Below are positions 1 through 64,000 of a DNA stretch of 64,000 nt, piece by piece; position 1 is the first letter of the stretch, and each line of letters starts with the position of its first letter. This DNA is from Paramacrobiotus metropolitanus. Lineage: Eukaryota; Tardigrada; Eutardigrada; Parachela; Macrobiotidae. The translations under genes and the position numbers were made by a program. The notes under the pieces are model-generated. The model searched no databases and had not been told where the DNA came from. It was given only the letters and a program-made list of their open reading frames with translations. The DNA lies in NCBI RefSeq assembly GCF_019649055.1, contig NW_026570280.1:186001-250000 (forward strand), written 5' to 3'.

Positions 1-353
1 TGCATATTTTCCTGACTCTACCCGTTCATATGGCTGACTGTCAACAGTAAACGTTTGCCGCCTGATACTGTATATCTGCCGGTTATTAACAAAAATTCCT
101 ATGGTGCTTTCCTGTTTCCTATGGCAAATGTTCTTACATGGTACCAAACTATATGGTACCAGAAAATAAACTTCAGGTACTTCATAAATTATTTGAAAAA
201 TTTGAAAATCATGGTGGAAACATGATTCGATGTAAAAACAATCTTCGTAATGCTGTGTATCACAAAGTCAGCCATAAGTCGGCTGTCCGTGGTGATCTCA
301 GCGAGGGAGGGCGGTCAGATGAAGTCCTGTCTGTTGAGGAAATTCCGAAAAAT

Positions 354-423
354 GGCGATGGAGCGGAATCGAACCGCTGGCTACCGAGTGAGATCCACGT
401 AGCACAGCCACTGTGCCATCGCC
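354..423 (-). tRNA. tRNA-like sequence (degenerate tRNA or SINE head)
   Basis: Read on the minus strand, the 70 nt begin GGCGATG and end CATCGCC, a perfect 7-bp acceptor-like pairing. There is an A-box-like TGGCACAGTGG and a canonical B-box GGTTCGATTCC inside a 5-bp T stem (AGCGG/CCGCT). The middle arm is abnormal: GCTAC/GTAGC enclose a 14-nt loop instead of 7, so no anticodon can be assigned. A second sequence with the same odd middle lies at 18464-18535, which suggests a SINE head or a decayed family rather than a working tRNA gene. Confidence 0.35.
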
Positions 424-565
424 GGTGTTGGCGAAGATAAGATATTAATTTTGTGCTAGAGCTTGAGCCAACCAGGTAGGCGGCGAATGGGCGGCTGCTG
501 TGTGTACAGATATTCACCTCTTACATGTGTGTTCTCATGCAAGATTTGGCGAAGATCGGTAGATA

Positions 566-785
566 ATGAGACTTTTGGTACACCTTCGTGCGTTTAAAGC
601 TTTTGGGATTTTATTTCACCCCCAACTCCCTCAACCGGATGTTGTGCGCACAAACAGTTTTCACGCTAACGTGTACAAATCATTTGGCTACAGAAGGTCA
701 CAAAATAAAGCAACAAAATATTTGAGAGGGCGCCGACGTGGTTCTCAACTTGGTGTCATGTACCGGCACACTTCCCATAACAGTT
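566..785 (+). repeat. half of a dispersed foldback MITE
   Basis: This segment carries the signature of a family found again near 6650-7123, 42180-42810, 43279-43954 and 48520-48720: ACTTTTGGTACACCT, then GCGCACAAACNGTTTTCACGC, then CAAATCATTTGGCTACAGAA. Only one arm is clear here. The other arm may survive in degraded form around 130-250. Confidence 0.5.
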
Positions 786-1267
786 AAAGGGTTTATTTTC
801 TCTGCCTGGGAGGCGTCTGGGAAGCTGCCATGTCGAATAACGGAAATAAGAGACTGCCGACGCAGGAAGCTATTGCAACCGCTCCGTACGGCAGCGCAGT
901 GCCAACCACTTCCAAAAGATTTCGAAAATTCCATTCCTTTCCTTTTTGATTTTTTACCCCGAAAGATGCTTCCGATAGAATTGCTGATTTGCTGGCGCGC
1001 CAACGTTTGTATGCGTGTAAATACTAAATTGTTAATAGCATTTTTTTCTCCTATTGTCGATGTGTGTAGAACCAGTAAAGGTTGCCATCATGCAACGCCT
1101 CTACAAGTACATTAACGTCGCTTATTAATAATTTTATTACAGTACCTTCGCAGTTTCGCACCAGGGAATTAATTTTAAGACAATGCAGTATCGTAGTACG
1201 TGTACTTACTGCTTATTATTACTCAGCTAACAGTCAGTCACAGTCACGTGAATTTAAAGTGCTGTTG

Positions 1268-1345
1268 TGTGTCTTCGTCTTTCAGTGGAAATAAGTAGAG
1301 CAACAAACGTTTGCCGGTTGGTAGGCGTACGTCTGCCGGTGCGCT
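1268..1345 (+). promoter_or_regulatory. conserved 5' flank of glycosyltransferase copies
   Basis: The segment with GTCTTCGTCTTTC, AATAAGTAG and TGCCGG(T) shortly upstream of the first glycosyltransferase start is matched at about 6045-6120, upstream of the third copy. Conservation simply reflects the duplication. It marks the likely promoter or 5'UTR, but I see no defined promoter motif. Confidence 0.3.
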
Positions 1346-1429
1346 GTATTGTTGCGGCACGCACTGTCAGCCAGCAACTTCACCATTCAGCAGCACTTTT
1401 TAACTGAACCAACGGCCACAAACGGTACA

Positions 1430-3140
1430 ATGTACCATAGCTCGTTAGTGCTGCGTAAAATCGCGCTGATCCTGTCCATTGTGGGTCTGATCCTTTTCGT
1501 CATCCTGGCGATATCCCTTCTACTCAGCCGCGACGACCCATATACGACCTATCACAACCTGCCCCTGGAGGCCATAATCCCCGATCCCAGCGCCGCGGAC
1601 ATCGTCGCCGCTAGCGATAGCAACTTACCGGTAATTAATACTGTCCTTAATACTTCCGTTACATATTAATAATTTCAATAATTGATTTCAAAGCTCTTGT
1701 CTGTCTTCTTATAATTACTGATATGCTATATTTCACATTCAGTTTGCCTTAGTATTTTCAGCCGATTCTCCAAATTATTATTGTCTTTACTATAGCTATT
1801 ATAATATTTTATTAACATTTTTTATTTGGATTATTCTAATTTTCCTCGGTTTTATTGCATGACATAGAAAATTTCCCTTCCCAGGTGCATCTCGTCCGTT
1901 TATACCGCCGCCGGTCCGATCGTCACGCCCTCTGCTGGTTCGAGTGCCTGGCGGTCCTCTCCATGTTGGCCTTTCTGCGCCCCACCCACATCTACCTCCA
2001 CACCAACTATCCCGATTTCTGGCCGTTCGATACGTGCAGCGGACTGATCCGCGATTGGAGCGCGGTGCGCGTAGTACCGGTACGTCGGCGCTACCACGCC
2101 AACGGCCGCCGCATGAACCATGTCGACCAGTACATCGCCCACGAGGCCGATATGATCAAATTTATTACGCTGTATAAGTACGGCGGACTGTTCCTGGATT
2201 TCGATGTTTTTATACTGCCTAATATCACAAGTAAGCAGATGGAATTACTGAACATTTTTTTTAAATTTATTAATTATCTATGATTAAGCAGCAATGTCGC
2301 ATTATACATTTACTCCGTCATTTAATTTTTGAATGTAATAAATATAAACGTTTTATAGGCGATTTAAATTAATGATTCTTTTTAATTTTTTTAAAATAAA
2401 ATTTCTCTCTTTGGCTGTTTGAATACAAAAATCGTTTTATTGTGAGTATGTGTCTTGTTACAAATTAACAGTACATACATAACTCTACAAATGAATGTTT
2501 TCGAATAAATTTAATTTAATTTACATAGTTTAAATTTACTAAAATCTAAACTTCTGTATGAATGTACATACGACTTACGAGGAACTGTACATTTATTTCA
2601 ATAAATCGCAATTAAAACAAATTTTATTAAGCTTTGTAAAATGTGGGCAACATTCGATGATTGTCAATCTTTTATGCTGCTGTTTTAGCTCTCCTTGATG
2701 AGCTGCAAACGCACGACTGCATCACCACCAAGGAGCACCCGAAATACAATCCGGACGCGCTGAACAGCGGCTTCATCGCCTGCCGCCCGCAGACGCCCTT
2801 CATCGCCGACATCTTGCGCCGCTACCGCAACGACTACCGCCCCGAGTGGACGTACAACAGCGGCTACGTCCCGTTCGGCCTGTACAACAGCAGCCGCAGC
2901 GCCACCTACCGGCAGCGCATCTACATCGACGAGACGGTCATCCAGAACGAAGCGGAAGCCGTGTGGAATTCCACCACGGGATTGTGGCGCGCCGAAGGGG
3001 TCTTTGAGTGGCGGCAGAAAGCGGCGTATCACGCGGTGTTTCATAACTGCTCGTTAAACGAAGAGACACTGCGCCGGCATAATACGAGTCTAGCGCAGCT
3101 GATGCGCTTTGTCTTGGACAACGGACGCGCGTCTTTATAG
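1430..3140 (+). CDS. type II membrane glycosyltransferase with DXD motif, copy A
   Basis: Three exons by my model: 1430-1630, 1885-2230 and 2689-3140 (GTAATT..CCCAG, GTAAGC..TTTAG; phases 0 and 1), giving 332 residues. A short basic cytosolic tail is followed by one hydrophobic segment (about residues 11-32) and a lumenal catalytic part, the usual Golgi type II layout. Residues 166-177 contain GGLFLDFDVFIL, the DXD metal/nucleotide-sugar site of the Gly_transf_sug (GT32, alpha-1,4-GalT/GlcNAcT-like) families. NYPDFWPFD and the C-terminal FHNCS are shared with the neighbouring copies. Several NxS/T sequons fit a lumenal protein. I chose the ATG at 1430 because it leads directly into the anchor. 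The acceptor sugar is unknown. Its stop lies only 192 bp before the next copy's start. Confidence 0.8.
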
Positions 3141-3332
3141 AAATTATTCTCTTATGAAAATGGATGGCAGTAGAACGTCTTTTGCAGCAGCGGCAACGTT
3201 AAGTCAAACTGCAACGAGTAAAAGCCGGGTTGTTGTCTACACGATGTGCAAAAAAGTAGAGCAACAACCGGCGAATTTTTTGTTACTACGCGCGATTTAT
3301 TGATCACACGCATTTTGTTGTACATTCTGCAC

Positions 3333-4730
3333 ATGCGAATAAAAATGATCTCAGCGTATAATCTCACCAATTTCCCCTTCTTCTGCCTATGTATAGCCGC
3401 GATCTTAATGTTTTTCTTCACATTAATCACATTTCGCGGGAACTCCTTAAACAACTCCATCCCGGATGCGGAGCCTCCGCGAAAGGTCAACCCTAAAATC
3501 TTATTACCAGATGAAATTTTCCCCGATAACACCGATGACGAAATTATAACCGCCTCGGGGAACCGCTTCCCGGTACATTTAGTGCGGTATTATCCGCGGG
3601 AACCGGAGAAGCCGGCGAATAATTTATGCTGGGTGGAGTGTTTAGCGCTAATGTCCATCTTTTTATATATTAAGGCAGACCATGTTTACGTGCATACGAA
3701 TTATCCAGATTTCTGGCCGTTCGATTCCTGCGGACATATGATGGTTAATTGGACTAGTATCCAGCTGGTCAACAGCCGGCGACGGTTTACGGTTAACGGG
3801 AAACGCCTGAACCCGTCGGAGTTTTATATGGCGCACGAAGCGGATCTGGCCAAGTTTATTGCGCTGTATAAATACGGCGGGATTGCGCTGGATTTTGATG
3901 TGTTTATCCTGCCGAATATTACCAGTAAGCCTTGTTCGATTTCTATCCTTAATAAATCGATAACAAATTGCAACTCCAGCCGATGAAAAACCTTTTGGCA
4001 AGTGATTTTCGCTTTCAAATAAATCGTAAGCGGCACATTGTACTTAAATCGTGAATAATGAATAATCGCTGGTTGTTCTTTGCGCTGCTTGGTATGTTAG
4101 TTATTTTACAGAAAATAATAATGATTATAATGATTATAATATTTAATAGAATAATTGGTTCACCAATATTAATTATGACTTATGAATATAAATTATTTTA
4201 TTAATTTAATTTATAATGAGTAGCAAATTAGTAATTAACCTTATGCAAAATATTTATCATAATTTAGACTTTAATTTGCCGAAATTGTAGAACTATTATC
4301 GCGGTTGGATTCGTACGATTGTGTGGCGTCGCGGGAGCCGGACAAGCTGAACAGCGGCTTCCTGGCGTGCCATCCCGGCTCCCCGTTCATCGGCGACATC
4401 CTGCGGCGGTACGTGAGTGACTACAAGCCGGAGCAGTGGGTGTACAACAGCGGCGAAGTGCCCTGGCAGATCTACTCCACTTCCTCTATCTACCAACGCA
4501 CCGTTTTCGTCGACGACCAGATCAACGACCATCCCGACCACGCCCACCGCGAACAGATGTGGGAAGAGCGGGGCATTGTGAATTGGCGGGATAAACCGGC
4601 CTACCATTCCCTATTCCACAACTGCTCCTTCGGAGAGCGCGCCATGATAGAGGGCACCAGCAGTCTCACAGATTTGATGCGTGCGGTGTTCGATGCCGGG
4701 CGGACGTCATCGGTTCTCATGACGAACTGA
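3333..4730 (+). CDS. type II membrane glycosyltransferase with DXD motif, copy B
   Basis: Two exons: 3333-3924 and 4291-4730 (donor GTAAGC, acceptor TTGTAG, phase 1), giving 343 residues. A signal-anchor at about residues 16-35 is followed by a stem containing NNSIPDAEPPRK and a catalytic domain with GGIALDFDVFILPN, so the DXD is intact. The intron that separates stem and catalytic domain in copy A is absent here, while the intron after the DXD is shared. An ATG at 3345 is an alternative start. Protein divergence from copy A is substantial, so A and B form an old tandem pair. No sign of decay. Substrate not inferable. Confidence 0.8.
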
Positions 4731-6180
4731 TCCATTTTGACCTCAGCGTTTTCTTAGATTTCTTAGGTTTCTTAGGTTATCTTCTTTTACTCTGTATTTT
4801 TACGTAGGCGCTGCACGGTTGAAACCGGCAAGTCTAATATACTGTAACATGACAAACGTAGTCTGTCTGTAGACTCGTACCATATTAGTAAAGATTCCGT
4901 CTCTGGACTACGCAAAGTTACAAAAATGATTCTTTATGTTCTGAGTCAGTCTATCATCTGACGGCAAAAAGATGGATAGTGAAGGACACTAAAAAAATAA
5001 GGTTAGCCTCAATCCTGCCTGTTTCGTTTTCCGATCCGGTCGCGGATTGCATTCGAGTAGTGAACAGATGCTGTACATATCGCGAAGCTAAACGATATTC
5101 CAACATCATTCAGAGATTTGTCGGGCATTAGTGAGCTGCATCATGGGTACGAATGAAGCGCAGCAGGCCTCCATTCGTAACGTCCTACAACTGTACCCAG
5201 CCACCCACACTACCCACATAATAAAAATATAATGTACTCTGTATATTTCAGAAATTTTTCCGCATTTACTCAAAATCAATCCATATGATCCCATTTCTCG
5301 CGCCTACGTACGGTATTACGGTTTCCGCAAGGGGGTTTCTTAGGATTTCTTCCGTTTGTTTCTTGCGGTACTGATACCGATAACTTTTGCGGCTTCACAC
5401 AACCGTTTCATGGGAAAACGCTTATACCAAATCAGTGAAAACGCTTGCCGGGTTAAGCAGCACTGTAGGTGTCCGGGGGGCGAATGTACGCGCCATCGCT
5501 AACGACGCATAAAGCCCTGCAGCGCGACAGGAGAGAACACAGGTGCATTGCGCTACGTACTAACCTTACCGTAATTACTACTTCGGTACCGCGACATTTC
5601 GCCGAGGACGAGTCGGCGCAGGACATTTGGTGATTGTCGAAGGCATTCGCGGCAAGGTCATTTCGCGGACCGATGTTTCTTCGCGGAACATTTACTTGAC
5701 AGGATATCACACCGCAAGACATTCTATCGTGTGGTCCTTTCGACGAAGTACTGTAGCTGCTAGATGAAGTAACACGCCGGAGTCTGATGTACGAAAACGT
5801 CGCGCACGCTGCTCTACGTAACGTGTGCTATGCCATGCCCGATCTAAAATTGGTATGACTTCATGTAGCGCCTACAAATGAATACGTGTTGATTGTCAAG
5901 AGAATTTTTTTGTGTTTTTTGAGGGCGTTACACGAACGTCAGCCGACGCAGCTCCGCGGCATCTACTTCACTAGAGTGAATCAAGATATCGCACCACGCT
6001 TACACTCAGTATGGCCACGAGAATTTAACATGGCTTCGTGATATGTTTCTTCGTCTTTTGTCAATAAGTAGGACAAGAAACCTTGCCGCTTGACAGATAT
6101 CTGTGCATATCTGCCGGGGTTTCTGTTAGGCCGAGAACAGCCAGGCTAGCAACATCAGCAATACGTTTCCAGCATCAGCA
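4731..6180. other. intergenic region between glycosyltransferase pairs
   Basis: No supported gene. It opens with a few TTTCTTAGG units (4750-4790). The segment about 5420-5600 is duplicated at about 11525-11690, so it belongs to the unit that was copied with the glycosyltransferase pair. From about 6045 it matches the 5' flank of copy A. Confidence 0.5.
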
Positions 6181-6651
6181 ATACGTTTCTGCGGAACCAA
6201 CGGCTACTGCACATGTACACCGGAAAAATGCACCAAAACAATTCGGTAACGCTGCGCAAACTCGCGCTGATCCTTTCCATTACCGGGTTGTTCCTCCTCT
6301 TCATCCTGGCGGCGTCCCTATGGCTTAGCCGTGACGATCCTAATCTGGCCTATCAAAATATTCCCCTGGAAGCCCTTCTTGCTAACCCCGAAGTGGAGCC
6401 CATCGTCGCCGCTACCGGCAACAATTTACCGGTAAGAATTAAAATCATTCATATTTTTTTCGTTATTAATTTTAATTGCTGGTGGGAAATTGTAACTCTT
6501 ATTTTTTCTAAGTAATAACAACATTTGAATTATTTTCCGGTTAATTTGTAAAAATTTGTGCTACTTTTTAGTATAACCAGTAACGGTACTATTTTAAGTC
6601 TGTCGACTATATTTGGAAATTAATATTAATTTTCAATGTAACGGTCCTTAA

Positions 6652-7123
6652 GGGAGTGGGTCGGTATACATGCCACATGGTACCAAACTCGTGTGCATGT
6701 ACGAAAGCTTTCGCTTTCGTGGACTCCCAAATATCTTTTCGCATCGTTTTATGACATTCTGTAGCCAAATGGTTTGTATAAACTGGCGTGAAAACCGTTT
6801 GTGCGACCAACATCCGATTGATGAGATACCGGTGAAATAACATTTCAAAAGTTTAAACGCCCGGAGGTCAACTAATTATTTTATATTAATACTAATTATT
6901 ATCTATTAATTATATTAATTACACTTACTATTTTATATTAATACTAATTATTTTATTTCAACGATATCTCCTCAACCGAATGTTAGAGCGCGCAAACGGT
7001 TTTCACGCCAGTGTATACAAATCATTTGGCTACAGAATGCATTAAACTTCAAGAAAGTGTTTGGGAATGCGCGAAAGCGAAAGTTTCCGTACACGTATTG
7101 GTACCATGTACCGACACACTTCC
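6652..7123. mobile_element. TTAA-flanked foldback MITE in the intron of pseudogene C
   Basis: The left end GGGAGTGGGTCGG follows a TTAA (6648-6651). The right end reads CCGACACACTTCC, roughly its complement. The arms share the family signature (GTAGCCAAATGGTTTGTATA and its complement near 7010). The right TTAA is mutated. No coding content. It belongs to the same family as 43279-43954. Confidence 0.55.
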
Positions 7124-7219
7124 TTCCACATCTCCGTAAATGTTTTTTTTAATTATCAACTAATTTTTCTGCTTTCCTGTGGTGTAATCTGTAATACGAT
7201 CTAATTTCCCCTCCCAGGT

Positions 7220-8340
7220 TTAAGTTTAAGTTTAATGGTTTAACGTCCGCACACATTCAGGGAAAAATCCCAATTCGGGGCAGCAGACACTCACAACAAC
7301 AACAATTCTCCAGAATACACAGTATTTCAGATCAAGCTTTAAACAATAATACAGCAGCTTTTTAAACAAGGATACATCAGCGTATTTAAACACCAGAACT
7401 CAGTATACCCACTCCCTCACAAACACATTTGTTGGCCAAATCTCAGGTTCCAAAATTTTTTTCGCCATGTCTTTAAACGTACCAATGCGGGCAAACGTGG
7501 AAGATCGTCTATCTCCACGAGCAGGAACGTACACACTCACAAATCTTGTAGGAATCCCTACATCTTCCAGCTGTTTGGCAATGAACGCATTATAGTCCTT
7601 AACACTGTCAAACTTCGAATCCTCGACCCGTGGTATACCTCTCACACAAAAGTCCGCATGGGGCTGGTGCTTAGCTTGTAGTGTAGGGTCCCTCACTCGT
7701 TCCAGTACGCTTGCCACGCACAACCTTCGGTCCCTTCTTGATAACTGAAGCGTAAGACTGTGATTTTATCGCCAGTGCAGGATGGTTCGTGGATGTGGTA
7801 GGGTTCTTCGATTGTGACTGGGCAAGCTGTCCTTTTCTGAATTTCGCAGGGACAATCCTCTTTGGGCTCCAGACTTTACCCGCCTGTTTCAAGCCAGGAA
7901 TGTCTTCCGAATAGTTTGTCACTCCAAAATGTTCGTCCACAGTTTTCACATAATCGGGGTCTTCCTTCATGTAATCATCCAACCCATTCCACTGGTGACC
8001 AACTGCACACTCAACCAGAAACCCTCTTTCACAGAGCTCCTCCACAGTTTTATCAATCGATTCCACATTAACCAGGGACGGAGGTGCATCAGGGGAGTGA
8101 TGAGCTACAGAAGAAGACGACACATCGGCGTGCTGAGCCAACTGCTCTGTTAGGGTCTTGTTGAGGGCCGTCAGCTGCTCCACTTTCTCATTCAGGATTT
8201 CCACAAAGCTAACCAACGTTTTAAACTGAGGTATAAATTTTGTCCAAACAACATTTGAACCATTTAAGTCATACAGAGAACGGGGGAAACTCATTTTCAC
8301 AAAATATTCAAAAAATGTTGTGTGACTGTGTGGCGAGCGT
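7220..8340 (-). mobile_element. non-LTR retroelement with ORF1 only (half-LINE-like)
   Basis: On the minus strand an ORF1-like frame starts at about 8294, has a coiled-coil-like stretch (LNEKVEQLTALNKTLTEQL), then after a frameshift near 7700 continues with an RRM-like/LINE ORF1 C-terminal domain (FCVRGIP ... ending FVREWV, stop near 7400). It is followed directly by a 3' tail ending in TTAAAC-type repeats at 7220-7240, as in CR1/L2-like elements. There is no reverse transcriptase between ORF1 and the tail. It lies exactly at the intron/exon-2 junction of pseudogene C (GGT at 7217-7219 and at 8341-8343). The clade assignment is inferred from overall layout. Confidence 0.6.
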
Positions 8341-9877
8341 GGTGCACCTCGTCCGCCTGTACCGCCGCCGGTCCTCTCCATCTTGGCCTTCCTGCGCCCC
8401 ACTCACCTCTACCTCCACACCAACTACCCGGATTTCTGGCCGTTCGATGCCTGCAGCGGCCTGATCCGCGAATGGAGCGCCTTGCGCATCGTACCGGCCC
8501 GTCGGCGCTACCACTCCAACGGACGGCGGCTGAACCCCACCGATCAGTATATTTCCCACGAGGCCGATATATTCAAGTTTATTTCGTTGTACAAGTACGG
8601 CGGACTGTATCTGGATTTCGATGTCTTCTTGTTGCCCAATATCACCAGTACGCTTATTTAATTATTATTAACACTTTTTAATTCTTATTAATTATTTAAG
8701 TATTCGACATATTCTATGACATTTTATATGAATTTTATTCTTATATTTAGTTATGTTCTTACACATATATTCCATCCATTTTTAGAATTAAGGCACAAGT
8801 AGTAATAATTTAATTGTATATTATTCCATTGTAATTGCTTAATTAACCTTCAACATTATGCATAAGTTTTCCTTTAACATATGCTGATATGAATAATTGT
8901 ATTTCCTATTCATTGTCTTTGAACATTTTTTTAATTTCTGTAGCTGTAGGACGTTTTCTCTTACTTCGGAAAAATTAAATTGAAATATTTAAATGTGCCT
9001 GGTGTAACATAGGTCATATTCCTAAAGTTTTCTCGATTTTACATTTTCCAGATGCTGTAGCTTCAGATACAAATATATATTTTAGTGTGTCTTTATTTAA
9101 CACTCTGTAAAATACTTGTATTTGCACGACGTTAAAATAGTTATATTTATTTCGTCTTTATTTTGATAGTTTTTAAAAGTTGTTTTTGCAGCTCTTCTGG
9201 CGAAGCTGCAAACGCACGACTGCATCACCACCAAGGAGCACCCGCGGTACAACCCTGCCGCCCTCAACGCCGGCTTCATCGCCTGCCGCCCACAGACGCC
9301 CTTCATCGCCGACATCCTGCGCCGTTACCGCAGCGACTACCGTCCCGAGTGGACGTACAACTGCGGCTCCGTGCCCTTTGAAATCCTCAACAGCAACCGC
9401 AGCGACACCTACCGGCAGCGCATCTACATTGACGAGACGGTCATCCAGAACGAGGCCAACGCTCAGCTGAATTCCACCACGGGATTGTGGCGTGCCGAGG
9501 GATCTTTGAGTGGCGGGAGAAAGCGGCGTACCACGTTGTTTCGCACAACTGCTCTTTAACCGAAGATATGCTACGCTGGCATAACACGAGTCTGGCGCAG
9601 CTGATGCGCTTTGTCTTGGACAACGGACGCGCTTCATTATAAAAAAATGTTTCTTTGGTTTCCTGAAAATGAATGGCTTGGAATATCTGTTCTATACTCA
9701 GCTGTACTGCAGCAGCAACGTTAAGTCAAACTGCAACGAGTAAGAACCGGTTTGTGGTCTTCGCGATGCGCAAAAAAGCAAGTAGAGCAACAACTGGCGA
9801 ATTTTTTATAAGTGCGCTTTTTCTGATCAATCGAAGCCGGTGCGTTCTGCTATTTTGTACCGCAGAATTGAATAAAA

Positions 9878-10233
9878 ATGATCTCAGCGCATAATCACAC
9901 AAATTTCTCCTTCTTCTGCTTATGTTTAGCCGCGGTCTTAATGTTTTCCTCACATTAGTATTTCGCGGGAATTCCTTAAATAATTCCATCCCGGATGCGG
10001 AGCCCCCGCGAAAGGCCAGCCGGAAAAAAATCTTAACCGCCTCCGGGATCAGCTTCCCGGTACATTTGGTACGATATTATTACAGGCGGGAACCGCAGAG
10101 GCCGGCGAATAATTTGTACTGACTGGAATGCTTAGCGTTGACGTCCATGTTTTTATATATATAAGCGCGCTACGATAGAGGGCGCCAGCAGCACGACCGA
10201 TCTGATGTGCACCGTCCTCAATGCCGGGCGTAA
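9878..10233 (+). pseudogene. glycosyltransferase pseudogene D (copy of B)
   Basis: The start, signal-anchor region and stem (NNSIPDAEPPRK, FPVHLVRYY) align with copy B, including its lack of the first intron. A small deletion shifts the frame in the anchor and a stop replaces the Trp codon after the stem. A deletion of roughly 970 bp relative to copy B fuses the early catalytic region to the last ~30 codons, removing the DXD motif and the intron. Clearly non-functional. Flanking sequence on the 5' side matches the A-B spacer, so it was copied together with C. Confidence 0.85.
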
Positions 10234-10887
10234 ATAAATAGCCTACAATAGATATCCATTTTCCACACGGAAAAGGGTAAAAGCCGAAACGACACAACGA
10301 ACACATTTGATGTGATGTCAGGTAAACTCGTTGTGTTGTTGTATTATTCTGACTTGCAAAAGATAGAAACGAAATTAACGGGAACGAAACACGAGGAGTG
10401 CATACTTATTCCTGTTCTTTTGGAGGTGGCTCACTTCATGGTCACGAATATGATCAGCGCATCTCCGGAGGTTACATACGCAGATGTACATCATTAATAC
10501 TACCTTACTACTTAGTACAATACTAATAATCCACATTTGAGCATGAAAGTCCGAAGATAAATATTTTCACTGTTACGTACGGCACCAATAACATCAACGG
10601 ACAGTTCTTTGCAGGAATAATATTTCTAATAGACATACAGCTGTTTAGTTATACGAATGTTACGGCGCTGGTTTATATACCGAAAGTGTTATGATCATGA
10701 ACCAAGGTCAACAGCATATGCGCAAGCTCGTGCCAGCTTACACGTGTTACGCATCTATTACCATGTATTGTGTCTGTAATGGTACAGGTTGAAGGAACGC
10801 TCCAGTGGCCGGGAAGCATACACGAATCGTCGGCCCGTTTTAAGATCAAATAGGCCGGCGGTCCGTGTGCGCTAGCCACGCCTCTTC

Positions 10888-11253
10888 CTACGTTCCTTGA
10901 ACCTGAGGCAATACAGTAACTGTTGATGGCGACGAATCAATGCGCACAATCTCGTACCTATTAAATGTGGTTTGCCGCGGTATTGTGGTTTGTTTGTGGA
11001 CGGAAGCGCTTGGGCGGAAACGACTGCGGTGCTGCGGGTTTTTGATCGCAAACAGGTCGGCATATTTGGGCTCAGGCGAAGTCGGAGGCGGTGCCGGCGA
11101 ACCTCCTGACGACGATTTTCCCATCTCCCGCTTGTGCCCGACGGCCCCCAACAAAACCATTACCCGTTGGAGTAGGGATTCAGCGTCGTATGGGCCGGCG
11201 TCTTGATGTAGCGCACGTTTGCTCTTATGTGTATGTGTAACAGGTAGGCACAC
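10888..11253 (-). CDS. hypothetical 121-residue ORF, possibly a 3' exon
   Basis: A minus-strand frame with a Pro/Ser-rich stretch (GGSPAPPPTSPEP) followed by KYADLFAIKNP and a basic tail. I do not recognise it. Its composition differs from surrounding shadows and would suit a cytosolic tail exon, but I find no convincing upstream exon or acceptor, and it may be chance. Confidence 0.2.
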   Translation of the reverse strand: MCLPVTHTHKSKRALHQDAGPYDAESLLQRVMVLLGAVGHKREMGKSSSGGSPAPPPTSPEPKYADLFAIKNPQHRSRFRPSASVHKQTTIPRQTTFNRYEIVRIDSSPSTVTVLPQVQGT

Positions 11254-11524
11254 ATAGTGAACTGCTTAAACAAGTGTCAAACGAGCGTCAAACCTCCGTC
11301 TATTTTTGCCGGCATCTTTGCCCGCGTTGCTCACAAATTATTACGATTACATCAACTGTTTTTTTTTTAAATCTTGGCGACGGCATTTACTTCAAATGTT
11401 GAATCCCGAAATGGGAATAAATTTTCTTGGACAAAAGACGTAGCGGTTTTCGAATTGCTGGTACATAGTGGTAAAAGACAACGTTCGATAAGGGATACAC
11501 TCGCATCAGCGGCGTGAATAATCA

Positions 11525-11690
11525 TCCCGGAAAACGCTTGCCGGTTGCAAGAGTACTGCAGGTGTGCCGGGAACGTAGGACACGCAGCATGCTACAGCGT
11601 TACCTATAAAGCAGGCACATATAAAGCAGGCAGCGCGATGGGAAGTTGAAAGAATACAGGTCGCGTTACGTGCTGACCTTAGTGTTGGCC
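11525..11690. repeat. copy of the 5420-5600 segment
   Basis: Shared blocks include GGAAAACGCTTGCCGG, ACTGYAGGTGT, GCAGCGCGA and ACGTRCTRACCTTA in the same order. The copy lies downstream of pseudogene D as the other lies downstream of copy B, so it extends the duplicated unit. Confidence 0.5.
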
Positions 11691-12473
11691 CACTGCGAGT
11701 CGCTGTGCGCTTGCTGGCCATCGATCGATGTCTATAGATTCGCCAGCTCGTTCCTTCCCGCGCCGCCCGGTAGGGTGGCTTGTTATACAGCGCGAGAATA
11801 ACAAACGCGAATTCTTCCATAACCGTCAGCACGGCTGCAGCCATTTGTCTGACTCACCAGGCTTCCCAGTTTATCACCCGTAAAAATGACAAATAGGCAT
11901 TAGGCAGTCAGATTGATGGGCTCTGTGCTCCTCTTCTTACAAGGATTTTCTTTTCTTCTTACATCTCTCAGGATAACGGAACATAACGAATCGTCCATCT
12001 GCTGCACGCAACGGGATAAAATACATGTTGGCCGTGAACAGTGTTCTCCACACCGTGTACAGTGATGTGTTTGCTGGTTAATTTATGAGATATTTCCGTA
12101 TTAACCGGTAAGAACTTGCTCGTACTTTCTGTTCGACTATAATTTAAGCATGAGGTATACTCCAACTGAAACTGGTGGGAACGCCCCTACTGGAGCTACT
12201 GGAGCAACTGGAGGCCCGAACTGACGAATTGAACCGGTTCATTTCATCAGTTTGACTGGTTTTCTGTTTTTGGTTTTCTAGAAGTTTATGCAACTATACT
12301 GAGTGGTTAAAAGTTATTCTAGTTGGAGTACGAGTCGTATACTACATGCTTTACACTACCGAGATCGGTTGGCGTTCGTACTTTATCAGGTTCGGATTTC
12401 CGGCTGGTATTCGAGTTGAAGCACAATATCGTGAATGCGTATTTCCCGGTTAAAAAGCAATTTACAGATGCAT

Positions 12474-12750
12474 ACCGTAATTATCGAGTTTGAAGCCCCC
12501 ACAAAATACAGGCCCCCCGTAATTAGAGCCCACCCTTAGGGTCGTTTGAAAGTTATAAGCCCCCCCCCCCCGAAATAGAGGCCCATGGGCTTAATTAAAT
12601 ACCGTAAAGCCCATATTAAAAAATGCCAAAAAGCTGGTTTGAAAAATTGAAGCCCCCCCCCCTAAATACAAGCCCATGCCCGTAATTGGAGCCCTCCCCT
12701 TGGGTCATTTGAACTATTTGTAACCCTGGGCTTCTAATTCGATAAATACG
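12474..12750. repeat. short inverted-repeat element rich in AAGCCCCC
   Basis: The ends are near-complementary (CCGTAATTATCGAGTTTGAA on the left; the right end reads TTCTAATTCGATAAATACGG). The interior has C-runs and a central palindrome around GGGCTTAATTAAATACC. It is MITE-like and non-coding. No clear target duplication. Confidence 0.5.
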
Positions 12751-13152
12751 GTATATTGTCGCTAGAAAAGTAAGTTTGAATTTACTGCAAAAGACTTGAA
12801 CAAAACAAAATTACCCGACTTGATTGGCCGTCGTTTTCTTCTGTTGACATATGCGTGTTATTTCTTACATCTGATTTCCACTAACGTGAGATTTCTTTAT
12901 CCCAGAGTACGTAGTGGTATAAATTCTAAGATAGCGCTAATGTCACTAACAAGATATGCGCTGTAAAAATTATTTGGTAGAGCCGAGGTCGTAATGACGA
13001 TACTGAACCAGTTTAATTCTTTACATTGATATTTCTGTTGTTTTCCAGACTGCAGTGTTGTTTGCGCTTGATTACTCCACTAACAACATTTACAGTTTAA
13101 AGAGGCCATTCCATTGAACTTGATTGGAAGTGTGTCATCTTGCATTCAGTGG

Positions 13153-13428
13153 ATGGTAATTAGCACCGCGCTGCTAGCGCTCTCCGATCCGTGCTCGAAA
13201 TCGCAGCGGAACGCGAGGATGGGCGGCTGTGCGAGCGTCCCGCCGGCCGACTGCGAGGCGGTGGCGGTGCAGGGTCAGTTCATCCAGTTGGACGACGTGC
13301 AGGGCTGCGCGGAGTGCCGGCGCTCCGTGCGCCACCTGCAGACGTGCCGGCAAACCGGAACCGGCACCGCCGTCTTCGTCATCGCTGCCGAATACCCGCC
13401 GCCGCAAAATACCCGTGCTGCCAAATAG
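13153..13428 (+). CDS. possible small Cys-rich secreted protein
   Basis: A 91-residue frame from ATG at 13153, beginning MVISTALLALSDPC (weak signal-peptide character), then about eight cysteines, including CASVPPADC and CAECRRSVRHLQTC. The coding stretch is a sharp GC-rich island in AT-rich surroundings, which supports selection on it. I recognise no family. The opposite strand is also open for 85 codons, so the frame choice rests on the Cys pattern and hydrophobic start. A short single-exon gene or a lone exon are both possible. Confidence 0.35.
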   Translation: MVISTALLALSDPCSKSQRNARMGGCASVPPADCEAVAVQGQFIQLDDVQGCAECRRSVRHLQTCRQTGTGTAVFVIAAEYPPPQNTRAAK

Positions 13429-15630
13429 CACTATTCTGGCGTACTTTTACGGCTGCAGTATTTGCTCGTCTCTTGTAGAATGTTGTCGTTCACTGTTGAT
13501 TTCTTATTCTTCGGTTGTGGTTTTTATCCATGGATATTGCGTTCTAATCCACCTAACTGAGCCTGGACGCATTTGATTCTAATTTTGGTAGTTTCGGAGT
13601 TTAGAATTAAATTATCATCGGAAACGCAGTGCCAATTTCTCGTTTCTCGTTCGTACCTTATACCCATTATTAGTTATGCCATATGCACTTATCCTCACGA
13701 CATTAATTTAATAGAAGATGCTGTATTATCATTATCGCAATACTGTAGTTGTACGAATGCCTCTTAACTGTGATGCGAGAAGGCAAAAATAATGCCTTTT
13801 CAGTGTACTGTGGTCGCTATAGAATTATACAATAGATCCTATGTATATCACTGTAAACCGTGGGAAATGGACACAAGTCAAGCGGCAGCGTCAAGCTTCA
13901 ATTTCCGGTGTCTGTGCCCCATACTTGCCGTATCCGGATGGGAAGCACGTATTAGCAGATAGAAAAAGCACCGTTTATTCATGTCGCCGTACCGTCAGTT
14001 GGGCCTACGTGCTCGTGGCAGTCGCGGGGCTGCAGGAGATTGGTATTCTCTGGTGGAGGCCGTGGAGCTAGGAAATCCCGGCTGTTTAGTTTTAGTTTAA
14101 TAGTTTAATAGTTTCATCTCGGTAGCAGGTAACCCATTAACCTGCTGTGTTTTGCATACACAGCATGGGAATATAAACCTGGCCGAACACAACACACGCT
14201 CATTACCAAACTCCGCTACAGAAGGCATATGATACAACACAGCTCAGAATTGCAGCATTATTAAACCCATGCACTGGCACACTAGACAATGGCTAAGCAC
14301 TGACATAAACGTGTATAAAGCACGCAGACTAAACGCTATAGGGTCATAGACAACAAAATCCGTATCGTTCGGCCGTATCCGTAGTCGAATGAGGAATGGA
14401 GCGCGGGTGCTTTATCCTGATGCGACGAGCGAGTTGAACCATGGAGGATCCGTTTAAGCCCAGGCGTCGAAGAAACGTACACGCCACTCAGTACGGTCAG
14501 CGCTGATGCAGACTAACCACGTCGCACACAGCCTTGCCATGCACTCGCAGCCTGAACTCAGAGTGGTCACCCATCCAAATTCAAACCGCGCTCGATGTAG
14601 GCTACTGTATCTTTCAAAATCCGAAGATCCATCCATTTAGCTACACGGAGTGTGGCTAAATGGACAATCGGAGTGTGCATAACAATCGGAGTGGCAGGTA
14701 CAGCTTAGGACAAAATGGTCGCATACCCAACATCTCCACATTCAGTACGAATGCAGCGCAGTGCACTGTACGACTGAGTTCAAAATATCCGTTTGGTACA
14801 AGTGCACTGCACCGCTTGCGTACAGAATGCTGGGTATGGGGCTATGCGACCATTTAGTCCTACATTGTATTATAGCCCGTTTCCTGATGGTTGTATTAGT
14901 ATATCAACTCATATGATCCCCTCTACAGTAAACCACATGGTGGCCATCCGGAAAATAGCTGTTTTGAATACGTCCTTTGGTTGCTTCGGCGATGGTGGTG
15001 ACGCAGTGTTCAGCGTTACTGTTAATTCATGACCTCACTCCGAACGGACGTGGACTATTGTTCAGCTGGCACTGTTATCGAATTTCGGATTAAGATTGGT
15101 CATTCAACAGACATTCTTGCGAGGAACGTTTTTGAGAACTACTTCTCAAAACAAGTCCTTGCTGGAATGATCGCGAAACGGCAGCCAAATGACTTGTCGT
15201 CGCCGAGATACATACATTCTGAAAAGACTTGAACTGGGCTTAAACCTACTCAAAGGTGAATACATTTCCCCTCTGCATCAGCCGCCGTTACATTCCCTGC
15301 TCCAGCTGCCGACCCGGACTGAATTGGATTATTTCGGATAAGTGGCGACTTTTCACAAAAAATTATTTCGTTGGGTGTGTCAGCTGACGCACACATCATA
15401 ACTGTTATCGTTCCGAAAAGATTTGTACATCCTGCAGCTTACGTACATCTGAACCGGCTCTGTAAATTAACGTATCGGGATTCGAGAAGGAAGCGCAATT
15501 AAGACCCATGAGACGCGCAGCGTTCGTGGTGCGTATAGTGTAGTTAATGTAACAGCTACCGTAAACTGTGTAGCAGTAGGATGCTATTTTTAGTTTTGTG
15601 AACAGTTCATCCGCATCCTAAGCGCATCTG
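13429..15630. other. intergenic region
   Basis: No supported gene. Contains a tail resembling a LINE 3' end on the minus strand (about 14085-14160, TTTAATAGTTTAATAG repeats) and a small foldback repeat at 14707-14863. Confidence 0.4.
14707..14863. repeat. small foldback repeat
   Basis: AGGACAAAATGGTCGCATAC at the left end is answered by GCGACCATTTAGTCCT at the right. The loop contains GTGCACTGTAC and GTGCACTGCAC. It is about 157 bp, non-coding, MITE-like. Confidence 0.45.
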
Positions 15631-15638
15631 CAGCCTGC

Positions 15639-17856
15639 ATATAGGGGGAAATCGATAGCATACTATACACCTTCCCTGTACTGCTCCAGTCATCCGTATG
15701 GATTGCCACGTTATGGCAGAACAGGGGTTTTTAAAAGCGCCACATTTATACCTGCACATTGATTGCTGAAAAGTCGCTTTAACAAGCGTATCTTGAAATG
15801 CTTATGGGTGATTACCTTCAAACTGCCCTGTATTCCAGGAAACCTCTTTTTTTTTTACATGAAAATTCACCAAGACCTCAGAGTTAAACATTAGAAAACG
15901 ATTTTTATAAACTTCCGGCGAGTGACGCAGATGTCACCGCCCGGTGTGGCACCGTGATTTGGCTCACATTTTGAAAGTTTTCGTATCTTCCATCCTTTTG
16001 ATTTTCGATTTTCGGGCAAACAAGTGGCTTCTTCTCGCAACTTTGGTTGCAAAATGAAGAATAAATTACGGGAATCAATTTAAGTGTTAAATGTGCCTTT
16101 TCGAAAAAGATTTGTGCACACTCCCACGATTCTGCCCACAACAAAATGCAAATCCTACTGTCACTGCACTGACTGCAGCACTTACAATTAGTTGATTATC
16201 ACTGAAAATGCGAAATCTACAGCATAGGAAGTTTTACCGCGGATCGTCTACATGCCATTCAGAAAGTCCTGGACGTATTTCCTGGAATGGTAGTCGCGAA
16301 GGAGGAGGATTTGGTGTTGCTGGGCGCGCCTTTGACCTCAGCAGCATGCGAAGTGTTCTTGAGCAACAAAACCGAACAGCTGGATCACTTCTTGCGTCGA
16401 CTGAAAAACGTTCCAGCTCATTTTGGCCTGTACCTACTCAAGAACTGCCTGTTCATACCAAAATTGTTGTATGGACTTCGCACCGCGAGATGTTATGAGC
16501 ACATGCCGTTAATGGAAGCAATGGATGACACTATACGCACTGGATTGTCATCCCTTTTAAACGTCCGGGTAAGTGATATGCAGTGGAGCCAGATGACGCT
16601 TCCAGTAAGAGACGGTGGATTAGGAATTCGCACCACTAAATCGCTAGTTTTTCCTGCCTTCCTGGCATCGGCGTATTCAGTGGTCGGCTTGGTTTCCTCG
16701 GTCTATCCGTCAACGAACGAAGCGCATTTAGCACCCGTTGTGCAACAGTGGACGATGCTGACAAGAAGTGAGCCTCCGACGGACGGCGCTAGAAAGTTTC
16801 AGGCCGCATGGGACCGTCCGGCGATCGATTACGTGGTGTCAACACTGCGATTAGCCGCCACTAACGAAACGGCAAAAGCAGTGTTACTTGCCGCCTTGAA
16901 CCGGGACTCTGGTGCGTGGCTTAACGCTCTCCCTGCACCTAGTCTCCACACATTCTTGCGTGACGATGAAGTGAGAATCGGCGTCGCACTACGATTCGGC
17001 CTTCCTGTGGTTGAGGAGCACATGTGTGTGAATTGCGCTAGCCACGTGGAAGCAAACGGCCACCACGGTCTATCATGTGGAAGCAGCAAAGGACGATGGT
17101 CCCGGCATCTTGAACTGAATAACGAAACTAAACGCAGCTGGGAAACCGCGGGTTTTCCTTGTCAGATGGAGCCATCGGGATTGTCAGACAAGACCAATCA
17201 GCGCCCAGACGGCATGACGCTGATACCCGTGCGTGATGGAAAAGCGGTAGTATGGGACGCTACCTGCTGGGACACCGTGGCTATGTCGCACGTGAAAGCC
17301 AGCTCGAAGAAGTCAGGCAGCGTTGCACAGCTAGCAGAAGACTTTAAGCGGCGGAAGTACGGATTTGTAGAGGATATGGGATATATGTTCTACCCCCTCG
17401 CAATTGAAACGTTTGGAACTTTCGGGCCAGCCTTTGCTGAGATGATACGTTTCGTCGGTAGGAAAATCCGCGATCTAACCGGCGAATCTCGATCCACAGC
17501 GTTCCTTAGACAACGTTTCAGCCTCGCTGTTATAAGAGGAAATGCAGCTGCTGTCTTGGGTACATTAAACGGGCGACCGAAAGCTGGAAGTGACAGTAAT
17601 GATTTTGGTTGTTTTTTCAATGTGTGAATTTGGAAATTTTTAATTAGTCTCTACCAGCGCAAGCTTGTTGTTATCTTAATTGGCTATTGCCCGAATAAAG
17701 TCTCACTGCCTTACACGGTACATGTACCTGCATCAATGTGCAGGTATAAATGCAGCGCTTTTAAAAACCCCTGTTCTGCCATAACGTGGCAATCCATACG
17801 GATGACTGGAGCAGTACAGGGAAGGTGTATAGTATGCTATCGATTTCCCCCTATAT
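15639..17856. mobile_element. 2.2-kb unit with 126-bp terminal inverted repeats enclosing a retroelement fragment
   Basis: The arms 15639-15764 and 17731-17856 are almost perfectly complementary, starting ATATAGGGGGAAATCG on each outer end. An 8-bp direct repeat CAGCCTGC flanks the unit (15631-15638; 17861-17868, offset by AATA on the right). Inside lies only the truncated REL retroelement (16240-17627). Either a DNA transposon captured the fragment, or the fragment landed in an older TIR element. No transposase is visible. Confidence 0.65.
16240..17627 (+). pseudogene. 5'-truncated REL-type retroelement ORF (C-terminal part)
   Basis: About 460 residues, open to the stop at 17627, correspond to the region after the reverse transcriptase palm in the longer copy at 57-62 kb. 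A zinc-knuckle-like C-x2-C-x9-H-x3-C (ending HGLSC) is followed by RPDGMTLIP and a spaced acidic residue (VWDAT), a restriction-like-endonuclease PD..D pattern, and the conserved end FLRQRFSLAVIRGNA. The catalytic RT motifs are missing, so it cannot retrotranspose alone. It is still open over its full length, suggesting recent arrival or constraint. Confidence 0.75.
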
Positions 17857-17869
17857 AATACAGCCTGCT

Positions 17870-20370
17870 GCTGGTCACTGCAGCAGTGAAATATGCTTAT
17901 GAATTATATCCAACACACACGCGCGTTTAGAGTATGTACAGTACTCTGTATTCTGCAGTCGCACAGTAATTTTAACTTGCAGCAGCTTCCAGCGTCATCA
18001 GAATCGGATAATATTCTTTACTGTACAGTGTACAGTACATCATAAAATTTTTTAAGGCGCCGTATCATCGCATCACCATCTAGTCAGCTTTTTAGACGGA
18101 AACCACTCTAGCTAAAATGACTGGCGCTTTACGCACGCAGTGAGAACAACGAAAAGTGTCGGTAAGTAATACTGTTGTCAGCCACTAAAATGTCACCAGC
18201 AAGTTGTCGGTCAGCAAGATAGCGGTCAGCAAATTGCCCATGTGCCACCAGTGACCAGTTACGGAAATAATAAAATAATAAAATTGCCAGATTGTAGCCT
18301 TTGGGCGTATTTGCAATACTAGACGGCAGGAATAATTTAAACTTCGATTTGTAACCGTCAAATATAGCAAAGGCGAAAAATTAAGTGTTTACTCCATAAT
18401 TCACAATTTTACAGTAGTCTAAGCAGGGCGCAATCCGAGGGAAACCGAGAAACGGCTGAAAAAGGCACCGATGGGGGAATCGAACCCCAGCTACGTCGTT
18501 AGATCCGCGTAGGCAGTACCACTACACCACGGCGCAATAAGTTGAAATCCTTTGAAAGACTTTATCGCTGTACGTGAGCCGCTTCTCCGCTCACAGTAGT
18601 AATATTATTTAAAATAGGGAAACTGCAAGGTTGTTCAACCACTGGATAGCGCGCCCTTGCATTTCAACAGCTTGGCAGTGCTTCTATCAGGTTTCTATCA
18701 AGATTACCGAAAAACTTGTACTGTATGTCTGCTGTATTTTGCTACTTTCACAAACTATTAAAGCATCAAGCAGTACATTTTTCAAGAGTGTATTTTTACA
18801 TTTTTTTTTTCAAGAGTGTATTTTTTTTTTATTTTTTCAAGAGTGTTTTTTTTGTATTTTTACAGGCCTGTAAATTTGCATTTACTACTATTACGGCTGC
18901 TAATAATTTAAAAATCACACAGGGAAGGATGGTGAGCAAACAACCATAACATAACAAAAGGCACTATCAACAAGGGCCATGGAGTAAAATCAGTAAACCA
19001 CAAAATAAAACGAAAACAAGGGCTACTGCTGATCCTGCAAAATATAATAAGCAAACAAAGAAAAACAAAAATGAGATATCAATATCCACCAAATCAGATA
19101 TCCAAACAATGCTTTGAGAAGGGCTCCCGTAAACAGTGACCAAACTGCATTGTGGATTTCATACACAGTAGCCGTGTAATCCGCCGGCAAACCAAGCCAA
19201 CCAAAGACTCTATTATACGTCCAGTCGCCTTTAACCGGGAAAAAAGATTCCATATCTGTAAATTCCATATCTGTATGATTCCATATCTGTATGCCTGTAA
19301 ATTTTTCAAGAATGTATTTTTACAGCAAATAAGGAAAATAAACAGAAATTCAAGGAAAGCTGAAATTCGTGCTTTTCTGTTGCCACTCCTGTAAATTAAA
19401 CCACAAAAATAGTCTATACTACTACAACTAGCGCAAATGAATTGCAATATCATGATATTAGTGCTATATAGACATTTAAGTTTTGTTTGACCACACACCC
19501 TGTTTGTTTTGTTTGACTTTTGTACAAAATTTTCTGTACGTGATACGGCAATTATTCCAACTTTTTGTAAAAGACGTGTTACGTGAGGCCTTATGGGCGC
19601 CCACGTACCTTCGGCGGCGAAACAGCGGCGAACCCGGATGAGGCTTTAATGCCGAAATCTAACACGCGCACCGTGGCGCAGCAAACACCAGACTAATGAG
19701 ATCGGATCCTACTGCCAGCGCAGCTGTGCTGTAGATCCGTCAAAACACCACAGAAATGTGCGGGGTGGAAATCCCCAGAAACAGCGAAACACAACAGCGA
19801 ATGGCCAATCATGGAGGCGGAGCTATCGGCCTCACAGACGCTTTACGAACAACGCGACGTGGTACTTTATCGCTTTACTATTGTCCATTGCGTGCTCCAG
19901 CATGCAGTGGACAATATGGAGGACGACATCGTCACTCGTAATGTGCTGCAGTCTAAAATTTAATTCCTTCTCAGCGCGGATTGTTGCAGCACCGTGCTGA
20001 CCTTCTTCAGCGTACTAAAAAATGGCGCCGTAGTATAAAACTACCTTCACCGTGTGCGCATCTGCATCACGCCGGTTTTCTTGGTCTTCTTCAACCTTTT
20101 GTTGATAGTATAAAATTGGCACGATCCAAAAGGCTGGACTAACGATACTGATGGCAAAACAATACGTTGTTGTTGTACTTGTAGCCAGCTGGCATGTGGG
20201 TTTTATGGTAGTTCTTCCGGTGGTTAAACATGGTTTCCACGCCAGCAAACTGTATACCATGTGTATAACTACCATCCTATGTATGTCATTTTGGATGAGA
20301 TCCATTAAGTATTTCCTTGGTCTGAGTTTTTAACTGTGGGGAATTAATTTTTCTATAAAATAATAAAGGT
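17870..20370. other. repeat-rich intergenic region
   Basis: No supported gene. Includes a GGTCAGCAA-type minisatellite patch (18178-18235), a tRNA-like sequence (18464-18535), T-rich iterations of TTTTTCAAGAGTGTATTTTT (18776-18860, single copy near 19303), and short CCATATCTGTA repeats (19245-19290). Confidence 0.45.
18464..18535 (-). tRNA. tRNA-like sequence (degenerate tRNA or SINE head)
   Basis: 72 nt on the minus strand with A-box-like TGGTGTAGTGG and B-box GGTTCGATTCC. The acceptor ends pair imperfectly (GCGCCG with CGGTGC). As at 354-423, the middle arm has CTACG/CGTAG around an oversized loop that contains GGATCTAAC (GGATCTCAC in the other). No credible anticodon loop of 7 nt, hence low confidence as a functional tRNA. 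Confidence 0.35.
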
Positions 20371-20375
20371 CACTT

Positions 20376-21810
20376 CTATGCGCCAGGAAATTTCCTGGCG
20401 CATAGTCAATTTGCTATGCGCCAGGAAAATTCGTGGCGCATAGTCGTTTTGCTATGCGCCCGGAAATTCGCCGCCAAAATTAAATTTTATCGCTTTAAAT
20501 TATTAATAACATAATACTGTCACTTGGTGAAAGTGCTTTTTATATAGCCTGCAGCATAACAACACGTGAGATTCATTACAAAAAGCACAAACTACGCTTT
20601 CCAAGAACTCAATATTTAGGAAAAACTAAGAACTGGAGTACCAGCAATACTTGTGATGGGCATTAGATGGGCTAGACCTAAGGAAGCATTTGCGACTGCT
20701 CGAGCAGAACATGGCAAATAGAGCTGAGAGCGTTTTGCCATGATAAAAGCGGTAATGAGAGGATGAAGCCGGCGAACACCAAAGAAAATGCACATGTGGG
20801 TATGCATTGTGTTGTTATGGCCGCGTTGAAAAGTAAAACACCACTGTACTGTTTTGCCGAATTTACAAATCAGCAAAAAAGCAGGGCATGCACGATTTTC
20901 CGACAGTCGAACGGAATAAGAAGCAACGGTCTCACCGGCATGTTAGCAGGCCCGCGTTGGAGGGGGGCGGTGGGGGCGGCCGCCCCCCTTTTTCGATTTT
21001 TGGCCGCCGTGGAGGCGGCGATTTTTCGGTTTTTGACCGCCGGGGGGCGAATTTAAAGTATGGCGCCCCCCTTCCGCACCCCTCCGCCCCGACCAGTTTC
21101 TGGCCGCCACCCCGGCGGATTTTAGCCAAAACGCCGCCCCCCCCTACCAAAAAACCCCAGCACGGGCCTGCATGTTGGTACTGGAATGGGTTAATCCCAA
21201 AAATCGCGAGTACTATGCACACTTAAACGGAAACCGATGGACTTGTATTAAGCTGTAAACCTGGATACATACATTATTACTTTGCACTCAAGGAAACGAA
21301 ATGCACACTGAGTGTCCTTCCGTCCCGCAACAAAAGATCGGTTAGAGTAATTGTGGGGTATATGCACCAGCGTTTTGCGTTAAACATGCCCTTTCAAAAA
21401 ATGCGAACATCAAAAGCGCGAATTATGCCAAACAGTCTACATTTCGAAACTGGCTAAACGAAATTATTGAAAACGGAAACCAGTTTCAAAAAATTCGGGG
21501 TGTCCTGGATAAAGTCCGTCTTGATGTAAAGAACGGTGTGCCGTATAAACAACTGGAATTACAGCCTTTCTGATCTAACCATCAAGTTGATAAAATTTCT
21601 TACCAGCACTGTTGATCACTACTTAGTATGTACTGTGTTAAAGTGACAGTTGATGAAGGCTCGGGCTGTAATCGTAATCGGACGTGTGGGTTATGATTAG
21701 ACTTCGTAAAGGGATATTAACAACTTAAAAACATTTACATTTTAATTTTGCGAGAAATTTCCTGGCGCATAGCAAATTGACTATGCGCCAGGAATTTTCC
21801 TGGCGCATAG
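20376..21810. mobile_element. 1.4-kb DNA transposon with palindromic termini, 5-bp TSD
   Basis: Both ends consist of iterated palindromes built on CTATGCGCCAGGAAA and its complement. The left end carries two to three units and the right end two, in mirror order. A 5-bp direct repeat CACTT flanks it exactly (20371-20375; 21811-21815). The core is non-coding and hosts a nested hAT-like MITE (20947-21170). Non-autonomous, superfamily unknown. Confidence 0.75.
20947..21170. mobile_element. hAT-like MITE nested in the 20.4-21.8 kb transposon
   Basis: 224 bp, GC-rich with G- and C-runs. It begins CAGGCCCGCGTTGG and ends CCAGCACGGGCCTG, which are near-perfect terminal inverted repeats in the CAGG style of hAT elements. 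An 8-bp target duplication (CATGTTAG at 20939-20946, CATGTTGG at 21171-21178) has one mismatch. Open frames inside are compositional artefacts. Confidence 0.75.
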
Positions 21811-21815
21811 CACTT

Positions 21816-22660
21816 TCGAATAATAAAACAAAAAGAAAAAAATTAATTTAATTTCTTTCAGATAATTTTTACGAACAAACCGATGATAAAACAATGATTA
21901 TTAAACCAGTTAATGACTCTGAAGCTATGACAAAAACAATCTAATTATTAAACAAACCTGTATAAAGTATAAACGAACACTAAACAGTAAAACTCTAAGT
22001 CTTAAGTGTTTTAGAACATTGTCCTGCAGGGCAATGAAAAAGTTATCTGACGAAAACTCTTAAAACCTAAAGAAGCAGAAACTAATCTTCAACACAGTAA
22101 ATAAGTTTCTACGATTACCTTATAAGCTTCCCCAGTACTGATATTTTACGTTCATTAACTATCTTTGACGACACCGCTCACTTATCTAGTAGTAGTTACT
22201 AAAAAATGCTTTTGTATATCATGAAATGCAGTATACATAAGCTGGAAAATATATTTTAACCTCTTGTATTCCCGTAAAACTGCGACTTGCACATTCCGCA
22301 ACTATGTAAAATGAAAAAAACGATAAGCAAAAATTCATATTATTTCTGGTGCCAAACAAGTCATCTTTTACTGTTGTTCTAATGGTAAGAAAAGTCCAAC
22401 ACATTATTTCTCGTAGACGATAGGCATAACGTAGAAGGTCGATCTGTGATTGTGCGGGTTGCTGCCGAAACGTGCACAGCACAACCTGGACTGGTATCTA
22501 TTTATTATTTATTTAATAATGATGAGTATAGTGTTAACAATTTAATCGCTACCATTTAGAAGAATACATAACTGTAATGTTTTATACATGTCACAACTCG
22601 CACATCTCGCATTCTGCCCAATCCCATGGATTCGGTTATTTATCTGTATCGCCACAAGAG
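21816..22660. other. intergenic region, distal part duplicated near 63 kb
   Basis: No gene. From about 22470 the sequence is nearly identical to 62940-63130, the 3' flank of another Ig-family gene, so this flank was copied with its gene. Confidence 0.5.
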
Positions 22661-22669
22661 AAGCCTGAT

Positions 22670-23177
22670 TCACCGTTCCACATCCAAGTAGGTCGATTGC
22701 ACAATCCATTCCTGGAGGTGTCGATGCGGCCGGAACCAGCACTCCACCGGGCCAGTATCCCCCAGCCGGGCATCGGGAAAATTTAAGTGGAAAGCGAAGG
22801 ACGCGCCCGGAACGTTGTCGATAGGGTTCGGGTCGGAGGCGGTCCTCGCCCACCGTGGCGGCAGATCCGACGCTTCGTCCATGACACTCAGCACTCGGCC
22901 GTTGTGGCGCCACATGTAATGCTCGCGTAGATTTTCCACGACCTCCGGCGCTAGTGGCAGCCGCACCCGGCAGCTGAGACTGAAGTTTGCTCGGTGCGCC
23001 ACCTGTATCGGCCTTAGAGTGGTCGCAAAGATCTCGCGGGCCCGGGTGACGAGAGGAATGAGCGTGTAGTGAACCAGCAAGGTCCTTCTGGACGGCTTCT
23101 GCAGGCTTCTGCAGGAAATTGCAGAGCGACCATGTCGTCGTCCCTATTGTGTAGCCCGCGCTCTATTATGTCCTCCA
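22670..23177 (-). pseudogene. Ig-domain family pseudogene (lacks first Ig domain)
   Basis: The exon begins after a TTTTGTAG acceptor at 23177 and ends at the stop at 22670. The second Ig-like domain is intact: SLSCRVRLPLAPEV, GPVECWFRPHRHL, ending in the family signature EWIVQSTYLDV. Compared with the copy at 63 kb, an internal deletion joins the short N-terminal segment (near LQFP) directly to the end of Ig domain 1, and the two sides are in different frames. A truncated protein starting downstream is conceivable, but I call it a pseudogene. Confidence 0.7.
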
Positions 23178-23807
23178 CTACAAAAAAACAGTATCGGCTG
23201 TATCACTAGGATCGAACAATTAGTGTTAACAGTAATGTTAAGGTCTAAGTAATCGAACTATACGAGTATACCTGAAGAAAATTGGCTTGTGGAATTTAAT
23301 ATTTTTAGTGTTTCACTAGAAAGAAAATCACTCGTTCACTTATCACAGTGTTTCACTTGAACGACCATACGAGTATCATAGAGAGTCGTTCGACTTGTTT
23401 CTTGTTTCAACGTTTAGGCTTGAAATAATGCGTGGTAATGCCATGAGTGTTGTGTCCACAGTATCATCTCGTGTTAATTGGGACAAATTTTACATTTGAA
23501 TGTTCTCATTAAGCGAAGTTCAGCAATGTCCTAGTACATAATGCAATTAATAAATGCTACTTATAAGTACATCTGAATGTTATCACCAACCGTACTTTCG
23601 CGCGAAAACGCGAAGATAAGACGCAAGCAATTTCTTGCAAAAGGTATCAAGAAATAATATTAGAAAACTACAGTAGTAGAAGTTGTTTGGGGACGAGTAC
23701 CTTACATAATTATGGCGTTAAACTTGTAACTTCTTTGGTATGAATCGCTTTTACAATCGTTGGTGTTTCATCGGTTTGTTTTTTTTTCCGTAAAAAAATG
23801 TGCGCGC

Positions 23808-23915
23808 AAAAACTTCCACCGGCGTTTCGATCACAAGAATTTACGCTGGCGTTTTAACCACTAGAAAACTTCGCAGGCATTTTGACCACACAAAATTTCC
23901 GCCGGCGTTTTAACA
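23808..23915. repeat. minisatellite, about 33-bp period
   Basis: Roughly three and a half degenerate copies of AAAACTTCCGCCGGCGTTTT plus a CCACA-type linker. Non-coding. Confidence 0.6.
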
Positions 23916-24784
23916 TTGGTTCTGCTACTTGACTTCGAGCTCCGCGTGAAATTATTTCGTAACTGCCTGTTGTTAAATAAATTCGCGCGAAATACAGAAT
24001 TCCAATTCCTTATATTCGTCTAATGCACATATCGTGTAATTATCTTATTAGGTGACGCTATAGCCATTCCTAACACCCTCGTTTTTTATCACCACCCCTT
24101 TTCCGCACACCGCACACGTTTTCAATTAACTAACTAAGTTTTCAGACACCATGCTTTTTATAGGCACTTCTTAGATAAATGCGTTTTTGCGTAAACTAAT
24201 TATAATTATTAGGATGCACAAACACCGCTGTACCTTTGAATGCCATACAGCGACAAGTGGTAAAAAGGCTGTTACGGTTCGTCGCAGACAACCAAAGCGG
24301 AAATCACCATACGAGGAAGCAGAAGCAAAGAAAAAATGTCGAATCGCGTGCTGAACGAAGTTCGCAAAATAGATCTTAACACTTCTATAGATGTCGTTGT
24401 TTCCGATGCGGGAAATGTCACGAATACTACAGTTATTAAGTCAGAAGTGCAAAGAAACTGCATCGAAATTAATGAACTAAAAAAGAGTCGATGTACGCGT
24501 AACTGCTGAGTATGCGGTTGTTATACAATTCATGTTATCTGATCAGTGAAACAAACCCATTGTTGGGTGGAAGACTTGAAAACAATTTTAAATGATTTGG
24601 TGTCATCAGATGCTGTATCGTCGGCTCAAGTTAGCACTATTTTTCACGGAGCGCTAAATCGATTATAAGTCGTTTATGACAAAAAAATTTACAAAAAACT
24701 TATAAAAAAGCAAAACCGGGTGTCCATAAAAAGCAACAACGGGTTTTTGTCATATAATTATGGCTGTGGCTAACGCCGCCACAG

Positions 24785-25410
24785 TTCACAACAAAACGCT
24801 ATTGTCACTACAGTCCACATCGCAATTTGGCTGATGGCACTCCAAACGTCATTTGACTTAAATTCATCTGCACTACAGTTGGCTTATGGCACTACTACAG
24901 TCAGTTGACCATCGGTTTCATACACTACAGAACGCTAATGATACGACATAGGTAAATGGTTCAGATAATATTAAACATCAACATAATTGGTGTGCAACCT
25001 TTGGCATTCTACCGCCGATATGAGGCAGCGATTCCATGGATGGAGTCTTTCATAAGACAGTCTTGTACGTGCTTTCTTATTTTTGCAAAAGACAGCTTTA
25101 CAGTTGTGGGACCACTTTCAACCAGTACATCCGCAGCGAAGGCTATCGCAAATATCTCACAATCCACCATGTATTACTGCACACCTGTACATTTTTCATT
25201 GTACACCCTGTACATGTACAACCCGCAAATTATTTGTAACAGGTGTATGAGAGACACTACTTTAGGTACTCGTACATAGCTTAAACAGCATATGACTAGT
25301 AGTGCCATTAGCGAACTGTAATATGCACTATAATTAGAAGTAAAATGACCGTTTGGAGTGCAATCAGCCAAATTGCGATGTGGACTGTAGTGATAGTGTT
25401 ATGTTAAAAC
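24785..25410. repeat. foldback/TIR element with ~70-bp arms
   Basis: The left arm includes ACTACAGTCCACATCGCAAT and TTTGGCTGATGGCACTCC. The right arm (about 25340-25400) is its reverse complement with few mismatches. The interior is non-coding and has further CACTACAG direct repeats. A clean target duplication was not found. Confidence 0.55.
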
Positions 25411-26042
25411 ACTATTGAAAAGGACGTTTGTAAAAACCAAGGTGCAAAAATGTGGCTTTAAAAAACGAGGGTGAAAAGGGTGGCTATACTGAATTCATAT
25501 TATATTATCTGTACTCTTTCCCTAAAAAATCATGCTGTAAGTGCTTTATCCTAAAAGTCGGAATATTTATTTATGAAATTGACACCAAATCCGGTCGGGA
25601 AAACGAAAATGCAAACGGGACAACACTGTCAGACAACAAAATTTAACTTGGCATGTACCTGTACTAATCCGCCTGTTGACAGTGGGAGTAACTGCTCTCT
25701 GCTGCATCGTGCACGCGCTGCACTGAATATCTGGCTGCCAAAAGCACAGCAGCCAGCCGTAAATTGTCAAAATTCGTTGCATGGAAAGGACAAGACCACT
25801 TTTTCATCGAGAAAACAAGAATACCTTGCTCGAAACTATGATCAACTACCTTAATCCTGCTTAATACTTATTGCAATCTCAAATCATTCGCTGAATTGGA
25901 TAAATACATTAAAGCGTCATTCAAAGAGATTCAATTTTATAACTCCCGCAAAAAAATTTCCGTTCCGACCTCAGTTCGTTACAGTGTATGTGTATTCCCC
26001 CTCGTCGTCCTTCTTTCTCATACCGATTGTATACTGCACTCA

Positions 26043-27290
26043 TGACCCGTAATGTGACGACGGCTAAAATTGAAACTGTCACTCCCCCGACGTAACTTAA
26101 AACCATCTCATTATTCAGTAAATGGCATGTACCAGTGGTCTATTATGACCCATAATGTGACGACGGCAAAAATTGAAACTGTCACTCCCCCGACGTAACT
26201 TAAAGCCATCTCATTATTCGGAAAATGGCATGTACCAGTGGTCTAAAAGTTACGGTCTAGCATCCTTGAAGTGTAGTCACAGGACTTGCACAATATGTCA
26301 AACGTTTCTGGCCAAAACTAACGAAACAAGGCAGTGGTTTTCACTTAGCGCTTGCTTGCACTCCCATACCAATCCTCTTATGACCCATAATGTGACGACG
26401 GCTAAAATTGAAACTGTCACTCCCCCGACGTAACGTAAAGCCATCTCATTATTCGGAAAATGGCATGTACCAGTGGTCTAAAAGTTACGGTCTAGCATCC
26501 TTGAAGTGTAGTCTCAGGACTTGCACAATATGTCAAACGTTTCTGGCCAAAACTAACGAAACAAGGCAGTGGTTTTCACTTAGCGCTTGCTTGCACTCCC
26601 ATACCAATCCTCTTATGACCCATAATGTGACGACGGCTAAAATTGAAACTGTCACTCCCCCGACGTAACTTAAAACCATCTCATTATTCAGTAAATGGCA
26701 TGTACCAGTGGTCTATTATGACCCATAATGTGACGACGGCAAAAATTGAAACTGTCACTCCCCCGACGTAACTTAAAGCCATCTCATTATTCGGAAAATG
26801 GCATGTACCAGTGGTCTAAAAGTTACGGTCTAGCATCCTTGAAGTTTAGTCTCAGGACTTGCACAATATGTCAAACGTTTCTGGCCAAAAGTAACGAAAC
26901 AAGGCAGTGGTTTTCACTTAGCGCTTGCTTGCACTCCCATACCAATCCTCTTATGACCCATAATGTGACGACGGCTAAAATTGAAACTGTCACTCCCCCG
27001 ACTTAACTTAAAGCCATCTCATTATTCAGAAAATGGCATTTAACAGTGATCTAAAAGTTGCGGTCTAGCATCCTTGAATTTTAGTCTCAGGACTTGCACA
27101 GTGTGTAGTAATGCAAACGTTTCTGGCCAAAAGTAACGAAACAAGGCAGTGGTTTTTACTTAGCGCTTGCTTTCTCTCCCATACCAATTATATAATCTTC
27201 TTATGACCCATAATGTGACGACGGCTAAAATTGAAACTGTCACTCCCCCGACGTCTTAAAACCATTTCACTAATTAATAAATCCCATTTA
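26043..27290. repeat. tandem array with alternating 103- and 235-bp units
   Basis: Units beginning TGACCCATAATGTGACGACG start at 26043, 26146, 26381, 26616, 26719, 26954 and 27204, i.e. lengths 103, 235, 235, 103, 235, 250 and a partial. The 103-bp unit is the 235-bp unit lacking its 3' part, so the array has a higher-order pattern. Each long unit carries the same 86-codon frame, which merely follows the repeat. It is not a gene. Confidence 0.85.
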
Positions 27291-29639
27291 CTAGTGATCG
27301 ACAACGTTTGGGATTATTTTTAAACTTCGGCGAAAGAATCTTTACATACAAGGGTTTCGCTCGTTGCAATATGCCAGATCACGTCCCTCACTCAACCTCC
27401 AAGCACATACCATTTATAAGGTTGCACTGAAAAAATATTATTGTGTTTTCCGTACATCTCAATTTTTTTGTATTATTTTTTTTCACAGCAATAGCAAGGT
27501 TTCACTTACCTGAAATTCTTAGCCAAGTGACTCCGCAGTACATAAGTTCTATCTTCTCGAAGCCTTATAATTACAGCTGCATTGATTTTGCATAAGGACA
27601 ACAGAAATTTGTGACTTTTCGTTTTTTTCTTAATTAGCCTCTAAAAGCACAATTCGATTCATTCTGTCCTAAAGAATGAACGAAGTGAACCTCAGAGCGC
27701 CACTAAAGCGCTCAGCATGGAAATACTAGACCACGTGCAGTAGGGACGCGTTGTGATTATAATAACTGCACATGCTCTACAGAGGCGCTGCTTCACGTAC
27801 AGTGATGTTCAGATTCTGTTACAGCCGATTTATTGCGATGACCTTGCAGGTTGCTAGGGAATTTGTCAATCTATCCTAGTATTGAGCACATGGTACTTAC
27901 TGTTTTAGTAAATAACCAGTAAGGTAAGTCCTGTAATTGCTTGGGTCTGTGTACGGTGTAATCAATATAAACTTTTTTACTTTTATGAAAAACCTGTGAC
28001 TGTATTGTATCGCTAATCTGAATAAAATCGTACAGCAGGGTTTTCAAAAGTCTGCACGTTTACTCAACATTGCCAACGCTTTGTATTTAGTAGCAGAGGT
28101 AAATTTATGGAGGGCACGTGCCCGCCCTCACCCCGGAATTTTTCCGGAAGTGGGTACTCTAAAAAAATAAAGGAGGGATTATTGTTTACATATTACATAT
28201 TATTGTTTACATATTATTGTTTACATAAAACCAAATAAATTAAAAGTTTACATATTGCTTACTGGTCACAGTTTGAATGTAACCAGCTTTGCAAAATACA
28301 CGCAAATTTTCGTTGAATTTCTAGCGTTTTTTTGCGGTAAATCCGACAGTTAGCTACTCGGCTTCGGCCTCCGCGCTCCGCGCGAAGGTTGCTTCTTATT
28401 GTACTTGTATGCGCACGGAATTAGCATTAAGTTCATCGCTTCGCAATATGCACACGTGTTATTACGGATATTTACTTATTTTTGAATAAACAAACCATAC
28501 TCCAAGTAGTGCATTACAAGAAATTCGAAATATTTTATTTATTTTTATAGAATTTTTACCAATTTCCTCAATGAAAACGTCTTCCAGCTTTGCGCTTCGC
28601 GCGAAAGTTTACCTTTCTGTAGATTCTATACATGCTACGGCCTTAATACATGCTCTTTAGATTTCACAGCAAAAAATTTGGAACTATAGTACATCTACTA
28701 TTTTTAATGGAATTTCTAGCAATTCTTGAAGGAAAATCTCTTGTTTGCTTCGCGCGAAAATAGGTAATTGTTGTATTTGCTTTACAAGCAAACTAAAATT
28801 AAAATGTTTTTCAAAAAAATTTCAATGTAATATTCGCAGCAATAAGTAATTATAAGTTTACAGTCTTTTTGGGTTGCCGGGTTCTCAGTGCCCCTCCCAA
28901 CCAAACAACTTGAATTCGCCAATGTTTAGCGTATTCAGTAGTAATTAATTTTACTTTGCAAAGCGTTATGCAGCTATAAATTATATACACAAGTTACCCA
29001 CGGATAAAAATAGATAAGGAAACTTTTTTAAACTTCGTCTGGCTTAATTTTTTATATTTTGTAGTGTGTTATTTCTTGTACATTAAAACATACGAAATGG
29101 TTGTGAACTTGTGCGCCCCGGTTGTTTAGGCACACAGAAATTGGCTTCGCGGACCCTAACGTTAATGGCTAGAATTCTCTAATTTTATTTTTTCAGCTTT
29201 TTGTTGTTTCTACATGATTTCTTTTTCCTCGATTAACCATTGAGGTTGCAGGATAGTAGAACTAGAGAGAGAGAGCTGCCAAAAAAATTCAAAAGTTGAG
29301 CCAAATGCTGTCCTGCTTTTAGGCGCGCTTTAGAAACTGCTACTTGATGACTGATACAGTAAAGTTATCAACTTACAGTAAAGTTGATACAGTAAAGTTA
29401 TAGCTTAATTACTCACACTGCATAAAGCCAGTCGGTTTCCGGTGCACTCTACTAAAGTCCGCTACAGATACTGCAAAACTGATTCAAAAAATATGTACAG
29501 CAAGAATGTTAATATAGCAGGTGCTCACGCCTGTAACATCCACCCGCCAAATATATATATATCAACGTTAAGGTTAACGAAGAAACGTTAAGGTTGTTAT
29601 GCAGTCGTTCTTGAGACAGATGCTTACGAATTTACGCTA
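27291..29639. other. AT-rich intergenic region
   Basis: No supported gene. Three or four degenerate copies of a segment ending CTTCGCGCGAAA (28320-28760, a relative near 31490) point to an old tandem or dispersed repeat. Confidence 0.4.
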
Positions 29640-30186
29640 GTTTTCGCACCATTGCGTGGATTTGCTCGGATTACGGTAAGGCAGAAATCCATCACGCACA
29701 AATTGAAACAAAATGTGCCCGGTATGGTGTGCCGATCACTGGTTTCGGCCGGTATCCCAGCGAAGCTTGGACCCGCGCGGTATTTCCCACACGTCCGATC
29801 GTCGTCCGGACGGTTGCACGACGTTTGCCCGAAAACGTGGCATGTGCCTAGCATGAGACGTGACCTGCGTCGACACAGTCGCCCCATGGCCTATCAAGTC
29901 CACTTCAGCAGCTATGGGATCCGCCGCCGCCAAGGCCGAAGACAAGAAAAGTAAACTATACGCGTACCTCAAAGGCAGATACATTTTCGCTCCTCTAGCT
30001 TTCGAGACACTCGGGTCTGGGGATAGATCGGCATCTGGCTTAGTGAAGGAAACCGGCAAGCGACTACGGCAGCACACTGGTGAACCTCGCTCCCATGAAT
30101 TCTTACGCCAGCGTCTATCGATCGAAATTCAGCGAGGCAATGCAGTGTCCGTTCTTGGAACCATTGGTGAATCGGATTATTTATGA
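29640..30186 (+). pseudogene. degenerate REL retroelement fragment (3' end)
   Basis: Two frames together match the C-terminus of the REL element: first a piece around VSAGIPAKLGP, then after a frameshift near 29860 TCVDTVAPWPIKSTSA, FETLGSGD and the family end FLRQRLSIEIQRGNAVSVLG, stopping at 30184-30186. No RT motifs remain. Plus strand, truncated at its 5' side. Confidence 0.7.
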
Positions 30187-30189
30187 GAA

Positions 30190-33140
30190 ATTTTGTTCTT
30201 GTAATTAATTCTGTTTATGTTACAAAATTCGCAGTGTGACTGGCTTGTGCTGATAAAAACAATTTTTGCCGTATTTAGAATTCGCGAACCGAACATTCGC
30301 ATAGTTCGTGTGAGACCTCCGAACAACATGGACATACTATACAACAGTAACTTGATGTCGCGATCGTGGGATATCCAACGTCGTTGGCCCAACTGTGCTG
30401 TCGTATTAGAAGGACTGCTCAACCTCCAGTAACGTGACTGCGTACGGGAGTAGTTGGAGTTGTAGTAGGAAGCCAAGTCAAGAAAAGAACTGGAGAAACC
30501 GCACCAGTATCTCGGCTTGTGTTTATTATCAGCTATGCAGCTTCAGTGCAGTTATTATCAGCTTCTCGAAAGATACAACACAATTAAATACACTATAACA
30601 CAGGCAGATACAATACAGACTGTATAATTGCTGTTTAAACGCCAGATCGATAGAAACACATTCCCCTCGCGGCTAGCGATAGTAGTCAACGAAAACGTAT
30701 ATTTCACAATCTTGTCAAAGACGTTAACACTTGTCGCAAAATTCGAAAGTGATTGATTTTCAAATGCCGGTGTGAACCGATCAGCGCGGTAACCACGACG
30801 AGAAGTTAACTGCATCAATACATATTCGCCAATACTTAAGATTGGGCAAAGTTAAAAATTATAGCAATCCGAATTACACGTAATTTGCTTCCTGTGAAAT
30901 GATAAGCTTAATACTATGACATGGCTATTCGGTTTACGATGGAGAGATGTTCGTCACTTCGGCTTCCTTTATTTTGGACATGTTGATATGACTTATGAAT
31001 TTACTTTGATCGTTGCCTTTATCGTTTTCCCAATTCATCTTGATGTTTTAGAGCAAGTTAACGCTTTCCGATGAAATCATCCCACCATGTTTGTTAAACA
31101 ACTTCACGTTTCCTCGGCGTTTTTGTTATGCGGTATGGTTATGTATTACTGTAAAAAATGTCGAACTACGTCCTCTGGTACATGTGTATTGCCCCGATGG
31201 ACGGTTAAAAGGAATATTGCCGAAATGCGAGCGAACGCGCACATTTGCTATCTTCGCAACACTGACAGAAGCTGACAAGATTGAGAAACATAAAGCTGTT
31301 TTTGTTGCCTAACCTGCAGTGGCGAATTCAACGAAGGGGCATGAAGGGCTTCCCTTTACATTTGTTTAAAAGTTTGGTATTTCAAGCAAGCTGGGTGGGG
31401 GAGGGAGGGTTCCAATTTTCAATTTTTGCGAAAAATTGGAAAATTTCCAATTACGGTTACGGTTGCGAACTGATGTTCTTGCGATTGTCGGCGTGAAATC
31501 ACTCTTTGCGCTCCGCGTGGAACTACGTAGCACCTTACTGCACTTTAACTGTCCTTAAATCTGTAGAAAATCTCAGCAGGGAATAGAGCGTATTTCATCT
31601 TTTCATCCGGTTTAGTAAACCATATACATATCGTAACGTATACGTTGATGTGTCTCAACAATCTGTTACTCTTATTTTACATTTCGAACAACCGGTCACC
31701 CGTGCAGCGTTTTACATGAATAACTGCTGATCGCAGTAGCAATAACGTGTATGTATGTACAATAAAAATAAATTTTGATTTTAATCCCGAAGTAGCTTTG
31801 CGGATATTTCCGGTTCCTGAAGGTACGAGAGGCAGGAACAAGGCACATAAAGATCAGGGTGGTCAAATATTCAGAACATAAAGTAAAACTGACCGGTTAT
31901 TGAGAAATGCCAACGCGCAAAGAATGTTTTTGTACGGCCATTTATTCGCACCATAGAAAGGACCACTATCCCGCCCCACGAGAGAGTCAGCCCTGGACTT
32001 GTGACATACGTACTGAAGGTACCGGTTTTAATTCTACTGGACATGCTGTAAAAAGTGCAAAGCGCACAGGAAAAGTGCATAGCGCAAAGCAAGCCGACGC
32101 GCGGGAATTGCTGTAGTTAACGTAAACTATCCCAACCTGGCGGCGCAGGGTATGCATATTCGTGATCCAGGATCACCTAAAAACGTACTCAATATTCTAA
32201 ACTAAAACATCTGGAAATTTCTAGATGTTACCGGCTAATTTTAATTGCCAGACGAGTAAGGGCAGACGCCACAGATAGTAACAAAGTGACAACCACTTAA
32301 CCCCTACAAATTTCACAGTACGTCGCCGCAGGATATTAAGCTCCTTTTGCATGTACTGTATTCGCTCGCACATCTTGAACCACAGAGTCTGTGTACGGGA
32401 AAAACGCGCATTCAATATACACACTCTAACCGGGCCAAATGCGCGATTCGCGATTTGATAAATTTCTGATGTCTTTGCAACATCTGCTCTGGAGAACTTC
32501 TTGAATATTAAAAAAAATTAGAGCTCTAAGAATTTTTAATCATGCTTATGCTCGAAAGCAGCCATTAACATACAGCTTTGCCGTAAGCACGAGTTACAAA
32601 CTGATTTGTTGTGGTTTTGGGGGTGCCCCTGGAGGGGAGGTACGTTCAGCGTCAACATTCTTGATGGCGATGAACCACAGACAATTCGAGCTTTCAGCTA
32701 GAGAACCTTTTTTTCCAGAGTGAACTGCCATTTAAATGAAAAGTCTTGATTTATTGGATAAATTCACAAGAAGAACTGTTCATCTTGAAACCAAATGAGC
32801 AATATTTCGTAGTCGTGCATTTTGCCCGGTTAGAGTGTGTATACTGAATGCGTGTTTTTCCCGTACACACACTCTGTGGTTCAAGATGTGCGAGCGAATA
32901 CAGTACATGTCCTTTTGCTCTGTAGATCGGACATGGAGAACTAACGAATGGTGATAATTGTTCGTTGGTTGGCCTTCACAGTCTCCCGGATCCATTCATA
33001 TCTAGATATTACTGTACTGTTAACTGTAGTACTTGAATTTAGAAATAATGCACTGCCTTACGACATTGTGTGTTTGTTTATGGCTTGTACTGCTGTGATC
33101 AATAAGTAATCTCGCGATCTCTTGTAATCTTTTATGCGAT
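30190..33140. other. intergenic region upstream of the adhesion GPCR
   Basis: No supported gene. A foldback element lies at 32340-32920. The rest is AT-rich with no splice-consistent exon. Confidence 0.4.
32340..32920. repeat. foldback element with ~100-bp arms
   Basis: The left arm holds GCATGTACTGTATTCGCTCG and ACACTCTAACCGGGC. The right arm (32816-32915) is its reverse complement, including GCCCGGTTAGAGTGTG. The spacer of about 370 bp is non-coding. No target duplication was recognised. Confidence 0.6.
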
Positions 33141-36100
33141 ATGCTAACATCTGCTGCGTTTGGTAAACATGTGCTGATCCTTGCAGTTGCGCTTGCGCTC
33201 CATTATCCAGCTGTATGCAGTGAAACCAGAGCGTCACCAGAACCCGTGCTATCACACGAGTGCTTCAACAGGACGGAGCTGCTGGCTTCTTGTGACATGG
33301 GAACCAAGGCCCAGCCGGACAACAGCAGTGCCGTCATTGCAGCATGCTCGCAGCAGCCCGAGACTACATGGTACCGGCGCTACGACGGCGCTAACGGCCC
33401 TTTTCATGAATCTACTCGCTTTCAGTTCGATTTAGTTGCAGAGATCGGCAGCTTTAATGGTGCGTCTTTCTTAAAATTTAAAGCTGTTTTAGCTTCAGAG
33501 TAGCGTAATGTTTGTATCTTTCCGCGCTCAAACTGTGCCTCTGACTACTGAAACTCTGACCCTAAATACTCCAAATCCGGCTGTGACCGCAACATTTTGA
33601 ATACCAAACCTCCGATTCAGCCCAATAAAAAAAGGAACTTCAGTTTTTTAGGTTTTACTTTGGTTTCTCAGGTTATTCATGATGTTATCTTAGGTTTCCT
33701 AGGTGGGGTGCTTTATTCACTTGTGGTACAAGGTGTTAGGCATTAATTAAGAACATCACAATTTTACAACATTAAAACTTCATTAAACTTTTCCGCCCCT
33801 TCCTTTGTTCCCATAACCGAAGCCGCGTTCCCCCGCTGTACCTCCAGTGACAATCTTTCACGTAAAAATTCGTAGGAACGCTTTTCTCCTGTCTGCTGTT
33901 CCAGCCGCTTGCCCAGTTATTTGATTATGGCGTTAGCGGCCGGTCCCCAAGGGCCCATTGTTTCAAGTAAGAATATACCTCCCGCTCAAGTGCGCATATA
34001 GCCCGACTTCTTTTCCTCCGCTTCCAAAGCACTTGTGCCGGCGTTTGCCGCCGTGGATTTAATGTGAGACGGCGCAACAGTGTCCACACAAGTGACATCC
34101 CACGCTAGGTTAATCACATAGTTTATTTTTTCTTGGGTTATATTGTCGGGTCGGCCAACTTTACCTTTGCCCGCCCTTTGCGTTTGTCTTTACAGTTTGC
34201 CTTTTCTCCTTTACCTTTACCTTTGCCATTGCCGCCGTGATTACCTTAACCGTCAAAAAGTTATCGTTAAAAAAAACTTTCAAAAGTGCTCTCGTTAATC
34301 TACCTTCTAAAATTAAATTATCGTCGCCATCAGCAGCTTCAAAAATGAGACTTTTCTATGATAATTGATGCATTAACCTTAAGATGCATTTTCGTGCCGC
34401 CAGTCTGGAAAAAGTTTATCCAGATTGCCGGCAAAAAAATCGTAAGTTTTTAAAAAAGTTAACCATTCACTGATTATACGGCCGAAGGCGACAGCGGAAA
34501 TAGGCGGCCTACAGAGTAGTTACGCAAGGCATTTCCTCTAATTAGAATTTTCCCATTTGTATAGCGAATTATTGAATAAACAAAAAATTTGCAATTTTGT
34601 TCTTCTTGTTTTGAACCCTATAAAAAAAGATACTACTGATGTCACATTTTTGCAGCAAAATTTACTCTAACAAATGCAATAAAACAACATTAAAACCATC
34701 GAAGTGCAGGATGCGTTGTACCGATACGAGTATTGAAACTAATTCATTAGTTTGATTTTATTTTAACTTTTGTTAACAAATTTTACGGAGTTTCTAAAAC
34801 ACCAAGAAGAGGAAAGCCATTGCTAGTCAGCGAGTTCCTTTTATACAGTACAGCGACAGTATTCGCACAAGTTAAAATTTCACAATCAGCGATCCCAGGA
34901 TAAAATTATTACTCACTAGCAGACCCCGCGCAAATTGCGCGGAATAAGTCCGCGAAGGATTATTACCTTTTCAACGCTATACGCAAAACTATAAAATAAC
35001 AATTGCAAATGTAATTTTAATGAGCGAAACCTAGCGCAATTTAATTTATTTCCACTGGCAAATATTTTAATGGCAATTGTTTTAATGGTTAAAGTCTCGT
35101 TGATTCGTTGGCTCTGATTGCGGAATAACGTCAAGCGAAGAAATTTGAAAGTTTCCCCTCAAAAATTTGCCGTTTCCATGTACACCTTATTAGTTCTACA
35201 GACAGTAAATAAATAATACATAAAAAAATTCAAAGATACCCTGTCTGCCACTCCCGATTTCCGGCCGCATTTTCCTAATCGGCGCGGGCGCCCCGCTACA
35301 GTACTGTTTTACCACAATCACTGCCGAAAGCTGTCATTGTCCAACTTCCTGTGTTTTCTTTTGTTTTGTTAGGAAATCATATATAAAAAATCTTCGAAAA
35401 ATAGAATCAAAATTGGCGTGGTTCTCCGTAAAGCTTTTTGAATGTTGGACCAAAGCGTTGGAATTTATAACAAAATGAAGTCGTTTAATTTTCGCAAAGG
35501 TTACGTACAGGTATGCAATTCTTAATGGAATTTTGAATTTCATAGATAATTTTCATAATGTAGAATTTTTCCAAGATGGCTGACCGACTAATTCCTACTG
35601 ACCAATCAATTACCTAACTATAACCGTGTTTTGCAAATATGTGTCCCCCCAATGACAGAATTCCCGCAATACCGTTCCGACGTTCCCTCCCGGCCTCCCT
35701 TACCCTTTGTTTCGCCATGATTTTGAAGCTCTGAAGTATTAGACAAATTTATACTATCCCAAAACCCGTTACCCCCCCTCCCCCCCACCCATATGTAAGA
35801 ACCTGCTGGTTACATACAGTCTGGCCAAGACGAACAAAATACAACGAAACATCCGCGTTAAAGTGCGTGTGCCGACGTATAGTGAAGTTGTCAACGCGAT
35901 GAAAGTTTGGGAAAGATACGTGTACGCCAATAATTCTGCTTGTTCCGATTTTTTGCATAAAGCGCAGGACATTTTATCTAAAGAGGTTGCGACGAAAAGC
36001 TGGCTAATGCAGCGAAAGCAAAGCAACAGACGCTAGATTCTTTTTTTGTTAAACTGTAAGTTTTTGTTCAGTTGTTAGAGAAGGGCACAGTGCATATTCT

Positions 36101-39100
36101 AATCTTTACTGAAGCAATAAGCTTACATACTGCACATATGTAATAGTTCTGCTATATTAACTGGGGGGGCGAAAATTTTTACTACCCCTGGGGGCAGTTC
36201 TGTAAATTAAATACACCTGGATAATAAATACGGGATTTGCGGAACCGTCGGTGTATTTAGTTACCAGGTTTTACTGTACTGTAGTTAGCAAGTTGACTGT
36301 GGAGTCTTTCAAAATAGCATTTTTTAAACTTCATTTGCTTTTGAAAATGACTTTTTAGAAAATTTACTGATTCAGGGTTATCACTACAGAGTCATAACGG
36401 TAATGGCTGTTGTGAACTGTGGTGTGCTAACGAACCTGATAGCGAACTCAGTAAGCGAATGCGTTGTTTGCATTTGCACAGCCTCTCGCACTCGAGGTGG
36501 CAGTTATAGCGTTAACAGGTTTTTGACGTTCCCGTAGGTTTTGCATGTTAGGTTTTTGAATTTGTTCTCAAAACTGGTTTTGGTTTTCACAAAACGGACT
36601 TTTTTGGGCTCATCTACACGCCTTGCGTTATCGAATGATATACAGAGATCTAAGTTTCGCTTACCGTGTCGCTCAGAAAAGGGAGACAGACACGATTTTT
36701 ATGCACCCACCTTCTTCTTCTTTTATTATAAAGGATAACGGTTCATTTTTTGTACGTGTGTACCATACATATATGCACGTGCGACGTCGAAATCGGAAAA
36801 CTGCCAGGGGGAAGGTAATCACGGTGGCAACGGCAAAGGTAAAGGTAAAGTAGAAAAGGGCAAACTGAAAAGGCAAAGGTATAGCGGGGACGAAGGCAAA
36901 GTTGAAAAAGGCAAACTGTAAAGGCAAAGGCAAAGGGCGGTCAAAGGTAAAGTAGGCCGACCCTTATATTGTCCGTTCTTAGATTTCTCGAAGTGCGCAT
37001 AGACTTGACGTAGATTTCTAAGGTTTCTTGGATTCGTAGGTTCTTCTTAGGTTCTTCGGCCATTTTTAGGCCTCTTAGAATTTCTAGCAAAGCTTAAGAA
37101 ACCTTGGAACCTATTAATAAACGGAAAACCCCTTTACTTAAGAACCTAAAAACGACTAGAATAACCTAAGAAACCGAAGGACATACGAACATAAGAACGG
37201 TAGCACGACAACTCTATGACCTTCATTTCGATGCCCGACAATTTGATGACCGACGTGTTGCTGACTACCACAACTTGCTGACCGACAGTTCGCTTTTTTA
37301 CAAACTGGCTGACCGACATCTTGCTGAAACTAATTTGCTGAACGACAGCTTACTTGTCGGTCAGCGAAATGTCGGTAATCGACAACTTGCTGACCGACAA
37401 CTTGTAGAAGACGAAAACTAGCTGACCGACAATTCGCTGACCATTTCAGCGCACATCAGCGATATTTACGCGAAAACTAGAATCTTCGTTGGTTTCTTAA
37501 AAAGGAAGCAATGCTATGACAGTTATGAGTGAAATCTAACTTTTTGCCATTTATTACGCCGTATTAAGTTCACGAGTATGTTATTGTCTCAGCCAATATT
37601 AATTACTTATTAATAACTGCTCAAAATGATTTAATGATTACACCGGTTTTTTCAGTTTCTCAGATTTCTTAGGTTTCATAGATTTTTTAGATTTTTTGGG
37701 TTTTTTAAGTTTCTCAGGTTTCTTGGGTTCTTAGGTTTCTTAGGTTTTTTAGTTTTCGTAGGTTTCGTAGATTTCTTAGGTTTCTTAGGTTTCTTAGGTT
37801 TCTTAGGTTTCTTAAAAAACTTAAAAAAACCCAAAAAATCTAAAAAATCTATGAAACCTAAGAAATCTGAGAAACTGAAAAAACCGGTGTAATCATTAAA
37901 TCATTTTGAGCAGTTATTAATAAGTAATTAATAAGTAATTAATATTAATAAGTAATCTTGGGTTTCTTAGGTTTTTTAGGTTTCGTAGGTTTCGTAGATT
38001 TCTTAGGTTTCTTAGGTTTCTTAGGTTTCTTGGGTTTCTCAGGATTCTTAGGTTTCTTAGGTTTCTTAGGTTTCTCAGATTTCTCAGGTTTCTTAGATTT
38101 CGTAGTTTTCTTTTGTTTCATAGATGTTTTATGAAATTTAATCGTACGCGCTCGCAGAAAAAAGAAGAAACGGACGACTGGAATTCTAAGATTGCTGCAT
38201 AAGCGGGCAGCTGTTAATAGCAAGAGAATTGGTTGTGGTATCCGATCATAATCACCCAAATTGAGGGTACCGTTGAGTGAGCTGAAATGTTTAATGAGCT
38301 TTTGTTTCTTTAAATGTTTTTAAAACGTGTTTAGGTGAAGTTTTGAAATAAAAAGGCGTGATTAAAAAATTGAGTTTCACAAGGATTTGGTGGGTAACAG
38401 AATAAATTTGTGGTCAGCGAGTTGTCGGTATTTTCATAAAACGTCCGTCAGTAAAATGTCGGTCAACAATTTAGTAAGTAAGCAAATTGTCGGGTAAACA
38501 TTCTGTCGGTCAGCAAAATGTCGTCAGCAAATCGTCGGTGTCAGCGAACTGTCGTTCAGCAAAATGTCGTTCAGCGATTTGTTGTTTCAGCAAACTGTCG
38601 GGTCAATATTTTGTCGGTCAGCAAATAGTCGTCAGCAAGTTGTCGGTCAGCAAGATGACCGTCAGCGAGTTGTCGGTCGACTTTAGACCTAAGAACCTAT
38701 GGAAGTTAGGTTCCATGAGGAACTTAAAGAACCTAAGAACATCAGAATTCGGGCGGTCAGAGCCATGGTTTTTGAGTTTAGAGTTGGGTGCAAGAGTTTT
38801 AGTGGTTAGAGTCAAAGTCTCAGCGGTCAGAGGCAGACTTTGAGCAGTCATAGACAGAGTTTTTGCGGTCAGAGTCTGAACCAGAGCTTGAGCGCGGACC
38901 TCTGTAGGGTCATTCTAAAATGTTTTGGGTGTGTAAATTAACCTCCCGGAAAGCGACGATAACTGGCTTAGTTTACACCTGAGCACCTAGCAGTCTCTTG
39001 TCGACATCGTGCAGATAAGAAATGCGGTAGATTTCGAACCGCGACGAGAATGGGAAAAGTAACAAAGTGAATTTTCTGGGCTATGGGCAATGGGGTTCTA

Positions 39101-42100
39101 GTGTTCTGTTTTCGAAGCGTTGGGAAAAATGTCCGAAAATGTCCAGAGGTTATCGTAGTGAATGTCTACCTCTTTTCTTATTGGACAGACACATAAAAAA
39201 ATGGCGAAAAGTGCCCGTGCAAGCATTCCGTTTAGCAGCCCCGGTTTACTCTTTGCGCTTAACTGATACCCTCGTTTTCTCGCTCATTATGCACCCACTT
39301 AACAACGCAGTTTTATCCACGTAAATTTTTGATTCAACGGTTTTTTTTATAATTCCAGTAGAACTGCATATCTTCCACTCCGAATCCTCGATAACACTAT
39401 AAGTGCGGACTGCGGGATATATTTAGTCAACTCATTTTCTTGTCTACGTCCACCGCGCCCTACCTGTTGATATTAAATACGGTAAACATTATTAATTATG
39501 ATTGCCAACCACATCATTGAACGACAGCGACCACGAAGGCCACTGGGAGAGGGTATTGCACTTGTGGAGATCGAAAAGTGTTACTTTACGCTCTTCGTGG
39601 CTTCAGACAACTTTTTCTCATCGCCATCACCTTGCTGCGGCATAACCCTGCGCTTGATGCAGGTCATACTTTGTAAAACAAAAATTAATCGATCATATTT
39701 CTTTATCATAATACTTCATCGTAGTTGAATTTTGGAAAATTGCATAACTGCGATAATTGTAATGTACCCAGTGGCTGCCTTCCTAGCGCCAACATCTTGC
39801 TTCATATGAAATTGTAATACAAGTATGTATGTAAAATTATGTTCTACCTGTACCTCTTGCACGGTGAATTTATCACTCTGCTTGCACACATTCTGTATAT
39901 GCGCAGAATGTGCAGGCGCGTGAGCGTTGCACCATCCACGTTTCGACCCACTTAAAGCGCAGATGAATGCGGTTCAGATTTCTCTGTGCGATTGTCTAAA
40001 TTGTAACTGTTAACAAAAGTCCTTTTTTTGACCTTAGAGAGCGTGATCGCTGTTTCGCGTTGCACCCCTAATCCAGACTGGAGTCCGACAGTGCGATTTG
40101 ATGCGGCACTAACCACCGCCAAAATTTATCAGGAACCTGATGACTCTGTGATAATTTCCTTTTGGTATCGAAAATCGTACGGGCCGTCCAATATTACCGA
40201 ATTTTATGACATTTTCTGCCATGTTAATTATTATAATATACAAGGGGATATAACGGATATAACTTCGATTTGGTCGAATACCTATTCGATTGCTCCCGAT
40301 GAATGGCACTATGTCGAGAGGAAAATTTTGGATAACGGCCTTAGCAACCCTCACTGGGAGCACCCCGACCTTGTGTCTCCGTTTATTAGTTTTACCTTCA
40401 TTACACGGCACAGCGGTGGATGCCGTCCCGATCAGATCGGCGCGAAAGCCATAGCACTGGACGACATCCAAATTTTTGCAGGTCAGCAGGCATAGACGAT
40501 ACGTTACTAACACAAGCTTTTTAAATGCTTTGCAAATCCATACGGGGCTTTAGTTGGGCTAATTAAGTACGTTATTGCAGCGCATCAGTGCACATCAACA
40601 GCACTTACGACTACTATCGTGACTACAACGGCTGACACCGTGAATTCGGTAACTTCTTCAGTGGATCATCATACCGCCTCCTCGAATATTGTCACCGCTG
40701 CGGCAGACATATCGTCCTCAACCACAATCGGTACAATTAACTGCAGGGCTTCGTAATGCGTCCATAAATCATACAAATTTCCGCACCAGAGCAGTTGATG
40801 TGGGGTTTAGTGATCTGCGTTACTCGATCGCTAATGTTCCGCTTTACACAGTGTTTCAAAGTTTCAGGAACTTCCGCTACACTCTCCCCTTTTTCTGTGG
40901 AACTGCAGATGGTTACCAACAAGACCGCGTATCCGGACAACTTGACGTACTATACCCAGTCGCCACACAACGTTCTCAGTGTCATTCAGAATGCCGTGGG
41001 CAACAACCCGATCCAGCTAACTTTCAGTGATGTTCTGGTGATTGCGAATTTCTTTGAAGAGTTCGCCCTAACAGATACACCACCCAAACTACCAGAAGGT
41101 GCACAGCAAGATGCAGTGAACACACTGCTGCAGATCGTTGGTCTGGTAGTCAACGCTGAAGAGTCTGGTAAATTGGATGCGCCAGTAACCAGCAGCGAAG
41201 GATATGGAGCGGCAGCAGCCATCTATCAAGCGCTGGAAAACATGTTCCATAATTTACCTCCTAACGACGAACCATACGTATTCAATCATAATTCTTCCGT
41301 TGCGTATGTTTACGCTGTCTTGATCAATAGTTCCTCCCAGTTTGAACACTTCAACTTCACCACGAAACTGGAAATTAAAGTATTCGATCCTGAGACGCGG
41401 ATAATAGCTATCGCGGATGACAGCTCCGTATCAGTGGCTGGCGTCGCGTTTAACACCGAAGCATTGCGCGAAGCCTTTATTGAAATAAGTAAGTGAATCT
41501 TTACCGGGTCTATTGCAGACTCTTACTATCATTGTTCAGTGCCGTTGCATTTACTCGTATAACCACGTTATGCAAGAGAATTTAAACCGCTTTCCAGAAC
41601 AAACTGCGCATACAACACCAGTCAAGTTTGCCTTTTCTCTCTCGGCGGTGCTATCTTTCAAATTCGCAACGTTTATTCCCACAAATGAACTACGAGAAAG
41701 GTCAAGCCCGATAGTTTTACTGGCATCACTGGCTCAAGGAACAAGTCTCGAGAAACAAGATATGATTACCCTTCGACACAATGTGGATAAATTGTTCAGT
41801 GTAAGTTAATCATTACGAACCAGAAATCATAGTACACGAAAGAACAAGTTGTAACGCTTCAGTATCCATCTGGTGCAAGACGATATCACCGGTGCACCTA
41901 CCTCAACTACACGTCCAAGCAATGGTCTGAAGACGGTTGCCGAATGACGACTAAACATGTTAAATGGAACAGCACAACCGTGGAATGCACCTGCGATCAT
42001 TTAACACCGTTCTCGCTACTGCTTACTTTGTGTGGCAGTTTATCGAAATCCTTTGTTCCAAAGGATAAGCCACTCACTTTTGATTTGGCCATAGTGACCA

Positions 42101-45100
42101 CAGCGACGACCAGTGTGGCGGCCGTGTGCTGCCTGCTGGCTCTTATAATCGTTGTGTAAGCGCCGTAGCTTAATTCTCTTAAGGGAAGTGGCCCGCTACT
42201 AAACTGAAAATTCGTTATATGCACGAAGACTTCGCGCACATTCAAACACATTTTTGGCGTTGTATTACGCCACTGTGTAGCCAAATTACTTGTAAGTATT
42301 AGCTTGAAATTCGCTTTGGGCACTCAACATCCGCTTGGGAAGTTATGCGCCTTATGGCTGTGGAGAAAATTCCAAAAGGTTTACATGCATCTAGGTGTAC
42401 CAAAAGTCTCATAAGAGACTGTTTTTTTTAATTTTGCTTGAGAACGACACCGATCCACTGTTCTACAGATAGTATACTTTTTAAATTTTGAAATGGATTT
42501 TAAAAAGTTTTAATTTGTTTTTAAAAATTTGTATTAAAATGCTGCAATTCTGGTTCGGTATAGATACGATCGTCTTAATTATGTATTTACGTGCACAATT
42601 TAAAAAAGGTCGGTCCATAACGAGACTTTTGGTACGCCTAGAGGCATTTAAACTTCTTGGAGCCATCACAGACATCACTTCCGAACCGGATATTGCGCGC
42701 ACAAACGGTTTTCACGCCAAACGGCCAAATCATCTGGCTACAGAATGTCATAAAATAATGCGATAAAGTGTTTGCGAGTGCGCGAATGAAAGTTTTCGTG
42801 CGGTTACATGAGGAGCAGATTCCGGAGCACTTCCATCATTAACATTGTGCAAAAGTTTTGCGTATTCAGGGGGAAGATTTGGCGTGGTCGCGTGCTCTAC
42901 AACGAGGTAACATTTACCCGCATGGGTTTGTGGATGGCGCTATTCGGCATGTATCTCTTCACCATCTTCTCCCAGCTCATGGTCCACGCTCCTCAGCTGT
43001 GCGGACAAAAGTTCTGCTTGGCCAGCGGAATTTTGGTGCACTGGTTCACGCTGATGAGCGTGGCGTGGACAGTGGTGCAAACTGTCGATGTCATGCAGAT
43101 TATACTGGACCCGGTACAACGCTGGAAGAACAGGCACCGTGGATTCAGAGTGACCACTTGGTTGGCTGCCACCTGTGAGCATTTTCGCTTCTTATTCCAT
43201 TATGACCGATCATTTATGTGTGTACAAGCCTGTCGCGTAATTTCTATCGCATTGACACAGCGAAAAATACAAATTTAAGGGATTTGGCCCGGTGTGCATA
43301 GCACCAACTTCGTGTACATTGACGGAAACGTTCGCTGTCGCGCACTCCCAAACACTTTTTTGCGTTGTTTTATGACATTTTGTAGTCAAAAGAATTATAT
43401 ACGTAGTTGTGAAATCCGTTTGCGCGCGCAAATTCTGGTTGTGGAGTTATAAGGGTAACAAAATTCCAAAAAGTTTAAATTCATTCAGGTGTACCGAAAA
43501 GTTTAATTGTGGACCGCTCCCTTTCGAACTTTGCATGTAGATGCACATAACCATGAAAATTGTTTTGACACGGATCCACTGTGCTAGCATGTTTTTCAAA
43601 TTTTAAAATGAATTCAAAAATTTTAAAATTCGAAAAAAATCGTGGAAGTCTGGATCCGTACCAAAACAATCTTCATGGTTATGTACATTTACGTGCAGAA
43701 TTTGAAGGTCCATAATGATAGGTCGATAATGAGACTTTAGGTACACCTGAATGCATTTAATCTTTTTGAAATTTTGTTACCATCATAACTCCACAACCGG
43801 AATTAGAGCGCGCAAACGGATTTCACAACTACATATAAAATTCTTTTGACAACAAAATGTCGTAAAGCAATGCAAAAAAGTGTTTGGGAGTGCGCGACAG
43901 CGAAAGTTTTCGTCAATGTACACGAATTTGGTGCTATGTACCGGGCCAAGTCCCTTAAGGGTTTTGTCACGCTTCATACAGCGACTGTTTACGCTCTACA
44001 TGCATTTGGCAAGGCTGATGCAAGCGAAATATCGATCCAACTATAATTTATAAACTACCGATGTAAGTAACAAAATTTAACTTTTCTCCGTTCCCTTTAA
44101 GCATCAATAATATTGGGAGGAATCGACAATCTTATATAGCTGATCTTTCCCGCTAAAATAAGTGTCTTTCGCCCTAAATCAGTACGAAGTACTGTATTGT
44201 CGAGTCAACTTGCCACCTTTTTTTACAGTAAGTTATGTGCTAATCGGATACGAGTCACTGTAAAAAAAGGTGGCAAGTTGACTGGACAATACACCTTTTC
44301 ACAGTATGTACCTTTACGGCAGAAACTACGGGACCAGCTTGCATATCGCGCTGCCTTGACTATTCCACGGACTGTTGTTTTCCGCTACTGTCCACGAGTA
44401 GTCTTAATATGTATGATTTGCACTGAATTTCGTTGCAGTCATCCCGGGCATGTTCCCCTTTCTGGCCTCTATGCCACATTTTTTTAGTGATGAGACCATA
44501 ATCAGTTCTCTGGGAGGCTACGGTTACGGAGATCACGAAAAGTGGTAATTGAGCATACATTGCTTATGCAGCAGGCACAGATATACATGGAGAGCTTTTT
44601 TTATATGGATCCAGGTGCTGGTTGAACGACGAACAGACGTGGATTCCATGGGTGACCTTTATCGTACCTCTCACCGTCGCTGGTGTGCTGAATGTAGCGG
44701 CCGTGGTGTTATACATTCGCGACGAGATGGGTCAGTTAGCGTTTCTGCAGTAACGTATCCGGATTTCGGAACCTGGTGTTTTTTTTTTGTTATAGCAAAG
44801 AAGCGACGCCAGAAGCGGCTGGCAGTCTCCGCGGATATTAAGGTGGATTCTGGTGATCTGATCAAGCACAAGGTGTATGGAGTGATCATCAACACCAGTC
44901 TGATGGGATTGATTTGGCTGAGCGTGTGGCTGGCGCTATTCTCCTGCTTTTTCACGGACCCGACACCGCAGTATGTCGTCGTGTTGCTGCTGACGGTAGC
45001 TTGCGGATCCCAGGCAGTCTACGTTATCGTCTTCCAAGGAATTCTTGGGGATAAGAGCTCTAAGAGCGCTAGCAGTATTAACATCAGCGGTCAGACGTAT

Positions 45101-45118
45101 GCCTCTTCTGAGCTTTAA
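33141..45118 (+). CDS. adhesion G-protein-coupled receptor with MAM-like domain
   Basis: Ten exons with fully consistent phases: 33141-33459, 40038-40481, 40581-40730, 40868-41488, 41577-41800, 41863-42155, 42870-43174, 44439-44544, 44615-44730, 44796-45118; 966 residues. Order: signal peptide (LILAVALALHYPAVCS), a MAM-like/ConA-like domain ending AIALDDIQIF, a Thr/Ser-rich mucin-like linker (exon 3), a GAIN region, then a GPS motif with CTYLNYTSKQWSEDGC and CTCDHLTPF, where autoproteolysis between Leu and Thr is expected. Seven hydrophobic segments follow, with the extracellular-loop-2 signature WCWL and a basic third loop (KKRRQKR). The cytoplasmic tail is short (~30 residues). Intron 1 is about 6.6 kb and full of mobile DNA; joining exon 1 rests on its signal peptide and matching phase. 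Ligand and G-protein unknown. Confidence 0.8.
33780..34147 (-). pseudogene. REL retroelement fragment in GPCR intron 1 (minus strand)
   Basis: Read on the minus strand: AWDVTCVDTVAPSHIKSTA, then stops and small shifts, then LGKRLEQQTGEKRSYEFLRE and VQRGNAASVMGT, the conserved C-terminus of the REL family. It is antisense to the receptor gene and contains internal stops. It ends abruptly at 34147 where the 2.8-kb transposon (34148-36963) begins; the target duplication lies in its endonuclease region. Confidence 0.65.
34148..36963. mobile_element. 2.8-kb DNA transposon with hexamer-iterated TIRs, 10-bp TSD
   Basis: Outer ends are GGGTCGGCC and GGCCGACCC. The terminal inverted repeats (34148-34245; about 36810-36963) are made of GGTAAA/GGCAAA hexamer iterations in mirror orientation. 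A perfect 10-bp direct repeat TTATATTGTC flanks the element (34138-34147; 36964-36973). Long duplications of this kind suit Mutator-like elements, but no transposase is present. It sits in intron 1 of the adhesion GPCR. Confidence 0.75.
37225..38690. repeat. inverted GGTCAGCAA minisatellites around a TTTCTTAGG core
   Basis: On the left (37225-37445) most units read TTGCTGACCGACAA. On the right (38412-38680) they read TTGTCGGTCAGCAA, so the two ~15-bp-period arrays are inverted relative to each other. The core holds a large palindrome and about 40 degenerate TTTCTTAGG units. This looks like a foldback-type element, but I could not define exact ends or a target duplication. Confidence 0.6.
37596..37928. 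repeat. large palindrome, ~105-bp arms
   Basis: Arms 37596-37707 and 37811-37928 are near-identical reverse complements, each holding AATGATTTAATGATTACACC or its complement, separated by about 100 bp of TTTCTTAGG units. The cytosine- and A/T-rich arms would extrude as a hairpin. Confidence 0.75.
38691..40037. other. distal part of GPCR intron 1
   Basis: No exon recognised. A block of TCAGAG-type iterations (38750-38900, ending AGAGCTTGAGCGCGG) recurs at 45600-45665 inside another transposon. It ends at the acceptor TTTTTTTGACCTTAG before exon 2. Confidence 0.45.
42183..42810. mobile_element. TTAA-type foldback MITE, right end eroded, in a GPCR intron
   Basis: The left end TTAAGGGAAGTGGCCCGC (TTAA at 42179-42182) matches the ends of the 43279-43954 element. 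Arms at 42190-42410 and 42620-42800 are inverted copies carrying the family signature (CACAAACGGTTTTCACGCC on the right). The right terminus is missing or lost. It sits in the intron between exons 6 and 7. Confidence 0.55.
43279..43954. mobile_element. 676-bp foldback MITE with TTAA target duplication
   Basis: Starts GGGATTTGGCCCGG and ends CCGGGCCAAGTCCC, flanked by TTAA on both sides (43275-43278; 43955-43958), as for piggyBac- or Kolobok-derived elements. Almost the whole element is one long inverted repeat: CAACTTCGTGTACATTGACG near the left pairs with CGTCAATGTACACGAATTTG near the right. It lies in a GPCR intron and is the best-preserved member of the family. Confidence 0.75.
44194..44295. 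repeat. short hairpin repeat with 35-bp arms
   Basis: TATTGTCGAGTCAACTTGCC and the following CACCTTTTTTTACAGT are mirrored by ACTGTAAAAAAAGGTGGCAA at 44261-44295. A tiny MITE inside the intron before exon 8. Confidence 0.55.
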
Positions 45119-45390
45119 TGCCGCGCGAGATTGTACTTGTACACAGCAGAATCGATCTTCTTTGATGTTGGGGCTTATGACATTTGGGACTGAACTAAGT
45201 GTTGCAAACAAACCTAGCAAGGATACGAGAATGAGCGCCTTAAAGTGACACAGCGGCTTCGCAAAGGAATTAGCAGTACTACTGTTAACGTGTTTTATTC
45301 CTGCGCACAAGCCACAAGGATTGACCTTTATAGATGGTGTCTGCTGTCTTCACTGCTTAAATAAATCCAATAGGTTAAGTTATTAAAATA

Positions 45391-46976
45391 GGCCAATGTC
45401 AAAAGGAGGAAGGAAATTTTAGAGGAAGGAAATTTTGTGTTGTCAAAAGGAGGAAGGAAATTTTAGAGGAAGGAAATTTTGTGTTGTCAAAAGGAGGAAG
45501 GAAATTTTTGTGGGCCAAAATTATCTGTTTAAAACAAAAATTAATACAAAAAGATATGTTTTTGTTACAATAAAATTTCTTACAACTTCTCTATTTGAAA
45601 CGACTTTGAGCAGTCAGAGTCAGAGTTTGAGCGGTCAGAGTCTGAGTCAGAGCTTGAGCGCGGGCCCAAAAGCGGCGACGCACATGGGTGCATTTGGCAC
45701 AAAGCATCATTTCTCAAGAAACATTTTGCTTCGTAAAGGATGTCACTCTGCAATTCTTAAAAAAATACTTAAAATGAAAAACTAATTGTTTTATAAAGAT
45801 TTTTAACCGGGTGAGACGATCTGCACCCCTTTTACTCGCATTTCTAATAGGTGTCCCTTTTGCGTCCTGTGTACCCTTTTGTATTATCTAATTCGCACCT
45901 CATTTTTTTCCGCGGAATGTAGGCACCTGTTTTTGGTTTTTTTCCCCAGAGGATTGACAAAGGTTTTTTACCAGTCTTTTTAGTTTACAAAGTTTTTTTG
46001 ACTATCTAACATGGCTAGATCAGGCATTCATGAGAAAACGTAATATGCACTCCATCCAGCAGTGGGCCGGTTTTCCTGATCGGGCAGCACAGATCGAATG
46101 CGCACGGCATCTTCTACGTGCACGACAATCTCGCCGTTCCGGGCGGTTTGTTCGTTCGCTGGTCTGGCTTTCGGGCCTCTCAACAAGATTTAGTTTCTAG
46201 AATCTCTGCCAGCCAGGCACGTTGGGTGGGTGAATACTGCGTTCTTTGGCAGGTGCCCTTTCATACTTCACACTAAAAGGCGCATACAATTGGCCCGCAT
46301 TGATGCATGCTGGCCAACCGTCGCTGCACAACCGGAAACTTAGCCGGAAGTGCAATCACCTTCTATGAATTCTTTGCTGTCCAGAAAATTCGACTTTACA
46401 ACACAGCAACGGAAAATAGGGGTGGGGCCTATAGCTTTCGTACGCAGCAGGGTGCAGGTACTGCTTAATCGAAAAGGGGTGCCTGTAGTCTAACTGGTAA
46501 GTGGGTGCGGAAGGGTTCTATGCATAGCCATAAACAGTGTATGGCTATGCATAGAACTATACACATTTCCTTTTTTATTTTTCTACAAAACGGCAGTCAT
46601 CTAGCAGTAACATGGAAGGTTATGAAACCTACGACGGTAGGCGATGAAGACGCACGAACGGCATAAGCAAAAAATTTTCTGTGGTATTTACCTATTTCGG
46701 TTTTCACAATTCGGAGGATAAGCATTTGTCTTAAGCAAAAGCGCTCTTTTAAGCAAAAGCATTCGTCTGGTTTCTTGTTCATTTTCGTGGAACGCGGTTG
46801 CACATGTTTCGAAACGCTATCGGTTATAAAAATTTCATTTCGTCAAAAAAATTTATCATACCATTGAAATTTTTTGAAACTTTCCTTCCTCTTTTTGACC
46901 CGAAAAATTTCCTTCCTCCTTTTGACCCGGAAAATTTCCTTCCAAGAAATTTTCCTTCCTCCTTTTGACATCGGCC
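45391..46976. mobile_element. 1.6-kb DNA transposon with GGAGGAAGGAAA termini, 9-bp TSD
   Basis: The left end starts GGCCAATGTCAAAAGGAGG and the right end is its complement (CCTCCTTTTGACATCGGCC). Subterminal GGAGGAAGGAAATTTT units are iterated three times at each end in mirror orientation. A perfect 9-bp direct repeat ATTAAAATA (45382-45390; 46977-46985) marks the insertion, consistent with a Mutator-like element. No transposase. It lies about 270 bp downstream of the GPCR stop, just after an AATAAA. Confidence 0.8.
46516..46556. repeat. perfect 18-bp hairpin inside the 1.6-kb transposon
   Basis: GTTCTATGCATAGCCATA and its exact complement are separated by about 5-7 nt. Too long and perfect for chance; possibly a processed hairpin, a terminator-like structure or a relic insertion. 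Confidence 0.5.
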
Positions 46977-46985
46977 ATTAAAATA

Positions 46986-47710
46986 TTGCATTGCGACACA
47001 CTTTAAGTAGTATTATAGCATAAAGTAGTTTATCAGACGTGCGAAATTAAACCTGTAGGTTCGTCGAGAATGGTCAACTGCAAGAGGGGTAATAGACGAA
47101 ATTAACTCAGCTGTCCGCATAAATAGTTTTTTTCCAATAAAATGTAAACTGAATTTTTGATTTTTAATAAAGTTTCTGAAATAAACTATCCGTGACACCC
47201 CACCGCGTGATAAAGGTCATAAAATGGTTAATACAGAGTTAAGACGTCATGCAGAGCGCTTCACGGTTATAGATGAGAAAGTACAGGACTCAAATCTGAA
47301 TGTGTCTTGAGATTTCTTACTACTGACAACGGATCTGATTCTTCAAATCTAAATGTGTCTTGAGATTTCTTACTATTGACAACGGATCTGCACTAAGCAT
47401 TCCGGCAAAACATGCATTTACCGCAAAATGCACCGAACTATCCTACGCTAAACATTATAGAGAACTATTCTACGTTAAACATTATAGATGGTTATCTGAA
47501 TATGTATGCTGCCAAAATTCTTGTTATCTTTCTCCTGCTGTTAAAATCAGATTTAGCAAAAGAGGCCCGGCGGAAAAATATACTGCGAGCGCCATATTAT
47601 CTCAAATATTTTTATTATCTGCGGCAATTAAACCCTTTCTCCTCCGCCTAGCGAAAGAACCACTACTTTGTAATATTTTTTGATAGTTGGGAATCACTGT
47701 AATACTACAA
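46986..47710. other. intergenic region
   Basis: No supported gene. A short duplication (AAATGTGTCTTGAGATTTCT at about 47298 and 47350) and paired ACATTATAGA motifs. It lies 3' of the minus-strand lipocalin-catalase gene. Confidence 0.4.
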
Positions 47711-50700
47711 TTAGCACCGTTTTGTCGGATGCTGAAACAGCAGCTTATTATCCCCGTAATCCGACGCCACAAACTGCGTGATCAACTGGATGCGTCCGAT
47801 CAGCCGATCCGTGGCGTTTTCGCTCGGCCGTGCATACACCGTGTACAGCAAGCCCCCCGCCGGGATCTTCGCTAGGTTCACCCGAAAATCCGTCGTGTCG
47901 TTGGCCGGTTGGGCGTTGGCCGGATTGGGTACCAGCGAGACGATCAACGGCGCCACCGGCCGACTGACATTCCGCCCACTCTGCTCCACGGAAGCCTGCG
48001 CCACCAACGGACTCTTATTATTATCCAACGGCTGATTACACGCACCGCCCGGCTGCAGTTTAATCGCCGCGCGGGCGGTGCTGATCAGCTTGTTGGACAG
48101 CTCGTCCATATTGGGCGGAATGGGGATGTAGTTGCTAAAGGTCTCCGCGAAGAAGTTGTGGTTGGACTTCTGTCCGCCCAGTCCGCTGACCATGCCCTGC
48201 GCGAAGATGTTGACGGAGGGCCGGCCGCTGATGAAGATCTTCATGGCCAATCCCGGCACGATGTTGCGGACGTCGAGGTTCAGCCAGGATAGCCGGATCA
48301 GGCCGACGTTCTCGCTGCCACCCTGGAAAAAAGGGAAGTGCCGGGATGAAATCGTCATTTCGAACGTAAATTTCATTTTTTCTAATGTTGAAATGAATTT
48401 CAAAAGTTTAAAATTCATTTTTAAATTATGGAAAAGTGCTTTGAACCTGAAATTGGTTCACTTTCGACCTTATGCTAATGTGTCTTTTACAGCAAAGTTT
48501 CAAGGAGATCTGGTAATAACCAGACTTTTGGTACACACAAATGCATTTAAACTTTTCGCCCATTTTAGTTCGCCGTATCTCGGCAGCCGAATGTTGCGCG
48601 CGCAAACGGTTTTCAGAACAATGCATACAAATCATTTAGCTTTAGAATGACATAAAATACTACAAAAAAGTGATTCGGAGTCCGCGACAGCGAAAGTTTT
48701 AATGTATTGTACGGGGCCCTTTTTCCTAAATTGTTCTGTTCCTAAATTCGTTAATCTGCAAAATTAATTTTATTTCAAATCTTTTCAAAAACGACCCAGC
48801 GCTGTTAGAATTGCAGCCCTACCTTGAAGACACCGGTGTAGGTGCTGTTAGGCAGCACGGAGAACAACACCTTGGCAACGACCCCGAAATGGTTGAGGAT
48901 CTTGTTGCGATCGGCCGGATACTCGTCAGACTGAATCGAAAACGCCTTGCCGGTGTACACCGGACTCAAGAGCAGCGGCAGCGTCACCTCCGGGTCAAAG
49001 TCTTCAGTGGGGAGCGTGGCGTTGGGAAGATAGCGGGAGGTCAGGATGTTCTTCCAAATCCAAGCTTGTTTGTCGGCCGCCGAGAAGGACACGTAATTAT
49101 CCGGGAGCGTGTTGATGGCCGTTAGGTCCACGGCCTGCGACAGACCCTTAATGGCCTTGGCGATGCAGTCGCTGGCGTCGGCGTACTTGCAGGCCGGTTT
49201 GGAGGCGATCCATTTTACCACGGGGACATCCTGGACACTGCAGCCGTACTGCCGTAAGAAACCGTCGATGATTCGATCGAATTTGTCCTTATCGGCTTGC
49301 GGCAAGTGGGTCGGGTGGATGCGAGTGCTGGCGTAAACGAAGGGTTTGTCGCAGACTTTGGTCTGGGTGTTGGCCACGATGCAGCCGTAGTCCAGGGCGA
49401 ATTTGTCGTCGTAGTGCAGAGCGTTCATGCTGTTCCAAACTGTAGAGAACTCACAGTTTCATATATGTAATAATAGGTAACTCAATATATTTCAAACTAA
49501 TTACCCACGCTAAACCAATCTTTTATGCCTATCTGTATATAGATTCCAATACTATCTAATGTAAATTAGTTCAAAAGCCCCAAGTCCTCCGAACTTCGGA
49601 AGACTACGTAGTACGTATACAACATGTATGGACAACGAACTGGAGTGGTAAATGCTACAGCGTGCTTTTAAATGGGCGTTTCGTTGCGCTAGGATTTTAG
49701 AGCTCAGTTTTCGCAGTATTGGAATGCCCTTGTAAAAATAGTTCAGTATGTTACGCTAGCATAATCTGCTTTGAGAATTCTCTAAGACTAGCAAGAATTA
49801 ACGTACTAGGCATGGGTTCGCCGGTCGTCCTAACGTCAAACCCGATCTGGGCCCCGTTCTCCCCCACCGCGCCACTCCAGAACCCGTTATGGCACGTTTT
49901 GTCCTTCTCCCCGTTGTACTGCGCGTACTGAATCCATTGCCACTGCGCGGAGACGGTGCTCATCGGCAGCTCTCCCGGACCGATATTGTTGACGTGGTAC
50001 TGCTCGTTGACGGTGTCCGGCTCGTCGGTGTACAGTTTGCGGTACATGTACCAGGTCCCGGTTACCTAAGCATTACCATACATTTTCGCGAACTGGTTAC
50101 GCAAAGTAACTGATCCACAAGAGCCACACCTTCTTTGGTTCGTGCCTCTGATCTTCGAGATGAGGAATGACCAGCGGCCATTTGCACTGCGAACGGGTAG
50201 TGACATTGCCTTTCTTGGCATTGGGACGCGCCACCATCTCGCGGAGACCTCTGATCATGCGGGCGGTGCACTCGGGTGCCGGTGCGAAAGGGCAGAAAGG
50301 GTCTTTCGTGACGGTGACCTTGGGGATATCCTTGGCCTTAATGCAGTGCGGGGCCAGCATCCTGTCGATGAGTTTGTCCATGTCCGCTTGTTTGGCGCTG
50401 TCCAGCCGATCCGGTGACAGCCGGGTGTCGACGTGGAGAAGAGGCTGATCGCACGTGGAGGCCACGACGTCCTTGCTCTTCTTCAGACAACCGTATTCGA
50501 TCATCACGTTCTTGTTGTCAGTGTAAACCACGGTGTAGCTTTCCGGATCTGCAGTCAATTATTTCCCAAAAGCAGTTAGCCGGTATTTTTTGACACCAGC
50601 AAAAATAAATCACTGTCATGGAACTTACGAATAACCCCGGCGTCTCCGGCTGAAAAGCCGTATCCAGCCATGGTGCCGTTGTTGGAATACACCGACAAGT

Positions 50701-51338
50701 AATAATCGGACTGGCATTTGCCGTTTTCACTGTAGGCCGCGTTAGCCCAGTACGCTTGAGCGGGCTCACTGGTCAGCGGGATCGTGGTCGGGCCGACGAT
50801 GGTGACGTTGAAGTAGATGTTGGAAGCCGGCAGCTTGTTAATGCCTAGTGATCGGTACCGATACCACACTCCACCATACTAAACACCAAAGAACTTTTAA
50901 ATTCTAGCTATATATGGTTTTAAAAGCGTATTAAGGCGCTAAATTGGAGAGCCAAGTCCAAATGAAGTCACTTTTCGCGTTTTGGCGCACTGCGGAATAT
51001 TGAAAACCCGGTTTTTAAAAAGGCATGCTCCTTACCGCCTCGGGTTGGGCTTTGACCTGGGCCGGCATAATAAAGGGGAATTTCTTTTGCGTACAGAGCC
51101 CAGATTTCGGTTTCGGTACCAGACTCCACCACACTACATAGGTACATGGAACAGTTTAAATCAGTTTTTCATTAGGTACGTTAAACCGATACGCCAGTTT
51201 TGACGGATTGCAAAACGGTCCTTTCTAAGACTGTCAGTGTACCCTTACCATTTTGAGATTGTGCTTGGTTTTGACGAAGATCACGCAGGGGATCCCCTGT
51301 AGTCTGCCTGGTTGCGGCGCATAAGCCATGACACACAA
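47711..51338 (-). CDS. tandem lipocalin - catalase-like heme domain fusion protein
   Basis: Six minus-strand exons with consistent phases: 51338-51249, 50878-50629, 50548-50130, 50065-49807, 49439-48823, 48322-47711; 748 residues, with a 5' exon (signal peptide) not found. Lipocalin 1 shows GGVWYRYRSL, a mid EYGC and the C-terminal VDTRLSP..C pattern. Lipocalin 2 repeats this with GTWYMYRKLY, DYGC and YASTRIHP. The two share intron positions, so one arose from the other. Then comes a catalase-related domain: NHFGVVAKVLF (the R/N-x-H..G..AKV segment around the distal His), YTGVFK, LIRLSWLNL, NIVPGLAMKIF, NHNFFAETFSNYIP, and the end LLFQHPTKR. I see no clear proximal Tyr motif. Likely secreted. 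The donor at 50129 (GTGTGG) is weak. A heme or ligand role is inferred from family only. Confidence 0.75.
48520..48720 (+). repeat. half of the foldback MITE in a lipocalin-gene intron
   Basis: Carries ACTTTTGGTACACACAAATG, CGCGCAAACGGTTTTC and CAAATCATTTAGCT in the family order, ending near GTACGGGGCCC. It sits in the intron 48323-48822. The partner arm is not recognisable. Confidence 0.5.
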
Positions 51339-52324
51339 CTGCAATAAAATCCGGCTGTGCAAATATATTTATTTACAACAACTGAATCAATGTATTGTAC
51401 AGAATTAACGAGGATACTTTTAACAGACGATAATTCGATCGCATGTACCTGTTAAGATAAATATCCACCGCATTTTGACCAATCTTGCGTACAGCCTAGG
51501 CTCCACCGGCAGATAATATGCTAAATGTAGACGGAACCAGCTGTCTGCGTTTTCTACTTGCAATCAAATAAGCGACAAGTTGCCACACTGGCAGACCTGG
51601 GGCGTTTGTAGGAGCGTTACCAAACCACCTGCCGTTAATGCGTTGGCTGCGTTATGTTAAGTTGTTAACTCTCGTGTTGCTCCATCGTCACCGTGTCAAA
51701 GATCTTACAAGCAGTTTAACCGAGGCAATCAGGGAGTGTTAATAGCTGTCTAAGCAGCTGCAGGCCATGAAATGTGAAATGTCATTTTGCCTTTTCATTT
51801 ATAAGGAGCATGAACACGTTCCTCGATTAACACGTTAGTGAAGTTAGTTTTCAGTATTAGACACAAAACTAAGGTTGACGTTAGCTCAATTCCGGCAAGA
51901 GTTACTGGCTCCCTAAAGTCTCAAGACCGTCGAAGGAATCAGTTTTCAGAAAAAAATAACAAACATTAGAAACTCAGTATAAAGATGTATAATTTGATAG
52001 CTTTCGCTTAAACTTATTTGATAGCTTTTACTTATTAAAATGAGAGATTAAATTGCAGCTTGATGTAAACAACGACTGTTTTCAGTTCCGGTCGCACGAG
52101 CATGGTTTTGTTAAGACCAGTTAATTCCGCCACCAACCACCCATTATACAGTAGCTGATAATCGTTGCCGTAATTACCATTAATTTATCCAATAGTTGTA
52201 ATGTAGATATATACAAATTTTTACTATAGATAGTTGTTGTCGTAATTACTCTATATTATACTGCGTAGTCATATCGCGTGTTGGCCATTGGCTCCATTAT
52301 TGGCCGCCACCAGAGCAGCCTGAG
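51339..52324. other. intergenic region, probably includes the missing 5' exon
   Basis: The 5' end of the lipocalin-catalase gene should lie here or further right, because the exon at 51338 is preceded by a TATTGCAG acceptor and an in-frame stop. I found no convincing signal-peptide exon. No other gene seen. Confidence 0.4.
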
Positions 52325-53216
52325 CTATGGATCGACATTCAAATAGGTCGACTGGACGATCCATTCGTGGAGGTGTCGATGCGGCCGGAACCAGCACTCC
52401 ACCCAGCCGATATCGCTCTGGTCAACGTAGGTGGAATTCAAGTGGAATGAAAAGACGCCGTCCCGCGTGTTGTCCGTGATGCCTGAGTCGCTAGCGGAGG
52501 TAGGGAATAGACGCGCCGCGTAGGACGAATTGCGCGGTACGTTGGCAATGGGCCGGTTTGAGATGTCGCGTACCACAGCGCCGCCCACGGTACGGGGCGG
52601 GTCCGTCGCATTTCCCGTCCACCACGTCGGCAGATGCGAAGTGTAGGGCTCTTCAGCCGGCGCATTCAGCAGCTGACCCTGGTGCCGCCACATGTAATGG
52701 TGCCGCACGTTCTCCGCGACCTCCGGAGCCAGTGGCAGCCTCACCCGGCAACTTATGTTGAAGGTGCCCCGGTGACCGCCTCCTGGTTTCGCGGCAGACT
52801 TTCCGCGAAGACCTCAGCGACCCGTGTGGCGCGGGGAATCAGGGTGAAGCGCCGCAGCACGGTCGTCCTGGCCGCCGCATCCAAGAGGCAGATGACCTCA
52901 CCGCAGAACTGTAGGGAAACGTTACGGATACGGAGCACCGCGGTCCCGTCGTCCAACTGCGCGAACTCGTAGTGCGGATGGGGCGCCAAGGGCTGGCCGC
53001 GTTCGAAGACGGTGCGGCCTTGGACGGTCCAGCTGATGCGGGCGGAGTGCCCGCCCACGGGAAGGGGACATCTGAATGTCACAGTTTCCCCCCGACGCGG
53101 TCGTACCACGCTGGCTGACGGTGACGCCGACGTTGTCGCAGTCGGTGGAAACGGCAGCGTGACCATGTTGTCTTCCATATTCTCCAATGCGCGCTCAATC
53201 ATGTGAAATGCATTAC
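52325..53216 (-). pseudogene. two-Ig-domain family member with frameshift
   Basis: From the acceptor near 53216 an Ig domain (VTFRCPLPVGG, ISWTVQGRTVF, GEVICLLDAA) runs to about 52750. There a 1-nt frame change inside GTCACCGGGGCACC separates it from domain 2 (ISCRVRLPLAPEV, YMWRHQGQ, WVECWFRPHRHLHEWIVQ), which ends at 52325. Otherwise the sequence is well preserved and domain 2 has an extra ~20 residues (SSYAARLFPTSASDSG). One indel could be a sequencing error, so functional status is open. Confidence 0.7.
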
Positions 53217-54950
53217 CTACTACAAAAATTAATTTTACCCCGAAAAAAAAAGAATTAATACGTATTGACTTATACATGCTCAGATTGTAGTTATACTTAT
53301 TAAAATAGTTATACACTTATTAAAATAGTTAATTATACATGCTCAGATTGTAGTTATACTTATTAAAATAGTTTACTTACACTTATACTTAATTATTGCA
53401 TGATAATTAATGCTTGATTATTTAGAAAAACTACCGGTATCTCTTATCTAAACAAATTATTACTATGCAAAAGTGTTCGGATAAATACTACCAGGAGCCG
53501 AAGCATGCCAACGGCACAGTTTTTACACTATGTCTAAAACAACACTTAACATAATTTCCATTTCCTGCGTACTGCTTACTTGTGATGTACCTGTAAAGGA
53601 TGTAGGAATCCGCCAATGGTCAGAGTTCGCAACCGCGGTCGTTTGCCTGGTGCACGCGCTGCACCGAAGATCTGGCTGCCAAAAGCACAGCAGCCAGCCG
53701 TAAACCGTCAATGTACGATGCATGGAAAGGAAGGAACCACTGTACGTCACCTTGGATAAATATTGTTATTTTGCGTACGTGTGTACTTTGCGTACAGTAC
53801 TTGCGTTATTTTGCGTGACGATGCCATACGCACTGCTTCAATTTTATTATAGACATTTTTTTGCGGCGATTATATCGCCGGTTGCTAGGGAACTCGTTGA
53901 TTCATCCTGGTGCATGGTACTGCGGTTCGGTCCGTAACCATTAAGCTCGTGGAGAAGCCTGCTTCAAATCAATTTACAATATTGGTACAGGTCCTATACC
54001 TAGACCAATTGATCTATACCATTGACAAGTTCTACTATGCAGAACATGGTGTGACACCAGCAACGCGTATAATTATGAGCTATAGCATCTTAATAAGACG
54101 GCAGTATGGGCTGTGACGAGCTGACGAACAAAGCTAGTCTTACGATGTCGTGATGCAAGAAATGCCGGGAATAGCAGCTGAAAGTTAACAGCTATAACCT
54201 TAATAGTAAAATTACAGCCGAAAGAGAACTGAAACCGAACCGAACGAAAAATGCAGCTCATCCCATCCACTCAGCCCAACCAAGTACAAGAAACTGACGA
54301 GTTTCGTACAGCACCACAACACTGGCCTACGGCTTCCTGTTGTGACCCATTCAACGTCGCTCCTAAGAGGACTATTATTAAAAAAAGTGTTATTTTATTA
54401 TTAAGGCTATAGGTAGATTAAAAAACTGTTATTTTATTAAGGAAGTAGTCGTCAATATACATGTATTGTCATCGCATTGATGATGATTGATGGACCGCAT
54501 ATTTATTGGCGCACCTGCCATTGCGCTTAGTTATTTCAAAAAAACGTCCGACCAGAATTGCCATGCTAGCTGTTCAGTCGCAGCAGCATCTCGTTTCCGG
54601 GTTTCCAAAAGCAGACTTGTTACAAAAACCCGGCATCCGGTGTGCCGGCTGTCTAATTAGCTCATTCGCGATGGGCATTAACGGCACCAGTTTTTCCGGG
54701 TGACTCCAGAGAACTCCAGGACGGTTTAACCGGCAATCGGAACGTACCTCGCTCATTTCTACAGTACGGCAATAATATTGTATTTAGTATCCCGTGCCGA
54801 TTCGGTTCCGTCAAGTGGTTGCCACGTTATCCGCATGGACAAGAACTTTACCAGCCATTCCGACGGATCAGGTGGTGACCCGCGTAGCGGAGAGATGTTA
54901 CTTATATAGTATTTACTGGAGAAAGTATTCTGGATGCTTTCAAAAGCGGT
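53217..54950. other. intergenic region with dispersed repeats
   Basis: Contains a ~66-bp tandem duplication (ATACATGCTCAGATTGTAGT, 53270-53370) and a segment (53590-53950) related to 25640-25790 and 27830-27920. No supported coding region. Confidence 0.4.
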
Positions 54951-55315
54951 TTTGGCCGTAGTTGTGGAGTTTTTCAACTTCGGAGGCTTCTGCTAATATT
55001 CTGGAGGTCTTCGCTGTTTTGTACCGAAATGTCCGTATGCCGAAATGTCTTATGCCGAAGTGTCCAATGCCGAAATGTCCCTATGCCGAAATGTCGGTAC
55101 GCCAGTTTTTGTACGGATACTGAAGTATACAAAACAGCGAAGACCTCCAGAATATTAGCAGAAGCCTCCGAAGTTGAAAAACTCCACAACTACGGCCAAA
55201 ACGGCGTACCGACATTTCGGCATAGGGACATTTCGGCATTGGACACTTCGGCATAAGACATTTCGGCATACGGACATTTCGGCATACGGACATTTCGGCA
55301 TAAAGTCTAGTATAC
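54951..55315. repeat. order-preserving inverted duplication
   Basis: Arm (54951-55023), then block A of GCCGAAATGTC units (55024-55103), a 24-bp spacer, then the reverse complement of the arm (55128-55200, identical over 73 bp), then the reverse complement of block A (55201-55290). A simple hairpin would give block A before the arm on the right side. Here each piece is inverted in place, a mosaic rather than a foldback. Confidence 0.75.
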
Positions 55316-56255
55316 TGATAGTACCTAATCATGATTGAAAGAGCGGATAAACTAGAAGAAATTTTGTTACCTATAATATGTCAATGGTAAGAAACCTATA
55401 ATATGTCAATGAATTTTACTCAATCTAAGAAAGTGAAGGGAAAACGCATAGAATTTCACAAAATTGAAAAAGTAAAAATCCTAAAACCTAGCAAACCAAA
55501 ACATGCCAAACACGCAAAAACCAAAAGCCTTAAAAAACGAATGGAATGCAAAAAGACATAAGATGCAGTAGAAAACTTGAAACATCGTATGTAAAAATGC
55601 GAGGATTTGATAAAACCAAGGAACTTTAGAAAAGCCAAGAAGACCTAAAAACATATATAAACCTACAAATTCTAAGAAACCAAAGAAACGAAAGAAAACC
55701 TAAGAAACATAAGAAACCTAAGAAAACCTAAGAAAACCTAAAAAAACCTAAGAATAACCTAAGAATAACCTAACAAAACCAAACCGTAAGAAAAACTAAG
55801 AAACCCTAGGAAAACCTAAGAAAACCAAAGAAAACCTAAGGATAACCTAAAAACACCTGAAAAAAAACCTAAGAAAACCTAAGAAAACCTAAGAAAACCT
55901 AAGAAACCTAAGAAAAACTAAAAAACCTAAGAAACCTAAGAAAGCCTAAGAAAGCCTAGAAAACCTAAAAAGGTCTAAGAATACGCAGATCTAACAATAC
56001 AAAGGAGACATAAAAAACTGGGACCGCTTTTTCATTTGTTTATAGCAAGCATTTTAGTGACGCTGTCCACACTACGCAAGCTGAATAAAGCGAATTTAAA
56101 CATAAAATGTTAGAAAACAACAGTATAATGCAAAAATGTCCGTATGCCGAAATGTCCACGTGCCGAAATGTCCTCATGCCGAAATGTCCTCATGCCGAAA
56201 TGTCTTATGCCGAAATGTCCTATGCCGAAATGTCACTGTGCCGAAATGGTCGGAC
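55201..56255. repeat. element with inverted GACATTTCGGCATAC arrays
   Basis: The left array (55201-55310) reads GACATTTCGGCATA. The right array (56138-56250) reads TATGCCGAAATGTC, so the arrays are inverted about a non-coding core. The core includes about 25 degenerate AACCTAAGAA units (55660-55980), the complement of the TTTCTTAGG repeat at 37-38 kb. Ends and target duplication are not resolved. Confidence 0.6.
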
Positions 56256-57417
56256 ACGCAAAAACTGTGTGGTGACACGTCCCCGTCAATGCGAACGCAT
56301 CGGTGAGAGTGTGCTATCACACGGTTTTCCCTAATAAATTTCTTGTTTATTTTCGTAGTTATATCGTTTTTATTTTCTTTTTTTTATCATTCAGGTAACG
56401 GTTTAAAAAAACAACTTTTGGAAGGAAAAGGATATGATTGTTACTCTTATACTCTGGTCAGAATAAGACCATAATCCCAGCCGTATCGTAACGAATCCAG
56501 CAGGTTGTTTACTGAAGTAAACTGGCTTTTTCCGTTATCGCGATGCAACCGCAAATTTGTGGTAAAATTAACTTTGTGGCTGCTCTGAATAAGAAAACTT
56601 CAATTCAGTTAAGGCAGAGAACAATTACGATGCCGAAACAAAATAGTCTGCTGTCCGTACATATGTTAATGTAAACCTATTTTTTACTAGTACATTTATT
56701 GTAAAGTATTTATTATTTCCCACGGCGATCCACGGGTAACTGTGGTCAGTCCCGCGCGAACACCAGTGGATTTATTATCGAATCTGATTGGCAAGCTAAG
56801 GTCAGACGATTTTCAGCGCTGTTCTCTTACTTATTTTCGTAATATTAAAATGCGCGTTGGTATTTTTCAGCGGGCAAACAAATACTGCAGTTTCCTCATT
56901 TTCTGAGTCGTCTTGAAGTTGACACTGGATGCATGAATACTCCAGTTAACCGATACTTCGCTGCTACAGTACCAGCGTTTCTCCTGGTTTCTTATAAAAT
57001 TTAAATTTTGTGGAGGTATTCTCAACAGGTTATTAGCAGAAGCATTTGGTACATTTTCCAAACGCAGAAACTAGTATATCTTCGAATGCAAATTATATAT
57101 AAGATAACTTTACTGAATCTTAAGATTCTTTAACTTTACTGAATTCATTTACAAATTTCGAAAACCATCACCGATTGGATCCTGCATATATTTATTTGAT
57201 TGGATCTTCCATTTTATTTGATCGAAATTGAAATTGATGAGAATGGAGTACGAGCTGGATGACTCTTGGGCATCTACCGAAATTACTTGAGGGGAACACT
57301 CTGTGTGAACCTCAGGTAACCGGGTAGGTCGTTTCTTCTTCGGCGGTCGACGTCGATTTTCGGAATAACTTGTGTCTGGCTTCCCACATTCTTTTGTAGC
57401 CACCGAAACAATCGACG
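56256..57417. other. 5' flank of the REL retroelement
   Basis: No gene recognised. The retroelement's 5' UTR must lie here, but its start is not visible. Confidence 0.35.
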
Positions 57418-60400
57418 ATGTCATCTGGTCTCTTCACCTGCTCCGGTTGCGGAAAGGAGTTACGACGATGGGGGACACACAGGCCCGTCTGCCCAAGAAG
57501 CCTGAGTGGGGACCCCAAGCTTGTGCCTGTCAACCCTTCATCGGCTCCTGGCGCTCCTACTGCTCATTCCACTGCCTCCGTCTCTCAACCCTCCGGTCCG
57601 CAAGCACGCATATCAATCTCCGCTGCTGTATCGTCCTGGACTAAGCGAAGACTTATGCGGAGAATACCGAAAGCAGCCAGGCCTTCAGTCGCTATACTGC
57701 TAACGAAGCTGATGCGACGTGCAGCGACGGAAAACTCTTCGTCTTCATGGCTCCTTCTGCTGTCAGCGTCATCTGCAGTGCTGTCCCTTCCTGCCGATTC
57801 AAAAAAAGCTCGTAAAATTTCCCTGACTACTCACATAAAGAATCTTATCGTCCAGTTCGAAGAGGAAAAACTGGAAGGGACAGAAACGACAAAGAACCCT
57901 AAATCTCGGCGCGTTACGCCTGATGAAGACTTGGCCCGTCGAGTGGGAATCCAGATCGATGATTTTAACATTAGTGGTGCTGTACGCATGTAGCCGGCAA
58001 GAATGCTCACATGTTCACGGTTCACGCTGTGAGCATATTTGCCGGGCGAAAATGCTTGTGAGCATTTTTGACGGGCGAAAATGCTCACAAATGATATCAT
58101 GCAGACATGCACGTAATGTGTTGAATTTTCCTTTATTCCGCTTGAAGTCTAGCATTCCTACTTTCTCCGTATGTAAAGTATGACTAAACTGAGGGGAATT
58201 AAAATGTTACTCGCTTAAAAATTAGTCTTCCTTAAATTTTAGTAAATTTTTCGTTACATTTTGAGCCAACGTCTGAATGGCAAAGCGAAATCTTATGCAC
58301 CCATACTGGATAATTGCAGGCATCACACGGTTAGGCGTTTTGATACAGGCGGCGCAACATCCGGTAGAATACTCCCTGCCCGGCTTTTCTCTTTTGCAAG
58401 GGATACTGACTGTTTCGAATAATAATAATAATTTTCTCACTTAGTGATTTTTCGAGCAGCACAGGGTAGACGTGAATTACTGAATGTTTATTGATCGGAT
58501 TCTTTATTGCATTAATGAGCATGGTGCCAGGCAGAGATGCTCACGTTTGCTACTGTGCAGTAATCGGATACTGCTGATGCTAGCCGCACATGCAAGCAGA
58601 TCAGAGGCACTTGTCCTCTGCTTGGCTTTGTGCACTTTATGTTCGTGAACATGGGTGCCCGGCGAGGATGTTCACGTTTGTGAGCACGCGTGCCGGGCGG
58701 GGATGTTCACGCTTTTTTGCTTTGAGATCGACTTCAAAAACTTTTATCACATATGCAAAAGCTAAAAAAGATGGCAAATGGCAAATAACTCAGACTTGAT
58801 TGAAAATTGGAATACTGGTACGTACTTACAGTTAAATAGGGTAAAATAAAAAATTGACAAACGCATTTGAATGATTGACCAAAAAGTGGATAACGTATTT
58901 GCTCGCTTCCTTTGGTCAAATCTCAGCATACAAAGAATAACACGCGCTAGATAAACCATAATGTATGGAAAAATTCAAATCGTTTATTAAAAACTAAAAC
59001 CAAAAAGAGTTTTGGTGGGCTCGAAAACAAAAGTTAAAGTAAATGTGGGCGCAGCGTCCTCAAAACATATTTTGTAAATAAGTACAGGAGATAATAAAAC
59101 AATATAAAAATCTATAGTGTGCGCAAGTAATATTGCGATTTTTCTGTGCCTGAGAAATTTAACAAGTAAGATGGAACAGTGTGGAAAGGGAACAAACTGC
59201 TCTCTGATATCTTCAATACCGAACAACACAAGACGGGATATTTCTTGCTGCTGATTCGGAACGATAATGGAACTAGTTTTGTGCATTAAGAGATTAAGCA
59301 ATATCTGATGCTATAAACATTAAATAAAATGCATGTAGATATATCCATAAAATAATTCTTCATCATATTTGTCAACACTATGCACCGCACAGTATGCCAT
59401 AATTGGATACCTTTGCCAGTTTCCCCTTTTTATAATTCAGACAGATTCGAGGCGCTGCTGTTAATTTAATATGACTGCATTGCGGTCGTGAGCACGGGTG
59501 CCGGGCAGTGATGCTCACTTTTTGTGAACATGGGTGCCCGGCGGCGATGTTCCCATTATTTTGTAAGCTTCTATGACTGCTTACAATAGTACCTAAAAAG
59601 TGATTACACGGTATATTTTTACTTCATTGCATTCACACTGATTTAGGGTAATCGCAAGAAGTGATTCGAATATCGTAACCAATAACGCTGAAAAAGCAGT
59701 AGACATTGCGAAATCTTTTATTTTGTTGTTATATCTTTGAAACACATAAATTTTAGACTGAGAAAACACATCTCATGCTGACAAATTAAGCGACTGCAAC
59801 AAAGGGTAAGCGCACGAATAACTGGCATCCAAATGATACTTTGTGTATTAAGTTTTAAAACCTTTTTAAATAGGAAAAAGTTTTACTGAACTGTTTTTCC
59901 CAGTTTAGGCATACAGATCAGCTGCGGTATTGCCTGACAAACAACGCAAAACAGCGTTTCGCCGTACCCAAAGGGGATCAAATGTCATTAGATATACCAC
60001 ATAGTACCACTGCCGGGACACTTATCTTAACTGTCTTTTCAGCGAAACTGTACTCCTCAGCGAAATAGAAACCCATATTTACAATACATTTCTTAAAAAT
60101 GGTATCTCAGTCGTTTTTTATGAAAATCTACATACAGGCTACATGATATCATTCGTGAGCATTTTCGCCCGGCAAATATGCTCACAGCGTGAACCGTGAA
60201 CATGTGAGCATTCTTGCCGGCTACATACGCACACTGTTCTCGTCTGATTCCGTGGCCGCAATCACACCTGAAGTTGTTAACTCGATGCTGCACAAACATC
60301 CCGAGTCCCCTGTTCCAGATTTGCCTGAAGACCCCAATGGATCATTTGTCCCACTCACCCCGGACGAGGTTTTCAGAGCACTAGAATCCATGCCAAAGGG

Positions 60401-62546
60401 TAGCGCAGGCGGAGCAGACGGATTACGCCCGCAGCACATCTTGGATCTACTTGGCGGACGAACAGACGACACGTCAAAAGAACTGTGCGATGCTATTACG
60501 GACCTGCTTAACCGCATTCTGACTGGCGATATCCCTGAAGACGTCCGGCCTGTTCTATGCGGCGCCCGCCTCATCGCACTCCGGAAAAAGGATGGAGGTT
60601 TACGTCCAATTGCAGTTGGCAATACCTATCGTAGACTCGCCGCAAAACTGGTCGACTCACGCATCCGTTCGATTACCACACCCATCTTCCATCCTCACCA
60701 ACTTGGCTGCGGCACAAAGAAAGGCGTAGAAGGAGTTATCCACGCGTCAAGAGACTTTCTTCTACGCTACTCCGAAGAGGTTAAAGTCTTACTGAAAATA
60801 GACTTCGCAAATGCGTTCAACTGTGTATCGCGAGAGAAAATTCTGGAGTTAGCCGCCGAGATCATACCGGATTACTATCCTTTCGTAAAGCTGTGCTATG
60901 GCTTTCATTCTTCACTGTTCCTTGGTGATACAGTTATTTCTTCACAGTCCGGCGTGCAACAGGGAGATCCACTAGGACCAATTCTGTTTTGTTTAGTTTT
61001 GCAGTTTATCGTGGACATGCTGATCACCGAACTGAACGCGTGGTTTATGGACGATGGAACACTAGGAGGCCGCCCAGGAGAAGTCCTAAGCAATTTTAAA
61101 GTACTCGTTACGGAAGCAGAAAAATTCGGTTTATCTGTGAACCTTTCAAAATGCGAGCTGTTTATCTGCGGTGGATCGGAGACACAACGTGAAGCTGTCG
61201 CCGCGAATTTCAAGGCACAATTTCCCAATTTGTCGGTGGTGTCCAAGGACAAACTGAGCCTCCTGGGATCACCCCTATTGCCGACAGGAGTAACTCCCGT
61301 GATCAGAAAAAAGGTTGAAGAAGTGAAGAACATGTGCGACCGACTTGCGCTTATTCCTAAACACCAAGCGCTGTTTTTGCTGAAAAATTGTCTTGGTGTG
61401 CCAAAAATTGTGCACCTGCTTCGAACCTCTCTGGCGTGGCAGTTCTCAAAAGAATTATACGCCTTAGACCAAACTTTCCGCGGCGCAGTAGAGAGCATCA
61501 CCAACGTCAGAATGGACCATCCGACGTGGTTACAGGCATCCCTACCTGTTCGATTGGGTGGTTTAGGGATACGACGCACAGAGGAGCTAGCTCCCTCCGC
61601 CTACTTGGCATCGGCTTCCTCATTGCGTCCGCTTATCTCTAAACTATGCCCGATCCTACCACCGACGGATATAACCACGGCAACACTGGCATGGAAGTTG
61701 GTCACCTGCTTGAACGATGTGCCGGCCGAACCCGTCCAGAGCATCCAAAAGGCCTGGGATACTCCCGCGACCTTACGTGCTCTCTCAGACCTTTCAGCTC
61801 TCCGTGTCTCGGCTACAGAAGTGGCACACTTGAAGGCTGTATCGTCCCCAGAATCAAACCACTGGATCCACGCATTACCCGCTGCATGTTTGGGTAATTT
61901 ACTCGAAAACATTGATTTCCAAACCAGCGTCGCTCTACGATTAGGAGCTCCAATCGTCACTCCCCACAAATGTAAGTGCGGCGAATGGGTGGACGAACTC
62001 GGGAGACATGGACTGCGATGCAAACGATCAGCCGGACGTCTACCTAGACACGATGGCATCAGCAAGGAGTTCGCCCGCGCGCTAACGACGAGCGGTTTCC
62101 CTGCCAGAATGGAACCGAAGGGACTGGCCATAACAGGCAATAAAAGACCGGATGTTGTTACGCTTATTCCATGGGAACGTGGCAAACCACTCGCAATAGA
62201 CGTGACCTGTGTGGACACCCTGGCCACCTCCTATATTGACCGTACATCCGTCAATGTCGGCGCCGCAGCGGAACTGGCCGAAACAAAAAAGCTCGCAAAA
62301 CATGCGTGGCTTCAGCCAAGGTACAATTTTGTTGCCGCTGGCTTTGAAATTTACGGACCATTGGGCGACGGAGCTAAGAAGCTGGTCGATAAAGTCGGAT
62401 ACCTTATAGCGGCCGCTACCGGGCAATCGCGCGCGAAAGAATTCTTACGGCAACGGATCTCCATACAAATTCAAAGAGGGAACGCCCTGTGTGTGATGGG
62501 CACTATAAAGGAACAGGAGAAATTAGAAGAAATTTTCTTGTTGTAG
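57418..62546 (+). mobile_element. REL-type non-LTR retroelement, near complete, split by a DNA transposon
   Basis: Part 1 (57418-57988) starts with a zinc finger C-x2-C-x9-H-x3-C (Cys8, Cys11, His21, Cys25), followed by a Ser/Ala-rich and basic linker. After the insertion the frame resumes at 60232 and runs to 62544. Reverse transcriptase motifs: LLKIDFANAFNCV (near 60790), SGVQQGDPLGP (near 60950), FMDDG catalytic motif (near 61045). The C-terminal part has C-x-C-x9-H-x3-C (near 61970) and RPDVVTLIP..AIDVT (near 62145), a restriction-like-endonuclease pattern as in R2/NeSL-type elements, ending FLRQRISIQIQRGNA. Both halves are open and in register across one target-site copy. Copies at 16, 29 and 34 kb are fragments of related elements. 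Confidence 0.8.
57989..60225. mobile_element. 2.2-kb DNA transposon inside the retroelement, 6-bp TSD
   Basis: Ends TGTAGCCGGC... and ...GCCGGCTACA are terminal inverted repeats of about 90-117 bp (57989-58104; 60136-60225), differing by one ~28-bp unit. They contain iterated TGAGCATTTTCGCCCGGC palindromes. Diverged relatives (GTGAACATGGGTGCCCGGCG, GTGAGCACGGGTGCCGGGC) recur inside at 58640-58712 and 59486-59550. A 6-bp direct repeat TACGCA flanks it exactly (57983-57988; 60226-60231). No transposase. An ATG at 60189 lies within the TIR and is not the retroelement's start. Confidence 0.85.
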
Positions 62547-63134
62547 CGGATTGTCTATTTTATTGAGTGTGTTGTTGCGCTTTTAAGTACAAATGTTTTG
62601 GATGTTTTTTTCAATGTTAGAGCGAGAGTGCATTCTTTAAAACCAATTAATACAATTAGGGCTGTCCTTTACAGTTTGCGCATGTTGCACTTGCACGAGA
62701 TAAGAAAGGTTTTTGACTCTTGTTTATAGATAAGACTGCGTCTTGCACAATCCGCAACTAAAACATCAAAACCGACGTCTCAAAACGGTAAGCAAAAACT
62801 GATAACATTTTGGTTTCCAAACAAGTCATACTTCGTATGCATATTACTGCAGATCGAAGGAAGGTTTAAGCCTTTGACATTTCGCGTAGACATAGCGCAA
62901 AACTTCGAGTTACGGTTGTGCGAGTAGCTTCCCAAACGTGCACAGCACAACCTGGACTGGTATCTATTTATTATCTATTTAATAATGATGAGTATAGTGT
63001 TAACAATTTAATCGCTACCATTTAGAAGAATACGTAACTGTAATGTTTTATACATGTCACAACTCGCACATCTCGCATTCTGCACAACCCATTGATTCGG
63101 TTATTTATCTGTATCGCCTCAAGAGAAGCCTGAT
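62547..63134. other. intergenic region; distal half duplicated at 22.4-22.6 kb
   Basis: It first holds the retroelement's 3' flank. From about 62935 the sequence is nearly identical to 22465-22660, the 3' flank of the Ig pseudogene. No coding region. Confidence 0.5.
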
Positions 63135-63901
63135 TTACCGTTCCACATCCAAGTAGGTCGACTGCACAATCCATTCGTGAAGGTGTCGATGCGGCCGGAA
63201 CCAGCACTCCAGCGGGCCCGTATCCTTCAGCTGGACATTGGGAATGTTAAGGTGGAAAGCGAAGGACGCGCCCAGTACATTGTGAACAGGATCCGGGTCG
63301 TAGGCGGTCCTCGCCCACCATGGCGGCAGTTCATGCACGCCATTGAACAGCTCAGTGTTGTGGTGCCACAGGCAATGCTCCCGGACATTCTCCACGACCT
63401 CCGACGCCAATGGCAGCCGCACTCGGCAACTGATACTGACGTTGGCTCGCTGCGACACCTGCTGTGGCCGTAGAGAGCCCGCAAATATCTCGTCGGTCTG
63501 GGTGACACGAGGGATTAGGGTGTAACGGACCAGCACGGTCTTCTTGGCCGCCGCCTGCAGGCGGCAAGCGATTTCGCCGCTGGACAGTAGGGAGACGTTG
63601 AGGATGCGTAGCACCACGCTGTCGTACCATCGCACGAACACGTACCGCTGATGTTCGGTCAGGCCCGCCACCGCCACCGGGCGACCTTTCTCGAAGACAG
63701 TGCGGCCCTGGATGGTCCAGCTGATGCCAGTAAAGTTGCCGCTCACAGGCTCGCGGCAGCTGAACGACACATTCTGCCCTAAGCGCGGCCGCACCACGCT
63801 CCCCGCGGGCGGTGGCGGCGCCGTTGTCGCCGACAGCGGAAACTGCAGGGTGACCATGTCGTCTTCCTTATTGTCCATCGCGGCCGCAATTATGTCGTCC
63901 A
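63135..63901 (-). CDS. two-Ig-domain protein, 3' exon (intact)
   Basis: One long open exon from the acceptor TTTTGTAG (exon start 63901, entering in phase 1) to the stop at 63135-63137, about 255 residues. Ig domain 1: VSFSCREPV, ISWTIQGRTVF, GEIACRLQAA (Cys-Trp-Cys pattern). Ig domain 2: VSISCRVRLPLASEV, CLWHHN, GPLECWFRPHRHL, ending with EWIVQSTYLDVER. No transmembrane segment, so probably secreted, but the upstream exon (signal peptide) is beyond the window. It is the only fully open member of three copies here. Partner unknown. Confidence 0.75.
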
Positions 63902-64000
63902 CTACAAAACCAGTACCGTTCAGAACAGCATACTAACACCGATAAAATTAAGGCCATGGCCATTTTGGCTTTAATGCTAAAATGGCATTATGCAAAAATG

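Follow-up and report, generated by a model that had tools for sequence, protein, structure and literature searches.

The minus strand of the window (the whole stretch of 64,000 nucleotides that we analysed) carries, between positions 51473 and 47711, a gene to which a frame-consistent splice model gives eight exons and 789 amino acids. Its predicted product begins with a likely signal peptide, which is followed by two lipocalin-like repeats and a catalase-like C-terminal domain. The features of the locus are the following:

51449-51473, minus strand: exon 1, start codon and beginning of the likely signal peptide (MRWIFILT); splice model, phase 1 out
51249-51338, minus strand: exon 2, remainder of the likely signal peptide and linker (VVCHGLCAATRQTTGDPLRDLRQNQAQSQN); model only
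51036-51133, minus strand: exon 3, N-terminal piece of repeat 1 (CTQKKFPFIM...QPEA); model and paralogues
51099-51133, minus strand: first 35 bases of exon 3, identical at 26 of 35 positions to the first 35 of exon 4, in a different frame
50629-50878, minus strand: exon 4, GxW half of repeat 1 (YGGVWYRYRSL...)
50130-50548, minus strand: exon 5, C-terminal half of repeat 1 (YTDN...YGC...R) and N-terminal piece of repeat 2 (CKWPLVIP)
49807-50065, minus strand: exon 6, GxW half of repeat 2 (VTGTWYMYRKLY...)
48823-49439, minus strand: exon 7, C-terminal half of repeat 2, then the catalase-like domain (from about 49125)
48323-48822, minus strand: intron of 500 bases within the catalase-like domain, at AAG/G
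47711-48322, minus strand: exon 8, remainder of the catalase-like domain, up to TAA
47611-47616, minus strand: AATAAA, resembling a polyadenylation signal, about 95 bases past the stop codon

The host genome is that of an animal and comprises 170 million bases. Rfam and tRNA scans of the whole window returned no matches.

Neither a stop nor a frameshift interrupts the 789 codons of the model, and GC content at third codon positions is 0.69-0.84 in exons 4 to 8. These five exons have GT/AG borders, compatible phases and the content that an earlier note on this DNA had assigned to them. The 5' end had to be redrawn: that note started the gene at 51338, read exon 2 in another frame (LCVMAYAPQP...), omitted exon 3 and arrived at 748 residues. 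Its frame for exon 2 does not join the next repeat piece, and exon 3 is matched in paralogues, where the counterparts of CTQKKFPFIM are CTEKRFPYLM, CTEKTFPYLM and CTEKAFPSSI, that is, CTEKxFP ahead of a GxW exon. We reject a start at 51338 on these two grounds, although third-position GC in exon 2 favours it and counts against our model (0.38 in our frame, 0.67 in the other). Exon 1, with a model start at 51473 that reads MRWIFILTVVCHGLCAA, comes from the model only and has no paralogue support. The likeness between the starts of exons 3 and 4 suggests a partial duplication of the start of the GxW exon.

Exon 7 joins the two parts of the protein. Its 617 bases lie within one open frame (49458-48805) that passes from repeat 2, through a short linker, into the C-terminal domain without stop or intron, and its halves match relatives of two separate families. 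Because one open exon spans both, we regard the locus as a single gene fusion and not as two genes. Nor is it a chance reading, since this genome contains many relatives of each half. The family of the C-terminal domain has 14 further loci there, ten of them open single exons; three copies other than that of the window gene carry a stop within the match. The intron between exons 7 and 8 is missing from those single-exon paralogues that were read. From base 116 to base 447 it matches an arm of a paired inverted repeat present in high copy number, its borders are clean, and no residue is lost relative to one paralogue, L001, with whose catalase-like domain that of the window gene pairs with full support (100/100). 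Going by the matches listed, none of the 15 loci of this genome other than that of the window gene shows the lipocalin-lipocalin-catalase-like order.

The closest relatives of both halves, among the matches listed, are separate genes lying within about 20 kb on another contig, C157. Identity to these relatives is 69% for the catalase-like gene, 62-76% for repeat 2 and 46-58% for repeat 1. On C157, four tandem-lipocalin genes end at the position past which the window gene continues, and stand-alone catalase-like paralogues start at that point; judged by eye, the paralogues read mostly begin with a signal-peptide-like stretch. A truncated catalase-like relict lies downstream of one of the tandem-lipocalin genes of C157. 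The catalase-like part has a pairwise dN/dS of 0.158 at a dS of 1.48, and three pieces of the lipocalin part have 0.098, 0.139 and 0.225 at dS 1.15-1.28, values that mix both lineages, do not isolate the time after fusion and have a dS near saturation.

Compared as profiles, repeats 1 and 2 are clearly related (hhalign E 6.5e-32), and they share intron positions, as the earlier note had observed, and also intron phases (0 ahead of GxW, 1 ahead of the C-terminal half). Lipocalins are laid out with a GxW near the N-terminus, a TDY-like D...YGC strand, an Arg further on and Cys in pairs. In an alignment of ten repeats (A5; one row has no N-terminal exon), G24 and W26 near the repeat start are invariant in all ten rows, as are D115, R147, C76, C125, C137, C190 and C198, and C2 is almost so; the TDY-like motif is TDN in first repeats and YDD or YDN in second ones. 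The window repeats resemble lipocalins (PF00061, PF08212) in the GxW and, with those departures in the TDY-like motif, perhaps also in the D...YGC strand, the later Arg and the paired Cys; they differ in standing in tandem, in being fused to a catalase-like domain and in the absence of a Pfam lipocalin match, both for the window protein and for the ten aligned repeats. PF00061 matches four places in the genome, none of which, among the matches listed, corresponds to these repeats; one of the four, on contig C14, was rejected as a relative of the repeats and presumably resembles a fatty-acid-binding protein. Against seven bacterial lipocalins (seven of eight loci, L062 yielding no usable frame), the ten-repeat alignment scored 15.5, with 100 shuffles reaching up to 24.2; a set of 31 domains scored 19.3 (P 0.032; maximum of 100 shuffles 19.5), with the motifs in the expected register. 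The lipocalin assignment proposed earlier is thus suggested by motifs; Pfam does not confirm it, and the profile comparisons do not rise above shuffles.

Is the C-terminal domain a catalase? We aligned ten animal members of its family (A1; L011, L081, L082 and L083 left out) and 18 of 31 bacterial loci (A2), from which L038, L039 and L041 were omitted because they are broken or incomplete; another ten similar loci were left out, and L025 and L026 are a few residues short there. A third alignment of 22 sequences (A3) took in 12 of the 18 bacterial rows. With hhalign, A3 matched a set of eight catalase-type sequences over 77 columns, at the distal His (probability 61%, score 40.7, P 7.9e-5); the reversed alignment scored 13.9, and 100 column shuffles each reached at most 22.3 (A3) and 26.8 (A1). 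The bacterial alignment alone gave a probability of 1.5% (P 0.034). When A3 was set against parts of the catalase set (cAOS, SrpA-like and Kat each by itself; cAOS together with SrpA-like), P was 0.002-0.22 in default local mode, the mixed set alone being strong, and a plain HMM search of A3 against catalase reading frames found nothing significant. Members of the family scanned have no match in Pfam or NCBIfam. Searches of Pfam, NCBIfam and PDB sequences with both halves stayed at chance level (HHH_9 E 0.18-0.21; PDB E 0.13 and worse), as did a match to FnrL (0.18) in one of ten members. The catalase family PF00199, which has matches on three contigs of this genome, matches none of the ten animal members and none of the four bacterial proteins scanned. 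Compared with PF00199 proteins (KatA/KatE, SrpA-like, mini-catalases), the distal His region, the RFS-like Arg strand and the PG.A.K strand align, whereas the family members are shorter, lack a match in those scanned and have no proximal Tyr in the 28 aligned. The profile-profile comparison thus bears out the relation to catalases where database searches do not, and a distant kinship with moderate support seems the best description.

The residues expected to handle haem fit a catalase poorly. At the distal His column, 27 of the 28 aligned members do have His, but the window copy carries Asn (H74N); H74N and G149K, which replaces the glycine of GQG, are its sole departures at columns invariant in those 27. 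Another genome copy with a stop inside the match, L082, also departs at this motif (GQM). After the distal His column, all 28 members have 202-231 residues, as against the 270-295 that separate distal His from haem-ligand Tyr in all eight catalase-type references; by alignment and not structure, the 28 end 40-90 residues short of the expected Tyr. A divergent cyanobacterial match outside the set of 28, L093, is extended at its C-terminus by about 60 residues. A Tyr near the C-terminus ('SxYxD') is, by eye, Phe in 12 and Trp in one of the 28. The His of an FFxH motif near the C-terminus does not vary among the 22 sequences of A3, and the window copy retains both it and the barrel Arg R107; this His may belong to another haem or metal site. 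Since the distal His is Asn, the GQG glycine is changed and the Tyr is out of reach, a catalase-type haem enzyme is unlikely here, and the 'heme domain' and 'enzyme' of the earlier note are not supported. As far as sequence can tell, the probable task of the window protein is to bind a ligand and not to break down peroxide.

Several known systems offer points of comparison. In the coral fusions cAOS-LOX and cHPL-LOX, a catalase-fold domain is likewise naturally joined to a lipid-handling partner, and cyanobacterial cAOS-like sequences (A4) align with our family around the distal His. According to excerpts of PMC5617202, cAOS keeps distal H67, T66, N137 and proximal Y353; by contrast, the aligned members end before the Tyr, the window copy has no His, and its partner is lipocalin-like and not a dioxygenase. 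Bacterial relatives of our domain are fused to, or lie beside, An_peroxidase (COX-like) haem dioxygenases, with such neighbours in cyanobacteria. This recalls a pair in Nostoc punctiforme, for which Brash 2014 is the primary paper. According to PMC13049297 and PMC9579011, which cite that work, a COX-like 10S-dioxygenase and a catalase-related hydroperoxide lyase act there in sequence. Among the papers listed on tardigrade catalase-like proteins, tardigrade lipocalins, tardigrade genomes with lipocalins or family expansion, and lipocalin-catalase multidomain proteins, none on the fusion was seen; the word 'lipocalin' is absent from the excerpts of PMC5531438, and those of PMC11719350 contain no relevant passage.

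That two lipocalin-like repeats and a catalase-related domain stand in one chain, probably secreted, is supported by the splice model, by the match between the two repeats and by the profile link to catalases. Our leading explanation, to which we give about half of our credence, somewhat less than at first on account of exon 2, L082 and L093, is a lineage-specific fusion gene whose secreted product would combine the two repeats with a catalase-like, non-catalytic third binding barrel. Two neighbours in a cluster like that of C157, a tandem-lipocalin gene and a catalase-like gene, would have been joined, the former losing its stop codon and the latter its signal peptide. The remaining signal peptide would send the protein outside cells, where it would capture or carry some small hydrophobic molecule such as, perhaps, an oxidised fatty acid, and the C-terminal domain would have given up catalase-type peroxide or hydroperoxide chemistry.

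An active chain, in which a lipid hydroperoxide or haem would be taken up by the repeats and then converted by the catalase-like domain, seems unlikely to us. The COX-like partners of the bacterial members, the low pairwise dN/dS, the retained FFxH His and R107, and the use of fatty-acid hydroperoxides by the catalase-related domains of coral AOS/HPL-LOX (excerpts of PMC5617202) would suit it; however, this copy alone of the 28 has lost the distal His, there is no room for the haem-ligand Tyr, and the 'SxYxD' Tyr, a possible ligand candidate, is replaced in the members noted above. A link to lipid hydroperoxides, as first proposed, thus keeps some support from the dioxygenase partners, and the enzymatic role does not.

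Decay or mis-assembly, with an accidental fusion turning into a pseudogene through lost residues and a repeat-bearing insertion, would account for the two otherwise invariant residues that are gone and for the repeat arm inside the intron, and it has parallels in the truncated relict on C157 and in the stops of three other genome copies. We consider it quite improbable in view of an uninterrupted reading frame, dN/dS values of 0.10-0.23 in the parts tested, the high third-position GC of exons 4 to 8 and an intron that sits cleanly at AAG/G at no cost in residues against L001. The locus might also yield two proteins, by cleavage in the linker or from an internal start, the fusion then having no joint role. 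The shortness of the linker and the existence of both parts as separate genes elsewhere in the genome can be cited for this very doubtful reading; yet by eye exon 7 contains no signal-peptide-like stretch or plausible start ahead of the catalase-like part, whereas the stand-alone paralogues read mostly do have such a stretch.

The non-catalytic fusion that we favour would unite two kinds of ligand-handling domain in one chain, with a relative of catalase becoming a probable non-enzyme. The locus also draws attention to a family without a Pfam or NCBIfam match in the members scanned, whose bacterial genes adjoin or are fused to those of COX-like dioxygenases and which has many copies in this animal. 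A more speculative extension, which we hold only tentatively, sees here an undescribed catalase-fold family devoid of the haem-ligand Tyr, regularly partnered by COX-like fatty-acid dioxygenases in bacteria, then taken up by the animal and expanded there (about 14 loci, many of them secreted and single-exon), of which one His-less copy fused to a tandem lipocalin would form a secreted three-barrel scavenger of oxidised lipids. If this is true in a tardigrade host, such secreted handling of oxidised lipids would be relevant to how the animal meets desiccation and oxidative stress.

The window gene lies on contig C60 of the 169.8-Mb, 533-contig assembly. Our splice model gives it eight frame-consistent exons, GT/AG at every border and a product of 789 aa:

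51473-51449, minus strand: exon 1 (splice model)
51338-51249, minus strand: exon 2 (splice model)
51133-51036, minus strand: exon 3, CTQKKFPFIM...QPEA (splice model and contig C157 paralogues)
50878-50629, minus strand: exon 4 (splice model)
50548-50130, minus strand: exon 5 (splice model)
50065-49807, minus strand: exon 6 (splice model)
49439-48823, minus strand: exon 7 (splice model)
48322-47711, minus strand: exon 8 (splice model)

The earlier note started the gene at 51338 in another frame and left out 51133-51036, yet the paralogous genes on C157 carry a matching exon (CTEKRFPYLM, CTEKTFPYLM, CTEKAFPSSI), and with it no frame break is needed. Exons 1 and 2 are predicted from frame continuity and an N-terminus that, by eye, is signal-peptide-like; third-position GC in exon 2 (0.38 in our frame versus 0.67 in the earlier one) counts against the model. 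An AATAAA stands about 95 bases past the stop. Exons 3 and 4 open with similar 35-base stretches (51099-51133 and 50844-50878), identical at 26 positions but read in different frames, as if the start of the GxW exon had been duplicated and then reused as a splice acceptor. Upstream, minus strand 52325-53316 holds two long reading frames (187 and 162 aa) that resemble fragments of an immunoglobulin-like protein.

Intron 48323-48822 has no counterpart in the single-exon paralogues read. Within it, bases 116-447 correspond to a single arm of a high-copy repeat with 1367 candidate places in the genome; among the 40 scored, the arms frequently form plus/minus pairs overlapping by tens of bases, in the manner of a fold-back element. 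For the opening 62 bases of the intron there is a single weaker match in another place, at 82% on contig C296.

The two N-terminal repeats do share their intron position, as first proposed: places and phases both agree. The repeats match each other as profiles (E 6.5e-32), the two copies in the window being 27% identical, and genome searches returned at least 157 exon matches for repeat 1 (150 of 174 candidates scored) and at least 160 for repeat 2 (150 of 211), many in the four-exon pattern of the tandem-repeat genes. Are they lipocalins? By their motifs (GxW, a D...YGC strand, a later Arg and paired Cys) this is likely but unproven. Against it, Pfam does not recognize them, and profile comparison with seven bacterial lipocalins scores inside the shuffle range, both for the repeats themselves (15.5; shuffle maximum 24.2) and for a broader set of 31 domains (19.3; maximum 19.5).

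Exon 7 sits inside a single open frame (49458-48805) that covers the last part of repeat 2 and passes straight into the C-terminal domain. On C157, four tandem-lipocalin genes terminate where the window gene continues, and stand-alone C-terminal-domain genes start at that same point, mostly behind a signal-peptide-like stretch of their own (by eye). A genome search with this domain gave 17 match rows in 15 loci: the window gene, ten open across almost the full domain, three with a stop inside the match and one relict. Among the matches listed, only the window gene has lipocalin-like exons joined to the domain. Both halves find their nearest relatives inside a stretch of about 20 kb on C157, with identities of 69% (C-terminal domain), 62-76% (repeat 2) and 46-58% (repeat 1). 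In that stretch of C157 a truncated, degenerate relict of the domain (L044, C157:131370-131744) follows a tandem-lipocalin gene at a distance of about 0.6 kb and shares its strand, a layout that could be a starting point for such a fusion. dS, near saturation, is alike in the two halves: 1.48 in the C-terminal part and 1.15-1.28 across the lipocalin pieces. Pairwise dN/dS is low in both (0.10-0.23), a measure that mixes both lineages and therefore does not isolate constraint after fusion. Also on C157, between the catalase-like gene and a tandem-lipocalin gene, an open reading frame (143010-143429; ANIPWGQTFSGTKLTYYDDAGYGACGTQINA...) recalls expansin or RlpA-like double-psi barrels.

The catalase likeness of the C-terminal domain appears at the level of profile-profile comparison. 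With hhalign, 22 family members matched eight catalase-type sequences over 77 columns (probability 61%, score 40.7, P 7.9e-5), and the animal members alone also scored 40.7; column-shuffled controls peaked at 22.3 and 26.8, respectively (100 trials each), and reversed ones gave 13.9 and 15.5. The register places the family's conserved His on the catalase distal His (H67 of cAOS) and the RLS/RFS Arg on R102, residues whose roles are described in PMC5617202. Other results count against the link: the bacterial alignment alone reached only P 0.034, separate catalase subsets were weak at 0.002-0.22, and a plain HMM search of the family profile against catalase-type sequences gave nothing significant. 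Pfam gave no match to ten animal members, NCBIfam one at chance level (E 0.18), and a profile search of PDB sequences nothing meaningful. PF00199 catalase matches exceed the cut-off elsewhere in the genome, on three contigs.

The proposed haem enzyme is not supported. Eight catalase-type sequences have 270-295 residues between distal His and haem-ligand Tyr, whereas only 202-231 follow the distal-His column in all 28 aligned members; the Tyr segment is therefore missing from them. Outside this set of 28, the divergent match L093 from a cyanobacterium carries about 60 extra residues at its C-terminus. The Tyr of SxYxD near the family C-terminus is, by eye, Phe in 12 and Trp in one of the 28, and is thus a poor haem-ligand candidate. 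In the window copy Asn replaces the distal His and Lys a GQG glycine; at every other column on which the remaining 27 sequences agree, the window copy agrees with them. The His is present in three more copies from this genome (L011, L081, L083). At the GQG site, L082 reads GQM. The FFxH His near the domain end, invariant in the 22-member alignment, is retained, so another metal or haem site is still conceivable.

Relatives of the domain were drawn from this genome and from bacterial and archaeal genomes, one scan of which yielded 31 (25-36% identity). In L029, from a Pseudomonas relative, an animal-haem-peroxidase domain (E 1.6e-108) precedes the domain in one chain, and many other relatives among the matches listed have a similarly long frame. 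The domain gene directly follows an animal-haem-peroxidase gene in cyanobacterial L025 and L038 (frames broken in the latter) and adjoins a divergent one in proteobacterial L036; no such neighbour appeared at five other stand-alone loci (L013, L021, L026, L028, L043; one or two large neighbouring frames scanned). In the class of L025 the family occurs in 10 of 242 genomes searched, and nine of the ten loci have a relative of the L025 peroxidase as neighbour, L085 being L025's own. A bacterial family with no model match is found beside or fused to COX-like haem peroxidases (L025, L038, L036, L029, L084-L092) in a Pseudomonas relative, a proteobacterium and cyanobacteria. In Nostoc punctiforme, a catalase-related hydroperoxide lyase is reported to partner a COX-like 10S-dioxygenase (PMC13049297, PMC9579011).

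In a tree of 29 rows, the window copy and its stand-alone paralogue L001 pair at 100/100, and another 100/100 branch sets 11 animal copies and four Bdellovibrionota/Myxococcota relatives on one side. The tree does not resolve the branching order within that side, so that the animal copies may have come from bacteria, a possibility rather than a demonstrated origin.

Gene structure, kinship, low pairwise dN/dS and the lost residues are shown by the sequences; secretion, binding and the ligand are inferred. Most likely, the window protein would be secreted and carry a small hydrophobic ligand on its lipocalin-like repeats, the C-terminal barrel adding a further binding or structural unit that does no catalase-type chemistry. 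In its ancestral role the C-terminal-domain family may have dealt with fatty-acid dioxygenase products, which makes an oxidised lipid the best guess for the ligand.
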